Below are positions 1-64,000 of a stretch of 64,000 nucleotides of DNA, in pieces. A model generated the notes under the pieces. The model made no database searches. It saw nothing but the letters and a program-made list of their open reading frames with translations, and had not been told where the DNA came from. Every line of letters starts with the position of its first letter. The first letter of the stretch is position 1. Both the position numbers and the translations under genes were made by a program. Origin of the DNA: an uncultured Cytophagales bacterium (lineage in GTDB: Bacteria > Bacteroidota > Bacteroidia > Cytophagales > UBA9547); the NCBI GenBank assembly GCA_945957555.1, contig CAMFLX010000011.1, positions 1 through 64,000 on the forward strand, in the 5' to 3' direction.

Positions 1-718
1 GTACATATATTTTCACATAAGGAGGCAATCCTTTACTTCTTAGATCATCTGGCTCATGCGAAAGCCATTGATGTGAGCCCCCCCAATTACACCAACCCAC
101 TCTATAAATGGGCCTATTTACACCATCTATGGTAATATGCTTTTTCTGTGCTGGTATACTTTTTATAGTGAGCAGGTGAAATATGGATTGCCTTTCTTTT
201 CCAAATGTTGGTTCCATCCAGTACATTCTTCTGTGCATTCGACTGTACAAACTTGACATAGACAGACATAAATTGAACAGCTCCGTAATCACATCCCTTT
301 TTTCCATTGCCTGAATAAGGGGTTGAAATTGTTCCACAAAGAATTCTTTGTTTTTACACTGGCTCTCCTCATCTGTCATATGAAACATCAATGTATACCC
401 TATACATACATAATCCTTAATAGACAATGAGAGCCCCCCGTCTATAAGTGTTATCCTAGGTTCGTTGATGTATACATTTGCAATCCTACGTATTTCTTTG
501 AGCAAATGCCTCGGAATATCACTTTCAGGATCTGTTTCTATCCTTATGCCCCTTAACCATCTGATATAAATTCTATCTAGATCTTTCGGAGAGATCTTAT
601 AAAAAGCTGATTCAGCTCCACAAGCTTTTGCCAATAACAAAAGCCTTCTCATAAATTCGTTTTTCCCAGAAACCAGTATCTGAGCCGCAGGTTTTTTCTT
701 TTTATGATTTTTAGCCAT
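1..718 (-). CDS. Uncharacterised protein, C-terminus cut by window edge
   Basis: Reading the minus strand from an ATG at 718 gives 239 codons without a stop up to the left edge, so the gene continues outside the window. The N-terminus is a short lysine-rich stretch (MAKNHKKKKPAAQIL). The rest is a mixed-charge soluble sequence without signal peptide or membrane segment. It has several Cys/Trp-rich short motifs near the visible end (VGWCNWGGSHQW) and a run of Met/Arg residues around residues 160-170 (MHRRMYWMEPTF). I do not recognise a family. Codon use looks like a genuine gene: no stop in 718 bases of A+T-rich DNA. A protein-binding or nucleic-acid-related role is possible but nothing supports it directly. 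Its upstream region (719-1029) is shared with the 3' end of the next minus-strand gene. Confidence 0.75.
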   Translation of the reverse strand, partial: MAKNHKKKKPAAQILVSGKNEFMRRLLLLAKACGAESAFYKISPKDLDRIYIRWLRGIRIETDPESDIPRHLLKEIRRIANVYINEPRITLIDGGLSLSIKDYVCIGYTLMFHMTDEESQCKNKEFFVEQFQPLIQAMEKRDVITELFNLCLSMSSLYSRMHRRMYWMEPTFGKERQSIFHLLTIKSIPAQKKHITIDGVNRPIYRVGWCNWGGSHQWLSHEPDDLRSKGLPPYVKIYV

Positions 719-883
719 AATATTGAAAAGATTGGTGATACATGGTATAAAAACGATTGAAAATAAAAAATATTGTGGACATTATGAAAATATTCCTATG
801 AAACATTAAAAATTTACTTCTAAATATATCACTAGGCCCAGTTTTGCTGATCTCAAATATGACATAAGGTCACATAAAAATAA

Positions 884-907
884 AAAAGCTCCATAAAAGG
901 AGCTTTT
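884..907. terminator. Hairpin with A/T tracts
   Basis: AAAAGCTCC (884-892) pairs perfectly with GGAGCTTTT (899-907) around a 6-base loop. The flanking A and T runs would let it act in both directions. It may back up the terminator at 1009-1022 for minus-strand transcription. Confidence 0.55.
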
Positions 908-920
908 GGTTTTATAACTT

Positions 921-946
921 TTACCTCGGTCTGTGGCACACCATGG
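921..946. repeat. Degenerate copy of dispersed GGTCTGTG palindrome
   Basis: CGGTCTGTGGCACA followed by CCATGGAA matches the left arm and outer right arm of the palindrome at 2104-2134, but the inner right arm (CAGA) is missing. This looks like a deletion derivative of the same small repeat family. Confidence 0.55.
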
Positions 947-1008
947 AATAGATGGCAACTTAAATGCCTAAGCACCGAACCATAGATCAAAATATATCCA
1001 ATAAAAAA

Positions 1009-1022
1009 GGCCCCTTCGGGCC
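1009..1022 (-). terminator. Intrinsic terminator of 1030-1773 gene
   Basis: GGCCC (1009-1013) and GGGCC (1018-1022) form a G+C-rich stem with a 4-base loop. On the minus strand the stem is followed by a T run. It starts 8 bases after the stop codon of the minus-strand gene. Confidence 0.7.
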
Positions 1023-1029
1023 TCCTTTA

Positions 1030-1773
1030 TTATTTAGTAACATCCTTGTCCGATGCTGTGTCCTGTGGCGATTTGGCACCCGAACTCGGTACTGTGATGA
1101 TGGATCGGAGGTAATCAAACACGTACTCAGAGCTTTTGGCCTTGTTGTCGCTGTAGATCGCCTGAGCGTCGTCGAGCATGCTGCGAAGATCTTTATAGAT
1201 CTTGTTATTGGCCTTGATCTTCTCATTAGTACCATGGCTGATCTCTTCCCCTGTACCTATGTACAAGTCGAATACGGTCTCAAAATTCTTCACAGAGCCC
1301 AGATACTGCTCCTGAAAACCCTCCGGCATGTTTTCGTTAGCCAGCAAGTCTGCCTTGTTGGCTGCAAGAAAGTTAGTTCCTGAGATGTTCAAGCTAGACA
1401 GAGCCTTCCAGTTAGACTTAGCAGCATCGGCATAGTAGCCTTTGCCAGCGGCTTCGAGTTTGGGCTTGGCCAGCTCTTCGGGATAGGCATGCTCAATGTA
1501 CCGCGACAGACTCCTCCAGCAGTTAATACATTCATTTGCGATAGTTAACAGTTGGATACGGTGACTTTCGGAAGCTTCGTCTCGGGCTTGAAAGTCGTCT
1601 AACGCTGCGGCCGTCTTGATCTCAGCGATGCGAGTTTCATACAAACTAGGCTTGTAAAAGCCTCTAAAACTGCTGAAGTCAGCAAGGTCGTTTTTGAATT
1701 TGCCCCAGGCAATGCGGGCAATGGCGTAAAGTTCTCCTTGAGAACAGCCATAATTGCGAGATTCAGTTTTCAT
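1030..1773 (-). CDS. Uncharacterised helical protein
   Basis: The gene encodes a 247-residue soluble protein with no signal peptide, membrane segment or catalytic motif that I recognise. It is rich in Ala, Lys, Glu and Asp, and most of it should be alpha-helical. The N-terminal half contains NECINCWRSLSRYIEHAYPEE (about residues 80-100). The C-terminal half has a helical stretch (EKIKANNKIYKDLRSMLDDAQ) followed by a polar, probably disordered tail ending SDKDVTK. I have the impression that related hypothetical proteins occur in other Bacteroidota, but I cannot name a family. A clear terminator follows the stop codon, so it is probably a single-gene transcript. Its start is the only ATG before an A+T-rich leader. 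Base use is more G+C-rich than the flanking spacers, consistent with a real gene. Confidence 0.75.
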   Translation of the reverse strand: MKTESRNYGCSQGELYAIARIAWGKFKNDLADFSSFRGFYKPSLYETRIAEIKTAAALDDFQARDEASESHRIQLLTIANECINCWRSLSRYIEHAYPEELAKPKLEAAGKGYYADAAKSNWKALSSLNISGTNFLAANKADLLANENMPEGFQEQYLGSVKNFETVFDLYIGTGEEISHGTNEKIKANNKIYKDLRSMLDDAQAIYSDNKAKSSEYVFDYLRSIITVPSSGAKSPQDTASDKDVTK

Positions 1774-1858
1774 AAAAATCTATTAGATATTTAAATATAA
1801 AACGATTTTTTAGAAAATTTATTGTGTCATTTTATATTTTTTTATTAAAAAATGAAGC

Positions 1859-2100
1859 GAGAGGCATTTGTGCAGATGTTTCGGAGATCTCTGCGAGCAT
1901 TTCGGGGATTTGTGCGAACGATTCGGAGATCTCTGCGAGAGTTTCGGAGATTTGTGCGGACGATTCGGAGATCTCTGCGAGCGTTTCGGAGATTTGTGCG
2001 AACGATTCGGAGATCTCTGCGAACGTTTCGGAGATTTGTGCGAGCGTTTCGGAGATCTCTGCGAACGTTTCGGAGATTTGTGCGGACGATTCGGAGATCC
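1859..2100. repeat. 21-bp tandem array, stop-free in six frames
   Basis: Units begin with TTCGG at 1880, 1901, 1922, 1943, 1964, 1985, 2006, 2027, 2048, 2069 and 2090, exactly 21 bases apart. The last unit is partial and a degenerate unit precedes the first. Two subtypes alternate: one reads GATCTCTGCGA after TTCGGA, the other GATTTGTGCG. The higher-order period is therefore 42 bp. Each unit encodes a heptad in whichever frame is read. On the minus strand 1832-2137 gives 101 residues of AQISETF/AEISESL-type heptads that would form an acidic coiled coil. On the plus strand 1868-2152 gives FGDLCER heptads, and other frames give very basic peptides. No frame has a convincing ribosome-binding site, so I list it as a repeat rather than as a gene. 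Confidence 0.85.
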
Positions 2101-2103
2101 ATT

Positions 2104-2134
2104 TTCCATGGTCTGCGTGCCACAGACCATGGAA
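2104..2134. repeat. Perfect 12-bp-arm palindrome (GGTCTGTG family)
   Basis: TTCCATGGTCTG (2104-2115) and CAGACCATGGAA (2123-2134) are exact reverse complements around a 7-base loop. The element sits 3 bases beyond the last array unit and 35 bases downstream of the restriction-modification gene's stop. It could act as a transcription terminator or mRNA-stabilising hairpin for that gene, but lacks a T run. Related copies are at 921-946 and 27241-27263. Confidence 0.75.
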
Positions 2135-2168
2135 CAATGTGTTGACTTTTAATTGCTTTAATTAATTT

Positions 2169-5100
2169 CTAAATTGATTTTTTAGCTTTAACAATTTGAG
2201 CTTCTATTGCTTCAATCTTTTTTACTATATTTTCTTGTATGGCGTAAGATGGAACATTAATATTTATTCCTTTCATTCTAGCAATTGAAGCTCGATATGT
2301 TCTAGAAAAACGAATGCTTTTGCCGACTTGTTCCAAAATCCAACTAAAATAACGCGGGTGAAGAGCTTTGCCTTTTATTCTTATTACTCCGCAATGGTCT
2401 GTAGGATAAAAAGGTGTGTCTTTTTCAATGTAATTAACCATCCAGTCACCATCGATACCCCATAAAACAGATGGGTTGTCATAATCTTTTAAGAGATGTT
2501 TGTTTATTAATCCAAATGCTTCAAATACATTAGCACTATAGACTGGAATTCCTTTTTCTGTTTCTTTAATTTCTTTAGTTATAACTCTTTTTCCAATTGT
2601 GATATCAAAAATCTCTGAATTATTTAAACGAAATGTTAGTGTTGCCTTTTCTTGTGCATTCTTAAAGTCCTTTTCAATTTCCTTTTTCGCTTTTTCAGAA
2701 ATACTATTGAAGATTACATCAAAACATTTTAAACCATTCAAAGACCAATTAATAGGTGCAGTTTCAAAAGTAGTTGGTGATAATGAGAAACTTTTATTAA
2801 ATGATTTCTGACTAAAATCTAAAATATCATATACGTTAAGATACGTGATAACGTCTTTATGTTGGTTTAATACAGCATCTTCAGGTATTTTACCTGAAAA
2901 GTTTTGCTGAATTAAATAGTTTATTTTACTATTATCATTTGGGTTTTTAGGATTAAATAATGGAGTAATAATATCATTAATTGTGCTGCCTCCATTGTAT
3001 TTAATGCCCTCACTACCTTTTGCTGCACTCCATTCATAACCCAAAAATTGTTTTTGTTCAGAATTCCCCGAAGGACTTTTTACGACTAAAACCTTTTGAG
3101 GATTTGTATAAGCAAGGATGAAGTAATACAATTTATCATTTTCTATATTTCGAACAAATTCTACAAACCTCTTATTTAGTTCTAATTCTTGTTCAGATAT
3201 TGAAAGGTCTTTGAAAAATTTTTTAGTCTTTAGATTTTTAATGTCTGTGCTACCATCAAATTCAATTTTGTAATCTTTTATTATATAATATTCCCTTAAT
3301 TCTTCGGAAATCTCATTATTAAGTAATGATTTATAATCGTCTAATTCAATACCAATGTGTTCGCAGTATTTCTCGATTAATTGTAGGTCTTGATATACCC
3401 CCTTCTCATCATCATTTTCAATTCCTTCAAACCAATCATCAACTCTATTCTTATAATGTTCTGCTGGTTCGGGTAATTGTGCTTTGCGGTGTAAAAAAAG
3501 AATTACGGTTGGAGTGCCAGTTTTGCCAAACGTGCCACTTCCAAGTTCAACCAATGAAATAATATCAAAATATTTTAAAATTATTTCACGTGTTGCGATA
3601 TTCGTGCTGTCTGGATTGGTTAAGATTGAATATGGCACGATAATACCAGCAACTCCATTAGGAGCAAGTAGTTGTTTTGCACGCTCTATAAAAAAACATT
3701 GAATAAATTTATTGCTTGCTATATCAGAAACAGTTGGGGTAAGTTTAAATTTTTCTCGTTGTTCTTCAGGTAGAGTATCCAAAAAGCCTTCAACTGCAAA
3801 TGGTGGATTTGCAACAAGTATATTAAATGAACCTTCTTTAATTTTCTCGTGTTGGTCGAGAGCATCATTATGTAGTATTTCTATTCCATCATGACCGTAC
3901 ATAAATGATGAAAGTTTTGCAACTTTAGATAAACGATATTCCTTTTCTATTCCTATAATTGACTTGTAAAACTCTTTTAAATCCGTTTGCTTATATTGTT
4001 TAATAAAAGGGGCAGTTTGTGCTGCTAGTTCAGTAAGGAAATGTCCAGCACCACAAGCATAATCAATTGCTTTTGGCTGTTCGGGGTGTTCTTTCACAAT
4101 TGTTTCCAAAGGCAATGACATTAGAACAAACTTACAGATTGGCATTGGTGTGAAAAATTGTCCTTCACTTTGTTTAATACCATTATCTAGGAAAAACTCG
4201 AACATGTCGCCCAAAAATTGATTGTGATTTTCGGTTTTTAATCTTAAATCTTGCCACATTTGAACTATTTCCAAAAGGACTTTAGCGTTTTGGTAAAACA
4301 GCTTTTCATTGTGAACGTCAATAAAACCAAAATCGCTATTAGTAAAAAATTTGAGTTTTCGGAAATAATCTTTTATTTGTTGTCTGGTTGCGTTACGTTT
4401 TTGTTTAACCGTCCAAAAAGCATCGTCAATCTGTTTATTGCTTATATAAACTATTTCTTGAGCAAGAAACTTGTCCATTCCTGTTTTATATAATTCTTGT
4501 AAACGGTCTATTAAATCGAAATAGTTATCATAAGCAATCCCTTTCCAGTAAAATTTAAGGTCTTGGGCATTTTGTGTCTCATCAACAATTTTGCAAAGAA
4601 ATAGATTGACCAAAACGTCAAAAGCATTTTCCCGTCCAGAAACATTATGTTTTCTTAGTATTGTACGAAACTCGTGATATTTACCCTCTTTGTTTTGTAC
4701 ATCAATTGGTAAAAGGTCATCAACAGTGTATTTGTCTTTGCCAATATGGTACGCTTGAATATTTTCTTCGAATAATCCTTTCGTTGTGAATTCAAGTTTA
4801 TATGTATCACGCCACGCAGCAAAACGTTCCTTTACATTATTGGCTTTTTCAAAGGACTTTAAATCCTTGTTTTCCTCCAATATTTTTTTGTTGTCTTTGT
4901 GAGAAATAATATGAGATGTTGGTTTAATTTCAATCTCACCAATTAAGTTAGATGTATAAAGACAAAGAAATTCAATATCAGGAATTTGTTGGGCATAACT
5001 AAAAAGTTGGTCTCCATCAAATAAGGTGTCTTTCCAAGCTTTTTCAAATTCTTTTCCTGCTGTTTTACATTCAATAATGAGAAGTGGCTTCTTATTGTTA

Positions 5101-5426
5101 TCTTTTATAAGGATGTCTGCCCTACCGCCACTTGCACCGTGTCCAACTTTCCATTTTGGTTCAAGTTCAATGTGTTCAGGTTTGTAACCTTTATTTAGTA
5201 GTCGGTGCACACACTCAAAAACCACGTAGTTTTCAGCTGATGAAAAGTTACAAGTTTGTCTCTCGTTAATAATAAAACCTTTGTCTTCTGGATATATAAG
5301 CTCACTTTTATTAAAGTCAACTTTCAAATATGCATCACTATGATTGAAAAACTTGCTGAATACTTCGCCTTTTTCTTCAAAGTTCAACGCTTTCAATAAG
5401 TCTTTTAAGTTGTCTTTATTTATCAT
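2169..5426 (-). CDS. Type IIG restriction-modification enzyme (fused R-M-S)
   Basis: The 1085-residue protein combines three activities. Residues 90-150 hold a PD-(D/E)XK nuclease core: GGRADIL with D104, then LLIIECK with E119 and K121. This resembles the N-terminal nuclease of HsdR-like and type IIG enzymes. Residues about 250-700 are an HsdM-like N6-adenine methylase, with GQFFTP (422-427), the AdoMet-binding DYACGAGHF (455-463) and the catalytic NPPF (540-543). The last 140 residues resemble a HsdS target-recognition half-domain and end in a coiled helix (ENIVKKIEAIEAQIVKAKK). There is no DEAD-box helicase or ATPase, which argues against a type I HsdR and for a self-contained enzyme that cleaves and methylates one DNA site. 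No separate HsdS or solitary methylase gene lies beside it. A very A+T-rich coding sequence suggests horizontal acquisition. Confidence 0.85.
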   Translation of the reverse strand: MINKDNLKDLLKALNFEEKGEVFSKFFNHSDAYLKVDFNKSELIYPEDKGFIINERQTCNFSSAENYVVFECVHRLLNKGYKPEHIELEPKWKVGHGASGGRADILIKDNNKKPLLIIECKTAGKEFEKAWKDTLFDGDQLFSYAQQIPDIEFLCLYTSNLIGEIEIKPTSHIISHKDNKKILEENKDLKSFEKANNVKERFAAWRDTYKLEFTTKGLFEENIQAYHIGKDKYTVDDLLPIDVQNKEGKYHEFRTILRKHNVSGRENAFDVLVNLFLCKIVDETQNAQDLKFYWKGIAYDNYFDLIDRLQELYKTGMDKFLAQEIVYISNKQIDDAFWTVKQKRNATRQQIKDYFRKLKFFTNSDFGFIDVHNEKLFYQNAKVLLEIVQMWQDLRLKTENHNQFLGDMFEFFLDNGIKQSEGQFFTPMPICKFVLMSLPLETIVKEHPEQPKAIDYACGAGHFLTELAAQTAPFIKQYKQTDLKEFYKSIIGIEKEYRLSKVAKLSSFMYGHDGIEILHNDALDQHEKIKEGSFNILVANPPFAVEGFLDTLPEEQREKFKLTPTVSDIASNKFIQCFFIERAKQLLAPNGVAGIIVPYSILTNPDSTNIATREIILKYFDIISLVELGSGTFGKTGTPTVILFLHRKAQLPEPAEHYKNRVDDWFEGIENDDEKGVYQDLQLIEKYCEHIGIELDDYKSLLNNEISEELREYYIIKDYKIEFDGSTDIKNLKTKKFFKDLSISEQELELNKRFVEFVRNIENDKLYYFILAYTNPQKVLVVKSPSGNSEQKQFLGYEWSAAKGSEGIKYNGGSTINDIITPLFNPKNPNDNSKINYLIQQNFSGKIPEDAVLNQHKDVITYLNVYDILDFSQKSFNKSFSLSPTTFETAPINWSLNGLKCFDVIFNSISEKAKKEIEKDFKNAQEKATLTFRLNNSEIFDITIGKRVITKEIKETEKGIPVYSANVFEAFGLINKHLLKDYDNPSVLWGIDGDWMVNYIEKDTPFYPTDHCGVIRIKGKALHPRYFSWILEQVGKSIRFSRTYRASIARMKGININVPSYAIQENIVKKIEAIEAQIVKAKKSI

Positions 5427-6027
5427 TTATTGCTTGTCAAATTAATAGGTCGTAAAGTTAAGATTTTAAAGCATTTTTGTCGTTAAAGTTGCCATCAAAT
5501 TGTCAACGAATCAACGACCCACTTGTCGGTTGGAGGGCTTTTAATTTGTAAAATACAAAGTGATGCAAAAGGGTTCGCTTGTGTGTCGGAATACAGCCCT
5601 AATAGCACCTAGACTTCCCCATAGGAGAGCCTGTGTACTAAGCAATGAATGTAAAATGTGTTCCGATCTTTAGGAAGACTATATCTCGAATTACGATAAC
5701 CCTCATCATCCCCGAACACTGTGCAGAGGAACAAGAAAAGCGATTCTATCGCAATAAAAAAACAGTCATGAGACGCATGTAATGTGTCTCTACCCTAATT
5801 CTCGTTGTCCCAGCTTTAATTGGAAGCGCAATCGTTATGCTTTGCGAGCCCTGACTTTGTGTTGAGGTGTTTTTCTATCCCCAAACAAAGTACACCATTA
5901 TGTTGAGCGTGTAAAGAGCAAAATGCAGGGAAGCCCTGCCTTTTGCTCTCATATATAATCAATATCGACCTAGTTCTAAAAATACGCAGAATACGATATC
6001 ATAAGAATCACCGATACCAGTGAGGTG
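5427..6027. other. 600-bp intergenic region, no gene recognised
   Basis: The spacer separates two minus-strand genes. I found only short, interrupted frames and no family I recognise. It contains the restriction-modification gene's promoter near 5430-5560 and a strong inverted repeat at 5916-5948. The middle (5560-5900) is less A+T-rich than the flanking gene and could be the decayed remnant of one. Confidence 0.45.
5916..5948. terminator. Strong hairpin, terminator-like
   Basis: GAGCAAAA-t-GCAGGG (5916-5930) pairs with CCCTGC-c-TTTTGCTC (5934-5948) around a 3-base loop with a single mismatch. It lies 80 bases past the stop codon of the minus-strand operon ending at 6028, and may terminate that operon or plus-strand transcription. 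Confidence 0.5.
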
Positions 6028-7938
6028 CTACTTTCGTATTTCCACCCACCCTTTCACTTTAGGGCAGCTTCTATATTGGAATTCACAGAAATAAACTCCA
6101 GAACCGATGTCTTCATGTGGCCAATCATTTTTGTAATGATTCGTTTGATAGACTTCTTGACCCCATCTGTTATAAATGCTTAAAGCTCCGATAGTATTTG
6201 AATATTGGGAGTTCACCACCAAATAGTCGTTGAGCTGGTCTTCATTGGGCGTCACGATATTGGTGAGCTCGTGGTGCGCCTCGCTTATGGTAATGGTGTC
6301 TGAGGCACTACCACAAGTATTGCTGACTAGAACGGTATACTGGCCAGCACCCGCAATGATATGATCGGAAGTAGCGCCGTTGCTCCAAAGGTAGGCTACC
6401 TGTCTTTGTGGAGCATACAGTGGGATCGTTTCCCCAGAGCAAACAGCTGTATCTCTACCCAAGTTCGGTTGCGGAATTGTATCCACGGTAACCAATTTTT
6501 GTTTGATCGTATCTGGATGGCAAGAAAATTCCAAGACAAGCCTTGCCTCGTGCTCCCCTGCATGGCTAAAGGTATGGCTCAGGCTGTCTACGTTACTCAA
6601 TGTACCTACCGCTTTTCCATTTTCGTAGAGTTCCCAATGATAGGGTGTGAATGGTGGCAGGTTTTTGACTTTGAGCTGGGTAGTGCCCCCCATACATACA
6701 CGACTGTGTTGTATGACTACAGTACTTTTTTCATATTCTACAAAGTCGGGATCGAAATAATTTTGAATGTAATTTGGGGGCTTGCTCAGTTCAGACCTAA
6801 AAAATTTGATCTGTTTTCTGTGCACAAAGGAATCAATGAGGGTACTCTCTGGTCTGGGAGTCAAGGTATAGCATTTCAAGTACGTTGGTGAGTCGATGGT
6901 GTCCTTTACATAGCCGAAATAATCCCATATCGGTACCATCAGTTTCCCATTGGGCATGTTTTGTAGCCCAATGATATTACCCATCTTAGGTAGCACACGC
7001 CCAGAGGTCATGATACTAGAACTGTCAAAACTTGAAATATCGTACTCATGAATTCTGTTAAAGTCGTTGAGGTAGAGACTTTTGGAATCAAGGGATATTG
7101 CAGAAGTATAAGAAATTTTGTCAAAAGTAAGCCTGTCCACCACCTTGCCTGTGGCAGGGTCAAACTTGCCCAAAACGGTTTTGCCCACATAAACCAGTGC
7201 AGAGTGGCAGAACAGATTGCCTTTGACATTAAACTTGATTTCGGCATTAGAGGCCAGATAAGGATTTTTAAAGCCTACGCCTAGCTCGGAAACCACGGTG
7301 TCCATGATCCCGCAATCGGTCAGCAGCAGTGCCGTGTAGCGATCCCTCAGCCCGTCGAGGAATACCAGCCAAGTATCCCTAGTATTGGCATGTTTCACAG
7401 CCGCCACATGATCTGTATGGGCGTAAATGGGTTTGTTTTTAAGCACCACAGCGCCTTGGCCATGATTGGCCTTGGTGTCTACGATGTGGAGGTGTAACTG
7501 TAGATAATCAGGATAGTCCTCTAAGTAACAACTCTCATCCAGCCGAGTACCTCTCTGTAGGGAGTCCCTAAAGCTGTCGGCAGTGATGAGGTAGTATAAG
7601 CTGGAGTCGCTGTTAAAGGGTACGATTACAGCATTTTGTTTGCCACTGAGGCAGGCATATAGTCCTGTGCCATTGGGCATGATTTTATGTTGCTTGTTCC
7701 ATACCGTTTGCCCATTGCTGTAGAACAGCAGGTTTCCTCTTGTATCACATATAGCAGCATGGCTTTGGCAGGCCTTCATGCCGAAGGTTTCTGTGATACA
7801 GGGCGGGTCGCAGCTCATGTCCCAGCCCATGTATTCCCTCATGGGCCAGATTTTTACACGAGGGCTCGTCTGCCCACAGAGCACTGTGGTTGCAATAAGC
7901 ACTGTACCAAACAAAGCCTTAAAGATCATCTGATGCAT
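6028..7938 (-). CDS. Secreted protein with T9SS type B (CHU_C) domain
   Basis: This 636-residue protein starts with a signal peptide (KALFGTVLIATTVLCGQ). Residues about 25-410 form a beta-rich region with WD/propeller-like repeats: GNLLFYSNGQTVWNKQHKIM and later segments that read like blades. It is followed by an Ig/PKD-like domain (about 410-490), a second Cys-containing Ig-like segment (VCSGETIPLYAPQRQVAYLWSN) and the C-terminal type B sorting domain (about 555-636). Hallmarks of that domain are IVTPNEDQLND, IYNRWGQEVY and GVYFCEFQY. The type B domain directs export by the type IX system and attachment or release at the cell surface. It is the last gene of a three-gene minus-strand operon, starting 8 bases after the stop of the barrel-like gene. 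The ligand of the propeller is unknown. Confidence 0.85.
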   Translation of the reverse strand: MHQMIFKALFGTVLIATTVLCGQTSPRVKIWPMREYMGWDMSCDPPCITETFGMKACQSHAAICDTRGNLLFYSNGQTVWNKQHKIMPNGTGLYACLSGKQNAVIVPFNSDSSLYYLITADSFRDSLQRGTRLDESCYLEDYPDYLQLHLHIVDTKANHGQGAVVLKNKPIYAHTDHVAAVKHANTRDTWLVFLDGLRDRYTALLLTDCGIMDTVVSELGVGFKNPYLASNAEIKFNVKGNLFCHSALVYVGKTVLGKFDPATGKVVDRLTFDKISYTSAISLDSKSLYLNDFNRIHEYDISSFDSSSIMTSGRVLPKMGNIIGLQNMPNGKLMVPIWDYFGYVKDTIDSPTYLKCYTLTPRPESTLIDSFVHRKQIKFFRSELSKPPNYIQNYFDPDFVEYEKSTVVIQHSRVCMGGTTQLKVKNLPPFTPYHWELYENGKAVGTLSNVDSLSHTFSHAGEHEARLVLEFSCHPDTIKQKLVTVDTIPQPNLGRDTAVCSGETIPLYAPQRQVAYLWSNGATSDHIIAGAGQYTVLVSNTCGSASDTITISEAHHELTNIVTPNEDQLNDYLVVNSQYSNTIGALSIYNRWGQEVYQTNHYKNDWPHEDIGSGVYFCEFQYRSCPKVKGWVEIRK

Positions 7939-7946
7939 AAAAACGC

Positions 7947-8612
7947 CTAGGGCTGTACGGGAGCTTGCTCTGCCTTGCCAGCTTTGTTGTTGATCAAATA
8001 GTTGAGCGTGAAAGTAAGTTGTCCGAGCTGAAACGCTGGCAATAATTCAAAATCAGTAGACCATGATAACCTATTTAATTTTGCAGGTGTGTCTGCTGTA
8101 TAATGCGAGTAGGAGATAGTGCCCAGCCTTTGCTCTAGACTCAGCGCCCACCTGCGATGAAAGAACCAGTAGGCACGCAAGTTTAGGCCTATTGCAAATG
8201 TTCTTGTGGTAAAAACATCGTACACAGACAGTAGGGAATCAGATAATGTTCTGAACCTTAATCGTGTGTAACTGGCCAGTGGGTTAAGCCCTAAATATAC
8301 CTTAGGGAGAACCTTGAAAAGGTGTAACGTACCCACATATAAAGATCTTTGTTTATAAACGTTTCTTGATGGGGCGTCTAGCCTCTTCGCGTTTGTTCCA
8401 TAACCAATAATGAGCCCCATACGCTCCTTCACCATATAAGTGAACCCAAGTCCGAGACGAGCCCTTAGAATTACAGCATTAGCATTAGCCCTATTAGTGT
8501 CACTGAACTGGGAGTAGGCACAAGAGCCCGAAAGTATCATAGTGTTTTTTGAAATGCCTTGGCAAAGGCATACAAGGCTACAAAATACAAAAAGAGAGAT
8601 GAGTAATTTCAT
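7947..8612 (-). CDS. Small outer-membrane barrel-like protein
   Basis: I place the start at the ATG at 8612, because it begins a good signal peptide (MKLLISLFVFCSLVCLCQG). The frame is open for another 19 codons upstream. The 221-residue product has alternating hydrophobic and polar residues with many aromatic strand ends (LRARLGLGFTYMVKERMGLIIGYG, WALSLEQRLGTISYSHY, GQLTFTLNYLINNK). This is typical of an 8-10-stranded outer-membrane beta-barrel. I cannot assign a named family. It lies between a large type A T9SS protein and a type B T9SS protein on the same strand with 8- and about 75-base spacings. A role as membrane partner or anchor for those surface proteins is an inference from position. 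Confidence 0.65.
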   Translation of the reverse strand: MKLLISLFVFCSLVCLCQGISKNTMILSGSCAYSQFSDTNRANANAVILRARLGLGFTYMVKERMGLIIGYGTNAKRLDAPSRNVYKQRSLYVGTLHLFKVLPKVYLGLNPLASYTRLRFRTLSDSLLSVYDVFTTRTFAIGLNLRAYWFFHRRWALSLEQRLGTISYSHYTADTPAKLNRLSWSTDFELLPAFQLGQLTFTLNYLINNKAGKAEQAPVQP

Positions 8613-8687
8613 GTGAGATATGATTGGTTCAAAGGTAATAATAAGCATGTGCAAATAAAACCTGCACACGCTTATAAAACCTAAATT

Positions 8688-11600
8688 TTATTGTTTAATT
8701 ATTTTTACTTGTTTAACCGATTGGCCTGAAACTTTTAGTAATATAGTGTATAAGCCTTTGGATTTGTGTTGCAAATCCAGTAGCAAGCTATGTGCACCTT
8801 CCCCCAGTTCCTTACTTTCCAGAACTTCTTCTCTCCCCTGTTGGTCTACTATAGACAAAATTACGGTACTTGCCTCTGGCAGCTCATACTGGATTTGAGT
8901 AAAGTCTGCTACCGGATTAGGAACAGCTTGCAGCTCTGACTGCTGAAACAATAGGTCTTGAATCTTATGGTCTGCGTATTCTTCGTCTTCTGTGATCTTT
9001 CTCATTACATCGGGTCTGCAAGGCTCCAAATGGAAGCTGTTACCCACTCTGCCATCGGCACCAATGTAATAGGTATGTTCAAAGCCATACACAAAGTTAT
9101 AGCCAATGCCAGTAGAACTAAAGACTTGGGTTGATCCGATCTCCAATGCACGCCATACGGAATTCCTAAATGAAATCTGAAACAAATGATCGGAACCATT
9201 ACCCGTTACCTGATCTTTTGCGTAGATCACCCCTGTACCAGGATTGATACAAAACTTACCCTCCAGTTTAGGATATGCGTTATAGGATGTAACATAGTTG
9301 CCAGCTTGAAACTGTATCAAAGTTGGGTTATCGTACAAATTATTGCTGTTTAAGCTCATGTTGTAAAGATCTCCGTTGTACACCCAATAGATCTTGTTGG
9401 CGTATACGGCTATGTCGGAGTCCCATGTTACTTCTGGCGATACAGAGTTCAGTACTGTATTAGTCGCCATTGCATTGAACATCACTAGTTTATTGCTCGT
9501 ATTTGCATAAGCCAATATGCCTCCCGATACCGTAAACATAAAGTTGCTATAGTTCACAGGAATATTACTCACCTGTACTGGTACTGCATTCAAATTATTC
9601 AGATCAATTCTGTACACAAATCTATCTACCTGGTTTACCGCATAGAGGTAGTTGCCATACACCTTGAGTTTGTTTAAAAACACGTAATTATATGGTACTA
9701 AAACAGCTAAGGGATTCCAAGTAATACCTTTATCTAAAGACTCAATATATTTCATTTTACCCGTTTGGACATAAAATAGCCTGTAAGTGTTGCCATTTCT
9801 ATACAGAGCTAGAGCTTGGTCGCTTTTCGGTTGGTTTGTAGAACTGCCGCTGATGTCCGTAAAATTCCACTCTTGTTTAATCAATGGATCAGGATTGCCA
9901 TAGTTTGCCTTAATAATATGTTTATCATTTCTTACGTAGTAGAGCTCATTCTTTATATTGTCCAAGATCAAATCACTATTGTCTATAGCAATTGGGTCTT
10001 GGTAGTTGAGTGTGCCAAAGTACCAGCCTGCTTCTGAGCTAATTTGTGTTTGTGAGGAGGCTTTACAACCTTTGGCACTAGTCACAGCAAGGCTAATGTT
10101 TTGGGTATTGCCTGCAACTATATTTTTGGGACTATAGTAGAGCTCCGCACAAGAGTTGTCTATTGCCTTGGTTTTACAGCCTGTACTTCCGAGGCTCGAG
10201 TTGTTCAATGTCCATGCATAATTTAAGTTGCTCGGCGATTCGTTGGTCACATTGGGAGACAATGCAATCTGCTCACCGACACAGGCGCTGTATAAGGGCT
10301 GTAAACTTACACCCAAAGGGTTGGTGCCCACGAAAGTTCTACACACTTTATCTACTTTGCCTATTTGGCTGATTTCCACACATACATCGCCCCCTTGAAC
10401 GAATGATTTGTTGGCAGCATTAGTGTTAAAAGTGAGGCTGTTTACATAGCTACCCTCTGAGGCACCGTAGGCAGTCCAAGTACTGGGGTAGGTCCATTTG
10501 TAATACTCTCCATTGCCTAGTGCATTTAGACTTAAGTTTAAAGTTTGATCGCCATCCTTACAGCTAATTTCTCTGACAGGCTCATTGAAACTGCTTTGCA
10601 CGGGCTTGGGCGGATTCCCAGACCCAAGAAGGATTTCTACAATATTGCTCTCAGTTCTGTCGTGCCATGCCAAAGGACAAAGGTCTGTCCAGCAGTCCCT
10701 ATAGTATCTATAATAGACCCTTCTGAAATAATAGGTTTGACTGCTTTTTCCATTGGGTATATAGAGCCTGGAAGGGATGTATTCCAGTTGTTTTTTCTCT
10801 TCAATACATTTACAAACCAAATCCTCCACATCATTAACAGCAAAAGCACAGTCTATTTGTTCGGTACTTATTGAGATTGGAAATTGATCTTCTCTTACTA
10901 AAATGACACGTCTCGCTTTTACCACTTGCCAATTGATTTTATCGGTGCTCATTTCCCACTCATAGCCATGTCTGCTGATATTGCCTTGAATAATAGGATT
11001 ACTCCAAAGTTTGGTAGGCTGCACACCCGAAGCGCCTACATTGTAAAACTTTTGATCCCCGCAAATGATGTTTTGCTGTTGGAATGTCAAAGAAAAACTG
11101 CAGGGTTTAAATGAAATTAAAATTTCATTGCTATAAGACCATATTGCCGTATTGTTGGCATTGGTGACCTTTCTCCGGATCTTTCGATTTAAGGTGACAG
11201 GACCCGTAAGTACAAAGGATGGGCTGTATACATCTACTACGTTCATCCATATATTGTTGTCAATGCCCGATACGGGGTCTAAGATCTGGGTTTCCCAAGT
11301 ATATTGATAATTGGGTGAGGTCGTTTGGGAGCATGTATTACCTCCTGTAGGGGTAGCCCCATAAATCTGTACCCCGAATGCGGCAGACGCGTATGTGACT
11401 GATGTGAGTTTGGCGGCCCCAAATGAAGAGTTCAAACTAATGATATTGTTCAGATTGGGTGTTGAGGGCTTTATGGTAATGATATTAGAATTACCTTCGG
11501 GTACAGTGCTTGTGTAAGCACCTCTATAGATCTTTACTACAGAACAGTAATTGTTAATGGTATAACTTAACAATGGAATTCCTGTAGCTCCAGCTATTTT

Positions 11601-12389
11601 CTGAAATGGGCCTCCATCAATACTCACATACCAATAATAACTTGCTGAAGACAAATCGTTTCCACTGGCAATATTCCCATAGATATTTACGGCAAAGGGT
11701 GCAGTATTGGAGTGTTCGAGGTTGCCCGTGATGATATTGTTTACTATGGCAACTGTTTTTTGTTGTACATCAACAGTGAGTAAACTATTGTTTTGATGTA
11801 CAATTTTGTCATCGGCTTTTACAATAAGCCCAAATACAGTACTCTTATTATTTTCATTGGGCAATTTTTGGCCAGATAAGTCAATAGTCACATCAACAGT
11901 GCGCGAACTAATGTCCTTGTTAGCTACGAATGAAAACAAAGTAGTAGTTATTTCCACTCCATCTTGTACTAGAGTTACTGCATATCCTTTATTGGCATAG
12001 CCTATAATTTGAGTGCCAATGTCATTATAGATGGGGGTGAGATCCGAAATATCATATTTGAAAGTTATTCGCATTTCTCCCTTATTTATATCACCATTAT
12101 ATTTGGGAATAACGATATGGTAGGAGGTGTTCGCTTCGCTAAAATACTGCAAGCCTGATGTGGTTATTATCGATGCAGGAGCGTTGTTTGGCGAAGCAGA
12201 GCTCAGCGAGGTGGTAATGGTTGCATACGATGCGCTTCCTGCATAGAGCAACACAAATGATAATGTTATTTTAAACATTAAAATGCTTACGTTCTTCATG
12301 AAATGGTACATGAATTGGGGTTTTTTGATGTTTTTTTTCTTCATTTTCTTTTTTTTAAGAGGGTTTCTATGGTATCCAAGAGTCGACAC
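8688..12389 (-). CDS. Large surface protein with T9SS type A sorting domain
   Basis: The 1233-residue product has a signal peptide (ILMFKITLSFVLLYAGSASYA). The true start is uncertain: Met16 (12344), Met27 and Met31 (12299) are in frame, and the first 15 residues are encoded by an A-rich run. Residues about 60-600 consist of repeated beta-sandwich-like segments with short YYWYVSIDGG / YQYTWETQI motifs. Middle regions contain Cys pairs and YKWTYPSTW, reminiscent of Ig/PKD modules. Residues about 790-1110 look like a beta-propeller (NELYYVRNDKHII, NTYRLFYVQTGKM, NYLYAVNQVDRFVYRI, NKIYWVYNGDLYNM). The C-terminal 80 residues are a type A sorting domain (VPNPVADFTQIQYELPEASTV...KGLYTILLKVSGQSVKQVKIIK). 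It is the first gene of the operon and is probably cell-surface-attached. Ligand and partner are unknown. Confidence 0.8.
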   Translation of the reverse strand: MSTLGYHRNPLKKKKMKKKNIKKPQFMYHFMKNVSILMFKITLSFVLLYAGSASYATITTSLSSASPNNAPASIITTSGLQYFSEANTSYHIVIPKYNGDINKGEMRITFKYDISDLTPIYNDIGTQIIGYANKGYAVTLVQDGVEITTTLFSFVANKDISSRTVDVTIDLSGQKLPNENNKSTVFGLIVKADDKIVHQNNSLLTVDVQQKTVAIVNNIITGNLEHSNTAPFAVNIYGNIASGNDLSSASYYWYVSIDGGPFQKIAGATGIPLLSYTINNYCSVVKIYRGAYTSTVPEGNSNIITIKPSTPNLNNIISLNSSFGAAKLTSVTYASAAFGVQIYGATPTGGNTCSQTTSPNYQYTWETQILDPVSGIDNNIWMNVVDVYSPSFVLTGPVTLNRKIRRKVTNANNTAIWSYSNEILISFKPCSFSLTFQQQNIICGDQKFYNVGASGVQPTKLWSNPIIQGNISRHGYEWEMSTDKINWQVVKARRVILVREDQFPISISTEQIDCAFAVNDVEDLVCKCIEEKKQLEYIPSRLYIPNGKSSQTYYFRRVYYRYYRDCWTDLCPLAWHDRTESNIVEILLGSGNPPKPVQSSFNEPVREISCKDGDQTLNLSLNALGNGEYYKWTYPSTWTAYGASEGSYVNSLTFNTNAANKSFVQGGDVCVEISQIGKVDKVCRTFVGTNPLGVSLQPLYSACVGEQIALSPNVTNESPSNLNYAWTLNNSSLGSTGCKTKAIDNSCAELYYSPKNIVAGNTQNISLAVTSAKGCKASSQTQISSEAGWYFGTLNYQDPIAIDNSDLILDNIKNELYYVRNDKHIIKANYGNPDPLIKQEWNFTDISGSSTNQPKSDQALALYRNGNTYRLFYVQTGKMKYIESLDKGITWNPLAVLVPYNYVFLNKLKVYGNYLYAVNQVDRFVYRIDLNNLNAVPVQVSNIPVNYSNFMFTVSGGILAYANTSNKLVMFNAMATNTVLNSVSPEVTWDSDIAVYANKIYWVYNGDLYNMSLNSNNLYDNPTLIQFQAGNYVTSYNAYPKLEGKFCINPGTGVIYAKDQVTGNGSDHLFQISFRNSVWRALEIGSTQVFSSTGIGYNFVYGFEHTYYIGADGRVGNSFHLEPCRPDVMRKITEDEEYADHKIQDLLFQQSELQAVPNPVADFTQIQYELPEASTVILSIVDQQGREEVLESKELGEGAHSLLLDLQHKSKGLYTILLKVSGQSVKQVKIIKQ

Positions 12390-12532
12390 AGGAATTTAAC
12401 CCATGCATTATCTAAACGCAGCTTTAAAAGGCAGATGATCATACTTTAAAGAAGATTCAGGATTCGCGAAACATTGCACTCGGCTTATTGCATTGTTTTC
12501 TAAGTATTCAGCTATCGTGTATGATATATACA

Positions 12533-12741
12533 ACAAAGGTTTCGTTCTGCATCTTGTGTTGTTTAGTTTAACCTAATCATACAAAATTGATACTTTTTTT
12601 GTTGATTTTTATCACCCTTTTGGGTGAACTTAGTGTGTGGTACATATTGCTTAGTCTAGCCGTCATATAAGACAGGCAAAACAAAGGCTTTGTGCTTAAT
12701 CATCTAATTTTTAGTTTAATTTATGATTACAAAATTATATC
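12533..12741. repeat. Imperfect 61-bp direct repeat, 148 bp apart
   Basis: Copy 1 (12533-12593) and copy 2 (12681-12741) align without gaps. Identical blocks are ACAAAGG, TTTAGTTTAA and ACAAAATT. The 13-mers ACAAAGGTTTCGT and ACAAAGGCTTTGT head the copies, and the second is a palindrome with a central base. The arrangement fits a duplicated operator or promoter region for the adjacent regulator. Confidence 0.55.
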
Positions 12742-12773
12742 ACTACTAGATAAAAACTGTGGCAGAATATGAC

Positions 12774-12781
12774 TATTTTTG
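12774..12781 (+). promoter_or_regulatory. Candidate -7 element of the XRE gene
   Basis: TATTTTTG matches the Bacteroidota housekeeping -7 consensus TAnnTTTG, with a 19-base gap to the ATG. No clear -33 TTG was found, so the call is weak. Confidence 0.35.
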
Positions 12782-12799
12782 GCATAAAATACCAAAGCA

Positions 12800-13177
12800 A
12801 TGAATACAGGAGAAAAAATCAAACAACATCGTTTGATCAAAAAGATTAGTCCTAAAGATATTGCGGCCATACTAGATATGGACGTAAGCAACTATTATAA
12901 AATAGAAAGAGACGAAGTAAAACCTGATATTGAAAAGATTGTTAAGATCGCAGAGGCCTTTGGTGTTGAACCAAAGGATTTATTGCCAGATGATAAATTC
13001 ACCTTTAATATTTCTCACAATACAACAGAAAAAGGTGGTAATGGTTATCTGATATACCATGACCATAGCAACGACAAGCTAGTAGAACTACAAGAAAAAA
13101 GAATCAAAGACTTGGAAGACAAGATCAAGATGCAGGAAGAAATCATAGCATTGTTAAAAGCCAAGGATGTAAAATAG
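12800..13177 (+). CDS. XRE-family helix-turn-helix regulator
   Basis: The 125-residue protein begins with a helix-turn-helix of the XRE/Cro type (residues 5-62: GEKIKQHRLIKKISPKDIAAILDMDVSNYYKIERDEVKPDIEKIVKIAEAFGV, shown here only as a region). The predicted recognition helix is around VSNYYKIER. A short linker is followed by a C-terminal coiled coil (residues 90-122; KLVELQEKRIKDLEDKIKMQ) that should form dimers. Domain order and length fit small Bacteroidota XRE regulators. It is divergent from the large surface-protein operon. The duplicated ACAAAGG-containing segment between them is a plausible binding site, which is inference. It would act in the cytoplasm as a DNA-binding repressor or activator. 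Confidence 0.85.
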   Translation: MNTGEKIKQHRLIKKISPKDIAAILDMDVSNYYKIERDEVKPDIEKIVKIAEAFGVEPKDLLPDDKFTFNISHNTTEKGGNGYLIYHDHSNDKLVELQEKRIKDLEDKIKMQEEIIALLKAKDVK

Positions 13178-13206
13178 AAACAAAAAGACATGAACAGTTA
13201 ATTAGG

Positions 13207-13344
13207 TTAGGTTGTGTTAAAGGGATCAGGAACGGGGCTTTGCCCTTTTCTTGATTTTTTACCCTGCTGAAAATCCCTTATCTTTTCCTCTAGCTCCCGA
13301 ATATCCTCTAAGGCCTCTAGCGCTATTTCATTTGCTACCATCAT
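13207..13344 (-). CDS. Small acidic ORF behind DUF983 gene
   Basis: A 45-codon ORF starts at ATG 13344, six bases after the DUF983 stop codon on the same strand, with an A/G-rich stretch (ATAGGGT) directly before the start. The peptide has a helical, charged first half (EIALEALEDIRELEEKIRDF) suited to a coiled coil and a Pro-rich tail (SPVPDPFNTT). No family is recognised. The tight spacing and coherent amphipathic helix favour a real gene translated with the DUF983 gene, but its short length leaves doubt. Confidence 0.4.
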   Translation of the reverse strand: MMVANEIALEALEDIRELEEKIRDFQQGKKSRKGQSPVPDPFNTT

Positions 13345-13350
13345 ACCCTA

Positions 13351-13692
13351 TCAAGAAAATATATAGAGCCAAACCAGCCGAGAAAGTCTGTAGTTCAGAG
13401 GTGAAAATACCAACATAGTACCAATTACTATCCAGAGATTCACAGGATCAAAGGCCGTATTACCAAGAAGCCGGCAGATGATGTAAGCGATCACGCCTTC
13501 TAAAGTAGACAAGCCGTAGCTCACATACATTGCGCCCCAATAGAAACCTGGTTCTTTCGTGAAGCTGTATTGACAGCAAGGGCATTTGGCATTCATTTTT
13601 ACTACCTTGTAGGCAAACAAGTTGGAGTTCTGGAACACCAAGCCTTCTTTGCACCGAGGGCATTTATCGAGCACTATATCTGTCAGCACCAT
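13351..13692 (-). CDS. DUF983 family membrane protein
   Basis: The 113-residue protein matches the DUF983 pattern. The N-terminal part has two CPxC-like zinc-ribbon motifs (CPRCKEG at 11-17 and CPCC at about 37-40), followed by two hydrophobic segments (WGAMYVSYGLSTLEGVIAYII and LWIVIGTMLVFSPLNYRLSRLVWLYIF). Proteins of this family are small cytoplasmic-membrane proteins with a zinc-ribbon head and unknown function. Length and motif order are normal. A small ORF follows six bases downstream, and the divergent AraC gene begins 110 bases upstream. Confidence 0.85.
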   Translation of the reverse strand: MVLTDIVLDKCPRCKEGLVFQNSNLFAYKVVKMNAKCPCCQYSFTKEPGFYWGAMYVSYGLSTLEGVIAYIICRLLGNTAFDPVNLWIVIGTMLVFSPLNYRLSRLVWLYIFS

Positions 13693-13804
13693 ATCTGTGT
13701 TTGTATTTCTTGATGCAATTTAGGTCAAGTAACACTCAAAAATATTAAGCAATTGTAGCAAAGTATGGTACTATTCGGACAAACCCTTATATTGCATCAA
13801 AAAG

Positions 13805-14674
13805 ATGGCAAAGATTCCAGTATATGGCATTTCAGAGTTTGAACCCGTAAAAGGCTATGCTTCCTTTTATGTAAACGATCTCAAAAATCATTTACAAAAC
13901 CACAAGTTTATCAATAAACCCCATAGCCACAGTACCTACATCACCATCTTGTTCACAAAAGGGACTGGTGTACATCATATAGATTTTCAAACGTATCCAG
14001 TACAACCGTGGACCGCTTTCTTTCTCAGTCCTGGCCAAGTACATGCTTGGGAACTCTCAGATGATACCGATGGTTATGTGTTTTTCCACACACGATCGTT
14101 TTATAATGACGTCTATTATGATAGCAGAATAGACGATTTCCCCTTTTTCTTTCTGTCACAGAGCTACCCACTCGTAGAGGTCCCCGAAGCCAGTCGTTTA
14201 CCCCTAGCACAATATTTTCAGGACATTCTCAAAGAAAAATCTGAGTTTTTGCCACATAGAGAGCTTAAAATATATATGCTTGTTGCCACGATCTACATAG
14301 AACTCTCCCGCATTTACAAAAACATGGAGGTACATCAGGAAAGTGAAAATTATAAAAGAGTGCGTAAGCTCCAAAAACTAATAGATACACACTATACAAC
14401 CACAAAACTCCCAAAGGACTATTCGGCCATGATGCATTTGAGCACGCGACACTTGAGTAGGATCTGTAACGAGATTTTGAACCTTAACACAGGCGACCTT
14501 ATTCAAGAAAGAATCGTACTGGAAGCGAAACGCCTACTCACCTACAGTAAGGATCCAATAGCCACGATAGCATATGCCTTGGGTTACGAAGACGTCTCCT
14601 ATTTCAATCGGCTTTTTAAAACGAGGACCAGTCTTACCCCAAAAGAGTTTCGAGATCAGACCATAAGATTGTAG
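13805..14674 (+). CDS. AraC-family transcriptional regulator
   Basis: The 289-residue protein has an N-terminal cupin-type sensing domain (residues 35-110) with the expected PHSHSTYITILFTKGTG start (H40, H42) and a following LSPGQVHAW segment. It ends in a double helix-turn-helix AraC domain (about 190-285): HLSTRHLSRICNEILNLNTGDLIQERIVLEAKRLL is the first helix-turn-helix region, and IATIAYALGYEDVSYFNRLFKTRTSLTPKEFR the second. It should bind DNA in the cytoplasm and respond to a small ligand. The sugar-acting enzyme gene at 16.2 kb is the nearest obvious target, but the 43-kDa-class surface proteins nearby are equally possible. No binding site is apparent. Confidence 0.9.
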   Translation: MAKIPVYGISEFEPVKGYASFYVNDLKNHLQNHKFINKPHSHSTYITILFTKGTGVHHIDFQTYPVQPWTAFFLSPGQVHAWELSDDTDGYVFFHTRSFYNDVYYDSRIDDFPFFFLSQSYPLVEVPEASRLPLAQYFQDILKEKSEFLPHRELKIYMLVATIYIELSRIYKNMEVHQESENYKRVRKLQKLIDTHYTTTKLPKDYSAMMHLSTRHLSRICNEILNLNTGDLIQERIVLEAKRLLTYSKDPIATIAYALGYEDVSYFNRLFKTRTSLTPKEFRDQTIRL

Positions 14675-15298
14675 GTTTGAAACCATTTAACCTGAGCTGC
14701 GGAAAGCGTTGTTGTTTTTAACAATACCTTCCTACACTTGTATAGGAGCATCTCCAGTTTTGATTTCAGGAAAATACAGTTGTACGAGAGCTCCTCCAAT
14801 TTGGAGTTGTAGGTATACAGTTGTATAATAGATCCTCCAATTCTGATTTTGTGAAAATACAGATGTATGAGAGCACCTCCAGTTTTGAGTTGCTCTCATA
14901 CAGTTACGGGACAGCAACTCTGGTTTTGAGTTATCTTCTTACTCATGAGGTAGACCAGTTCCTCCATTAAACTTTTTATAACATCTAAAACAAAAAGTCA
15001 ACCTCAATGAAGCTGACCTTTGACAAATCATTAACTGAACAATATATAAGGAATATTTTTACTATTAAATTGATGAGATTTGATAGATTCTGAGTGCAAT
15101 TTACAGATCATTTTGAACTTAATCGTTTCTAAATCGTTATGATACTATTATCAATTTATGTGATTTTCTGCACCTAAAAAATATGGGGCCAATAATATAA
15201 TTAAATCGACATAAAATATGATAATATTTGCTAGTAGCAATTAAATTGTTAAATTTGTGGCTACTAGTTTATAAGCACATCTCTTATATTACAAATTA
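14675..15298. other. Intergenic: 42-bp tandem array and A+T-rich leader
   Basis: This 624-base region between the AraC and DUF4290 genes contains a degenerate tandem array (14731-14930) and then about 370 bases of very A+T-rich DNA. I see no convincing gene. Small frames through the array change composition with each copy and have no start context. Confidence 0.6.
14731..14930. repeat. Degenerate 41-42-bp tandem repeat
   Basis: Copies are anchored by CTCCA at 14752, 14794, 14835 and 14877, and by the variant CTCTG at 14918, giving spacings of 42, 41, 42 and 41 bases. The shared pattern is CTCCAnTTTTGA, then about 10 bases, then AAATACAGTTGTAT and a purine-rich end. A half copy precedes the first. 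The period is twice 21, as in the array at 1859-2100, but the sequence is unrelated. Confidence 0.75.
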
Positions 15299-16057
15299 AT
15301 GTTTACAGAAGAATATAATACGCAAAGGCCGGATATAATCCTGCGCGAATACGGCCGTAATCTCCAGAAGATGGTTCAACATTTACTAACCATAGAAGAT
15401 ACTGAGAAAAGAAACCAACAGGCCAAGATCGTGGTCGAAATGATGCGCCAACTAAGCCCTAATCCAAACAGCCAAGACCAAATCCAAAAAATTTGGGATG
15501 ATATGCAGATCATGGGAAGTTTTAAGCTTCAAATCGATAGTCCGTTTCCTGAGCCAGAACCTGAACTTTTAGGTAAAAAACCTAAGAGAATGGATTACAA
15601 TACGAACAAACTTAGAAAAAAACACTACGGTCGTAACGTAGATCTCATGATCGAAGAGATCTTAAAGATTGAAGATGAAAAAGAAAAGCATGAAGCTACC
15701 GTGTTTTTGGCAAAAATGATGAAAGCATTTTATGGGACATGGAACAAAGAAGTTTTGGATGACGAAGTCATTTTGAATGATCTGAGGGAAATGTCTGGCT
15801 ATAAATTGAATCTTGATACAGACCAAGTAAAAAACGATGGTTTACTACAAGGTCAAAAAACAAAAAGAGTGGGTACTGGTTTTCCGGCCAGCACAGAAAC
15901 GAGTATCGGCATAACCAATAGTATTGGTTATGGTACGAATCGCAACAGTGGAAGCAGCAATGGTAACGGCAACAATAACAACCGTAGAAACGGCAATGGA
16001 GGAGGAAACGGCAATAACCGTAATTCTGGCTCTAGGGATAGAAGAAGAAGAATCTAA
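15299..16057 (+). CDS. DUF4290 domain protein with Asn/Gly-rich tail
   Basis: Residues 1-175 match the Bacteroidota DUF4290 family: the opening EYNTQRPDIILREYGRNLQKMVQHLL is followed by KKPKRMDYNTNKLRKKHYGRNVDLMIEEIL. The two segments are related, suggesting an internal duplication of a helical unit. The remaining 75 residues are low-complexity (Asn, Gly, Ser, Arg) and end in a basic RDRRRRRI-type terminus, probably disordered and perhaps RNA-binding. The product is cytoplasmic with no signal peptide. The family is conserved across Bacteroidota and its function is unknown. A clear intrinsic terminator follows at 16084-16098. Confidence 0.85.
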   Translation: MFTEEYNTQRPDIILREYGRNLQKMVQHLLTIEDTEKRNQQAKIVVEMMRQLSPNPNSQDQIQKIWDDMQIMGSFKLQIDSPFPEPEPELLGKKPKRMDYNTNKLRKKHYGRNVDLMIEEILKIEDEKEKHEATVFLAKMMKAFYGTWNKEVLDDEVILNDLREMSGYKLNLDTDQVKNDGLLQGQKTKRVGTGFPASTETSIGITNSIGYGTNRNSGSSNGNGNNNNRRNGNGGGNGNNRNSGSRDRRRRI

Positions 16058-16080
16058 ATAAGATCCAATATAACCATAAA

Positions 16081-16105
16081 AAAGTCCCTAAACGGGACTT
16101 TTTTT
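16081..16105 (+). terminator. Intrinsic terminator after DUF4290 gene
   Basis: GTCCC (16084-16088) and GGGAC (16094-16098) pair around a 5-base loop. They are flanked by an A run before and seven T after. It ends the DUF4290 transcript 24 bases past the stop. Confidence 0.85.
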
Positions 16106-16244
16106 ATGGTACAAAATCTAGCCGTGCCCTATCAAAACTTGATGTATAAGCCTATTTTTTACACATCCTCACAGCGTCTATCTTAAAATATGTTACGTTA
16201 TCGAGATACGATTGTATTTTATTAAGTTTTTAGACAAATACTTT

Positions 16245-19133
16245 ATGAATATGAAAAATACCCTCGTTTATGCATTTTTATGGATTCTTGGTCTTAGTAA
16301 GCTCTTCGCTGACAATCCCATTATTAAATCCAAGTTTACCGCAGACCCTTGTGCCATGGTATACGGCAATACCGTTTACTTGTACACAGGTCATGATGAA
16401 GCCAGTACTACTGATACTGACTACCGCATGAACAACTGGCATGTGTTTTCTTCTCAAGATATGGTCAATTGGGTGGATCATGGTCAAAAGCTAGCAGTAA
16501 GTAATTTTTCTTGGGCCAATAGTAGTGCCTTTGCAGGACATACAGTACATAGAAATGGCAAATTTTATTGGTATGTACCCATGATTCAGAAAGGAGGAGG
16601 ATACTTTAGTATAGGTGTAGCTGTTGCAGATAATCCTCTGGGACCTTTTACTGATGCACTTGGCAAAGCTTTGATCTTAGACAGTACTACTCCAGACCTT
16701 CAGTTTGACATAGACCCTGCTGTTTTCATTGATGATGACGGACAGGCGTATATCTATTGGGGCAATGCCACTGCCAACGGTCCTTGCAAGATGGCCAAAC
16801 TCAAAACAAACATGATAGAGCTGGACGGCGCTATTACTACGGTCAATATCCCAAATTTCACGGAAGCCCCTTACGTCCATAAAAAAAATGGCATTTACTA
16901 TCTTTCTTATGCATCTGGTTGGCCCGAAAGCATTGTCTACTGTACGGCAAGTAACCCAACAGGACCATGGACTTATAAAGGGGTGATCAACACTACGGTT
17001 ACTTCGGCTACCAATCACCAATCAATTATAGATTTCAAGGGCAAATCGTATTTTGTATACCACAACGCCTTTACTGCTTTAGGCGGGGGAGACTACAGGC
17101 GTTCGGTTTGCGTCGATCTCCTCAATTACAATACCAACGGCACCATACAGCAAGTCGTAAGAACTACTGAAAGTGTGGCAGGCGCTCATACTGCCACAGA
17201 GCTGGCACCTTGGCAAAGCACTGAGAAGCTTACGGGTGCGCACGATCCTACTATGATCAGAGACGACCGAGGTGTGTATTCACTACTCACTACCAATAAT
17301 TTATTGGAGATTAGACAATCAAACGATATGGTCACTTGGACCAGTATGGGCAAGATTCTCAGCGCTGTGCCTGCTTGGATGAAAAACATTTATTCAGATA
17401 TTACTGATATCTGGGCCCCTCAAATCGTTTACAGAAATTCACGCTACTGGGTTTATTATTGCGGCTCAAGCTTTGGATCTAACAATTCAATTATAGGTGT
17501 GGCCTCTTCCCCCACTCTAGACACAAAGGCCTCAAATTACGCATGGACTGATCATGGCGAAGTATTGAGGACCACGACAAGCAACAATTACAATGCGATC
17601 GACCCAGAACTCATCGTGGACAAAAATGGAAAAGTATGGTTATCCTTTGGTTCTTTTTGGGATGGTATCAGAATGGTCGAGATTGATCCTGCTACTGGCA
17701 AACGACTAGCTTCCAATACAACAGTGTATGCCCTGGCATCTCGTGGAGGTTCAGGTATTGAAGGCCCTTCCACTATAGAACATAATGGTTATTATTACTT
17801 GTTCACCTCTTGGGATGCTTGCTGTGCTGGCACTTCATCCACCTACCGTACCATGGTAGGCCGAGCTACAAGTGCCAATGGATCTTATGTAGACAAACAA
17901 AATAGATCTCTGAAAAGCAATTATTCAGAAGAATTGCTTAAAGGCTATGGAAGATACTATGGCCCAGGGGGAGGAAGTCCTTTCAGAAATGGCAGAAGAG
18001 ACTATTATGCACTTCACTATTACGATGGCAACAAGTCTGGAGCTCCCACTTTACAGATTAGAGAAATTGTTTGGACCGATGACAACTGGCCTGTACTGGC
18101 TCAGCCTTATTTGGGCAGAAAACTTTCTTATGAGGCAGAGCATGCGATTTTAACGAATGCCTCACGCCTAACAGGTACCAGTGTTTCCAATAAAGAATAT
18201 GTGGGCAATATGAGCGGTACCGACAGCAAGGTACAGTTTTATATAAATGCTTTTGCAGCTGGGGAATATACCTTACGGGTGCATTATGCCGCAGCGGCAT
18301 CTGCTGCTTCACATTTTGTAAAAGTAAATACGGCTGCAGCGGTAGAACTGCTCTATCCCAAAACCGCTACAGCTGGAACCTTTCCTGTAGCGCAGGCAGT
18401 CTCACTAAAAGTAACGCTTAAAGAAGGTGCTAATATCATTGAATTTACGAAAGGTACTGCTTTGGCGGAATTGGATCGAATAGATGTGGTAAGGAATACC
18501 TTTGAAAAACTAGAAGGTGGTGCGGTAGACGATGCCGTAGGAGCTACTTATGTAGCTACGGGCAACAACTGTACCCTAGCCACAAATGCCTGGTTGAAAT
18601 ATGAAAACGTAGACTTCGCTAATGGGGGCATCAATACTCTGATCATAGCCTTACAAGCTGGTACGGTGGCACAGTTTAGGCTGAACGTGGATACACAAAC
18701 AGGCACTACCAATACTACTGTGGCAACCACCATTGCAAACGTTTCCAACAGTTTTGTACTTCCTCAAAGTTTCCAAACCCTTACTGGGGTTCACGACATT
18801 TACGTGACTTTGCTCAGCGGTACACCACAACTCGATTATCTACAATTTAAACAAACCACTCCTGAACCAACGGTTACAGAACTGCAGGATAAAACATTGG
18901 AAAGTGCAGGAAATTCACTTATCGGGATATTCGCCTATCCCAACCCTTCAGAGACTAATTTTATGATCAGGTCGGAACAAGGACTTAATGTGGAAGTTTA
19001 TAATGCACAGGGACAAAAGATGGAAAGTCTCTTTATAGAAGGCATAGTTAGCTTTGGTGCAGCTTATCCAAAAGGTGTCTATATGATCAAGGACCTTGAG
19101 GGTACTGTCCTTCAAAAGTTGATTAAGAAATAA
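16245..19133 (+). CDS. Secreted double-GH43 glycosidase with CBM and T9SS domains
   Basis: I choose the ATG at 16245 (or 16251), because it begins the signal peptide (MKNTLVYAFLWILGLSKLFA). A TTG 33 bases upstream is in frame but unlikely. The first GH43 module spans residues 22-320, with ADPCAMVYG, QFDIDPAVFIDDDG and TEAPYVHKKNGIYYL as the usual Asp, Asp and Glu motifs. The second, residues 330-620, is closer to arabinanases: GAHDPTMIRDD, NAIDPELIVDKNGKVWLSFGSFWDG (16 residues of conserved context) and GIEGPSTIEHNGYYYL. One CBM6-like module (SYEAEHA onwards, about 627-750) and a second possible one (about 755-875) follow. The type A sorting domain is at 895-962. It should be exported and act on arabinan- or arabinoxylan-type side chains. 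Two different catalytic modules suggest two cleavages in one polymer. Confidence 0.88.
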   Translation: MNMKNTLVYAFLWILGLSKLFADNPIIKSKFTADPCAMVYGNTVYLYTGHDEASTTDTDYRMNNWHVFSSQDMVNWVDHGQKLAVSNFSWANSSAFAGHTVHRNGKFYWYVPMIQKGGGYFSIGVAVADNPLGPFTDALGKALILDSTTPDLQFDIDPAVFIDDDGQAYIYWGNATANGPCKMAKLKTNMIELDGAITTVNIPNFTEAPYVHKKNGIYYLSYASGWPESIVYCTASNPTGPWTYKGVINTTVTSATNHQSIIDFKGKSYFVYHNAFTALGGGDYRRSVCVDLLNYNTNGTIQQVVRTTESVAGAHTATELAPWQSTEKLTGAHDPTMIRDDRGVYSLLTTNNLLEIRQSNDMVTWTSMGKILSAVPAWMKNIYSDITDIWAPQIVYRNSRYWVYYCGSSFGSNNSIIGVASSPTLDTKASNYAWTDHGEVLRTTTSNNYNAIDPELIVDKNGKVWLSFGSFWDGIRMVEIDPATGKRLASNTTVYALASRGGSGIEGPSTIEHNGYYYLFTSWDACCAGTSSTYRTMVGRATSANGSYVDKQNRSLKSNYSEELLKGYGRYYGPGGGSPFRNGRRDYYALHYYDGNKSGAPTLQIREIVWTDDNWPVLAQPYLGRKLSYEAEHAILTNASRLTGTSVSNKEYVGNMSGTDSKVQFYINAFAAGEYTLRVHYAAAASAASHFVKVNTAAAVELLYPKTATAGTFPVAQAVSLKVTLKEGANIIEFTKGTALAELDRIDVVRNTFEKLEGGAVDDAVGATYVATGNNCTLATNAWLKYENVDFANGGINTLIIALQAGTVAQFRLNVDTQTGTTNTTVATTIANVSNSFVLPQSFQTLTGVHDIYVTLLSGTPQLDYLQFKQTTPEPTVTELQDKTLESAGNSLIGIFAYPNPSETNFMIRSEQGLNVEVYNAQGQKMESLFIEGIVSFGAAYPKGVYMIKDLEGTVLQKLIKK

Positions 19134-19141
19134 TTTAATAG

Positions 19142-19185
19142 AAAGGGATTTCCTGTACTCGGATACGAGCCATGAAATCCCCTTT
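19142..19185. terminator. Bidirectional hairpin between GH43 and recX
   Basis: AAAGGGATTTC (19142-19152) pairs with GAAATCCCCTTT (19174-19185), with one bulge. The loop itself holds a small CTCG-gata-CGAG hairpin. It lies between two convergent genes and probably ends both transcripts. Confidence 0.6.
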
Positions 19186-19192
19186 AAATGTA

Positions 19193-19660
19193 TCATTTGT
19201 CAGCTTTGAGTGCCCAATCTGTTGCTTTTTGGACCACCTCCATTTCAAAACCCTTTGAGAGTAAAAACCTGTAGATCTTTTGTTTTACCGCTAAAGCGTT
19301 CTCTTTGTCTTTGATACCATTCAATTTGTTCTTCGCCAGCTTTTGAGCATTTTCTAAATAAGACTGTTCATCAACCTGTTCGAGGCTATTTTTTATGGTT
19401 TCATCATCTATACCTTTATGCTTGAGGTACATTTTCACTTTAGTCTTGCCCCATTTTTTGAGATTAATCTTACCCCGCGTATAAGTGTTTGCAAATCGCT
19501 CTTGGTTTAAAAACCCTTCTTCAAACAGCAACTGGATCAATTGTTCGTGTAGCTCTTCTGGTACTTCCCATACCTTAAACTTGGCTTGCACGTCTTTTAG
19601 GCTGCGCTCTTGGTAGGCGCAATAGTTAGCGATTTTAAGATATAGAGCATTTGCGTCCAT
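19193..19660 (-). CDS. recX: Regulatory protein RecX
   Basis: The 155-residue protein has the three-helix repeats of the RecX family: CAYQERSLKDVQAKF near the N-terminus, LFEEGFLNQERFANTYTRGKINLKKWGKTKVKMYLKHKGI in the middle, and KIYRFLLSKGFEMEVVQKA at the end. These motifs (ERS...V...KF, F.N..RFA, G..KI...L..KGI, YRFL..KGF) are characteristic. RecX binds RecA filaments in the cytoplasm and limits recombination. The length is typical. The gene stands alone, without recA beside it, and converges with the GH43 gene at a shared terminator. Confidence 0.88.
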   Translation of the reverse strand: MDANALYLKIANYCAYQERSLKDVQAKFKVWEVPEELHEQLIQLLFEEGFLNQERFANTYTRGKINLKKWGKTKVKMYLKHKGIDDETIKNSLEQVDEQSYLENAQKLAKNKLNGIKDKENALAVKQKIYRFLLSKGFEMEVVQKATDWALKADK

Positions 19661-20014
19661 GTATTCTACAAAATTAAAAAATATTATGCTTTGATTCTTT
19701 GGTTAACATAAAATATAAGCGTTTCATTCATTGGCTTTTAAGTATAAATTGCTAAGACAGTTTCCACATTATTGAGTAATATTCATTATGACCAATTGCC
19801 ACCTTATCCGAAATTAATTATTCAATAATAACTTTATGAGTATTATTTCACACTATATACATTAATATATATAAGTATATATACTCTATTTTTTATAGTA
19901 AGATTCACTAGTATTTTAAATTGAGTATATCAAAACGTGCACAATAGTTACCAACAGATATCTTTGTAGTATCATTTTTTAAAATTATTGTCAAACTTTT
20001 TAAATTATTACTAC
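19661..20014. other. A+T-rich promoter region of the urea cluster
   Basis: This 354-base spacer between the divergent recX and porin genes is very A+T-rich and holds no gene that I can see. The only clear element is the TATCTTTG promoter box at 19959-19966, about 50 bases before the porin start. Transcription of the porin, nickel permease and probably urtA most likely begins here. Confidence 0.6.
19959..19966 (+). promoter_or_regulatory. Bacteroidota -7 box (TATCTTTG)
   Basis: TATCTTTG matches the TAnnTTTG consensus perfectly. It lies 49 bases upstream of the porin start. The -33 region lacks a strong TTG, which would be consistent with activator-dependent transcription. That is inference. 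Confidence 0.55.
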
Positions 20015-21391
20015 ATGATGAGACGACTATTTATTTTTTCAGTAGCACTATCTATGATCGCTTCAAGTGCTTACGCGGAGGACAAAAACGAGGAGAAGAA
20101 TGCCGAATCAAACAAGAATCCAGAATCTGCCACAGGTAGCCAGAAAACAACTTCTGAACGGAGTTTCAAATTAAACAAGAAACGTGTTTACAATAAATAC
20201 ATACTAAGAGAAGCGCCCGCACATTATTTTGCGGATCAACCAGAGGAACAGGAAGTGGCTCAAGATTCTGTAGTTCCTTTTAAGCCCAGTGTACAAGTAG
20301 GTGCCATAGTACACATGTATGGCTATAGCCAACAAGGCGGCTTCGGACCTGGCCCTGGCGGATCTACAGACTGGGGAAGAGGTTTTGAGATCTATCGTTC
20401 AAGGGTGCTCGTAGGTGGTCAACTTTCTAAAAAAGGTGCCTTTTTCTTCGAGACAGACCTTCCCATATCTCTAGGGAGACAGATTGGTACTGCTACCAAT
20501 CCACAAAAGACAGTGGAAATTTCGCAACTGGTACTAGACTGCCAATACGAACACACATTTTCTCAAGCATTTCAGGTTATTGCAGGTAAGCAATTGGTAT
20601 CGAATAACCGTAACGGTTTACAAGGTGCTGCTAGTCTAATGGCGAATGATTTTACTTTCTATCAGTACCCACACAATATGTTTGGCAACAGTGGTTTACT
20701 TAATAACTATGGAAGGGATTTGGGTGTTAACTTCAGAGGTTTGGTAGCTAAGTCTAAACTCGAATATAGATTGGGTTTCTTCACGGGTGCGAATCTTACT
20801 GGTACAGCACCACTCCGTACTGTGGGTAGGTTGGTGTATAATTTCCTAGACGCAGATAAAAGCTACTACTACTCTGGAACCAATCTTGGAAGTGGCAAAA
20901 CGGTATCTTTGGGTGCAGGTTTTGACAACCAAGCTTCTTATGTAAATGTGGGTACAGACTTATTTGTAGATGTGCCCGTGTCAAAAATGGGATCTGTGAC
21001 CTTTAATGGTGCAATCCAATTCATGAATGGTGGCACAGGTACAGGCACTTACAGCGGATATTTTGCAAGCCAAATTCCAAAGAAGACAGTGCAATTTGCA
21101 GAATTAGGTTACTACTTCAAATCGGTAAAGCTACAACCATACCTACGCTTTGAGAACCAAGCTGTATCTGCCGAGGCTGAGCAGATCGGGACAGCTGCAA
21201 GTATCGACGATTTCAACAAACTCAACTCTGCATCAGTATTTGGAGGAGGACTAAACTACTTCTTCAATGGGTATGGAACCAACTTGAGATTGTCATATAC
21301 GACATTTACTAAAAGTGTACAAGAAGGTGCTGATATCAACAAAAAGACTTTCGGACAAGTGTGGTTACAACTACAGTTCTTTGTTTTCTAA
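20015..21391 (+). CDS. Outer-membrane porin, likely for urea
   Basis: The start is ATG 20015 or 20018, which begin the signal peptide (MMRRLFIFSVALSMIASSAYA). A TTG 27 bases upstream is also in frame. After a charged linker (residues 22-90) the remaining 370 residues alternate strands and turns in the style of phosphate-selective porins (OprO/P-like): SVQVGAIVHMYGYSQQGG, FEIYRSRVLVGGQLSKKGAFFFETDL, YRLGFFTGAN, and a C-terminal strand ending GQVWLQLQFFVF with a terminal aromatic residue. A 16-18-stranded outer-membrane barrel is likely. Because it is the first gene of the urea transport and urease cluster, urea or a related small solute is the likely substrate. This rests on position alone. 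Confidence 0.75.
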   Translation: MMRRLFIFSVALSMIASSAYAEDKNEEKNAESNKNPESATGSQKTTSERSFKLNKKRVYNKYILREAPAHYFADQPEEQEVAQDSVVPFKPSVQVGAIVHMYGYSQQGGFGPGPGGSTDWGRGFEIYRSRVLVGGQLSKKGAFFFETDLPISLGRQIGTATNPQKTVEISQLVLDCQYEHTFSQAFQVIAGKQLVSNNRNGLQGAASLMANDFTFYQYPHNMFGNSGLLNNYGRDLGVNFRGLVAKSKLEYRLGFFTGANLTGTAPLRTVGRLVYNFLDADKSYYYSGTNLGSGKTVSLGAGFDNQASYVNVGTDLFVDVPVSKMGSVTFNGAIQFMNGGTGTGTYSGYFASQIPKKTVQFAELGYYFKSVKLQPYLRFENQAVSAEAEQIGTAASIDDFNKLNSASVFGGGLNYFFNGYGTNLRLSYTTFTKSVQEGADINKKTFGQVWLQLQFFVF

Positions 21392-21433
21392 GGTATTGCA
21401 CAAAGATATTTGCAACAATAAATGAATTGATTT

Positions 21434-22030
21434 ATGCCATTTTTTGAATACATGTTAGCTCCAGTTATCATCGGTATGGGTCACTCTATAGAGACAGATC
21501 ATGTAGTAGCCGTCGGTAATCTGGTGATTACACGGGAGCGCTGGATTGTACAGTGTTTGCGTGGAATCGCTTGGGGTGTAGGTCACACCGTTTCGGTAAT
21601 GGTGTCGGCCTTGGTGATTGGGATGGTCAAAGATCTAGTTAAAATGCCCGAAAACTTCTCCTTTGAGATTTTTGTGGGTTTGATGATGCTGATCATTGGG
21701 GTCGTTAAAATGATCAAAGCTGTCCAAGCCAAAGACCATCACCATAGCAGTAACAATGTTTTTTTATTTTTTAATGTAGGTTTAGTACATGGGTTGGCAG
21801 GGAGTGGCGCTATCGCCGCCCTGCTTTCAACCCAAACCAGTAGTATAGCCGAGCAAATCCATTTTTTATTGTCATTTGGCCTTGGCACCATCATCGGTAT
21901 GGGTGCAGTGGCTTCAGTAGTATCCAAAGTAAGTTTTTTGAAGCAACAATATGTGACCGCGTTTTCAATCTGTATTGCTTGTCTGTCATGTGCTTACGGC
22001 AGTAAAATCATTTACGAACACATTTTTTAA
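21434..22030 (+). CDS. UreH-like nickel permease
   Basis: The 198-residue protein has five or six hydrophobic segments and the nickel/cobalt permease signature H-x4-D-H in GMGHSIETDHVV (H17, D22, H23). It also has GVGHT (second segment), a His-rich loop (DHHHS) and GLVHGLAGSGAIAALL. It resembles the UreH/HupE-UreJ class of nickel permeases found beside urease genes. This UreH is different from the accessory protein UreD that is also called UreH in Helicobacter, so I leave the symbol blank. In the cytoplasmic membrane it would import Ni2+ for the urease bimetal centre. It follows the porin by 42 bases and precedes urtA by 34, so it is co-transcribed with both. Confidence 0.82.
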   Translation: MPFFEYMLAPVIIGMGHSIETDHVVAVGNLVITRERWIVQCLRGIAWGVGHTVSVMVSALVIGMVKDLVKMPENFSFEIFVGLMMLIIGVVKMIKAVQAKDHHHSSNNVFLFFNVGLVHGLAGSGAIAALLSTQTSSIAEQIHFLLSFGLGTIIGMGAVASVVSKVSFLKQQYVTAFSICIACLSCAYGSKIIYEHIF

Positions 22031-22064
22031 GTCTATAAAATCAAATTTTTAAAATCATTATTGT

Positions 22065-23387
22065 ATGAAAAGTAATAAACCAAAGTATTCGTTCTTACTA
22101 AAATCACTATCGTTATTAATGCTTTCGGCAAGTCTGCTTGTTTCCTGCTCCAAAGCACCAGAAGGCGGCACAGAGGCCAAAACTGATAGTACTGAAACTG
22201 TAAAAATAGGTGTGTTGCACTCACTAAGCGGCACCATGGCTATCTCAGAGGTTTCTTTGAAAGATGTGGTGGAAATGGCAGTTGAAGAAATCAACGCAAC
22301 AGGTGGTGTATTGGGAAAAAAAATAGAACCTGTGGTCGTGGATCCTGCATCAGACTGGGACCTGTTTGCTGAAAAAGCTAAGGAACTCATTTTAGAGAAA
22401 AAGGTAAAGGCCGTGTTTGGTTGCTGGACCTCGGTGTCTAGAAAATCGGTACTACCTGTATTTGAAGAAAACAAGAGTTTGCTATTCTACCCAGTACAAT
22501 ACGAAGGTGAGGAGTGCTCGCAAAATGTGATCTACACAGGTGCTACTCCAAATCAACAGTTGATTCCTGCAGCGGAATACATGATGAGCAAAGCCGGTGG
22601 CGAGTACAAAAAGTTCTATTTACTGGGCACTGACTATGTATTTCCACGTACTGCCAATAAAATCTTGAAAGCTTTCTTACTTTCTAAAGGCGTACCTGAG
22701 GCGAATATCATAGAGGAATACACACCATTCCACCACCAAGATTACCAAACTATCGTGTCTAAGATCAAAAAATTTGCTGCTGGTGGCAAAGCTTGTGTGC
22801 TTAGTACTGTAAACGGTGACTCTAATGTGCCTTTTTACAAGGAATTTTCTAATCAAGGTCTTACCGCAAGTGTTTGTCCAATAATGGCTTTCTCAGTGGC
22901 TGAAGATGAGTTACGCTCTATGGATACTGAGTTTTTGGTAGGCCACTTGGCTGCATGGAACTACTACCAAGCAATAGATACTGAGGAAAACAAGAAATTT
23001 GTAGCAGATTTCAAAGCTTTCTGTAAGAAAAACAACTTGCCTGGTGGCGATGCACGTGTAACTGACGATCCTATCTGCTGGGCTTATACAGGTGTTTATT
23101 TGTGGAAATTGGCTTGCGAAAAAGCTGGATCAGTAGAAAGCGAAAAAATGAAATCTTCACTATATGGTCTTGAATTCAAATCTCCAGGAGGTCTTGTAAA
23201 AATGGATCCAAAGAATCATCACTTGGCAAAACCTGTAATGATTGGTGAGATTAAAAAAGATGGACAGTTTGACATCGTATGGAAAACCGACGGATTGGTA
23301 AGCCCAGAGCCTTGGTCTAAGCTTACTTCTCCAGATAAAGATTGCGACCATGTAAGCCATGGTGGCACTTACACAATAACCAAGTAA
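22065..23387 (+). CDS. urtA: Urea ABC transporter substrate-binding lipoprotein UrtA
   Basis: The 440-residue protein has a lipoprotein signal peptide with a lipobox (SASLLVSC, Cys28). The mature part aligns with UrtA: VKIGVLHSLSGTMAISE, INATGGVLGKKIEPVVVDPASDWDLFAEKAKELI, AVFGCWTSVSRKSVLPVFE and LLFYPVQYEGEE. These are specific to the urea binder among the family-1 amide-binding proteins. It would capture urea in the periplasm and pass it to UrtBC. A perfect hairpin terminator follows 15 bases after the stop, so urtA can be made in excess of the permease genes, as is usual for binding proteins. It is part of the nickel-urea cluster. Confidence 0.95.
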   Translation: MKSNKPKYSFLLKSLSLLMLSASLLVSCSKAPEGGTEAKTDSTETVKIGVLHSLSGTMAISEVSLKDVVEMAVEEINATGGVLGKKIEPVVVDPASDWDLFAEKAKELILEKKVKAVFGCWTSVSRKSVLPVFEENKSLLFYPVQYEGEECSQNVIYTGATPNQQLIPAAEYMMSKAGGEYKKFYLLGTDYVFPRTANKILKAFLLSKGVPEANIIEEYTPFHHQDYQTIVSKIKKFAAGGKACVLSTVNGDSNVPFYKEFSNQGLTASVCPIMAFSVAEDELRSMDTEFLVGHLAAWNYYQAIDTEENKKFVADFKAFCKKNNLPGGDARVTDDPICWAYTGVYLWKLACEKAGSVESEKMKSSLYGLEFKSPGGLVKMDPKNHHLAKPVMIGEIKKDGQFDIVWKTDGLVSPEPWSKLTSPDKDCDHVSHGGTYTITK

Positions 23388-23402
23388 TTACCTTTATCCT
23401 TA

Positions 23403-23432
23403 CCGTGGAGGTGTATGCCTCCACGGTTTTTT
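23403..23432 (+). terminator. Terminator between urtA and urtB
   Basis: CCGTGGAGG (23403-23411) and CCTCCACGG (23418-23426) form a perfect 9-bp stem with a 6-base loop, followed by six T. It lies 31 bases before the urtB start. It should stop most transcripts after urtA, and read-through would supply urtBCDE. Confidence 0.9.
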
Positions 23433-23462
23433 CTCGATGTTTGTCAGTATGATATATTTTTT

Positions 23463-25097
23463 ATGAATAAACGTATTTATATAATCACCTCTCTTATTTT
23501 CTGTATATCAAGGCTCTTAGGCCAAAATACAGCTTCTGTAGATGAGTTGGTGAAACAATTGTGGAAGGGAAATGATACAACAAAGAGCAATGCCCTAAAA
23601 ATATTAGTGACCACAGTAAATACAAATGTGTTTCCTGTGCTTTCGGCCATTAATGACAAAAGCCTGTATGAATATCAAGATAAACTAGTGACTGTAGGGC
23701 CGAAAAAACCCAGTGAAGAAGGACAAAAAGAAATGTACAGTCTGGTAGAAGTGTATCCAGAAGGTAAAATACTTACTGAAAACAACCAAACCATTTACAA
23801 GAACACGTCAGATCTCAAAGAAATCGCTTTCAGCAGAGCCGATCGCTTACTCATAGCACCATTGGTCCCCTATCTTAATTTGGTAAGTCCCATTTCTGAA
23901 AAAAGAAAGCTAGCTTATACACAATTTCAGGGCAGTACCGACTCCATGGCTGTCCCCATGATCCAAAAAGCATTAAAAGTGGAAACTGATCCTGATATTT
24001 TGCGAGTAGGTAAAGAAACCATTTACTCTGTACTCCTAAATGACAGTAAAGATCCAAAGGAGCGCAAACTACTCATCGATAGTTTGTTTAACAATTGGGG
24101 ATCGAATACGGAATCAATTTTAAGTACTTATGCAGCCGCACAGCCAGAAGGCGAACTCAAAACCTACGCTACTCAAAAAGCTAAAGAGCTGGAAAATAAA
24201 CACACTGTCCTAGGCGTATTTCAAAACCTTTTTAGTGGTATTAGTTTGGGCAGTATATTGATCATGATTGCTTTGGGACTCTCGGTCATCTACGGATTGG
24301 CAGGGGTCATCAATATGGCACATGGTGAATTTCTCATGATCGGAGCCTATACCACCTTCGTCATTCAAAATCTGTTACCCAAAAGTTCTGATCTATTTTT
24401 CTGGGTTTCACTGCCGGTTTCATTTATAGTATCAGGTATTTTTGGATTTATTATCGAGCGCACCATCATTAGGTTCCTATATTCGAGACCTTTGGAGAGC
24501 CTCTTGGCCACATGGGGCGTGAGCTTGGTCTTAGTGCAATTGGCTCGGACTATTTTTGGAGATCTCACCGCAGTACGAACACCTACAGCCCTTACTGGCG
24601 CTTGGGAGATAGTACCCCATTTAATGCTCCCTTACAATAGATTGTTCATCATTGGCCTGAGTTTAGCCATGATACTACTCACTTACTTTACACTGTATCG
24701 TACGAGATTGGGTATGCAGATCAGAGCCGTAACTCAAAACCGCCAAATGAGCGCTTGCTTGGGTATTCAAACCGAGCGCATAGATGTCATCACATTCTTC
24801 TTGGGCTCAGGCCTTGCGGGTTTGGCTGGTGCTGCTATGACACTTATAGGTAATGTAGTGCCAGACATGGGACAAACCTACATAGTAGACTCGTTCTTAG
24901 TGGTAGTTTCTGGTGGAGTAGGAAATATGTTTGGTTCTGTGTTCTCTGGCTTGAGCATTGGTTTCTTATCCAAGATCTTTGAATCTTTCTTTGAAGCTGT
25001 TTATGGGAAAGTACTGATACTCGTGTGTATCATTATTTTCTTACAATACAGGCCTAAGGGATTGTTTCCTGACAAAGGAAGGATTGGGGAAGACTAA
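23463..25097 (+). CDS. urtB: Urea ABC transporter permease UrtB (long form)
   Basis: I take ATG 23463, because it begins a signal peptide (MNKRIYIITSLIFCISRLLGQN). An earlier in-frame ATG at 23415 lies inside the terminator hairpin. The 544-residue product has a periplasmic, helical, HEAT-like N-terminal domain (about 25-250) and a LivH-type permease domain (about 255-544). The latter has SLGSILIMIALGLSVIYGLAGVINMAHGEFLMIGAYTTF (shown as region) and later QMSACLGIQTERIDVITF. Long UrtB forms with such an N-terminal domain also occur in Proteobacteria, so it is not unique. It forms the membrane channel with UrtC. The spacer to urtC is 121 bases long and contains simple repeats. Confidence 0.93.
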   Translation: MNKRIYIITSLIFCISRLLGQNTASVDELVKQLWKGNDTTKSNALKILVTTVNTNVFPVLSAINDKSLYEYQDKLVTVGPKKPSEEGQKEMYSLVEVYPEGKILTENNQTIYKNTSDLKEIAFSRADRLLIAPLVPYLNLVSPISEKRKLAYTQFQGSTDSMAVPMIQKALKVETDPDILRVGKETIYSVLLNDSKDPKERKLLIDSLFNNWGSNTESILSTYAAAQPEGELKTYATQKAKELENKHTVLGVFQNLFSGISLGSILIMIALGLSVIYGLAGVINMAHGEFLMIGAYTTFVIQNLLPKSSDLFFWVSLPVSFIVSGIFGFIIERTIIRFLYSRPLESLLATWGVSLVLVQLARTIFGDLTAVRTPTALTGAWEIVPHLMLPYNRLFIIGLSLAMILLTYFTLYRTRLGMQIRAVTQNRQMSACLGIQTERIDVITFFLGSGLAGLAGAAMTLIGNVVPDMGQTYIVDSFLVVVSGGVGNMFGSVFSGLSIGFLSKIFESFFEAVYGKVLILVCIIIFLQYRPKGLFPDKGRIGED

Positions 25098-25218
25098 GGA
25101 GGTTTTGGGTGTTGAGTTATAAATTTTAAATGTTGAATTGTAAATGAAAACTCAAAAAGGGAAATAGACATGTTGGACGATAAAACAATTAGCTTTTAGC
25201 TTTTAACAAAAAAGATAT

Positions 25219-26295
25219 ATGAAGAAATATTTAACTACAGATAATATATTTTACGCATCTGCGCTCTTAATTTTTCTGGTGCTCATGCCTATTGGCAATC
25301 TCTTGGGTCTGGTGTCTACCAACACTATCTCACTTTGGGGCAGGTATTTCTGCTTTGCCGTGGCCGCTTTAGGCATTGACCTCATCTGGGGCTATACAGG
25401 CATCCTATCTATGTGCCAAGCCTTTTTCTTCTGTCTGGGAGGTTATTCCATAGCCATGCACATGTTACTAGCAGTTGGCGGACAGGGTGTGTATGGTGCC
25501 AAGATTCCTGACTTTATGATCTGGAATCAAGTTACTTCTCTACCTGCATTTTGGGAACCTTTTCATTCCTTTGGAATAGCCATGATTCTGGCACTACTCC
25601 TACCAGCTTTGTTTGCTGGAGTATTTGGCTTTTTTGTGTTCAGAAGTAGAATCAAAGGAGTGTATTTTGCCATTATCACGCAGGCCTTGGCGTTCGGTGC
25701 TTGGCTTATTTTCTTACGCAACGAAACCATGCTTGGCGGCACCAACGGGCTCACTGATTTCAAATCCTTATTAGGCTTTCAGCTCTCCGAACCCAAGGTT
25801 AAGCTGGGACTGTACATGATTTCTCTTGTAGTACTCATCGGCTCGTATCTGCTTTGCAATTACTTGGTAAAATCCAAGTTCGGCAAAGTCCTCGTAGCCA
25901 TACTTGATAGTGAATCCAGAGTGAGTTATACGTCTTATATTGTACAAAATTACAAAATCGCTGTCTTCGTAATTTCTGCAGTGCTCGCTTCTATTGGGGG
26001 TATATTATACGCACCACAAACAGGTATCATTACACCAGGACTTATGGATGTAAAATCGTCCATAGAAATGGTAATGTGGGTAGCCTTGGGTGGAAGAGGC
26101 AGTTTGAAGGGGGCTATAGTGGGGGCCTTGCTCGTCAATTATTTATATAGCTTGTGTACGAGTATGTTTCCAGAATCATGGCCTTATATCTTAGGTATTT
26201 TGTTTATATTAACAGTATTATTCTTCCAGAAAGGTTTCTGGGGACTTACTGAGCTTTTGGAAAGCAAGCTTTCTAAAAAAAGTGTTGGGGTTTGA
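25219..26295 (+). CDS. urtC: Urea ABC transporter permease UrtC
   Basis: The 358-residue protein is a LivM-type permease with about ten hydrophobic segments. Markers are LIWGYTGILSMCQAFFFCLGGYSIAMHM, MLGGTNGLTDF, VRVLDSESRVSYTSY-like loop (VAILDSESRVSYTSY) and GIIYAPQTGIITPGLMDVKSSIEMVMWVALGGRGSLKGAI (region). These fit UrtC. It pairs with UrtB in the cytoplasmic membrane. The TGA stop is also the start of a 15-bp inverted-repeat arm (26291-26305) whose partner lies 110 bases downstream, just before urtD. This arrangement may influence urtD translation or transcript stability. Confidence 0.93.
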   Translation: MKKYLTTDNIFYASALLIFLVLMPIGNLLGLVSTNTISLWGRYFCFAVAALGIDLIWGYTGILSMCQAFFFCLGGYSIAMHMLLAVGGQGVYGAKIPDFMIWNQVTSLPAFWEPFHSFGIAMILALLLPALFAGVFGFFVFRSRIKGVYFAIITQALAFGAWLIFLRNETMLGGTNGLTDFKSLLGFQLSEPKVKLGLYMISLVVLIGSYLLCNYLVKSKFGKVLVAILDSESRVSYTSYIVQNYKIAVFVISAVLASIGGILYAPQTGIITPGLMDVKSSIEMVMWVALGGRGSLKGAIVGALLVNYLYSLCTSMFPESWPYILGILFILTVLFFQKGFWGLTELLESKLSKKSVGV

Positions 26296-26432
26296 GTGTT
26301 GGGTGTTAAGTTGTTTCCACAATTCAGCATATTAACACAAAACTCAACATCCAAAATTAAAACTAAAATAAAGCGGTGCAGGACAATGAGACGATACACA
26401 TTCTACTCAAAACCTAGCACCCAACACTCAAA
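26291..26432. repeat. 15-bp inverted repeat spanning the urtC-urtD spacer
   Basis: TTTGAGTGTTGGGTG (26291-26305) is the exact reverse complement of CACCCAACACTCAAA (26418-26432). The first arm overlaps the urtC stop codon and the second ends 11 bases before the urtD ATG. The intervening loop is A+T-rich and also contains AACACAAAACTCAAC, a further copy of the same motif. Confidence 0.85.
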
Positions 26433-26443
26433 ACTATAAAAAA

Positions 26444-27196
26444 ATGTTACTAGAAGTAAAAGATTTAAATGTATCGTTTGGGGGCGTGAAGGCCTTGGAT
26501 CTGTCAGAATTCAAGGTGGCCGACAAAGAGCTCAGGGTGATTATCGGGCCCAATGGTGCCGGTAAGTCCACCTTTATGGATATCCTTTGTGGCAAGACTA
26601 TGGCCAATGGAGGAGCTGTGAGTTTTAACCAACAACACATTCTGGGGAAAAGAGAAGTTGAAATCGCCAACTTAGGTATAGGAAGGAAGTTTCAAAAACC
26701 ATCTGTGTTCTCAAGACTTACCGTATTTGACAACATGCTCCTAGCCACTAAAATGCCCAAGGGAGTATTTAAATCCATGTTCTTTAGGCTCTCCGGGGAG
26801 ATGACCGACAAGATTCATGAGGTTGCAGCCAAAGTCGGGCTCTCAGAACATTTGAACAAACTGGCCGGCAACTTGTCTCACGGGCAAAAGCAATGGCTCG
26901 AGATTGCTATCGTGATACTGCAAGAACCAAAGCTGATGCTGATAGATGAACCTGCGGCAGGCATGTCTGACGAGGAAACTTATAAAACGGGCGAACTGCT
27001 ACTAGAACTCGCGCAGACCAAGAGTGTAATCGTCATAGAACATGACATGAACTTTGTGAAGCAAATAGCTCAAGGAATGGTAAGTGTATTGGTACGTGGC
27101 AAATTGCTCATGGAAGGGGCTTTTGATGAGGTACGTAACGATCAACGTGTCATTGATAGTTATCTCGGTCGTTCTAATGCCATGCTAGAAGTTTAG
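26444..27196 (+). CDS. urtD: Urea ABC transporter ATP-binding protein UrtD
   Basis: The 250-residue ATPase has a Walker A motif (GPNGAGKST), a family signature LSHGQKQWLEI and a Walker B (LMLIDEPAAGMS). The insert KFQKPSVF in the Q-loop region is typical of LivG/UrtD. The C-terminal VRNDQRVIDSYLGR is also characteristic. It drives urea import from the cytoplasmic face with UrtE. The start codon is 11 bases after the second arm of an inverted repeat. Confidence 0.95.
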   Translation: MLLEVKDLNVSFGGVKALDLSEFKVADKELRVIIGPNGAGKSTFMDILCGKTMANGGAVSFNQQHILGKREVEIANLGIGRKFQKPSVFSRLTVFDNMLLATKMPKGVFKSMFFRLSGEMTDKIHEVAAKVGLSEHLNKLAGNLSHGQKQWLEIAIVILQEPKLMLIDEPAAGMSDEETYKTGELLLELAQTKSVIVIEHDMNFVKQIAQGMVSVLVRGKLLMEGAFDEVRNDQRVIDSYLGRSNAMLEV

Positions 27197-27240
27197 CTTG
27201 TGCTTTAAGTGTTGTGTGTTGAATTGGTTTTTACTTTTCC

Positions 27241-27263
27241 TCGGTCTGTGACACACAGACCGA
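27241..27263. repeat. Intact GGTCTGTG palindrome in urtD-urtE spacer
   Basis: CGGTCTGTG (27242-27250) and CACAGACCG (27254-27262) are exact reverse complements around ACA, and outer T and A extend the stem by one base. It belongs to the same family as 921-946 and 2104-2134. Confidence 0.85.
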
Positions 27264-27333
27264 AACATAGACGGTTGGCTAGTATGATGGGAGACATTCT
27301 AATCTCTAGCCTCTAAACTCTTAAATAAAGGAT

Positions 27334-28047
27334 ATGACGACAGAAGATATATTGGTAGCAAAAGATGTCATGGCTGCTTACGGGCAGAGTACCATCTTGT
27401 GGGGCGTTGATTTTAAAGTAAAAAAGGGAAGTATCACAACCATTATGGGCAGAAACGGTGTGGGTAAAACCACCTTACTCAAGACCATTATGGGGCTGAT
27501 TCCCGTTTCTAAAGGTACACTAAGCTATAAAGGGGAGCAAATTGCGACGCTACCTCCCTACAAAAAAGCAAGAATAGGCATTGGTTATGTACCACAGGGG
27601 CGTGAAATTATCCCCAAACTTACCGTCTTTGAAAACATTAAATTGGGTATGGAAGCTCTGGGCAGCAAAAAGGCAAAACTTCCTGAAGAGGAGATTTATG
27701 CTTTGTTTCCCATCTTAAAAGACTTTCGCAAACGCTTGGGAGGAAACCTCAGCGGGGGGCAACAACAGCAATTGGCGCTGGCAAGGATCCTCGTCAGCGA
27801 TCCTTCACTCATATTGCTTGACGAACCCACAGAGGGAATTCAGCCATCTATAGCCTTTGAAATTGCCAATGTTCTGAAATCTCTTTGCAAAGAAAAAGGT
27901 ATCTCCATCCTATTGGTTGAGCAAAAGATAGATTTTGCGAGTCAGCTTACTGACTACTACTATTTCATGGATCGTGGCAAGATGTTGCTCGAAGGCGACA
28001 AAGAAAGCCTAGATCCTCAGGAAATCAGGAAACACCTGTCGGTTTAG
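27334..28047 (+). CDS. urtE: Urea ABC transporter ATP-binding protein UrtE
   Basis: The 237-residue ATPase has Walker A (GRNGVGKTTLL), the signature LSGGQQQQLAL and Walker B (LILLDEPTEGIQ). The stretch GIGYVPQGREIIPKLTVFENI is typical of LivF/UrtE. It completes the UrtABCDE importer. Its TAG stop overlaps the first arm of an 11-bp near-palindromic repeat (AGTTTTGGGTG at 28046-28056; CACCCAGAACT at 28213-28223, with one mismatch). The spacer to ureAB is 199 bases. Confidence 0.95.
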   Translation: MTTEDILVAKDVMAAYGQSTILWGVDFKVKKGSITTIMGRNGVGKTTLLKTIMGLIPVSKGTLSYKGEQIATLPPYKKARIGIGYVPQGREIIPKLTVFENIKLGMEALGSKKAKLPEEEIYALFPILKDFRKRLGGNLSGGQQQQLALARILVSDPSLILLDEPTEGIQPSIAFEIANVLKSLCKEKGISILLVEQKIDFASQLTDYYYFMDRGKMLLEGDKESLDPQEIRKHLSV

Positions 28048-28223
28048 TTTTGGGTGTCGGGTGTTTAGTTTTGGATTTGAAAAATCGATCATTATTTAGA
28101 TCTCTTACTCACAGACTTAAATGTACATAATACCCAAAATAAAAGACCAAGAGGCTAAAGGTAAAGAAACGATAGAATAGTATGGCTGGAATAAAATATT
28201 AAAATAACTCATCACCCAGAACT
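28046..28223. repeat. Inverted repeat spanning the urtE-ureAB spacer
   Basis: AGTTTTGGGTG (28046-28056) pairs with CACCCAGAACT (28213-28223) with one mismatch. A second copy of TTTAGTTTTGG follows the left arm. The first arm overlaps the urtE stop, as in the urtC-urtD spacer. Confidence 0.65.
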
Positions 28224-28246
28224 CAACACTTAAAACTTTTTTAAAA

Positions 28247-28999
28247 ATGCGTTTATCACCCAAAGATATCGAAAAGCTGATGCTGCACAATGCAGGCTTT
28301 CTGGCACAAAAAAGATACGCCAGAGGTCTCAAGCTCAATTATCCAGAGGCTATAGCCTTGATCTCTGCACAGCTCCTAGAGTTCATTCGCGAAGGGGACT
28401 CAGTAGCTTCACTTATGGATAAAGGCAAAAAACTCCTCGGTATAGATGATGTGATGCAAGGCATAGCCGAAATGATAGATGAGGTACAAATTGAGGGAAC
28501 CTTCCCTGATGGCACCAAACTGGTTACGGTGCACCACCCTATCTGTGACGAAGGACTAGACAACGGATTGGCATTATATGGTTCTGGCTTAACCAGAAGC
28601 AAACAAGTAATTTTAGTGGATAATATCATTTCTACACAACCTGGTAAAGTAGAAACACCCGAAGGTACACTGGAGCTTAACGCTGGCCGTAAGGTATTCA
28701 GCATGGAAGTGGTGAACTCTGGTGATAGGCCCGTTCAAGTAGGTTCGCATTATCTTTTTGCAGAAACGAATATCGCATTGAAGTTTGACCGCGTGGCAGC
28801 CATAGGCTTCCGGTTGGATATTCCCGCTGGTACGGCAGTACGCTTTGAACCAGGGGAGAAAAAAGTGATCCAATTGGTAGAAATCGCAGGAGAGAAAATC
28901 GCTCATGGAGGCAACAACCTCATTCAAGGAGAGATCAATGCACAGACACTTCCGGGCATTATAGAAAGAATGAAAAGTCAAGGTTTTATAAACAACTAA
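28247..28999 (+). CDS. ureAB: Urease gamma-beta fusion subunit
   Basis: The 250-residue protein joins the gamma subunit (residues 1-100: [39 protein letters not shown] and ...[31 protein letters not shown]) with the beta subunit (about 125-230: [47 protein letters not shown]). Such fusions occur in Helicobacter and several Bacteroidota. It forms the outer, structural part of the urease complex around UreC. A short tail ([18 protein letters not shown]) resembles the trimer-contact extension of the fused form. ureC starts five bases later, so translation is probably coupled. Confidence 0.95.
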
Positions 29000-29004
29000 T
29001 CACG

Positions 29005-30717
29005 ATGGCATATAAGATCACAAGAAAAGCATACGCCAACATGTTTGGCCTCACCAAGGGTGACAAACTCAACTTAGCAGATACCAATCTAGTAGTTACC
29101 GTAGAAAAAGACTACACAAGTTATGGAGACGAATGCAAGTTTGGTGGAGGTAAAACGCTTCGCGATGGTATGGGTCAGGCTTCAGGCTACAGTAGCTCAG
29201 AGGTACTGGACCTCATCATCACCAATGCCTTGGTCATTGACTACACAGGGATTTACAAAGCAGACATAGGAATCAAAGGAGGCTATATCAAAGCCATTGG
29301 TAAAGGAGGCAATCCTCATATTATGCCAGATGTGCACCCAGACATGATTGTAGGGGCCTCTACAGAAGTAATAGCAGGTGAAGGCCTTATTCTTACCGCT
29401 GGAGGAATCGACAACCATATACATTATATATGCCCACAGCAGATGGAAGAAGCGCTCGCTTCTGGGGTAACTACTTTTATAGGTGGTGGCACTGGACCTG
29501 CTACGGGCACTAAGGCTACAACCTGTACTTCGGGTGCCTTTCATTTGGAAATGATGCTCAAGGCGACCGATCATTTTCCAATGAATATTGGTTTTTTGGG
29601 CAAAGGCAATACCTCACATCCACAAGAAATAGAACAGCAGATTAAAGCAGGTGCACTGGGTATGAAACTGCATGAAGACTGGGGTACTACCCCTGCAGCT
29701 ATAGACAATTGCCTCACAGTGGCTGACCAATATGACATCCAAGTTTGTATCCACACGGATACACTCAACGAGAGTGGTTTTGTGGAATCGAGTCGTGCCG
29801 CTTTCAGAAATAGAACAATTCATACCTATCATACTGAGGGTGCTGGTGGTGGGCACGCACCAGACATCATCGTACTTTGTGGTGATCCCAACGTGCTCCC
29901 CTCTTCTACCAATCCCACAAAACCCTATACTGTGAATACCATTGACGAACACTTGGACATGCTCATGGTATGTCACCACCTGGATAAAAAAATTCCTGAA
30001 GATATTGCTTTTGCTGAAAGCAGAATCAGAGGCGAAACCATTGCCGCAGAAGATATTTTACACGATTTGGGAGCCTTATCTATGCTCTCCTCCGACTCCC
30101 AAGCTATGGGGCGTGTAGGGGAAGTGATCTGTCGCACTTGGCAAACAGCTCATAAGATGAAAATGCAACGAGGCCCTTTGGTGGAAGATCAAAACACCGA
30201 TACCGACAACTTTAGGGTAAAAAGATATATTGCCAAATATACCATCAACCCTGCCATTGCGCATGGTTGTGGACACGTGATTGGTTCTGTAGAAGTAGGC
30301 AAACTGGCCGATTTGGTACTTTGGCATCCACAGTTTTTTGGGTCTAGACCAGAGCTGATCCTCAAAGGAGGAGTCATTGTGCAGTCGCAAATGGGTGATC
30401 CCAATGCTTCCATACCCACGCCTCAACCTTATTTTTCAAGGCAGATGTTTGGCGCCATGGGTAAAGCAGTAGGTGCCACATCGCTGGCCTTGGTATCGCA
30501 AGCTTCTGTAGGAACTGTAAGTAAGTATGGATTGGAAAAAAGAATTACCCCAGTGCTTGGCTGTAGGTCCATAGGCAAAAAAGACATGAAACTCAACGAC
30601 TACCTGCCCAATATTAAGGTAGACGCGGAGACTTACAGGGTAACTGTAGACGGGGAATGGCTCACCTGTCTGCCAGCGACTAAGCTGCCCTTGGCGCAGT
30701 TGTACAATTTATTTTGA
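29005..30717 (+). CDS. ureC: Urease alpha (catalytic) subunit
   Basis: The 570-residue protein carries the complete nickel active site: H138 and H140 (DNHIH), carbamylated K221 (GMKLHEDWG), H250 (CIHTDT), H276 ([11 protein letters not shown]), and D364 ([10 protein letters not shown]). The mobile-flap base is H324 (MVCHHL). These correspond one for one, at a constant offset of four, to the Klebsiella enzyme. It hydrolyses urea to ammonia and carbamate in the cytoplasm. The length is standard. It depends on UreF, UreG and normally UreD for nickel insertion. A 333-base repetitive spacer separates it from ureF. Confidence 0.97.
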
Positions 30718-31050
30718 GAAAAGATGAAAGACACAAGAATCAAGATGCAAGACATAAGAATCAAGATGCAAGACATAAGACTTAGGGTAAAACCATATAG
30801 AAGAGAGACATAATTGTCTTGATTCTTGTGTCTTACATCTTGATTCTAAACTCATTCAGAGGGAAACACTTGTGTAACAGACCTGTCAGGTTGTTAGGGC
30901 CTGACAGGCCTTTCCCTCGGCTATTTTTTGAGACACAAGACATAAGAGTCAAAATGTAAGACTTTCGACAAAATAATATAAGTCGCATGATAAATACCTT
31001 AGACATAGTAGTCTTGATTCTTGCATCTTGACTCTTGAATCTAAAAAACA
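30718..31050. other. ureC-ureF spacer made of low-complexity repeats
   Basis: Direct 21-bp units (ATAAGAATCAAGATGCAAGAC and variants) fill 30731-30785. GACACAAGAATCAAGA (30730-30745) has an exact reverse complement at 30817-30832, and further inverted copies run to about 31042. ACCTGTCAGG (30881-30890) pairs with CCTGACAGG (30900-30908), giving a small hairpin. There is no gene here, including no ureE. The whole spacer could fold into a large RNA structure between ureC and ureF. Confidence 0.75.
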
Positions 31051-31743
31051 ATGAACCCCACTTCACACATATTACTCTATCAACTTGCTGACTCAGCTTT
31101 TCCTGTAGGAGGTTTTGCCTATTCTTACGGTTTGGAGTCTGCTGTAAAGCAAAGCTTTATTCATGACCATTCCAGTCTTAGGGCCTATCTTAATACCTTT
31201 TCACAACAAGTGTTTTCTTTCGATTTTCCTTTCATCAGCTCAAGTTACGATTTGTTCGCCGAAGGTATCTCTTATGAAAAAGGTCTTATTGTACTTACAC
31301 ATGCCTATGCAGCCATGTTGCTCAATCCACCCATACAAAAGGCAGGAATGGTCATAGGGCGCAACTGGCTTAGAATCTGTCAACAGTTGCAAAACCAGGT
31401 CGCTTTAGAAGAAATTGAAAATACACTTACCAAAGCTCATTTGCCTTGCGATTTTACAGTAGTTTTTGGTTTGAGCATGCATATAATGGGGTTCTCCAAA
31501 TCTCAGGCACTGAATCTCTACTATTACATGGTACTACGAGATCAGATGAGTTCGCTCATCAGGCTCGGTGTGTCGGGGCCTACGCGTGCCCATGAGGAGC
31601 TCAGATATTTCTTGGAACACAACAGCCTTCTTATCGAGGGTTTCGGTCCTATAGATTATTCCAAGGCTACAAAATCTTCTTATTTGATGGAGATCGCCCA
31701 GCTCACACACGATAGGATCTGGTCCAAACTGTTTCAAAATTAA
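31051..31743 (+). CDS. ureF: Urease accessory protein UreF
   Basis: The 230-residue protein opens with the UreF motif LYQLADSAFPVGGFAYSYGLESAV and continues with an all-helical fold, including the conserved RDQMSSLIRLGVSGPTRAHEEL in the last third. UreF joins UreD and apourease and gates GTP hydrolysis by UreG during nickel delivery. It lies 23 bases upstream of ureG. No ureD gene is present, though UreF normally bridges UreD and UreG, so UreD must be encoded elsewhere or replaced. Confidence 0.92.
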   Translation: MNPTSHILLYQLADSAFPVGGFAYSYGLESAVKQSFIHDHSSLRAYLNTFSQQVFSFDFPFISSSYDLFAEGISYEKGLIVLTHAYAAMLLNPPIQKAGMVIGRNWLRICQQLQNQVALEEIENTLTKAHLPCDFTVVFGLSMHIMGFSKSQALNLYYYMVLRDQMSSLIRLGVSGPTRAHEELRYFLEHNSLLIEGFGPIDYSKATKSSYLMEIAQLTHDRIWSKLFQN

Positions 31744-31766
31744 GTTAAAAATAAAATCAAAGCTAT

Positions 31767-32504
31767 ATGAGATCATTATTAAAAGCACAAAGACATGGGG
31801 ATCACTTCGATTCTCCGGGCCATTTCCACAAGAGGGAGATGATTCACGAAAAACGTAACTTCAAAAAGAGAGCTTTTACAGTAGGCATTGGAGGGCCGGT
31901 GGGTACGGGGAAGACGGCTTGGCTCATGCAAATCTGCAGATATCTACGCGACAAGATGAACATAGCGGTCGTAACCAACGATATCTTCACCAGTGAAGAT
32001 GCCGAATTCCTCATCCGCAACGAGGCGCTTACACCTGATCGGATTTTGGGTGTAGAAACCGGTGGCTGCCCCCATGCAGCGATCCGTGAGGATGTATCAC
32101 AAAACATGTATGCTTTGGAAGAGCTGATGAAACGCTTCCCCGATGTGGAACTGCTCTTTGTAGAGAGTGGGGGTGACAATCTAGCGGCACATTTCAGCAG
32201 GGAACTAGTCGATTTTTCTTTGTATGTCATAGACGTATCAGGAGGAGACAAGATCCCTCGTAAAGGAGGACCGGGCATTACCCAATCAGATCTTTTGGTG
32301 ATCAATAAAATAGACATTGCCCATTTGGTAAATGCAGACCTTGGTGTAATGGAAAGAGACTCGAAAAAGATGCGTGGCGATGGACCTTTTGTGTTTGCCA
32401 GAGCCAAGGACTGTTACAATATTGAAGTTATCGTGGACCATATCCTTAAGGCCAGAGAGGCAGCTTTGGCGGGGCCAGTGTTCAAGTTGAATATGGGTGC
32501 TTGA
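31767..32504 (+). CDS. ureG: Urease accessory GTPase UreG
   Basis: The 245-residue protein has the UreG P-loop (GGPVGTGKT, residues 42-50), the CPH nickel-binding motif in [23 protein letters not shown], and the NKxD specificity motif (INKIDIA). The N-terminal 35 residues are an extension with several His residues (H10, H13, H19, H21, H27) not usual in UreG. This could bind nickel and partly compensate for a missing UreE. That is inference. The GTPase loads nickel into apo-urease in the cytoplasm. It is the last gene of the cluster. Confidence 0.95.
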
Positions 32505-32528
32505 AATATTTGAGAATCCCTTGAAACG

Positions 32529-32560
32529 AGCAATGGCTCACCGAGTGGTGAGCCATTGCT
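32529..32560. terminator. 14-bp perfect hairpin after ureG
   Basis: AGCAATGGCTCACC (32529-32542) pairs perfectly with GGTGAGCCATTGCT (32547-32560) around a 4-base loop. No T run follows on either strand, so it may act as a mRNA 3'-end stabiliser or weak terminator. It starts 25 bases past the ureG stop. Confidence 0.6.
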
Positions 32561-32674
32561 GTTAGGAAAGCTTAGGGAAAATATCAAATCCAGGGTAATT
32601 ATCTGTCATGCAGACTCATTCATCTTCACTTATTTTCAAAAAGGTATTTATGAAGTAAAAACCCAAGCGAGTAT

Positions 32675-33433
32675 TTATCCATTATTTGTGGTCATCAATT
32701 GAGCATACTTGGCCGTAAGATTAGCATCGGTGGCCATTTTAGTACCCCACTGTTGGGCTATAGTCCCATATTGCATCATATCAAGTTTATAGTCCGCAAG
32801 GGCACCATTCATATCGCCCGTCTGCAACTTTTTCATAAACTTGACATAGTCACTCAACTTTGATATAGGCTGGCCAGGGAAAATATCGGTATCTTCATCA
32901 TTGGCAGGCTCTAGACCCAATTCTTCACGCAGCAGGTTTCTAAGTTCATAGCTACTCTGGTCAGTTTCTGGATCATTGGCGATTACATATTCGATGTCCG
33001 AGAGCGCTTCCTTCTTGTTTTTAACTGCGAAATATGCCAATCCCCTATAATAATATGCCTCTAAATCATTCGGGGTCAGTGCTATTGCCATACTGAAAGA
33101 TTTAATAGAATTTTGATAATCTTCTAATTTGTCGTAGCATTTACCCTGCATAAAGTTGTAATCTGCATGATTGAAGTCCGGCTCCATGGCAATGGCTTTT
33201 TCCAAATCCGCTATAGCCTCTCTGTGCCTACCTAGCATCATATAGCACCTAGCCCTCATAGCATATTGGGTAATGTACTGATATCGGAAATGGTCGTCGA
33301 TACCTATTCCTTCTGTGTACAACTCGGCTGCTTTGGCGTAATTTTCTTCACCGATAAGTGTATTGGCCTCAAAGTATAGACTCTGTAGTTTTTGAAAAAC
33401 CTCAGGACTAGAATGCATTGGACGAGTACTCAT
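32675..33433 (-). CDS. Tetratricopeptide-repeat protein
   Basis: The 252-residue protein has no signal peptide. Residues about 14-165 hold four tandem TPR units (EANTLIGEENYAKAAELYTEGIGID; RARCYMMLGRHREAIADLEKAIAMEP; MQGKCYDKLEDYQNSIKSFSMAIALTP; YYRGLAYFAVKNKKEALSDIEYVI). The last 80 residues form a separate helical cap. TPR domains bind protein partners. It is probably cytoplasmic, its function is unknown, and no link to urease is shown other than position. It converges with ureG at a strong hairpin. Confidence 0.85.
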   Translation of the reverse strand: MSTRPMHSSPEVFQKLQSLYFEANTLIGEENYAKAAELYTEGIGIDDHFRYQYITQYAMRARCYMMLGRHREAIADLEKAIAMEPDFNHADYNFMQGKCYDKLEDYQNSIKSFSMAIALTPNDLEAYYYRGLAYFAVKNKKEALSDIEYVIANDPETDQSSYELRNLLREELGLEPANDEDTDIFPGQPISKLSDYVKFMKKLQTGDMNGALADYKLDMMQYGTIAQQWGTKMATDANLTAKYAQLMTTNNG

Positions 33434-33617
33434 AAGATCATTGTTTTTAGTAAGAATTGAAATTATAACGAACCAGAGACAACTCCTCTTCCCCCATTTA
33501 GCTATTTGGATGAACTGTCAATAAATAAAGATGAATTGTAATGATCCGTAACTTTTCAGATTAATAGAACCCTAAAAATTTGCGAATTAGAGAAGCAATC
33601 AAAGACTAGAGAAGCTT

Positions 33618-33660
33618 AAAAAAGTGAGGGATTCTTTTTCAAAGAATCCCTCACTTTTTT
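33618..33660. terminator. 20-bp perfect hairpin with A/T tracts
   Basis: A 20-bp stem (33618-33637 with 33641-33660) around a 3-base loop has six A before and six T after the GTGAGGGATTC core. It is a textbook bidirectional terminator placed just beyond the DUF5777 remnant on the minus strand. Confidence 0.9.
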
Positions 33661-33662
33661 AA

Positions 33663-34010
33663 TTATGCCTTTTTCTTCTTGGCCAGTGAAAATACCCGCG
33701 AGATGTTAAAGCCTAGCCTGTATCCATTGTTCCTCCAGCTGGTGCTGGTATAGGGAATGAACTGGTTCTCCAGCAAAGCCGCCGAGTTGGAAAAGTGAAT
33801 GTTAAACACGTGACCACCAGTCTCCAACTCTATACCCACACCCAATGGATTGTAGAACTTCATATTGTTGCTGCTAAAGTAGTCCGAAATGGCTTTGGGC
33901 CTGAGCACATACACGTATTCTGCGACTATTGTACACCTGTTCGTAAGTTTGAGTCTTGCCCCTGCCCCTACCGAATAGGTATCGTTTTGGTCGTCACGCA
34001 TTACTCTATT
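33663..34010 (-). pseudogene. 5'-truncated DUF5777 beta-barrel remnant
   Basis: The frame carries the C-terminal third of a DUF5777-type outer-membrane barrel: NRVMRDDQNDTYSVGAGARLKL (upstream codons plus the listed start), then VAEYVYVLRPKAISD, GVGIELETGGHVFNIHFSNS and the ending GFNISRVFSLAKKK. Family members are usually about 270-300 residues. Here only about 115 remain, and an in-frame TAA immediately precedes the codons for NRV. The coding start at 34001 is therefore inside the family's conserved region and there is no signal peptide. A terminator still follows. The fragment probably results from a deletion or recombination that joined it to the LytTR gene's 3' end. Confidence 0.8.
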
Positions 34011-34035
34011 TTAACATGAATTTGGGTTAAATATA

Positions 34036-34785
34036 CTATTCTAGCCATTTTTTAAAATCGGAAACTTTCTCTCTGCTTACAATAATCTCAGAATACTCAA
34101 CTGGCATATTGAGTTGTAAGATCAGTCGACTGTTGATATGGTTTTTAATGTCGTAAATAGATTCTTTATTCACAATAAAGGATCTGCTTATCCTAAAAAA
34201 CAAAGCAGGGTCGAGTAATATTTCAAGCTGCTCCAAGGTATAGTCGATAATGAATTTCTTCTGATCACATTTGTGAAGATACGTATGTTTGTCCTTGCTG
34301 GCAATCAATGCAATATCAACTGCTTTGATGGTATTAAGGCTCTCTCCCATTTTAATAACTAAACGATCTTTAATTGGGTTTTTGATCAATTCCGCAGTAC
34401 TTCTATAGAGTTTACCATCCAAGATACTGTGTTTCAGAAAATGGAATTTATCAAGGGCAGTCTTCATCGCAGCATAATTAATTGGTTTTAGCAAATAGTC
34501 AATACTGTAAAATTTGAAGGCTTTTATGGCAAACTGATCAAATGCGGTAGTAAATATAACAGGTACCGAAATTTGCATTTCCTCAAAGATATCAAAACAC
34601 AAACCATCACCTAATTGTATGTCCATAAAAACGAGATCTGGCAAGTTATTCTCTGAAAACCATTTGAGGGCCATGGTCACTGACTCCAACCTGTCTACGA
34701 TTTCAATAGATGGATTATAGGTATGAATCATTTTAGACAGACGATTAGCCGCTCTCCTTTCATCTTCAATGATCAAGACTTTCAT
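34036..34785 (-). CDS. LytTR-type response regulator
   Basis: The 249-residue protein has a receiver domain (residues 1-125) with E7/D8, phospho-acceptor D55 (VFMDIQLGDG) and K100 (DYLLKPI). A LytTR DNA-binding domain (about 145-245) follows, with IVKMGESLNTIKAVDIALIASKDKHTYLH-like start (shown as region) and FFRISRSFIVNKESIYDI. It would be phosphorylated by the adjacent sensor kinase, whose stop is 12 bases upstream, and would then bind promoter DNA in the cytoplasm. The targets are unknown. The flanking truncated barrel gene is a possible former target. Confidence 0.92.
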   Translation of the reverse strand: MKVLIIEDERRAANRLSKMIHTYNPSIEIVDRLESVTMALKWFSENNLPDLVFMDIQLGDGLCFDIFEEMQISVPVIFTTAFDQFAIKAFKFYSIDYLLKPINYAAMKTALDKFHFLKHSILDGKLYRSTAELIKNPIKDRLVIKMGESLNTIKAVDIALIASKDKHTYLHKCDQKKFIIDYTLEQLEILLDPALFFRISRSFIVNKESIYDIKNHINSRLILQLNMPVEYSEIIVSREKVSDFKKWLE

Positions 34786-34797
34786 TTAATATTTAGC

Positions 34798-36684
34798 TTA
34801 TACTTGTTCATGATCTACCAAAGGCACCTTTACTATAAATTGCCCTTCTTCATTTAATATCTCTACCTCATTAGTAGAAAAAAATTGATATCGTGATTTG
34901 ATATTGTTCAAACCGAGACCTATGGATTTGTTTTGGTCCCTCCTCGCCTGAAAATTATTGCTAACCACTACAAACCCATTTTCTATAAATATACAAATCC
35001 TCAATGGTTTCGCCGAACTAATAATATTGTGTTTTACGGCATTTTCCACCAATAACTGTAAGGTAAGTGGTGCGATGAGTCTGTACTCAGATTCTGAAAT
35101 ATCAATGACAACATGAAGGTTTTCTTCAAACCTGATTTTTAACAAAAATACATATGATTTGATAAACTCAACCTCTGTGGACAGCTCTACAAGTCGTTCT
35201 TGTTCGCATTCCAATATGTATCTATATACCTTGGCCAACTCTGACACAAAGGATACCGCCAGTTCAGGTTCCTCCTGCACTAAATCTGCCAGCACATTGA
35301 GACTGTTAAAGAGAAAGTGGGGACTTACTTGCTTTTTTAACGACTCGTATTCAGAAAGAAGTATTTCTTTCTTCAGACGCTCTTTATCCAACTCCAACTG
35401 TTTGGAAATCCTCAAGAACTTTTCATTGGTTTCAAGTTGCCGAATGATCTCCTCCTGTTTCTTTTCATTATCTTTTCTAATGGTATTAAACCTATCTGCC
35501 AAGGCAAACGACAGAAGAAGCATCTCAAGTGCAGAGCCAGTAATCATACCATAGTGTGTAAAGTTATTCAAAGGCAGTAAGCCTTCGTTCTTTAAAATAA
35601 ATATGATATAACCAAGCATGAACAAAGACCAGCCTACCAATAAAAACTTAGTTTTTAGATTTCCTTTTTTGATGGTTATGTATACAGCAATGTAGAATAG
35701 CGTAAAACAACTGAGCCCCAAAATGTCATAGGTGAATTCCTTCGCTACATGGAAGCCCAAAAGATCTAAAATAAAATAGGAAGGAAATAAAAGACCAACA
35801 GTAATGATACATCTGTAAACCCATTTAGAGTACTTTTTAATTTCCAAATAGCCTGCAATAAACAGACAGCCAGTAGTGCCTACCAAACTTCCGCTAACCA
35901 TATAAGCCCAGTAGTCCACCTGAGGGTATTCGCCAAATACGAAATGTTGTAAAAAACCAAACAAAGATAATTGACTATATACCAAAAATGCTGTGTATAC
36001 CACATATTTAAGATACATTTCATCCCTGGTGGTAAGATATATAAATAGGTTGTAGAGAATCATGCTTACAAAGATTCCGGTAAATAAGGAGTAAGTCACA
36101 TCCTCCTTTGTCAAACTAAGTAAGACGTCCTTTTCTGTACCTATTTGCATCGGAAGACTAAAGAATTCATGACTATAAATCCTACACCGACACTGTACCT
36201 GTTCTCCTTTTTTTACAGGGATATCAAACAAAAGCTTATGATGTTTATGTTTTCGCTTGGATATGGGATCAAACATCCCCATGTGGTAGTGTTGCTTAGC
36301 TCCATTTTCATGGATTACCTCCATGTCTAACGATTTGATCCTGTGATAACCAAAATCAAGCAACAAAGTATCTTCATTGCTGAGGTTTTGGAGGTCGATT
36401 TGGATCAGATAATACCCTGGTGTGAGTGTCGAATTTCGTAAGGAATAGCTATTAAATAAATCGATAGAAGGCCATTGTTTAGGAAAGCTCTCGTTTTCTA
36501 GTCTTAGGTAGTGAATCCCTGTGGTTAAGGCTAGGCTTGCTTCATGGTCGTTAAATACAAAGCCCTCATACTTCTTCTCAAAAGCCTCTATGGTATCAAA
36601 GTTTAAGAAAAGTAATAAACAAACAAGGCGAGATACGAGCTTGCATGATAAAAAACCTCTAAAGTTCTTCAATTGAAAATACAT
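34798..36684 (-). CDS. 7TMR-DISM sensor histidine kinase (LytS-type)
   Basis: The 628-residue protein has a signal peptide and a periplasmic beta-sandwich domain (7TMR-DISMED2-like, residues 40-185). Seven transmembrane segments (7TMR-DISM, about 200-400) follow, then a coiled coil (410-450) and a His_kinase domain with the phospho-acceptor H456 (SPHFLFNSLN). The ATP-binding region has LLVENAVKHN and IGLGLNNIKSRY. This is the LytS/YehU-like class, which works with LytTR response regulators such as the neighbour 12 bases downstream. Sensor ligands of this family are often sugars or lipids, but here unknown. The kinase sits in the cytoplasmic membrane. Confidence 0.92.
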   Translation of the reverse strand: MYFQLKNFRGFLSCKLVSRLVCLLLFLNFDTIEAFEKKYEGFVFNDHEASLALTTGIHYLRLENESFPKQWPSIDLFNSYSLRNSTLTPGYYLIQIDLQNLSNEDTLLLDFGYHRIKSLDMEVIHENGAKQHYHMGMFDPISKRKHKHHKLLFDIPVKKGEQVQCRCRIYSHEFFSLPMQIGTEKDVLLSLTKEDVTYSLFTGIFVSMILYNLFIYLTTRDEMYLKYVVYTAFLVYSQLSLFGFLQHFVFGEYPQVDYWAYMVSGSLVGTTGCLFIAGYLEIKKYSKWVYRCIITVGLLFPSYFILDLLGFHVAKEFTYDILGLSCFTLFYIAVYITIKKGNLKTKFLLVGWSLFMLGYIIFILKNEGLLPLNNFTHYGMITGSALEMLLLSFALADRFNTIRKDNEKKQEEIIRQLETNEKFLRISKQLELDKERLKKEILLSEYESLKKQVSPHFLFNSLNVLADLVQEEPELAVSFVSELAKVYRYILECEQERLVELSTEVEFIKSYVFLLKIRFEENLHVVIDISESEYRLIAPLTLQLLVENAVKHNIISSAKPLRICIFIENGFVVVSNNFQARRDQNKSIGLGLNNIKSRYQFFSTNEVEILNEEGQFIVKVPLVDHEQV

Positions 36685-36760
36685 GGACAGTATTCTAAAC
36701 GCGGGTTTCCATTTGAGATAAGCTTTAAAATTAAAAAAATATTTTATTAGTTAGGTACAA

Positions 36761-36872
36761 AACCTGTGAGGTTTGCAAATTAGATCCCAAAAGCAATCTA
36801 TAAACAATAAACCTGTGAGGTTTTGGTCTGAAAGTAAATACGGTAATTTACCGTACAAACCTCACAGGTTTA
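36761..36872. repeat. AACCTGTGAGGTTT repeats and long hairpin
   Basis: AACCTGTGAGGTTT occurs at 36761-36774 and 36810-36823, and the inverted form AAACCTCACAGGTTT is at 36857-36871. The second and third can pair, enclosing an inner TACGGTAA/TTTACCGTA hairpin. The resulting structure ends about 20 bases before the next minus-strand gene's stop, so it may terminate that gene's transcript. Related palindromes are at 30881-30908 and 60601-60631. Confidence 0.7.
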
Positions 36873-36894
36873 CTTGATCAAGTCTTATAAGTAC

Positions 36895-37512
36895 TTACTG
36901 CTTGATCAATTTCTGAACTAAAAATGAATCGTTTTTATCCAACAAGTTTACATAATACAAACCAGAACCCAATTTGCTAAGGTTTAACAAATAGCTGTTG
37001 TCGCCAGTCTCTACTTTCATTTTGTCATCGTATACCAAATCGCCTGTAGCATTGTAGATCTTCACAGAACCTTTGAAAGAACGGTCTGAATTAAAGCTAA
37101 GGGTCGTCTGGTCTAACACAGGATTAGGCGCTATCGCGATAGAACTTTTAATAGCTGCAAACTTGTCATTGATTCCGGTAAGTGTTGCAGAGAAAGTTCC
37201 CACCATGCCAGCTCCAGCATGAGGATTACACTTGTAGCCATATTGACCTTCTGTGGTAACTACATAGTCAAACACTGTTACGTTGGCAGACATGGTTGAG
37301 GCCCAAGTAGCCGCACCAGAAGGTACAGAGACCGATGTTGTAGTATGAGATCCGCTCACCCATGTGAAACGAACCGTATCACCAACCGCTACAGAAACAG
37401 ATGAAGGAGAGAATGTCAAACCGCTTTGACCAACAAAAATGACTTGAATAGCAGCCTGTGCAGAAAAAATAAAGCCGAGCGCCAATAAAAGAGTGGTAGT
37501 TTTTCTTTTCAT
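36895..37512 (-). CDS. Cupredoxin-like T9SS cargo protein
   Basis: The 205-residue protein has a signal peptide (residues 1-20). A plastocyanin/azurin-like domain (21-112) carries the type 1 copper ligands H56 (SGSHTTT), C95, H98 and M103 in CNPHAGAGM. A type A T9SS sorting domain (about 125-205) has APNPVLDQTTLSF and GLYYVNLLDKNDSFLVQKLIK. It should be exported to the cell surface or medium and bind copper for electron transfer or copper storage. Its partner is unknown. It stands alone between a two-component system and an outer-membrane protein gene, with repeat-rich flanks. Confidence 0.9.
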   Translation of the reverse strand: MKRKTTTLLLALGFIFSAQAAIQVIFVGQSGLTFSPSSVSVAVGDTVRFTWVSGSHTTTSVSVPSGAATWASTMSANVTVFDYVVTTEGQYGYKCNPHAGAGMVGTFSATLTGINDKFAAIKSSIAIAPNPVLDQTTLSFNSDRSFKGSVKIYNATGDLVYDDKMKVETGDNSYLLNLSKLGSGLYYVNLLDKNDSFLVQKLIKQ

Positions 37513-37684
37513 ATCTTAAAAATTTAAATGTTTAAGCTTGAAGATAACTTAAAATGGGAGAAACAGCAAGATCAACACGATTTCCTAAGTGGAATTACCC
37601 ATTTTTATATCCACAAATCGACCAATAACCCGAACTGATCATATAATAAGTTACACAAAGCTCTAATTCCTTTGGCTAAGTAGT

Positions 37685-38824
37685 CTACTTAATCTGATAA
37701 GAGAACGAAAGCTCCAAGAGTCTTGAATAGTTTTTGCTTACTGCGTAAGTTGTAAGTGCAGAACTTCCTGGAAATGGATCAAGCCCTAGGATTGCTTTCC
37801 AATTTTGAGTCTTATACCCTAAATATAAACTAGAGTACCTATCATATGCACCACCTTGTCCTGAAATGCCAAACAGAATATTCCATACTCTGAAATCAAG
37901 ACATAAATTTAACGCGTTACCAGTATAGGGACTGAAATCTTTAGGCTGCTTGCCAAAAGGCAATGCATAATTCACTTTAAATTTGGGTGTGAAGCTGATC
38001 AGAGATTTTTCTCTTCTTGGAAATGAACGTGCTACACAGCCCGAAACTCTTGCTTGGTGCACAAAATTTGTAAAAGCAATTTGATCCTGAGCACCCAAGC
38101 GGTTTAAATGGTGGTGGTTGTTGAGTTTGTCAAAACCGTAGCCAACAGTACCACCTAATACCCAAAAGCTACTGTTCAGCAAGCCTCCAACATTGAGATC
38201 AAAGGACTGTACTTTTTCTTTTTTCTGATAATCAATAGCTGTAAGTGTATCTGGGTTATCACCAGAAATCAACAAAGACTCATTTGCTTTGAAGAACTGA
38301 TAATTTACAGAAACGCTAGGCGACCAGGTATATTTAATCTCGGCAGGATTATCCTTGTCTAAAATGGTATATTTAGGTGCAAACGACAGGCCCATGTTAG
38401 CATTATGTTGTGAAAAGGAGGAGTATTTCGATTGATAATCATTGAATGCTGCCCCTTGATTAGGAACAAAGGAATAATTAATATATCCACCAAGACCAGA
38501 GCCCAGTTTTTTCGACAGTTGGTCATAGCTCAATAAAAAATTACTTTTTTGATACCAATCAAATAATTTTATTCTATTATCAAGATTAGAATATGGAAAA
38601 TGATAAATATCTACAGCATTATCATGCCTGATCTGATCTTTGAACTGGTTGTTGTTACCAGTAAATGTGCCATTCCCATAGACCGCGGCCATCCTTTTTC
38701 CACCATTACTTCCCACCATAGAGGGATGCATGAGCATGGGTACTTGACTTAGATTGGGCACGCCTACTTGGGCAAGAATATTGAATGTGGCTATGGCTAC
38801 TAATGTTAAAAAGGTATTTTTCAT
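37685..38824 (-). CDS. PorP/SprF-like outer-membrane protein
   Basis: The 379-residue protein has a signal peptide (MKNTFLTLVAIATFNILAQ) and an early segment SQVPMLMHPSMVGSNGGKRMAAVYGN that resembles the N-terminus of the PorP/SprF family. The rest alternates barrel strands (GLGGYINYSF, KYTWSPSVSVNYQF, WVLGGTVGYGFD, KFKVNYALPF, LCLDFRVWNILFGISGQGG). PorP/SprF proteins are outer-membrane parts of the type IX system or anchor T9SS surface proteins. This gene lies behind an ECF sigma/anti-sigma pair, so its production may be regulated by that pair. The family assignment is plausible but not certain. Confidence 0.6.
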   Translation of the reverse strand: MKNTFLTLVAIATFNILAQVGVPNLSQVPMLMHPSMVGSNGGKRMAAVYGNGTFTGNNNQFKDQIRHDNAVDIYHFPYSNLDNRIKLFDWYQKSNFLLSYDQLSKKLGSGLGGYINYSFVPNQGAAFNDYQSKYSSFSQHNANMGLSFAPKYTILDKDNPAEIKYTWSPSVSVNYQFFKANESLLISGDNPDTLTAIDYQKKEKVQSFDLNVGGLLNSSFWVLGGTVGYGFDKLNNHHHLNRLGAQDQIAFTNFVHQARVSGCVARSFPRREKSLISFTPKFKVNYALPFGKQPKDFSPYTGNALNLCLDFRVWNILFGISGQGGAYDRYSSLYLGYKTQNWKAILGLDPFPGSSALTTYAVSKNYSRLLELSFSYQIK

Positions 38825-38850
38825 GATTTGTATAAAAATTTAATTAGATC

Positions 38851-39609
38851 TTAAAAATTAGTATTCACTGGCAAAATCTTATCTGTGGTGGAAAACATCC
38901 CCTTGCGTTTGCCCTTGTATTTTTTCTTGTGTTTTTGAGATGTGGTCTTTTTTTGATTTGGCGTTTCATTCTCATGAACTTCCAAACTAGAGTCTACTTC
39001 TGTAACTGTTAAATCCAATTCTTTTAGAGCAGGCGATTCTGTTTCAATAGCATCCTCATTATTAGATTTAGGTTCATAGGATTCAATATTTGGATTCTGT
39101 TCAGATTCAGTAATAGATTCTTCCTGTTTGACCTCTTCAATAATTCCTGCGCCTTCTGTTTTCTCGACCTTTTGCATATCCAGCCTGCTTTTGGGTTTTA
39201 GCAAAACGCCTGCATTCTCATTCACAGTAGTCCCATTTTCGATACTTTTCTCCTCGATACCATTTTGCTGAATGGTCTGAACCCTAGCAATATTCGTATC
39301 ATTACCATGCAGTCCACTTACACTGTTGATGAGCCAGCCCAGTGCCAAACCCAATACCAAGATGCCGCCAAAGTAGTAGGGCTTAATGCCTTTATTAATA
39401 TGGATACTCCCTTTTATTTTTGATGCAATTCCATAATCCTCTTGTACCTGATCTTTATGATGGTAAGCCTTCTTCCATTGCACAAAATCCTTCTCAAACT
39501 CAGGATTTTGATGGATAAAGTCCATTAGCGCATCCGCCTGCGTGGGCGACAGCTGGTCTTCAAAATACTCGAAGAGATGTTCATCTATATTTCCCTTGTT
39601 GATGTTCAT
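38851..39609 (-). CDS. Probable membrane anti-sigma factor
   Basis: The 252-residue protein has a short cytosolic helical part (residues 1-75: DEHLFEYFEDQLSPTQADALMDFIHQNPEFEKDF) of the kind found in Bacteroidota anti-sigma factors. One membrane segment (79-97: YFGGILVLGLALGWLINSV) and a long acidic, low-complexity periplasmic part (100-230) follow. The C-terminus is very basic (KHKKKYKGKRK). The gene begins 91 bases downstream of an ECF sigma factor, the usual order for a sigma/anti-sigma pair. No zinc-binding HxxxCxxC motif is present. It could release the sigma factor in response to an envelope signal. This is inferred from position and topology. Confidence 0.65.
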   Translation of the reverse strand: MNINKGNIDEHLFEYFEDQLSPTQADALMDFIHQNPEFEKDFVQWKKAYHHKDQVQEDYGIASKIKGSIHINKGIKPYYFGGILVLGLALGWLINSVSGLHGNDTNIARVQTIQQNGIEEKSIENGTTVNENAGVLLKPKSRLDMQKVEKTEGAGIIEEVKQEESITESEQNPNIESYEPKSNNEDAIETESPALKELDLTVTEVDSSLEVHENETPNQKKTTSQKHKKKYKGKRKGMFSTTDKILPVNTNF

Positions 39610-39700
39610 GTGTTTTTTTCGCTAAAGGCTTAAGGACTAATGCCTAAATCTCTACTATATTTCTTTATTGTTCTTTTAGCTTTTACCAAGCTTTAAGCAT

Positions 39701-40183
39701 TTAAATCACCAAATCAATATCTTTTAAATAATCCTTCATTTTTTGCCTTGCCCTAAAGAGATATACCTTCACCTGCGATTCTGAAAGGTTCAAGATATCG
39801 CCAATCTCATCATAGTTGTAGCCTTCATAGTCGCGAAGTAACAATATAGATTTCTGTACATCAGAGAGCATCTCAAGGCTGGTCTTGATCACCGATTTCA
39901 GATCACTACTTTCTGGAGCATGGTGGTAATTGTTTTTAAAGTCATGGTCGTATACCATACGCTTTTGATTCCGCAACAAACCCATACACTCATTATAGCT
40001 CACTGCAAAAAGCCAGCTTTTCAACTTAGAAACATCTATATTATTGCGATGCTCCCAAAGTTTTGTAAAGGTATCTTGGGTTACATCTTTAGCCTGTTCT
40101 TTGTTCACCAAAAGTTTGTCGGCAAATCGACACAATCGGTTGGCGTATTCGTCTACTATATGTCCAAACTCCTTTTGGGTCAT
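39701..40183 (-). CDS. ECF-type RNA polymerase sigma factor
   Basis: The 160-residue protein has sigma region 2 (residues 8-75: FGHIVDEYANRLCRFADKLLVNKEQAKDVTQDTFTKLWEHRNNI and the LKSWLFAVSYNECM helix) and region 4 (100-155: LSDVQKSILLLRDYEGYNYDEIGDILNLSESQVKVYLFRARQKMKD). Length and motifs are those of Bacteroidota ECF factors. Its ATG follows directly on the TAA of the upstream lipoprotein gene, with no gap, so translation is coupled. It should redirect RNA polymerase to a small regulon, possibly including the PorP/SprF-like gene downstream. Confidence 0.92.
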   Translation of the reverse strand: MTQKEFGHIVDEYANRLCRFADKLLVNKEQAKDVTQDTFTKLWEHRNNIDVSKLKSWLFAVSYNECMGLLRNQKRMVYDHDFKNNYHHAPESSDLKSVIKTSLEMLSDVQKSILLLRDYEGYNYDEIGDILNLSESQVKVYLFRARQKMKDYLKDIDLVI

Positions 40184-41074
40184 TTATTCGCAAGAGTATT
40201 TAAATTCTGAGATATTGCCGAAACCATATTGTCCATGAGAATATGATTTAAGTTGTTTTTGTTCATTCAAAATCAATTCAGGCTCCCAATTGGTATTATC
40301 AGCATCATCCATTCTGGGAATGAAGACCCCTCTACCCAAATAAAATGTATTATCAAATTTTGTGTGCAAGAGATTGCCCAGGTCTTTGTTGGTAATATAT
40401 TTTTGAATGATAAAATTATTATGAGAAAAAATGTCAAATGTTTTTGAATATATATCAGTTTGTTTATCCACTGAATCAGGGGAATTTGGGTTAGAGTATT
40501 CGGCATATGAATCCTTAATTAAATTATTATAAAAATCATAATTCCTATAATACCGAATTTTGCCCCCATGTCTGATGATCTTAATAGGTCGAATTGTAAT
40601 TTGTCCATAATCAAATGGATAGAATAGCTGTATAGTGTCTTTTAGTCCCCCTTCATCAACAAATATTTTGGTCAAAAGTCTTTTGTCATATTCATAATTA
40701 AACTCTCTTATGAGCTCATTTGTAAGACTTAACTCTTTGCATTTGATACATTTGTTGCTTTGAACTGTATAAACTAGTTTTTTATCGGGCAGTTCTTCAG
40801 TTTTTAAATTACTATTTTCATCGAAAGTTCTTTTGATTAAAGTTTTCAAGTAATGTCCATTACTGTCTGTCTCCACAATAGAATCCATTTCGTATTTTCT
40901 TCCCCTATAGGTAGAAAATACTTTTGCATACTGTTGATTATCAGCAGAAAATACCCCAGAATACTTAAAACTTCTTACTGTACAGAAATCCAGTTTTGCT
41001 GGTATGGTCTGGTTGCGTTTAGCACAAGAAAACATAAGAACAACTAAAAACAGATACAAAATCGGATTTTTCAT
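40184..41074 (-). CDS. Lipoprotein of unknown function (paralogue 1)
   Basis: The 296-residue protein has a lipoprotein signal peptide with the lipobox FSCAK (Cys17). The mature part is a series of beta-rich repeats with KYVYDEN-like aromatic patterns and ends FGNISEFKYSCE. It is paralogous to the next protein upstream (41111-41974): both start MKN-(I/V)..LF(L)..SCAK and end with a SCE or ACE tripeptide after an aromatic. It probably sits in a membrane facing the periplasm or surface. No named family is recognised. Its stop abuts the ECF sigma factor start. Confidence 0.75.
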   Translation of the reverse strand: MKNPILYLFLVVLMFSCAKRNQTIPAKLDFCTVRSFKYSGVFSADNQQYAKVFSTYRGRKYEMDSIVETDSNGHYLKTLIKRTFDENSNLKTEELPDKKLVYTVQSNKCIKCKELSLTNELIREFNYEYDKRLLTKIFVDEGGLKDTIQLFYPFDYGQITIRPIKIIRHGGKIRYYRNYDFYNNLIKDSYAEYSNPNSPDSVDKQTDIYSKTFDIFSHNNFIIQKYITNKDLGNLLHTKFDNTFYLGRGVFIPRMDDADNTNWEPELILNEQKQLKSYSHGQYGFGNISEFKYSCE

Positions 41075-41110
41075 AAAATCAATATTTAAAGTTAGACTCC
41101 AATAATTTAC

Positions 41111-41974
41111 TTATTCGCAAGCGTAAGAAAAATCGTAGATTCCATTTAAGAAATATTGAGGTACAGACTCATATTCTTTATAATGTGTAACAACACCCTG
41201 ATGATTTGCTTTAATATCTGTATAATTGGTCACTTTTGTAATTTGTCCATCTGAAGAATTATAAAAAATGGCCTTTTTACCTAGATGTTGGGTTAGGTTT
41301 AGGGAACTGAGATTTAGATCGTCATAAGAGAAGTATTCGAACACAAGTTGCTTATACAGGTTGAAGACAGGTCCAACAACAACATTTTTATCGTATTCAC
41401 ATTCAGAAATTAAGGTTCGTACATTATTATTGTAAGAGTATGTTTTTACCAAATCCATATCTGAATCATACTCAAATTCAGTAACAACATTATTATTATT
41501 CGAACGATACTTAGGTTTGCCTTTATAGTACCCAGAGAATGTCGTAGTATCTGCACTCCCAGAAGACAGGTTATCATTTGCTATCTTTTCAATCAAATCT
41601 CCATTTAAATATTTATAAGAATAGGTATGATCAGAGCTGTTACCGTATGTAAATCTCATCGTTTTGATAAGCCCATCGCCATAGTAAGTAAAAATATGTT
41701 TGGAGGATGAACTTATTGCCGAATCCAATTGCCCAAAGACATTGTAATAGTATACTGGAAAATCCGTAGTCACTATATTCCCATTGTTGTCTTTCTCATA
41801 TATTTTTGAAATTTTGTTTGTATTAGGCATATATTCAATATAAAATATAGGCTTCCCCAAAGAATCATTAAAGGAAACAACCTGACAGTTCGGCACATCA
41901 GGCACTGGCTCATTTTTCTTAGCACAAGAGGTAAAAAGAGCTCCTAAAAATACATATACAACTAGATTTTTCAT
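41111..41974 (-). CDS. Lipoprotein of unknown function (paralogue 2)
   Basis: The 287-residue protein has a lipobox (FTSCAK, Cys17) and a body rich in short Y/F-containing strands (YYNVFGQLDSAI, YTYSYKYLNGDLIEKI, NVVTEFEYDSDMDLVKTYSY). The pattern resembles YD/RHS-like repeat lipoproteins of Bacteroidota. It is the paralogue of the protein 36 bases downstream, from an apparent tandem duplication, and probably the first gene of the operon that continues into the sigma factor. Its function is unknown. Confidence 0.75.
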   Translation of the reverse strand: MKNLVVYVFLGALFTSCAKKNEPVPDVPNCQVVSFNDSLGKPIFYIEYMPNTNKISKIYEKDNNGNIVTTDFPVYYYNVFGQLDSAISSSSKHIFTYYGDGLIKTMRFTYGNSSDHTYSYKYLNGDLIEKIANDNLSSGSADTTTFSGYYKGKPKYRSNNNNVVTEFEYDSDMDLVKTYSYNNNVRTLISECEYDKNVVVGPVFNLYKQLVFEYFSYDDLNLSSLNLTQHLGKKAIFYNSSDGQITKVTNYTDIKANHQGVVTHYKEYESVPQYFLNGIYDFSYACE

Positions 41975-42049
41975 GTTTATTTTTTTGATTTGACGGTAGG
42001 ACTCCCATACCCCGCATAAAGTTACAGGCTTTTAAAAATATTTTTCACG

Positions 42050-42080
42050 AAAAAGGCCTCGCATACCTGCGAAGCCTTTT
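42050..42080 (-). terminator. Terminator of cysS
   Basis: AAAAGGC (42051-42057) pairs with GCCTTTT (42074-42080), and an inner TCGCA/TGCGA stem (42059-42063, 42068-42072) continues it. T-rich flanks lie on the minus side. It is about 24 bases beyond the cysS stop codon. Confidence 0.8.
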
Positions 42081-42103
42081 CCTTTTATGTGAACGCTATA
42101 AAT

Positions 42104-43582
42104 TTAAACCTCGTATGCCCAATCCACCTTGCCCTTCATGTCTTTTACAGCTACGCCTTCTTTTTTGAGCAGGGCTCGAATCTGATCCACCTTGTCGTAG
42201 GCTTTGGCTTCTTTGGCATCTTTGTAGATCTCTAACAAGGAAGTGACCGTACTTTCTGAGCTGATGTAGTTTTCCTCCACAAAGCCCAAAACATCCGTGA
42301 AAAATACGGTATAAGTGTGAACTAACTTATCAAACAATTCCTTTGGTACTGCACCAGTAGGTTTCTGTCCCGTAAAAAACTGATTGATGAAGCCTGACAT
42401 GGCAAACATTGCCGAAAGTGCGATACCTGTATTGAAGTCATCATTCATGCCTTCATAAGCCAAGTCTATGGCTTTTTGGATCTCTGCTTGGAATTTATCG
42501 TCTTTCGTTTCTTGCTCCGTGTAGGAGATTTTAGGCAAGGTCTTGTAGGTGTTCAGCAACTTCCTAAAAGCCACCTGTGCCGCCTTCAAGGAAGTGTTGG
42601 AAATATCCAGTGTACTTCTGTATTGCGCCTGCAGTATGTACAAACGAATCGTCATGGGTGAATACGCTTGTTCCAAGAAGGTATGCGACCCGTCAAAAAA
42701 CTCCTGCAAATTGATGAAGTTTCCGTACGACTTACCCATTTTCTTGCCATCAATGGTAATCATATTGTTGTGCATCCAATATTTGGCAGGAGAAGTACCC
42801 ACGCTAGCCTCTGATTGTGCAATCTCACACTCATGATGCGGAAAGGTAAGGTCCATACCGCCACCGTGTATGTCGAAACGATCTCCCAAATATTTGGCAG
42901 CCATGGCGGTACATTCTATATGCCAGCCCGGGAAACCGCTGCCCCAAGGAGAGTTCCAGCGCATGATATGCTCAGGATTAGCCTTTTTCCAAAGTGCGAA
43001 GTCCAATGGGCTTCTTTTTTCTGATTGACCGTCAAGATCACGGGTATTTGATCGCAAGTCTTCTATGACCCTACCGGATAGGATACCATAATTGAATTTT
43101 TTATGATAAGCCTCCACATCAAAATAAATGGAACCTTCCGCTTCGTAAGCATAACCATTTTTGATGATCTTTTGGATAGACTCAATTTGTTCAATGATGT
43201 GTCCTGTAGCCCTTGGCTCTATGCTCGGACGTTTCACATTGAGCATGTCCATATCTCTATGGTAGTTATTGGTATAGGCCTGTGCCACTTCCATAGGTTC
43301 CAACTGCTCCAACCTAGCCTTTTTTGCGATTTTGTCATCCCCTTCGTCCGCATCGTTTTCAAGGTGTCCCACATCGGTTATGTTACGTACATAGCGTACC
43401 TTATAGCCGAGGTGAACCAAATATCTGTATACAATATCAAAAGTAACTGCGCTACGTGCATGACCCAAGTGTGGATCGCCATATACCGTAGGCCCACACA
43501 AATACATGCCCACAAATGGCGGTTTGATAGGTTCAAACTTTTCTTTTTGCCTCGAAAGTGTGTTGTAAACGTGCAAGCTCAT
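42104..43582 (-). CDS. cysS: Cysteinyl-tRNA synthetase
   Basis: The 492-residue enzyme has the class I signatures: HLGH (38-41) with Cys29 of the zinc site just before it (YLCGPTVYGDPHLGH), GWHIECTAMA with the next zinc ligands, HHECEIAQSEA, and KMGKS in DGKKMGKSYGN. It charges tRNA-Cys with cysteine in the cytoplasm. Length and motif order are normal. It is probably a single-gene transcript ending at a strong hairpin. The upstream spacer (43583-43729) has short GTTGGGTGTTGA-type repeats also seen in the urea cluster. Confidence 0.97.
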   Translation of the reverse strand: MSLHVYNTLSRQKEKFEPIKPPFVGMYLCGPTVYGDPHLGHARSAVTFDIVYRYLVHLGYKVRYVRNITDVGHLENDADEGDDKIAKKARLEQLEPMEVAQAYTNNYHRDMDMLNVKRPSIEPRATGHIIEQIESIQKIIKNGYAYEAEGSIYFDVEAYHKKFNYGILSGRVIEDLRSNTRDLDGQSEKRSPLDFALWKKANPEHIMRWNSPWGSGFPGWHIECTAMAAKYLGDRFDIHGGGMDLTFPHHECEIAQSEASVGTSPAKYWMHNNMITIDGKKMGKSYGNFINLQEFFDGSHTFLEQAYSPMTIRLYILQAQYRSTLDISNTSLKAAQVAFRKLLNTYKTLPKISYTEQETKDDKFQAEIQKAIDLAYEGMNDDFNTGIALSAMFAMSGFINQFFTGQKPTGAVPKELFDKLVHTYTVFFTDVLGFVEENYISSESTVTSLLEIYKDAKEAKAYDKVDQIRALLKKEGVAVKDMKGKVDWAYEV

Positions 43583-43729
43583 GACTTTGAATGTTGGGTG
43601 TTGAATTTTGTATGTTGAGTTTTTGTGTTTTTACAATTATGAAAAAACGGATAATTTTTGAATCTGGAATAAAACGAAAAACCGAACGAAAACTTTTACA
43701 TCTCCGTCCGGCTTTAAGTAAGTATAAAT

Positions 43730-44794
43730 CTAAACTAACTCTCCAAGAATTTTGATATACTTCTCAATTCCTTCCTCTACCTCAATGAGATAGATGAATT
43801 CATTGGCAGTATGCGACCTAGCCGAATTACCTGGTCCCATTTTCACGGATGGCACTGGTATCAAAGCTTGATCTGACGTGGTTGGTGATCCATACGTTTT
43901 TGCTCCAAATTTGGTTGCAGCTTTTACCAAAGCATGCTCTGGGTCAATAAACGAAGGCCTCAACCTTACTGATCGCGGATGCACTTCCGATTCTATGTTG
44001 TCATCAATGATTTTCAACACTTCCTCGTTTCTGTACATCTCCGTGATGCGTACATCTATAGTAAACTGGCACTTTTCTGGAACCACATTGTGCTGATAAC
44101 CTGCATTGATGATGGTTACCGACATTTTCATAGGTCCTAAGTGCGGAGAAACTCTGTCGAACTTATAATTTTTAATCCATTCTATATCTTTAATGGCTTT
44201 ATAAATCGCATTGTCACCTTCCTCACGTGCGGCGTGCCCTGCTTTGCCTATGGCTACACAGTCAATCACCATCAGTCCTTTTTCTGCTACTGCTATATCC
44301 ATTAAGGTAGGTTCCCCTACAATGGCAAAATCTATCTTGCCCAATTTTGGATATACCAATTCAAGTCCGTCAAAACCTGAAATCTCTTCTTCTGCGGTAG
44401 CTGCGATACAGAAATTATATTTCATGTTTTCCTTATCGTAGAAATGCAAGAAGGTAGCAATGAGCGATACCAGACACCCCCCAGCATCGTTACTGCCCAA
44501 ACCAAATAATTTTCCATCTTTTACAAAAGGATCGTAAGGATCATTTGTATAACCTGGGTTTGGCTTTACAGTATCATGGTGCGAATTTAATAAAATAGTT
44601 GGTTTATTGCTATCAAAATTTTTATTAAATGCCCAAATATTATTTTTCTCCCTTTTGGTCTCGACTCCTCTTTCTGTTAAAAAGTTGTTGAGAATCTCGG
44701 CTGTATTGTGCTCTTGCTTACTAAACGACTCGGTTCTAATCAGATGTTTGAGCAGTTCTATAGCGTCTTGTTGTAATTTATCTAAAGCAAACAT
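43730..44794 (-). CDS. M20 metallopeptidase, ArgE-like deacylase
   Basis: The 354-residue protein is an M20 family hydrolase with the two-zinc site: H72 and D74 (SHHDTV), D103 (GSNDAGG), E135-E137 (TAEEE). It is close to acetylornithine/acetylcitrulline deacetylases of Bacteroidota, in which arginine synthesis uses an acetylcitrulline intermediate. I infer a deacetylation role in arginine or citrulline synthesis, but no other arg gene lies in the window, so the symbol is withheld. The length is typical. It is cytoplasmic. A divergent haemoglobin gene starts about 250 bases away. Confidence 0.75.
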   Translation of the reverse strand: MFALDKLQQDAIELLKHLIRTESFSKQEHNTAEILNNFLTERGVETKREKNNIWAFNKNFDSNKPTILLNSHHDTVKPNPGYTNDPYDPFVKDGKLFGLGSNDAGGCLVSLIATFLHFYDKENMKYNFCIAATAEEEISGFDGLELVYPKLGKIDFAIVGEPTLMDIAVAEKGLMVIDCVAIGKAGHAAREEGDNAIYKAIKDIEWIKNYKFDRVSPHLGPMKMSVTIINAGYQHNVVPEKCQFTIDVRITEMYRNEEVLKIIDDNIESEVHPRSVRLRPSFIDPEHALVKAATKFGAKTYGSPTTSDQALIPVPSVKMGPGNSARSHTANEFIYLIEVEEGIEKYIKILGELV

Positions 44795-45009
44795 GTTTCA
44801 AATTTAGTGATATTGTAAAAATATAAAAGGAATGTAGATGAGAAATGGGTAGAAATGTACTACCTAACAACAACAGGATACCCTCACGGGTGGCGGGAGT
44901 AAACAGATAATGATATAAGATATGGTGTTTTCCAAAATCATGGGGGCAAATATAATTGGATTTTGTTAATTTGCAATGGAATCGTGATACATGATTTCCA
45001 AAATTCACC

Positions 45010-45026
45010 AAAGGCTTCAAGCCTTT
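45010..45026 (+). promoter_or_regulatory. Small hairpin in the leader of the haemoglobin gene
   Basis: AAAGGCT (45010-45016) and AGCCTTT (45020-45026) form a perfect stem with a 3-base loop, ending 18 bases before the ATG at 45045. It could be an operator or an RNA hairpin. No direct evidence of function. Confidence 0.35.
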
Positions 45027-45044
45027 AGCATTAAGCAATTCACA

Positions 45045-45431
45045 ATGAAGGATATTGAAAACAGAACGGATATAGAAAGCCTCATCGAACACTTTTATAG
45101 CAAGCTTGTGCATGTGGAGGGCGTGGGGGATTTCTTTGGCAAAGTAGTTTCTATAGACTGGGAACACCACAAACCCATCATGGTAGGTTTTTGGGATTTT
45201 ATACTTTTTAATACACCCAATGCCTATATGGGCAACGTGATGAACCCGCACTTGTTGCTGAACGATAAGAAAATGATATTACCCGAGCACTTCGAGCAGT
45301 GGCTCAGCACTTTTAATGAATCGGTAGATGAACTGTTCAAAGGCCCTAAGGCTGACGATGCCAAAAATGCGGCCTTCAACATAGGTGCTACCATGAAATA
45401 CAAAATCAAAAAGGCCAACCAAGGCAAATAA
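45045..45431 (+). CDS. Group III truncated haemoglobin
   Basis: I choose the ATG at 45045, because the family's first helix begins shortly after (MKDIENRTDIESLIEHFY). The preceding 18 codons in frame contain a hairpin and are unlikely to be coding. The 128-residue protein has IEHFYSKLVHV, FFGKVV and the proximal haem-binding His in PEHFEQWLSTF (H82), all typical of group III globins. It binds haem and handles O2 or NO in the cytoplasm. The PhyH gene starts 8 bases after its stop and is co-transcribed. Confidence 0.88.
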   Translation: MKDIENRTDIESLIEHFYSKLVHVEGVGDFFGKVVSIDWEHHKPIMVGFWDFILFNTPNAYMGNVMNPHLLLNDKKMILPEHFEQWLSTFNESVDELFKGPKADDAKNAAFNIGATMKYKIKKANQGK

Positions 45432-45439
45432 CAGCATAC

Positions 45440-46156
45440 ATGAGTATGAATACCTTGCTTGAAACTTATAGAAGGGATGGTTATGCGATTGTAACTGAAC
45501 TTTTCTCCAAACAAGAGCTTGCGCGCCTCATTCAGACTATTGAAACTACCAGACCGCTCAGTGCCAACTTTCGGAGATCCAGCGAATTGTTTGCCATCCG
45601 TCAGTTTTTGCAAGAGATTCCTACGGTTAAGGACCTGATTTTTACCCAAGGGTTCAGAGATTTCATCAGGAATCATTTTGGAGAGGGCTATTTTGTGAGC
45701 AAATCCATTTATTTCGATAAACCACCGCTCTCCAATTGGTTTGTGGCCTACCATCAGGATCTTACGATTTCTGTGGATCAAAAAGTAGACTTGGATGGCT
45801 TTGGCCCATGGACGGTGAAGCAAAACCAATTTGCGGTGCAGCCTCCATTATCCATTTTGCAAAATAACTTTACGATCCGAATTCACCTCGACCACACGGA
45901 CCGATATAATGGCGCCCTTAAAGTTGTGTTGGGCTCTCCTCAAAAAGGAATCTACAGACCAGAAACGATCGATTGGAATGTGGAAAAAGAAGCGATCTGC
46001 GAAGTACCTGCGGGAGGCATCATGCTTATGTCCCCTCTATTGCTCCATGCCTCAGAGCGCAGTACGGTACCACAACGCAGAAAGGTGATTCATTTAGAGT
46101 TTGCAAGCCTTCCTCTGCCAGAACCCTTGCTGTGGTCGGAACAGATAAGATTTTAA
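45440..46156 (+). CDS. PhyH-type Fe(II)/2-oxoglutarate dioxygenase
   Basis: The 238-residue protein has a jelly-roll (double-stranded beta-helix) oxygenase core: H105 and D107 (YHQDLTI), distal H203 (LLLHAS) and a following Arg for 2-oxoglutarate. FVAYHQD and NGALKVVLGSPQKG are typical of phytanoyl-CoA dioxygenase-like proteins. It should oxidise an organic substrate with O2 and 2-oxoglutarate. The substrate is unknown. Coupling with an O2-binding truncated haemoglobin 8 bases upstream suggests that the globin helps provide oxygen or respond to oxygen or NO. That is inference. Confidence 0.82.
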   Translation: MSMNTLLETYRRDGYAIVTELFSKQELARLIQTIETTRPLSANFRRSSELFAIRQFLQEIPTVKDLIFTQGFRDFIRNHFGEGYFVSKSIYFDKPPLSNWFVAYHQDLTISVDQKVDLDGFGPWTVKQNQFAVQPPLSILQNNFTIRIHLDHTDRYNGALKVVLGSPQKGIYRPETIDWNVEKEAICEVPAGGIMLMSPLLLHASERSTVPQRRKVIHLEFASLPLPEPLLWSEQIRF

Positions 46157-46158
46157 TA

Positions 46159-47667
46159 TTAAAGTCCTTCTACCCAAGCTTTAAGTTTAAAACTTGGATC
46201 CGCTGAAATCTTGTTGCGGAGTCGCTGCTTTGCTTTTTTCACACTGTCTTCTGAGATTCCCATCATAGAGGCAATTTCTCTCGGAGAAAGCTGCAACTTC
46301 ATAACTGCCGCCAATCGAATGTCTCCAAAGGAAAGATCTGGGTATTCTGTTTTTAGTTTTGTAAAAAATCCTCCATAAACATCTTCAAAACGGGTCTTAA
46401 ACTGCTTCCAGTCATCGTCAGTAAGGATAGTGGCACTGGTAAGTTCTTCAAGCATTCTGTTTCGTGACGACTTCCTGATGTCTTCCCTTTCCAACGATTC
46501 GTTGAGTTTCTTTTTCAATTGCTCCATTGTCTCGTTTTTCTCGATGAGCACAGTAGTATAATGTTTCAATTTTTTCAACCTCAATTCCAGCTCCTTTTCG
46601 AGGTTATCCTTTTCGAGTCGCGATGCCTTGAGCTCCGTCTTCAAAAGATTCGTTTGTACTTTGGCCAGCTCTTGATTTTTCTTAGTTTTAATGCGATGCC
46701 CTATAAATAGCAAGACACAAATAACAACCAGCAAGGCCAATACAGATCCCGCTATGATGAGCTTAAGGTTGATGATCTGTTTTTCGGCTTCCAAAGCTTG
46801 AATCTCTAAGTTTTTCTGCTGACTGTTATTTTCAACTTGTAAACGAGTGATCTCATCTATCTTCTTTTCGATCTTCAGTTTTTTATGAGCTTCATAAAAC
46901 TGATCAAAAGATTGGTAAGCTTCCTTATAATATCCTAGTTCATAATAGGTTTTTGAAATGTCTTTCAAATTGCTCCTTTGCAAATCATTACTGTGAAGCA
47001 ATTCGGCCCAGCGCAAGGCTTGATGGTAATATGCCAGAGACTGCTCCAGTTTTCCCCAACGTCTATGCACATCGCCTAGGTTATTCAGCACCTTGGCCAT
47101 AAAGAAAGTGTCTCTTATAGATTCCGAAATTTTATAAGCTTTTTCTAGATAGGCACGAGAGGTGTCATAATTTTGAGTGCTTTCATACACACTCGCGATA
47201 TTGTCATACACCATAGCGAGTCCTTTGTCTTGTTTCAATTCAGAAAAATAAACTAAGGATTTCTTAAAACCCACGAAAGCTTCTTCTGTACGTCCTTGGT
47301 CTTCCAAGATATCCCCTTGATAAGCCAGTACGTATGCCAAGCCTTCCTTATCATGTTGCTGTTCAAAGATCCCCAATGATTTATGTAGATAAGCAAGGGC
47401 ATCTTTTTCATAATCAAAATACTCATAACAATTTGCCAAATGCATGTAAGCATAGCCCAATACGGAAGACTTAGGCTTTTGTACCTCAAGTTCGGTTGTT
47501 AGTTTTAAAAAGAAACTAAATGCCGAAAGGTAATCTTCCTTCAGGAAGAGTTGCTCTCCTTTTTTGAGACTGTCTGCGTAGCCTTGGGCAGATATACTTT
47601 TACTGATAAACAGCAATAACACCAGACAAATCTTTACTAAACCTTTATACCACACCACATGCAACAC
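46159..47667 (-). CDS. TPR membrane regulator with LuxR-like HTH
   Basis: The 502-residue protein has a signal peptide. A TPR region (about 30-270) has YAYMHLANCYEYFDYEKDALAYLHKSLGIFEQ, LAMVYDNIASVYESTQNYDTSRAYLEKAYKI, and so on. One membrane segment (about 290-315: LIIAGSVLALLVVICVLLFIG) is followed by a coiled coil (320-400). A C-terminal LuxR-type HTH (about 440-490) has LSPREIASMMGISEDSVKKAKQRLRNKI. This is the SprE/GppX-unlike but common Bacteroidota architecture in which periplasmic TPRs sense a partner and a cytoplasmic HTH binds DNA. The plus-strand PhyH gene converges on it with only two bases between. The targets are unknown; the receptor-phosphatase operon that starts divergently at 47846 is a good candidate. 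Confidence 0.85.
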   Translation of the reverse strand: MLHVVWYKGLVKICLVLLLFISKSISAQGYADSLKKGEQLFLKEDYLSAFSFFLKLTTELEVQKPKSSVLGYAYMHLANCYEYFDYEKDALAYLHKSLGIFEQQHDKEGLAYVLAYQGDILEDQGRTEEAFVGFKKSLVYFSELKQDKGLAMVYDNIASVYESTQNYDTSRAYLEKAYKISESIRDTFFMAKVLNNLGDVHRRWGKLEQSLAYYHQALRWAELLHSNDLQRSNLKDISKTYYELGYYKEAYQSFDQFYEAHKKLKIEKKIDEITRLQVENNSQQKNLEIQALEAEKQIINLKLIIAGSVLALLVVICVLLFIGHRIKTKKNQELAKVQTNLLKTELKASRLEKDNLEKELELRLKKLKHYTTVLIEKNETMEQLKKKLNESLEREDIRKSSRNRMLEELTSATILTDDDWKQFKTRFEDVYGGFFTKLKTEYPDLSFGDIRLAAVMKLQLSPREIASMMGISEDSVKKAKQRLRNKISADPSFKLKAWVEGL

Positions 47668-47845
47668 TTAAAAACCAATTCACAAAAATAAGCCTCAAGT
47701 GTGTTAAGAGAATATTATCATTTTGGATTGCAAATGTTAATATACTGTTTGTAAGCCAATTACAAATAAGACCATTACCTCATGTCCCCTACTTTGTCCC
47801 CCCTAAATCTTTGTACTAGAACATCTCGAGGACAAACTTTGCAAA

Positions 47846-50620
47846 ATGATTTTTAGATTCATGTTATACAGAATCATTTTCTTCTGGATTAGCTGCATTA
47901 CTTTTTTAATGACTGGTGCTAACATCAAAGGAGTTGTGAACGACTCACTGACCGGGGAGTCGCTCATCAGTGCTGTAGTCTTCATAAAGGGAACCGAACA
48001 GAGCGTAGAGTCTGATCTGGAAGGCCGTTTCGAATTCAAGAATGCACCTTCCGGCTCTCTGGTCTTAGTTTGCTTTGCAGAGGGCTATTTACGAAGGGAA
48101 CTCATAGTCACTATTGATAGTGCCGAAAGTGAAGCAACTGTACAGTTTCTCCTAGTTAATGAAGCAATCACGGACTTGGGCACAGTAACTATGATTTCCG
48201 CACATGACAGGGAATCGGATGAAAACGCCAGAGCAAAGGAAAAGAATGCGGATCAGATCACCAATATAGTCTCTGCCAAAGCGATCCAGATTTCTCCAGA
48301 CATTACAGTGGCCAATGTGGTACAAAGAGTCTCTGGTATATCGGTAGAACGCAACAGCAATGGAGACGGGCAACATGCCATAGTGCGTGGTATGGATAAG
48401 CGCTACAACTATACTACTGTAAATGGGGTAAAAATCCCAAGCCCGGACAACAAGTACCGATACGTACCGCTCGATTTATTTCCTGCGGAGATGCTTGACA
48501 GACTTGAAGTAACAAAGTCGCTGAGTCCTCAGCTTGAGGGGGATGCCATAGGTGGTGCCATTAATTTGGTGATGAAAGACGCCCCAGACCACCCTTATCT
48601 GAGTGCAAACATCGCTACCGGATTCTGCGAACTGTTTACCAAAAGAGATTTTGTTTCCTATGGCTTTAAAGCGATCCATGAAGTTTCTCCTTATGAAGAA
48701 AGAGGCAAAAACTACAGTGCTCAACTCTCGGACTTTCCCACAGGAACCATTGCTTATAAAAATATTTCAGCTCCGCTTAATACGGTAGCTGGACTCTCTT
48801 TGGGAAACAGATTCTTTAAGAAGAAACTCGGTGTGCTCATTGCTACCAGCTATCAAAACACCTATAGGGGAAATAACAGCACCTTTTTTGGTGCTGAAAA
48901 CGTGGATACCAACCGGTATGCAACCCTAGTAAACATGAGTGAAAGGCAGTACTCCGAGCTGCAGAGACGCTATGGCGTACATGCCAAACTAGACTATAAA
49001 TTGGGCGCTCGTCACAAGTTTCATTGGTACAATGTAGCTATTGGGCTCGATAACATACAAATACGTAATGTAAAAACGGTGGATTTCTCCTCCAACTATC
49101 ATCCTGACAGCGGCACTGCGAAGCTCACTTATAGTACACGCTCACGCTATACCACACAAAAAATCTATAACAGCACACTCCAAGGCGAACACAGTCTGCT
49201 GCCTAAGTTTAAAATTCAGTGGTCTGCTGTATACTCATTGGCGACCAACTTGGTGCCCGACAATACCACCATAAACCTTAGGGGTGTGAGAGAGAACAAC
49301 CAAGACAGAATCACCACTGCCAACAATGCCACAAGACGTTGGGAGCACAACTCTGATCGTGATTTTTCAGCATACTTAAACCTGACTTATACACAAAGGT
49401 TGATTGATACGGTTGTCGAATGGATGATGGGAGGGCTGTACAGAACCAAACATCGCGATAACTTCTACAACAACTACACCTTTCAAATTCGCCCAGACCA
49501 TGTAAATGATGAGTTTGGCAAAGATTTCCAGCGCTATTCGGATATTCCTTGGCTCCTACAAAACCCAAAAGGCAGCGTAGCCACCGCGCTCAATTACGAC
49601 GCCAGCGAGGAACTCAGAGATGGCTACCTTCAATTTAAATTTACCAAATTCAAAACTCAGGTCTTAGGCGGCGCTAGGGTAGAACACATACAGCAAGGTT
49701 ATGAGCTTCGGTATCCTGCCAACGAGAGCTATCCTGTTGGTAAACAAACCTACACAGATCTATTACCCAGTCTGAGCCTTAAACACATGCCTTACAAAAA
49801 CCACAATGTAAGACTCTCCTATTTTAGGTCGCTCAATAGGCCTGGCTTCTTTGAGATCGTACCCTATAATATGATCTATGAAGACTATAGGGAAAGAGGC
49901 AATCCGCAACTGAAAAGAGCCTTGGCAGACAATCTCGACATGAGATATGAGTATTTTCCCAAAGCCAATGAGCAATATATGCTGGGCATTTTTTATAAAC
50001 ACATCCAAAACCCTATAGAATATACCTTGCAGGCAGACGCCAAAAGAGGCAGCGACATCTACTATTCACCGGGCAATTTCGGCAACGCTACCAACTACGG
50101 TTTGGAGCTCGACCTCATCAAGTATTATAAAAAACTGGGCCTTAAAGCCAACTACACTTATACTCATTCTGCGATTACCACAGCTAAGTCTCTGCGCATT
50201 CGTGATGAAAAGGGAGATCTAAAGCTCATCTCGGTAGATCAAACACGCCCACTGTACGGTCAAGCAGCACACGTAGGCAATGTGACCTTCATGTTTATTG
50301 ACAGCAAGAAAGGACTAGAAACACAGATTGCTGCAGCATATACAGGCGCGCGCATCAATACGGTATCGCAATTTGCAGACAATGACCTATGGCAAAAAGG
50401 CATCCTACAAATGGATCTATCGCTCAACAAGACTTTCAAAAAGAAACTAACGGTATTCTTAAAGGTCAACAACCTGCTCAATACACCTCTCGAGGTGTAC
50501 ATCAAAGGTGAAAACATGGCCAACAATGAAATTCCGCTACAAGAAAAGTCTGGCAAAACACTCATTCAGAAAGACTATTACCAGCGCTCCTATTTATTGG
50601 GACTGCGGTACAAATTTTAA
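47846..50620 (+). CDS. TonB-dependent receptor
   Basis: The 924-residue protein has a hydrophobic signal sequence and a carboxypeptidase-like beta-sandwich (residues 28-110: NIKGVVNDSLTGESLISAVVFIKGTEQ). The plug domain (about 120-250) has ANVVQRVSGISVERNSNGDGQHAIVRGMDKRYNYTTVNG, and a 22-stranded barrel follows, ending SYLLGLRYKF with the terminal Phe expected for outer-membrane insertion. It should import a ligand across the outer membrane with energy from TonB. The two following genes encode a surface beta-helix lipoprotein and an acid phosphatase, so the ligand may be an organophosphate. That is inference from the neighbours. There is no SusD-type partner. Confidence 0.92.
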   Translation: MIFRFMLYRIIFFWISCITFLMTGANIKGVVNDSLTGESLISAVVFIKGTEQSVESDLEGRFEFKNAPSGSLVLVCFAEGYLRRELIVTIDSAESEATVQFLLVNEAITDLGTVTMISAHDRESDENARAKEKNADQITNIVSAKAIQISPDITVANVVQRVSGISVERNSNGDGQHAIVRGMDKRYNYTTVNGVKIPSPDNKYRYVPLDLFPAEMLDRLEVTKSLSPQLEGDAIGGAINLVMKDAPDHPYLSANIATGFCELFTKRDFVSYGFKAIHEVSPYEERGKNYSAQLSDFPTGTIAYKNISAPLNTVAGLSLGNRFFKKKLGVLIATSYQNTYRGNNSTFFGAENVDTNRYATLVNMSERQYSELQRRYGVHAKLDYKLGARHKFHWYNVAIGLDNIQIRNVKTVDFSSNYHPDSGTAKLTYSTRSRYTTQKIYNSTLQGEHSLLPKFKIQWSAVYSLATNLVPDNTTINLRGVRENNQDRITTANNATRRWEHNSDRDFSAYLNLTYTQRLIDTVVEWMMGGLYRTKHRDNFYNNYTFQIRPDHVNDEFGKDFQRYSDIPWLLQNPKGSVATALNYDASEELRDGYLQFKFTKFKTQVLGGARVEHIQQGYELRYPANESYPVGKQTYTDLLPSLSLKHMPYKNHNVRLSYFRSLNRPGFFEIVPYNMIYEDYRERGNPQLKRALADNLDMRYEYFPKANEQYMLGIFYKHIQNPIEYTLQADAKRGSDIYYSPGNFGNATNYGLELDLIKYYKKLGLKANYTYTHSAITTAKSLRIRDEKGDLKLISVDQTRPLYGQAAHVGNVTFMFIDSKKGLETQIAAAYTGARINTVSQFADNDLWQKGILQMDLSLNKTFKKKLTVFLKVNNLLNTPLEVYIKGENMANNEIPLQEKSGKTLIQKDYYQRSYLLGLRYKF

Positions 50621-50661
50621 AACAATCATTCAAACGTGTATTTAACATTAACATTTAAAAA

Positions 50662-51915
50662 ATGAAAACGAGCAAGTTACTTTTAGGACTATCACTGTCA
50701 ACCATGTTGATGGTAAGCAGCTGTAAAAAGACAAAAACGGAAGAGCCCGCCGTACAACAAACCAATGTATCGGGCAATGTGGAAGGTACTTGGAACAACA
50801 CCAAGATCTACACAGTATCGGGCACCATCACTGTAGCAGAGGGCAAGGCCTTGACCATAGAGGAAGGCACCACCATCATCTTCGATCCTGCTACGCACCC
50901 AGAGTTCATCGTAAAGGGTAACCTATACTGCAAAGGCACGGAGCAAAACCCTGTTAAACTCACGGTGCCAGATTCGAGCAAGACAGAAGCCAACAAGTTT
51001 GGAAAGCTCTGGGGAGGAATTTTCGGGAGTAATACCTGCGCTGAGATGTTGATCGAGCACACAATCATAGAATATGGTGGCGCCACCACCACCGAGGAGT
51101 CGGTATCGGTTAAAGACGGATTGTACAAGGCAGTATCTGGAGAAAACGTGCCTGTACTGAACTACGCTAATGTGAACGGCAAGTTGGTGTTTAGAAATAA
51201 CACCGTGCGTAACTTCCAAGAAGACGGACTTTATTTGGAAGGCGGGCAAATGATCATTGCCAACAATGTGTTCTATACCACAGGGCTTACAGGTGGCGAT
51301 GCCATCAACATCAAGTCTGGCGTATTGGCTGATGTGGCGTATAACCTCATCTATGGAGTGAACACCAACGGCCTCAAGCTCTCCAACTCTGGCGACCGTA
51401 CCCCACAGGCTTATGTAAAGGCTTATAACAATACGATCGTGAATGCGGGCTGGAGAAGACCTGATGTAAAAGGTGGATCTATCTGGTTGGAAAAAAATGT
51501 ACGCGTTGACCTTGCCAACAACCTCTTAGCCAACTGTAGGTTTGGCGTGAAAAGAGATACCAAGAACAAGGAAGATGTGCGTAGCACTATTAACAACGGC
51601 CACTACTATGGCTATACCCAAACAGGCGTAGATCAGTTCCAGCCTTCTGCCGACATAGTTAAGGATACGAATGCAATCATCTCAAACGTGGTGGGTGCCA
51701 ACGACCCTAAGTTTGTGAACTATCCCGTAAACACCGATGGCAACAATGCCACTTTCAATACCGCTTGGGACTTTCACCTACAAGCAGGCGCGCCTGGTCT
51801 CAACAAAGGGAAGACCAGCCTAAGCTTACACTTCGCTTCAGGGCTGGTGTTGAACGGCATCACTTATAGTTCTCCTGCCATCGGTACCTATATTGGTGCT
51901 TATAGTACTAAATAG
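50662..51915 (+). CDS. Beta-helix lipoprotein
   Basis: The 417-residue protein has a lipoprotein signal (SSC, Cys21) followed by a right-handed parallel beta-helix. Repeated short turns (VAEGKALTIEEGTTIIFD, FIVKGNLYCKGTEQNPVKLTV, LLIEHTIIEYGG, IIANNVFYTTGLTGGDAINIKSG, LSNNGDRTPQAYVKAYNNTIVNAG) fit this fold. It is likely anchored on the cell surface and could bind a polymer or shape the receptor's ligand. It is co-transcribed with the TonB receptor (41-base gap). A hairpin at 51922-51964 separates it from the phosphatase gene. No catalytic residues are evident. Confidence 0.8.
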   Translation: MKTSKLLLGLSLSTMLMVSSCKKTKTEEPAVQQTNVSGNVEGTWNNTKIYTVSGTITVAEGKALTIEEGTTIIFDPATHPEFIVKGNLYCKGTEQNPVKLTVPDSSKTEANKFGKLWGGIFGSNTCAEMLIEHTIIEYGGATTTEESVSVKDGLYKAVSGENVPVLNYANVNGKLVFRNNTVRNFQEDGLYLEGGQMIIANNVFYTTGLTGGDAINIKSGVLADVAYNLIYGVNTNGLKLSNSGDRTPQAYVKAYNNTIVNAGWRRPDVKGGSIWLEKNVRVDLANNLLANCRFGVKRDTKNKEDVRSTINNGHYYGYTQTGVDQFQPSADIVKDTNAIISNVVGANDPKFVNYPVNTDGNNATFNTAWDFHLQAGAPGLNKGKTSLSLHFASGLVLNGITYSSPAIGTYIGAYSTK

Positions 51916-51921
51916 TAATTT

Positions 51922-51964
51922 ACCCAAAGGCTGTATAGGTTTTTACACTATACTCCCTTTGGGT
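51922..51964. terminator. Attenuator-like hairpin before the phosphatase
   Basis: ACCCAAAGG (51922-51930) pairs exactly with CCTTTGGGT (51956-51964), and the loop has a second GTATAG/CTATAC stem (51933-51938 with 51948-51953). It may attenuate transcription into the next gene. Confidence 0.6.
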
Positions 51965-52018
51965 TTACCATATTATTCACAGTTTTTTTCAAGCATTTAA
52001 AGAACAAGTTTTATTAAG

Positions 52019-52993
52019 ATGAATTATTTTTCCAAAATCGTTATTGGTGCCGTTTTCGCCTCAATGACCTTAGCTTGTAATCACAAGCATTCTCCCCAAT
52101 CAAGTGGTGTGAGTTTTACTAAAAAACATATCGAAGACGATGCCTTTGTGTTCTTCGTGATAGGCGACTGGGGCCGCAACGGCGAAAGCATGCAAAGCGA
52201 AGTGGCGGCATTTATGAAAAAGTGCGCCGAAATCGCGGATCCCGAATTCATCATTTCTACTGGCGACAACTTCTATACCTATGGTGTAGCAAGTATAGAC
52301 GACCCACAGTGGATGAATTCATTTGAAAACGTGTACAAGAGCAATGCGCTACAAATAGATTGGCACCCTGTACTAGGCAATCACGACTACAGAGGTAATA
52401 CCCAAGCACAGATAGATTACACCAAAAAGAGCAGACGATGGGTAATGCCTGCACCTTACTATACCTTTAGCAAAGAAACAGACGATGACCAAAAAATACG
52501 TTTCATGTTTATAGACACCAACCCGTATGTGAAGAAATACAGAAAAAGCATGACGGACTACCCAGATCTTGCCAAGCAAGACACCCTGAAACAATGGCAG
52601 TGGATAGACAGTGTATTTACAGCATCAACCCAAGCCAAAGAAGAATGGAAGTTTGTGATCGGCCACCACCCAGTGTATTCCTCAAATCCTAAACATGGCG
52701 ACACCAAAGAACTTTTTGGCACCCTAAAGCCCAGACTAGAAACCAACAAGGTGCAGGCTTATTTTTGTGGGCATGACCACGACCTGCAGCATCAAAAACC
52801 GCAAGGCAGTGTCGTAGACTACATTTTGTCTGGTTCAGGTGCTGAGGTAAGACCCTCGGCATCGTATGAGCACACCCTATTCGCAGGCAGTATCCCTGGC
52901 TTTGCCATCGTAACCGTCAAGGGCGATACCATGAAGCTGTATTTTGTAAACCACAAAGGTAAAATCGTATATAGCTATTCTAGAAAGCGATAA
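52019..52993 (+). CDS. Purple-acid-phosphatase-like metallophosphoesterase
   Basis: The 324-residue protein has a lipobox (LAC, Cys20). It carries the metallophosphoesterase motifs in order: D50 (VIGDWG), D83/N84/Y87 (STGDNFYTYG), N121/H122 (LGNHDYRG), H of GHHPVYSS and H-x-H of GHDHDLQH. This resembles mammalian-type small purple acid phosphatases (ACP5), with a redox-tuning Tyr at position 87. It would release phosphate from esters in the periplasm or on the surface. As the third gene of the receptor operon it is the likely catalytic partner. A 16-17-bp hairpin follows the gene. Confidence 0.88.
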   Translation: MNYFSKIVIGAVFASMTLACNHKHSPQSSGVSFTKKHIEDDAFVFFVIGDWGRNGESMQSEVAAFMKKCAEIADPEFIISTGDNFYTYGVASIDDPQWMNSFENVYKSNALQIDWHPVLGNHDYRGNTQAQIDYTKKSRRWVMPAPYYTFSKETDDDQKIRFMFIDTNPYVKKYRKSMTDYPDLAKQDTLKQWQWIDSVFTASTQAKEEWKFVIGHHPVYSSNPKHGDTKELFGTLKPRLETNKVQAYFCGHDHDLQHQKPQGSVVDYILSGSGAEVRPSASYEHTLFAGSIPGFAIVTVKGDTMKLYFVNHKGKIVYSYSRKR

Positions 52994-52996
52994 ATC

Positions 52997-53033
52997 ATAG
53001 CGATGCCTTCGCTTCAAGCGAAGGCATCGCTAT
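52997..53033 (+). terminator. Terminator of the receptor-phosphatase operon
   Basis: ATAGCGATGCCTTCGCTT (52997-53014) pairs with AAGCGAAGGCATCGCTAT (53016-53033). Downstream is TTTAATAAAA. It follows the stop by 4 bases. Confidence 0.85.
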
Positions 53034-53259
53034 TTAATAAAACCTACAAAAATTCAAACCAGAAATGACTTGGTAAAATAAAGTTAAGCTCAAGCAAACA
53101 AACCCAATTAATGATTTAATCGACGATTTTCATAAGGGTGCTTAAGCGTAATGAAACCTCATGTTTTAGCATACAAAACACCTTAATTATCCCATAAAAC
53201 AAATCCTATTCTGTGACATATTCTATCTTTTGATGTAAACTTGTATCAAATGATAGACA

Positions 53260-54555
53260 ATGCAAGTATTCAAAATTACCCTACTTCCCCGAAATCCTTT
53301 GATGGATGCCATCAAGGGTTTTGCACTGATCGGTATAGTGATGATAAATGCTATGACGCATTTTAACTTTTCTACTTCTCCAGAACAAGGTCTTTTATTT
53401 TCAAGCCAGATGGACCAGCGCGTGATGTACTGGACCACACAACTTATCGGAGGCAAAGCCTACGCAATATTTGCGCTCACGTTTGGCTGGAGCACCTACA
53501 TACAATACGCGAGGTCAAGGTCTATGCCCAAAACCTTTGTGCCTTACTTGTTGCGGCGAATGTGCATCTTGGCTTTAGCAAGCCTACTGTTTTCGCTCTT
53601 GTTCAAAGAAGATCTTTTGTACCTCTATACCCTAGCGGCCATCCCACTCTTGTTGCTCACAAATTGGCCTACTAAGGCACTATTAGCTTTAGCACTCGTA
53701 CTCATGCTCCAAATCCCTCTACTCTGTCGCTTAGCCATTGCCTTTCTTTACCCAAGCCTTGAAGCCGTAAACACTACAGGGCAAGACTTGGAAGCCACCA
53801 TGAACCTCATCTATGCAAAGGGGAGTCTCGGCGATGTTCTTGGTTTCAACTTTTGGCAAGGTCGCAGTCTGGTTTGGACCTCGCTACTGAACACCGGCAA
53901 GTACATGCAGCTTTTGGGGTTTTTGATCTTGGGTGTATATCTCGGCAAGTGTAGGTATTTCGACCGTATAGAAACACATCAGACTTTGATCTATAAACTG
54001 CTGTTCGCAAGTATCGTCATGGTTTTGGTTTTACACAGTATCAGTGCTTGGGTAGTGGCTTTGTTATGGAACGAAAAACAGCAAGAACTCCTCAGTACAC
54101 TGCTGCTTTCATACAGAGATTTTGCCCATATCTTGTTGACGATCTCCGCACTTGTGCTGGTTTATATCAAAACCAAAACTTTCAAGGCATGGGGCATGCT
54201 GGCTGACTATGGAAGGTTCAGCCTCAGCCACTATCTGAGCCACATATTTGTGGGCATCGTGTTCTTTTTCGGCTTTGGTTTTGGCATGTACAGATACATG
54301 GGGGCAAACCTCAGCCTCGCCTATGCTTTGGTTTGTATCGCCATGCAAATGGGTCTAGGCGTCTATTGGTCGCGATACATTTACTATGGCCCCATAGAGT
54401 ATGTTTGGAGAGCCCTGAGCTACTACAGTTTTGCGGTTCCCTTTCTAAAGGTACCCAAGGAGTCCAGCATGAAGTATAAAGACGACAAAATCGCCCTCCT
54501 AGAGATGCAGATCGCCTTGCTGAAAGAACGTGTGGGGGCAGTGGAAGAGAGGTGA
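53260..54555 (+). CDS. DUF418-type membrane protein
   Basis: The 431-residue protein has about ten hydrophobic segments. Near the start is RNPLMDAIKGFALIGIVMINAM, and near the end GRFSLSHYLSHIFVGIVFFF plus YYGPIEYVWRALSYYSF, the DUF418 family signature (typically GPLEWLWR). The C-terminal 35 residues are a soluble coiled tail (DDKIALLEMQIALLKERVGAVEE) beyond the usual family end. DUF418 proteins are predicted membrane proteins related to acyltransferase-3 folds, with unknown reactions. It begins 227 bases after the phosphatase operon terminator and probably has its own promoter. The function is unknown. Confidence 0.85.
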   Translation: MQVFKITLLPRNPLMDAIKGFALIGIVMINAMTHFNFSTSPEQGLLFSSQMDQRVMYWTTQLIGGKAYAIFALTFGWSTYIQYARSRSMPKTFVPYLLRRMCILALASLLFSLLFKEDLLYLYTLAAIPLLLLTNWPTKALLALALVLMLQIPLLCRLAIAFLYPSLEAVNTTGQDLEATMNLIYAKGSLGDVLGFNFWQGRSLVWTSLLNTGKYMQLLGFLILGVYLGKCRYFDRIETHQTLIYKLLFASIVMVLVLHSISAWVVALLWNEKQQELLSTLLLSYRDFAHILLTISALVLVYIKTKTFKAWGMLADYGRFSLSHYLSHIFVGIVFFFGFGFGMYRYMGANLSLAYALVCIAMQMGLGVYWSRYIYYGPIEYVWRALSYYSFAVPFLKVPKESSMKYKDDKIALLEMQIALLKERVGAVEER

Positions 54556-54702
54556 GGCGCTTATGCCAAACCCCTTGAATCCTTCCCGCTTGTCGGTAAT
54601 GGTCTGTCCATCGGTGTGCCAAAACCTATTGCACCCTGTCTCTGAGATAGGTTGGTCTTCATCTATAAATTTCAAAAACCTGGCTTCCAAAAAATTTAGC
54701 AC
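54499..54702 (-). pseudogene. Likely downstream part of a frameshifted gene
   Basis: The minus-strand frame continues from a TAG at about 54743 with CEPISKQDDEVLNFLEARFLKFIDEDQ. It has no ATG, only a GTG at 54702. It overlaps the 3' end of the DUF418 gene by 57 bases. Deleting one T of the TTTT run near 54740 would fuse it to the 56-residue ORF upstream, giving about 137 residues. A single-base frameshift, real or from a base-calling error, is therefore a good explanation. Composition (acidic, aromatic residues) is continuous across the joint. Confidence 0.45.
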
Positions 54703-54736
54703 CTCATCATCCTGTTTACTGATGGGTTCACACTTC

Positions 54737-54907
54737 TTAAAATGCTAAAAGTATTTCTTGGTGGTTCTGTATAAACATCTTTAGTTCTTCCTCGGACATT
54801 ATCTTGAAGGCACTCTGTTTTATTTCGTCAATGATTTCTCCTACTGCTGTAACCTCACCTTCATAGTTGTTGACAATATAGTCGGATTTTTGCAAATGGC
54901 ATTTCAT
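54737..54907 (-). CDS. Small ORF, perhaps N-terminal part of a broken gene
   Basis: A 56-codon ORF begins at ATG 54907 and ends at TAA 54737. The peptide begins MKCHLQKSDYIVNNYEGEVTAVGEII and continues into an acidic helix (IMSEEELKMFIQNHQEIL). It is soluble with no signal peptide. No family is recognised. Upstream, 54908-54950 is A+T-rich and could hold its promoter. See the overlapping second-frame segment at 54499-54702 for a frameshift explanation. Base use fits coding DNA better than the following spacer. Confidence 0.5.
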   Translation of the reverse strand: MKCHLQKSDYIVNNYEGEVTAVGEIIDEIKQSAFKIMSEEELKMFIQNHQEILLAF

Positions 54908-55119
54908 GTTATTACATCAATTGTCAGGTGATCGATCTTTACGGTTTTTTAGAAAGAATACGCTAATAGATGTTTAAATATCATTTTTGGTATGATCAAA
55001 TTTACTCATATTATTCAAATTTTAATAACGCTAAAATACCAAGAGTGGGTATGAATGGTTTTATGTAAAATCTGCAGAAATTATGCAGAAGGTCAATAAA
55101 CTATAATTGATTCACTTGG

Positions 55120-55127
55120 TATCTTTG
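55120..55127 (+). promoter_or_regulatory. Bacteroidota -7 box (TATCTTTG)
   Basis: TATCTTTG fits TAnnTTTG perfectly and lies 36 bases before the small ORF at 55163. The TTGA at about 55108 is too close for a -33 box. The same octamer precedes the urea cluster at 19959. Confidence 0.55.
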
Positions 55128-55162
55128 TGTTATATTATTAGCAAAATACTAAATCAATTGGT

Positions 55163-55261
55163 ATGAAAAAAAGCAAAACACCACAAATCATCATAGATGA
55201 TACTAGAGATTATATTTTGGGCGAGTTCCCCTCGTTGAAACATATTTTGATTTTAAGATGA
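55163..55261 (+). CDS. Candidate 32-residue peptide
   Basis: The ORF ATG 55163 to TGA 55261 encodes a 32-residue peptide starting MKKSKTPQIIIDDTRDYILG. A Lys-rich beginning is followed by an acidic IDDTRD and a hydrophobic LKHILILR end. It is preceded by a consensus promoter 36 bases upstream. Its TGA overlaps the ATG of the next ORF (ATGA), and a terminator lies 19 bases beyond that second ORF. This compact arrangement argues for a real small transcript. I do not recognise the peptide. Confidence 0.45.
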   Translation: MKKSKTPQIIIDDTRDYILGEFPSLKHILILR

Positions 55262-55338
55262 CTTCTGAAAAAAATCATATAACAGTTACATTATCAAACA
55301 TGCGCGAGTCAAAGATTCATGGTATTAGGTTAGTTTAG
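55258..55338 (+). CDS. Candidate 26-residue peptide overlapping the previous ORF
   Basis: ATG 55258 shares an ATGA with the previous stop codon, a sign of translational coupling. The 26-residue peptide begins MTSEKNHITVTLSNMRESK, and TAG is at 55336. Then come a short T-rich stretch and a terminator hairpin. No family is recognised. Confidence 0.35.
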   Translation: MTSEKNHITVTLSNMRESKIHGIRLV

Positions 55339-55356
55339 GGTTTAAGCTTGCAAAGG

Positions 55357-55386
55357 CACGGGCTTTGCCCGTGTTCTTTGTTTTTA
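55357..55386 (+). terminator. Terminator of the two-peptide unit
   Basis: CACGGGC (55357-55363) and GCCCGTG (55367-55373) pair around TTT and are followed by TTCTTTGTTTTT. It gives the small unit a clear 3' end and separates it from the large gene at 55528. Confidence 0.85.
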
Positions 55387-55527
55387 AAGCTATCGCACCT
55401 TAAATTATCATCTCGCAGACAGAACCAGAAAAACTATAGGTATTATTTACTATTGTTATATTAAATAATTAATTTTGGAGTCCATTTACTAATAAAACAA
55501 AGGTATAAGCCTACTGATCACTAGAAA

Positions 55528-58500
55528 ATGCTAAGGATACTAATTACGCTATTGATTTGCTCTTTTACGGGGCTTTTTTCTCAAGTCTACCCCGTCCAGC
55601 TTAATGTCAATGTACCTCCACCACACAGTACCTACCTTTCAGACTATTTTGGAGCAGGCAGTTCCAAGATCATCACGACCCTGAACTTTAACGATCTTAC
55701 CGAATCCAGTCTCAACATAAGGTTTCGGGTCACTTTAGAAGGCAATGGCATCAAGTTGCAGAGCAATCCCAACATGGCCTTCAGGCCTTATACCATTGTA
55801 ACAGGGGTACAAACTATTCCCAACGACATCATCGCCGAATACTTCAACAACACCAATACTACCTACTCAGGTATCAGCGCCGCAGAACTCAACAAGAACA
55901 ACAACAGATTACCTGAAGGCGGCTATAACCTTTGCATAGAGGTCTTGGAGCACCAATCGGGCAAGGTCGTTTCCAACAAAGCCTGTACCTACATCTTCAT
56001 GCAGCTCAGTGATGAACCATCCTTGCTTTTCCCAGCCTGTGGTACCGTGATCACGCAAACCGAAATTCAGAACATCAAGTTTCAATGGCAGCCCTCCAAT
56101 GCTACAGGTAGTGGTTCCCCATTAGAATACCAGTTGAGCCTTTACGAGGTCACCGACAGAAATACAAGCCCACAATTCGCCATCCAGAATAACAAAGCTC
56201 AGCTCATTTACACCAGCGATTGGCAAGCCAATACCGACTTGCTGTATGGAATGTCAGAACCGATCTTGAGCCAGGGCAAAGCCTACACCTTTAGGGTACA
56301 GGCGAGGTTTCAGGATGGCAAAGCTCTGAAGAACAACGGCTATTCAGAGCCCTGTTACCTATACTTTGGCTATCCCACAGGCGGTGTGATCCCGCTCAAA
56401 CAACCTTTGGACAATGCTAGCTTCAAAGACACCGATCCCTTGGTTTTTGCTTGGTACAAACAAAACAACCTGCTCTTAGGACAAACGGTGAGCTATAAGG
56501 TGAATGTCTATAAACTCAATACAGACCAGTCCAAGGAAGAAGCTGTCATTAACAATCCTGTTTTCTACAGCCAGACTTATCCAACATCTGTGCCCTCGTC
56601 GGAATATCAGACATTGCTTCAAACCAAACTCGACAAAAAATCCAGCTATGTATGGCAGGTGCAAAGTTATACGGGAACTTTATTGACCGCTGAAAGTCAA
56701 GTCAGGACGTTTTCAGGTCCCGCCCTGATCGAATCCTTTCAAGCAGGAGAATATACCGTGTTTGTGGAAACGACCAGTAATGCAGACCTCAGCAGTCTGT
56801 CGGGTACGGGTTTCTTTAAGGTAGACAGTACGGGTAAGACCCAAAAGATCAATTTCAGCAACCTACAGATCAATATGGTGGCGGGTAACTTTGTCTTGGA
56901 GTCAGGCAACATCATTGGCGATCTTACGGATACGAGTTTACTGCGACTGAGCCCTTTGGAAAGTACCAACGGCTACGCCTACTTTCACCCCTCTAAATAC
57001 CATATCCACAGGGATGGGATCAAACTCTATGGACAAGTGACTTGGGCCTTGCCACATGCTACCGAAGAACTCGCCATCGCACAAGTCAAGAGTGTATACA
57101 CTTGGCTGGACTACAACCGCTATAAAGTCTCAGGGACGCTTAACTTTGCAGACAACAATACCTTCAAGCTCTTGGAACCTGCTGGATTCAGGTTTGACTT
57201 AGACCCATTATCCACCTTCTCGGTATTCCTCAATAAATACAGCATGGCCATTCACGGCAATGTAGCCTTACCCAAACTGATCAAAAACACCATCACTACG
57301 GCTACAGAGGTAAAATTGCCCTTCTCTGATGCGAGTCAACTGTACTACTTCAAGAACCTCTACAGAAAACCGACAGACAGGGTTTTGCCCGTAAGTAACC
57401 TTGGATTGCACATTATTCCACAAGAATACATTTTTGACTTCAGCGAAAAACAGTCCCCACTCAAACTCAAATCGGATCTTTCGTGGAAGGGCGTTTATCT
57501 CGAGAAATCAGACATCGTCTTCCTTAAGGAATTTGATGCGCACACACAGATGTTCTTTGACATAGAGAGCAAATACAATCTGGTCTTGGTAGAAAACGAT
57601 ACGATCTACAACCACATCGACGCTGACGGGCTCACCTTTACTTTCAACAGGTTTTTCAAACAAGGTTATACCGTCAAGGTCAATACCTTTCCAGCTTTCC
57701 TAACTGACTTTAGAATCGATATTGTCAAAAACACGCTCAACGAGAGCCATTTGAATGGGGAGCTTTTTGTACCCTTTGTAAGTACCAGTCAAAAGTTTAA
57801 GTTCATCTGTCCCGTAACGACCGCAGGCATTCGTCCTGGCTATCTGGATGGTCTTGATCATTTGGAGTTTGTGTTCAACCCCAACAAAGACCGAGAAAAA
57901 CTCAATTTCAAGATTGGCAAGGCTGTTTTTGCCAACCAAGAGCGCATTGATATGAGTTTTGAACTCAAGTGGCCGTACCTGAACATGGATTTGGGCAATA
58001 TCAATGGCTTTGCGATCTGGGGTAATTACAAGATTGGTTTTTATAGCCCCAACGGGACCAGATTGTTGGAGCAACAAGCCGCGGGCAAATACGAAGACTT
58101 TGAATACACAGCCTCCAAGATAGGTGCAGGAAGAAATGCAGGGGCTTATTCTATTGGCATAGGTGGTGCCATTTCTATCAGTAGCGACATCGCTGGTGAA
58201 AAAGGAGCACCAGAAGTCAACATCTACAGTATCTTGCCCAATAGCATGCTGCCTGTAGAGCCAGAGATTTTGCAAGGGGATGGGCAAAGTTTGCCATCGG
58301 CCACAACCAACTCTTCAGATGGTCTCGAAGGCCTTTCCTTGACCCAGAAAAGGGACATTGCCACACAAGCACTCGAAAAGGAGTACAAAGCCAGTGTGCA
58401 GACCTTAGCGAGCTTTGACACGCCCGCTGATCAGGTACTAAGTCTACCACAGATACCAAGCGACCAGACCCTACAGATTCCCGTTGCCGAGATCAAGGAT

Positions 58501-60519
58501 ACCACCAAGCTAGGCCAAGCCGAGCTTGTGAAAGGCGGTCTGCGCGCCAAGCTCTCCGATAAGGAATACCATGTGGTGGAGCAGTTTGTGGACGAGTTCA
58601 TCAAATTGGGCTATGGCATTATCGGCCAGAAACTCACGAAGGCTACGGGCAAGGTCACCGCCAAGGTGGATTCTGTCTGCAACAAGGGCTTGGGGATTGC
58701 CAATAGGTACATAGACCAAAAGACCCATAAATTGCTCGATTCCCTCGCGATGAAAGCCCTGTCTAGCTTCAAGAACAAGGAGTCTTTCGACCCTACGGAA
58801 CTGGTATTACGGATCTCGGATACTATTGCTGCTGAGATTGCTCGGGAAATCAAGAGGAGTATCAAGGCCTCTGTAGACAAGAATGTACGTAACCCCATCA
58901 AAGATATTATTGCGGTAAAGATTGTCGACAGTCTCAATACCTTCATTGTCCGTTTTCTGCAAACCTCCGCCCATAAACTCATGAACGATGAGGTGACTGG
59001 TCAACAGATCGTTCAAAACTTCAAGGATGAACTGCCCAAACAGCTTGAAAAGTCATTGAAAGCCATTTTGTCCTTCATCAAGCCAAAGCACTTGGCCAAG
59101 ACTTGTGAAAAGACCTGTGTGGATGCCATCAAGGGCATTGACATGGGCAGAGTAGCCAGTAGGTTGACCAATGGGCTCATTTCGGGGTCTACCAAGGACC
59201 TCAAAAAAGCGTGGGAAGACCTAACCGAGGGACAGGTCAACAACTTAGTCTACGGAGCCATGGCTAAGACACCCGTGCTCAACGCCATCGCAGGCCCTAC
59301 GGTACAACTCAATTTCAACAACCTAGGTGAAAAAATTAAGAAAGGTGATGTGGGTGGTATCGTGAGCATAGACCCCACCAATATCTCTGTCAATACCAAG
59401 TTCGTTTCCTTTAGCGGTGTACTCAAAAATGAGAAAAACGATGTGTATGGCAACGTATGGCGGGCCGATGTGATGGTGCAGATCAAGAGACCCAAGCCCT
59501 TTAGTGTGGAGGCGATCTATCTCAGTGGCAAAAAGAACGGTAGGGATTACTGGTTCTGTCAGGTTTCCCCTGGGGACGACAAGGCCAAGAAGGCGGGGGG
59601 CAAAATGTCTAAGGAACCTAAGGTGTTTACCACACCTGCCACCATCGGGCCGATACAATTGGTGGCAGGTACAGGCCGTGTGTACAAACACATGAAGGAA
59701 ATAGACAGGGGGACGAACATCGTACCTGATTCGTTGACCGATTTTGGGGCGTATCTGAGTCTGGTGGCCTTCGATAGCCAGAACAAAGGGAAAACGTTGA
59801 GGATTGCCCTTGAAGCAGAGTTCATTTTGTCTGAAGACGACAACTATACGGTTGATTTTGAGGGCAACGTACAGATCATGAGTACCGTTGTGGCCTACAA
59901 CAAGATAGACCCCAATGCGACGATCAAAGGGGCGGTTTCCATTTACTACAGTTCGGCGGAGAGCCATTTGATCGTCAATGGCTCCATAGAGATGATCAAG
60001 CCTGGCTCTTTGTGTGCTTCTGCATGGATCCGCTATGAGTCTAAGCCCGGTTTTTTCTCGATCGACATAGGCAACAGGATGAATCCAATAAAGATCGTGA
60101 TGGCCTGCAACAGTTGGGGAGGCTTGGGCTTCTTCCATCTGGACAATCAGGATATTGCGATTGGGGTGGGCATTGGCTATTACGTGAACGCAAAGGCAGG
60201 CTTTGACTTGGGCGTGGTCTCGGGTGCGGTAGGTGTGAATGCGGGGATAGAACTCATGGTGGATGCCAAGGCACAACACAGTCCAACTTTTGTGCTACAG
60301 GAACTCGGGATCTGGGCACATGGCTTTGTGGATATCTACATAGACTATGCCACGGCTGTCAAGTCTGGACATATTACCCTAATCTCCATAGATGTGGTAT
60401 TGGAAGGTAGGGTCAAGTTCAATCCCAAACCAGCCATGTTGACGGGTCTGGCCAAAGGCAGGGCTTGTTTTTTGAGTTGGTGTGTGGGCTTTGAGGCAGG
60501 GTTTGAGAAGGCGGTTTGA
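55528..60519 (+). CDS. Giant secreted Bacteroidota surface protein
   Basis: The 1663-residue protein has a signal peptide (MLRILITLLICSFTGLFSQ). Residues 20-180 (VYPVQLNVNVPPPHSTYLSDYFGAGSSKIITTLNFNDL and GNGIKLQSNPN) resemble the N-terminus of large Bacteroidota surface proteins with fibronectin-III-like repeats. Two or three Ig/FN3-like modules follow (190-400: PACGTVITQ...FQWQPSNATGS, and PLDNASFKDTDPLVFAWYKQ). Residues about 400-900 form a long beta-rich region. Residues 1000-1250 are helical and Lys-rich (SVDKNVRNPIKDIIAVKIVDSLN). The last 400 residues are again beta-rich, ending FEAGFEKAV without a recognisable sorting domain. Export may therefore use another route, or a partner. It leads a three-gene surface cluster. 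Its ligand is unknown. Confidence 0.8.
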   Translation: MLRILITLLICSFTGLFSQVYPVQLNVNVPPPHSTYLSDYFGAGSSKIITTLNFNDLTESSLNIRFRVTLEGNGIKLQSNPNMAFRPYTIVTGVQTIPNDIIAEYFNNTNTTYSGISAAELNKNNNRLPEGGYNLCIEVLEHQSGKVVSNKACTYIFMQLSDEPSLLFPACGTVITQTEIQNIKFQWQPSNATGSGSPLEYQLSLYEVTDRNTSPQFAIQNNKAQLIYTSDWQANTDLLYGMSEPILSQGKAYTFRVQARFQDGKALKNNGYSEPCYLYFGYPTGGVIPLKQPLDNASFKDTDPLVFAWYKQNNLLLGQTVSYKVNVYKLNTDQSKEEAVINNPVFYSQTYPTSVPSSEYQTLLQTKLDKKSSYVWQVQSYTGTLLTAESQVRTFSGPALIESFQAGEYTVFVETTSNADLSSLSGTGFFKVDSTGKTQKINFSNLQINMVAGNFVLESGNIIGDLTDTSLLRLSPLESTNGYAYFHPSKYHIHRDGIKLYGQVTWALPHATEELAIAQVKSVYTWLDYNRYKVSGTLNFADNNTFKLLEPAGFRFDLDPLSTFSVFLNKYSMAIHGNVALPKLIKNTITTATEVKLPFSDASQLYYFKNLYRKPTDRVLPVSNLGLHIIPQEYIFDFSEKQSPLKLKSDLSWKGVYLEKSDIVFLKEFDAHTQMFFDIESKYNLVLVENDTIYNHIDADGLTFTFNRFFKQGYTVKVNTFPAFLTDFRIDIVKNTLNESHLNGELFVPFVSTSQKFKFICPVTTAGIRPGYLDGLDHLEFVFNPNKDREKLNFKIGKAVFANQERIDMSFELKWPYLNMDLGNINGFAIWGNYKIGFYSPNGTRLLEQQAAGKYEDFEYTASKIGAGRNAGAYSIGIGGAISISSDIAGEKGAPEVNIYSILPNSMLPVEPEILQGDGQSLPSATTNSSDGLEGLSLTQKRDIATQALEKEYKASVQTLASFDTPADQVLSLPQIPSDQTLQIPVAEIKDTTKLGQAELVKGGLRAKLSDKEYHVVEQFVDEFIKLGYGIIGQKLTKATGKVTAKVDSVCNKGLGIANRYIDQKTHKLLDSLAMKALSSFKNKESFDPTELVLRISDTIAAEIAREIKRSIKASVDKNVRNPIKDIIAVKIVDSLNTFIVRFLQTSAHKLMNDEVTGQQIVQNFKDELPKQLEKSLKAILSFIKPKHLAKTCEKTCVDAIKGIDMGRVASRLTNGLISGSTKDLKKAWEDLTEGQVNNLVYGAMAKTPVLNAIAGPTVQLNFNNLGEKIKKGDVGGIVSIDPTNISVNTKFVSFSGVLKNEKNDVYGNVWRADVMVQIKRPKPFSVEAIYLSGKKNGRDYWFCQVSPGDDKAKKAGGKMSKEPKVFTTPATIGPIQLVAGTGRVYKHMKEIDRGTNIVPDSLTDFGAYLSLVAFDSQNKGKTLRIALEAEFILSEDDNYTVDFEGNVQIMSTVVAYNKIDPNATIKGAVSIYYSSAESHLIVNGSIEMIKPGSLCASAWIRYESKPGFFSIDIGNRMNPIKIVMACNSWGGLGFFHLDNQDIAIGVGIGYYVNAKAGFDLGVVSGAVGVNAGIELMVDAKAQHSPTFVLQELGIWAHGFVDIYIDYATAVKSGHITLISIDVVLEGRVKFNPKPAMLTGLAKGRACFLSWCVGFEAGFEKAV

Positions 60520-60600
60520 TGATGAAGGACTTGACACGGAAAATGCACATGGCAATCCTATTGAACCTGAAAACACAGGAGTTTTTTCATCCTAAAAGAA

Positions 60601-60631
60601 GACCTATGAGGTTTTAAAAACCTCATAGGTC
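60601..60631. repeat. GACCTATGAGG palindrome
   Basis: GACCTATGAGGTTT (60601-60614) pairs with AAACCTCATAGGTC (60618-60631) around a 3-base loop. It lies between the giant gene and the next gene, and belongs to the same general type as the AACCTGTGAGGTTT repeats at 36761-36871. Confidence 0.7.
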
Positions 60632-60652
60632 TAGGACAAGAATATAAGAAAT

Positions 60653-62107
60653 ATGAAACTAAAGATACATATCACACTATTATTCAGTCTGGCAGGTATG
60701 GCACAAAACACCGTGCTTTATCAGTCCGCTGGCAATGTCATCACTGTTGGCAACAAAAGTACGCTGTACGTGAAGGGGACTTACGAAACATACGGCAAGA
60801 TCAACAATGGTAACAAGGTTTACATCACGGGCGACATCATCAACCACAGTCTGGAAGAGAAAGTCTTTGGTACTACGGGCACCGTATTCTTGACAGATTC
60901 AAAGGATCAAGAAATCAAGGGGGAACACAAAGTAGCCTTCAATAAATTGACATTGGACAAATCGAGTAATCAGGTCAATTTAAGGCAAAGTATTAGCATA
61001 GACTCTACTTTAAACCTGCTGAAAGGCAGCATTGACATCGACAGTAGCAACATTACCTTTAAGGATTATGTGGGCAAACTTGTCAATGAAACCAAAGATA
61101 ACCGTGTATATAGTAATAGCAGTGGTAGGTTGCTTGCCAAAGTCTTGTTGGATCCAAGCCAGAGCAATGTGAACCTCGCGGGTTTGGGCTTGTTTGTGGA
61201 GGCACCTGCTTTTTCAATGGGTTCGACTTATATAGAGCGAGGACATTATGCCATGGTGGATGCGGGCAAGGGTTCTATTAGACGGTTTTATAATTTTTAT
61301 CCTGCCATACCTGCCACCAATGTAGGAGACATCAAATCCGTAAAGATGGCGTATCATAATGATGAGGTGTTGGGCTTTGTAACTGATGAATCAGATTTGG
61401 AGCTTTTTCAAAAGGACAATTTCAAGGGTAATTGGCTGTCCAAGGGTGGATTGGCTGATATAGTGATGGACAGCCTCAGCAGTGATGCGGTTTATATCAT
61501 CCCTTCTACTTCCAATGTATTTACAGGTGCTACCGAAAACAAGGAAAGCTCTTGCGGTTCCAAAGACCCCAATTATGTCAATATCAAATATCTGGTGGCT
61601 TCGGAGGCTTTTGAGGGGGATACGGTGTACTTTGTAAACTTGTCTTCCAGTCAGCAAAAGATCAGCAAGAATGAGTGGGTGTTTGGGGATGGTTATGGAC
61701 AGGATAAAGAAGATGTGTCCCATATCTACGCTAAGGAAAACACGTATCAAACCTCATTGCGGGTTTCCAATGCGAACTGTAATAATTTCATGACCAAGAA
61801 TGTCACCATTAAGCCTAATGCTTTGCGTAAGGAATTGCAGGAGGTGGCTAGTAATATCTTCATTACGCCGATTGGCTATTATCCAAACCCGACCACGGAC
61901 TTTTTGTATTTCAATACCGAGCTCAATCAAAGCATGGTTTCTTCGCTTTCCTTGGTGGATCAGCAGGGGAAAAATCATTTTCACAAGGAGTATACCCAAG
62001 CGCAGATCAGGGAGGTGATGAACTTTTCGCAACTGGCTTCAGGGCTGTATTTGTTGAGGTTTGTGGTGTTGGAGAAGAGTTATACTTATAAGATTATTAA
62101 AGAGTGA
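60653..62107 (+). CDS. Surface protein with PKD and T9SS type A domains
   Basis: The 484-residue protein has a signal peptide (MKLKIHITLLFSLAGMAQN). Residues 20-300 form a beta-solenoid-like domain (NVITVGNKSTLYVKGTYETYGKINNGNKVYITGDIINH and KLTLDKSSNQVNLRQSISID). A PKD-type domain (about 305-395) carries the EWVFGDGYGQDKEDVSHIYAKENTYQ pattern. The type A sorting domain (about 405-484) has TPIGYYPNPTTDFLYFNTELNQ and SGLYLLRFVVLEKSYTYKIIKE. It should be exported by the type IX system and attached to the surface. It is transcribed with the giant gene upstream. A hairpin (60601-60631) separates them. Confidence 0.88.
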   Translation: MKLKIHITLLFSLAGMAQNTVLYQSAGNVITVGNKSTLYVKGTYETYGKINNGNKVYITGDIINHSLEEKVFGTTGTVFLTDSKDQEIKGEHKVAFNKLTLDKSSNQVNLRQSISIDSTLNLLKGSIDIDSSNITFKDYVGKLVNETKDNRVYSNSSGRLLAKVLLDPSQSNVNLAGLGLFVEAPAFSMGSTYIERGHYAMVDAGKGSIRRFYNFYPAIPATNVGDIKSVKMAYHNDEVLGFVTDESDLELFQKDNFKGNWLSKGGLADIVMDSLSSDAVYIIPSTSNVFTGATENKESSCGSKDPNYVNIKYLVASEAFEGDTVYFVNLSSSQQKISKNEWVFGDGYGQDKEDVSHIYAKENTYQTSLRVSNANCNNFMTKNVTIKPNALRKELQEVASNIFITPIGYYPNPTTDFLYFNTELNQSMVSSLSLVDQQGKNHFHKEYTQAQIREVMNFSQLASGLYLLRFVVLEKSYTYKIIKE

Positions 62108-62370
62108 AAAGGAGTCTTTTTACATATCATATAGACTTTAGTGGTTTGATAGGACTTCAATGTTCTTTACTTTTTGTCTTAACACAAAAAGTAACAAAAA
62201 AGTCAAGGCTCTCAAGAAAATTGGTGGTCTTCTTTCCCACGCACTTGCTGAAATCCTTGAATGACTTGGGCTTCGTACCTCGCCCTCGAACACAAGGATT
62301 TCTGAGCAACCTCGCTCAGAAGCCTCACCATTTTCTTGAAGGCCGATCCCTTCAAAGCAGTGTTCCCTTT
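62108..62370. repeat. Dispersed repeat-like segment with mini-ORFs
   Basis: The 263 bases between the PKD gene and the barrel gene have no fitting gene. The section 62160-62264 reads as a 34-codon ORF (MFFTFCLNTKSNKK...), and the opposite strand gives an 84-codon frame. I recall similar text (ACAAAAAGTAACAAAAAAGTC followed by a G+C-richer tail) as a multi-copy element in some Cytophagales genomes, but I cannot check this here. It abuts the start of the barrel gene. Confidence 0.4.
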
Positions 62371-64000
62371 GTGTGTACGATTTTCTTCTCATATTTTGGC
62401 TTTGGGCAAGCCCTTGACAAGATTGATCTTAAGAAGCCGATACAGGTTACTGGGGGTGTTAATGTGACGCAGACTTTTTATGAGGCGAAAGGAATTACTG
62501 CAAGGCGTGATCCCTATTATTGGCTTTTGAGTGGTAACCTTAATTTCAATCTCTTTGGGGTTTTGAGTGTACCCGTTTCGGGACAGCTCTCGCAACAGAA
62601 CAAGAGTTATACGCAGCCCTTTAACCAATATGGCATGAGTCCCACTTATAAAAACTGGACGGGTCACTTTGGATATAGGAGCATACAATATTCTACCTAT
62701 TCGCTTTCTGGCAATCAATGGCTGGGCGGTGGTATAGAGTATAATGGGCAGGAGACACCCATTTATGCGAGTGCCTTTTGGGGCAGGTTGCAAAGAGCTG
62801 TGGGGGCTTTTGAGCAGGATGGTGTGGTACAGGGGGAAACCGCCTACGAGCGCTATGGCTATGGCTCCAAGATCGGGTACCAAAAGAACGGAAGACAAAT
62901 CGGCTTGGTGCTGTTTAGGGCTAAAGACAATGCCAGTTCCCTGAATAGGGCCTTGACCGATTCGCTCAAGAAAAGTCCCGCGGAGAACTTTGTGTGGGCG
63001 ATCACGACCAAACAACCCATTACCAAATACATCAACATGGACTTGGAGTTTGCTACGAGTGCCTATACGGCTGATAGCAGGAATGCCAGGGAATCTTCTT
63101 CCTACTTTTACATCAACAACTTGGGTGATTTCTTTGAGACCAATAACTCTACACAGGTCAATAAGGCTATTCAGGGGAATATTCAATACAGTAGACCTAA
63201 GTATCAGGTCAAGTTTGGCTATCGCAGGATAGACCCTGAGTACAAAACGATGGGTTCTATTTTCCTCAACAACGATATTGAGGACATCTCTGGAGGTGTC
63301 ACTTGGAAGATGTTCAAACAAAAAGTAAGCGTGAATACTACGTATGGTTTGCAACGGAACAACTTGGACAAAAAACTGACCCAAGAAATGGTGCGCAATG
63401 CCTTTGCGGGTAATTTGTCCTACATGGCTACCAAGAAACTGAGTTTTAATACGTCCTATACCAATTTCCTGTCCAACACGAAGTTCAACAACCAGAACAT
63501 CACGGCGAACCAACTCAGTCTGCAACAAAACTCGGATTCGCTCAAGTACAATCAGGTTACTGAAAGTGCGAGTTTGGGCAGTAGTTACACTACTGGCGAT
63601 AGTTTACATAAACATAGTCTTAGCCTGACTGGCTCACTCCAAAAGGCAAGTGACAGCAAGAGCAACAATTCGGATTTCTATTCCATGAATGCGGGCTATA
63701 ACTTGGGTTTTGTAAAGGCCAAGGTCAACCTCAATGCTACAATCTTGGGAACTTACAACGAAATCGCAGGACAGCAGAACAAAAGCCTAGGTCCGAACCT
63801 TGGGATCAACAAAACCATCAAGAAATCATGGAGGCTCAACTATGGGATCACTTACGCCACGAATTTTCTCAACAGCAAAAATACGGGTTTCACGCTCAAC
63901 AACTGTTTGGGTTTGAGCTTTAGACCTGCCAAGGGGCATAGCTTGAGTGTGGATGTGAACTGGATGCAAAGGGAACTCAAGTCGAGCACTACGAGTCCAA
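62371..64000 (+). CDS. Barrel-like outer-membrane protein, cut by window edge
   Basis: A continuous frame runs from GTG 62371 (or another start further 5') to the right edge, 543 codons without a stop. After a short hydrophobic leader (CTIFFSYFGFGQA) come LDKIDLKKPIQVTGGVNVTQTFYEAKGITARRDPYYW and then strand after strand with Asn/Ser turns (NFNLFGVLSVPVSGQLSQQNKSY, YSLSGNQWLGGGIEYN, QVKFGYRRIDPEYKT, NLSYMATKKLSFNTSYTNFL). The pattern is that of a large outer-membrane barrel. It directly follows two secreted proteins and may anchor or export them. The start is uncertain, because the upstream 260 bases look like a dispersed repeat that may have replaced the normal 5' end. Confidence 0.65.
   Translation, partial: MCTIFFSYFGFGQALDKIDLKKPIQVTGGVNVTQTFYEAKGITARRDPYYWLLSGNLNFNLFGVLSVPVSGQLSQQNKSYTQPFNQYGMSPTYKNWTGHFGYRSIQYSTYSLSGNQWLGGGIEYNGQETPIYASAFWGRLQRAVGAFEQDGVVQGETAYERYGYGSKIGYQKNGRQIGLVLFRAKDNASSLNRALTDSLKKSPAENFVWAITTKQPITKYINMDLEFATSAYTADSRNARESSSYFYINNLGDFFETNNSTQVNKAIQGNIQYSRPKYQVKFGYRRIDPEYKTMGSIFLNNDIEDISGGVTWKMFKQKVSVNTTYGLQRNNLDKKLTQEMVRNAFAGNLSYMATKKLSFNTSYTNFLSNTKFNNQNITANQLSLQQNSDSLKYNQVTESASLGSSYTTGDSLHKHSLSLTGSLQKASDSKSNNSDFYSMNAGYNLGFVKAKVNLNATILGTYNEIAGQQNKSLGPNLGINKTIKKSWRLNYGITYATNFLNSKNTGFTLNNCLGLSFRPAKGHSLSVDVNWMQRELKSSTTSP

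Follow-up and report, generated by a model that had tools for sequence, protein, structure and literature searches.

A 21-bp intergenic tandem array in an uncultured Cytophagales bacterium, probably a non-coding minisatellite, and the intergenic arrays that share its period

The stretch of DNA analysed here (the window, 64,000 nucleotides from an uncultured Cytophagales bacterium) carries a tandem array of 21-bp units that is best read as a non-coding intergenic minisatellite that was spread in the form of a seed and then lengthened by 21 or 42 bp at a time; we put the probability of this reading at about 0.8. The array lies between two genes and fits the description of a minisatellite, with tandem units of about 10-100 bp outside genes. 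The preliminary description of this DNA had named a minisatellite as its fallback, and it is this fallback that fits best, the tests for coding and for RNA being unfavourable. The array most likely makes no product. A single array of this kind is ordinary, but the class to which it belongs is less so: non-coding repeats have no codon reason for a length of 21 bp, yet in this genome the step is common to about half of the intergenic arrays and to the majority of those with strong scores.

TRF places the array at 1866-2099, either as 10.6 copies of a 21-bp period or as 5.6 copies of a 42-bp period (score 377). Ten complete units, at 1880-2089, are bordered by partial units at 1866-1879 and 2090-2099; TRF and the reading of the units agree on this composition, which had been described before. 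Each unit consists of a core, TTCGGAGATYTSTGC, and a variable 6-bp linker, as judged by the conservation of the columns. The units are of two subtypes, A (GATCTCTGC) and B (GATTTGTGC), distinguished by CTC/TTG, and the alternation that had been noticed earlier is strict across all ten (ABABABABAB). Adjacent units have an identity of 0.79 (lag 1) and every second unit one of 0.93 (lag 2), so the real repeat, the unit that was amplified, is the 42-bp dimer. The GC content of the array is 51.5%, against 28-31% in its flanks. As claimed in the preliminary description, there is no stop codon in any of the six frames over 1866-2100. The extent of 1832-2137 given there stands for the open frame only; the repeat itself occupies 1866-2100, and the segments 1832-1865 and 2101-2137 are non-repeat ends of the ORF. 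The unique spacers that separate the repeats of a CRISPR array are absent, the units being contiguous and the 6-bp linker too short and only partly variable. The features of the window are collected in Table 1.

Table 1. Features at and around the array, in positions of the window
Feature	Position	Strand	Basis or remark
21-bp (42-bp dimer) tandem array	1866..2100	none	TRF, unit reading, column conservation, alternation
Type IIG restriction enzyme-methyltransferase gene, 1085 aa	2169..5426	-	PADLOC REase_MTase_IIG, E = 0; Pfam N6_Mtase PF02384
Hypothetical protein gene, 247 aa, no family match	1030..1773	-	Downstream of the array, same strand as the type IIG gene
Hairpin, arms TTCCATGGTCTG / CAGACCATGGAA, 7-nt loop, core GTGCCACAGACC	2104..2134	none	Arm pairing
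Open frame across the array, 101 aa, TTG start; judged spurious	1832..2137	-	ORF list; six-frame tests
Second intergenic array of the same kind, period 41-42, 3.7 copies	14733..14892	none	TRF, period survey

The type IIG gene lies upstream of the array on the minus strand. The best PADLOC model for its product has 1271 positions and the match ends at 917, while a single type I-like specificity domain is found at 937-1069; the C-terminal part of the product may thus differ from the model. The 101-codon minus-strand frame does begin 31 bases past the stop codon of this gene, as had been observed, and PADLOC and Pfam now assign the restriction-modification (R-M) gene to type IIG. The TTG with which the frame starts sits at the edge of the hairpin. 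The palindrome reported 3 bases from the array is also exact: the arms of the hairpin, 2104-2115 and 2123-2134, are 12 bp each and 100% complementary, and they lie 3-4 bases beyond the array. Copies of the GTGCCACAGACC core are found at 928-939 (minus) and 2117 (plus), in inverted orientation, on either side of the hypothetical gene and the array. The GTGCCACAGACC hairpin element recurs in a few places elsewhere in the genome (L022, L024 and L025, at ~1500), with different stems. The hairpin beside the array is probably a separate interspersed element.

The genome is a draft of 6.25 Mb in 413 contigs. The genome-wide search for the unit that had been proposed as a check was run and gave three further loci: C44:20891-21034, a site around C271:1675-1760, and the end of contig C339. 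The C44 array is located between a gene for a beta-helix protein and a convergent hypothetical gene, near ilvC, and the C271 array adjoins argH. No R-M gene was seen near the array at these two loci, where the neighbours are readable on both sides. Since the C339 array is cut by the contig end, further copies may be hidden in gaps of the assembly. Read side by side, the flanks of the four unit loci look unrelated, and three of the arrays begin with ATTTGTGCA. Units are more alike within a locus (identity 0.894) than between loci (0.856; p = 0.02), as expected of local expansion after dispersal. Between loci the 15-bp core is far more conserved than the 6-bp linker, and from this pattern the core could be a bound site. 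The host genome also encodes a type IX secretion sorting domain, which points to a member of the Bacteroidota.

Outside this genome the array has not been found. None of the nine other genomes of the family (none of them congeneric) and none of the 389 other genomes of the order has an array of the unit, and viral contigs, phages and plasmids are likewise without one. A lone unit in genome G210 (L027; E = 1.8e-4 over 390 genomes) is a possible but uncertain occurrence. The exact dimer pattern has only three matches in 84,980 species genomes, each of two copies and each in an unrelated bacterium (Gemmobacter, a Clostridia MAG and an Oligoflexales MAG); these are taken as chance duplications. 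In an iteron-type replication origin, direct repeats of about 17-22 bp lie next to an initiator gene; the scanned neighbours encode no Rep-like product, no plasmid matches, and the sites of arrays next to argH and close to ilvC speak against such an origin. In the open-access literature searched, no direct report of the unit or of 21-bp intergenic repeats in Bacteroidetes was found, an absence that is weak evidence of novelty.

A survey of periods in 864 kb of the same genome, in which gene calls are simple ORFs and the labels intergenic and coding are thus approximate, places the array in a larger class. The period is 21 or 42 in 19 of 38 intergenic TRF arrays, or in 17 of 36 without the window, which was picked for its array; half of the remaining sampled stretches are contig starts, which may favour repeats. 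Of the 19 intergenic arrays in this sample with a TRF score of at least 100, 17 have a period that differs from 21 or 42 by no more than 2 bp. The same step is seen in pairs of repeated intergenic 8-mers within 130 bp of each other, 49% of which are separated by multiples of 21, while about 5% would be expected if distances were even. In coding arrays, the period is a multiple of three in nine of 13, and five of these nine are multiples of 21. The number of open frames in arrays of the class ranges from none (four arrays) to six. In 300 kb of E. coli K-12, none of three intergenic arrays is of the 21/42 kind. Smaller samples from four other genomes of the order gave 6/18, 2/8, 3/14 and 3/11 arrays of this kind, the bias being weaker or less clear there. 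Extrapolated to the whole host genome, about 20 arrays per Mb would amount to an estimated total of roughly 130.

Even though these arrays have a common period, their units are mostly unrelated. In a comparison of 25 units from the sample of this genome, two pairs of loci have an identity of 17-19 of 21; outside those pairs, the resemblance between units from different arrays does not exceed that between shuffled units (shuffled maximum 14). Dispersed families of units do exist, one at five loci, another at two and the window family at four, so that the class shares its period and shares sequence only inside small dispersed families. When the FGDLCER repeat, the plus-strand frame +0 reading of the window unit, was searched as protein in all six frames, 59 of 390 genomes of the order gave matches; the matching DNA consists of 21-bp arrays with differing units. 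In many of them the matched frame is interrupted by stops, while some are probably coding. A bolder reading, less likely than not, is that this lineage of Bacteroidota has about 100 or more intergenic arrays, mostly of unrelated sequence, whose common 21/42-bp step could be set by a specific mechanism of duplication or by selection that keeps the DNA phased over two turns, the class then being defined by its period and not by its sequence. The testable question that this raises is whether a step of replication or repair sets a preferred duplication length or the phasing of the DNA is selected.

A small protein of rapidly varying length had been offered as one possibility for the array. Such a protein would vary by whole heptads and consist of ISETFAQ repeats (minus strand, coiled coil) or FGDLCER repeats (plus strand). 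All frames are open, the minus frame would give a plausible coiled coil and matches generic coiled-coil families weakly, below the cutoff, and the CTC/TTG difference between subtypes is synonymous (Leu) in frame +0. For that frame a uniform mutation model predicts a synonymous fraction of 0.23, whereas the raw value is 0.54. However, the readability in six frames comes from a single repeat unit without stop codons and does not point to a protein. Once a 21-mer is free of stops, its tandem repetition is automatically open in all frames, which makes openness weak evidence. Stop-free sequences make up about 15% of simulated random 21-mers at 52% GC, about 5% of shuffles of the unit's own letters and about 2% for a 42-mer. 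Because the openness essentially counts as a single event, nothing is gained as evidence from how long the open frames are. The high raw synonymous fraction arises from inherited variants that are counted repeatedly, mainly the CTC/TTG pair, and it vanishes once each variant codon is counted once, when no excess is left and no frame stands out among the six (4/15, 2/14, 1/16, 3/15, 4/16 and 1/14, with 4/15 for frame +0). Neither the synonymous excess nor the frame kept in related copies that would mark a coding heptad repeat is thus found, the C271 array having a TAG in frame +0 and the C339 array a 1-bp deletion. The position of the minus-strand TTG at the hairpin edge and the stops in most or all frames of other arrays of the class also speak against the proposal. 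Coding by the array is unlikely, and a heptad-repeat protein of the kind proposed very much so. Repeat arrays open in six frames are easily misannotated as heptad proteins.

Among non-coding alternatives, a helically phased binding or structural element is unlikely but the least improbable. In such an element all units would turn one side of the helix towards a nucleoid, partition or regulatory protein, and their spacing would be maintained by selection. A length of 21 bp corresponds to two helical turns, as well as to three heptamers. The period stays near 21/42 over arrays of mostly unrelated sequence, the 15-bp core is conserved while the linker varies, and arrays of exactly 21/42 have many mismatches and very few indels (for example 53:0 in L155 and 88:2 in L148). 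The scarcity of indels could reflect selection on spacing, but in-register recombination could suppress them too, and detection that prefers ungapped arrays could have the same effect. Most arrays have no common unit sequence, which fits no single sequence-specific protein, and dyad symmetry, at p < 0.05 in only 4 of 52 units, does not characterise the class. The intergenic lists of the host genome contain no periods of 31-32 or 52-53 bp, three or five turns, which argues against phasing as the whole cause. Less probable still is a structured RNA or transcription attenuator that the array and the hairpin would make up together, downstream of the R-M gene. What stands of the RNA proposed earlier is a modest excess in folding energy (z = -2.7 on the plus strand and -2.2 on the minus strand), together with a perfect 12-bp-arm hairpin near the stop codon of the R-M gene; the separate hairpin was included in the fold and itself adds to it, it has no T run and is absent from the list of the terminator scan, no Rfam family exceeds its threshold (gathering score) for the array region, and other arrays of the unit adjoin unrelated genes and lack this hairpin. 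There is an equally slim chance that the array is part of a larger element bounded by the inverted GTGCCACAGACC cores. The cores at 928 and 2117 do flank the 247-aa gene and the array, and Porphyromonas gingivalis offers a known case of an element of this type that contains a minisatellite (PMC4596501). Ends of this sort are, however, missing from the C44, C271 and C339 arrays as far as their surroundings were read, and the 3 kb around each of the GTGCCACAGACC copies at C95, C202 and C310 is free of tandem arrays. Inspection of the two outer edges by eye showed no target-site duplication.

The non-coding minisatellite has its closest parallel in BrickBuilt of P. gingivalis, a 23-nt minisatellite in a MITE with a leader, a tail and IS5-like terminal inverted repeats (PMC4596501). 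Both are imperfect, non-coding intergenic arrays of Bacteroidota with a unit near 21 bp, and the presence of one repeat family at several intergenic loci, four for the window unit, is also shared. A shared leader and tail and terminal inverted repeats of the BrickBuilt type were not seen in the flanks of these four loci, and while BrickBuilt has one unit family, this genome has several with a common 21/42-bp period. The 41-nt tandem repeats of PgRS/MITE464 lie inside a MITE with terminal inverted repeats and, as described in PMC4596501, are unreported outside P. gingivalis; they resemble the present array, by description and not by sequence, as tandem repeats of Bacteroidota with a unit close to 42 bp. 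Direct repeats of TAACTGA and other heptamers occur in Beggiatoaceae, Cyanobacteria and some Bacteroidetes (PMC4679880), and, as cited in PMC4679880, Mrazek 2007 found that in most genomes no category of long simple repeats is as abundant as the heptanucleotides. They are similar in being abundant, intergenic and scattered over lineages, 21 is 3 x 7, and a few 7- and 14-bp arrays exist in this genome too. The units here, however, are of 21 or 42 bp and on average have no hidden 7-bp sub-period, the identity at lag 7 being 0.277 in units of the class and 0.281 in shuffles.

A minisatellite of this kind would arise when a short piece of repeat is copied to a new intergenic site, a step suggested by the loci of one draft assembly. 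Slippage during replication, or unequal recombination, would then make the array grow or shrink in place by 21 or 42 bp at a time and so spread variants in register, and the 42-bp AB dimer would be the last unit amplified at the window locus. Any influence on the neighbouring genes would be exerted through spacing or local properties of the DNA.

Two kinds of repeats met in other genomes of the order are distinctive. In several genomes of one family, 21-bp arrays (L083, L088, L098, L091 and L085) have a unit like AGTTCACCAAAAAGGTGA, which in L088 is hairpin-like, unlike most of the class. Three clusters of repeats in L131 (genome G038) have a period of 65-68, of which about 30 bases are constant, and resemble CRISPR arrays.
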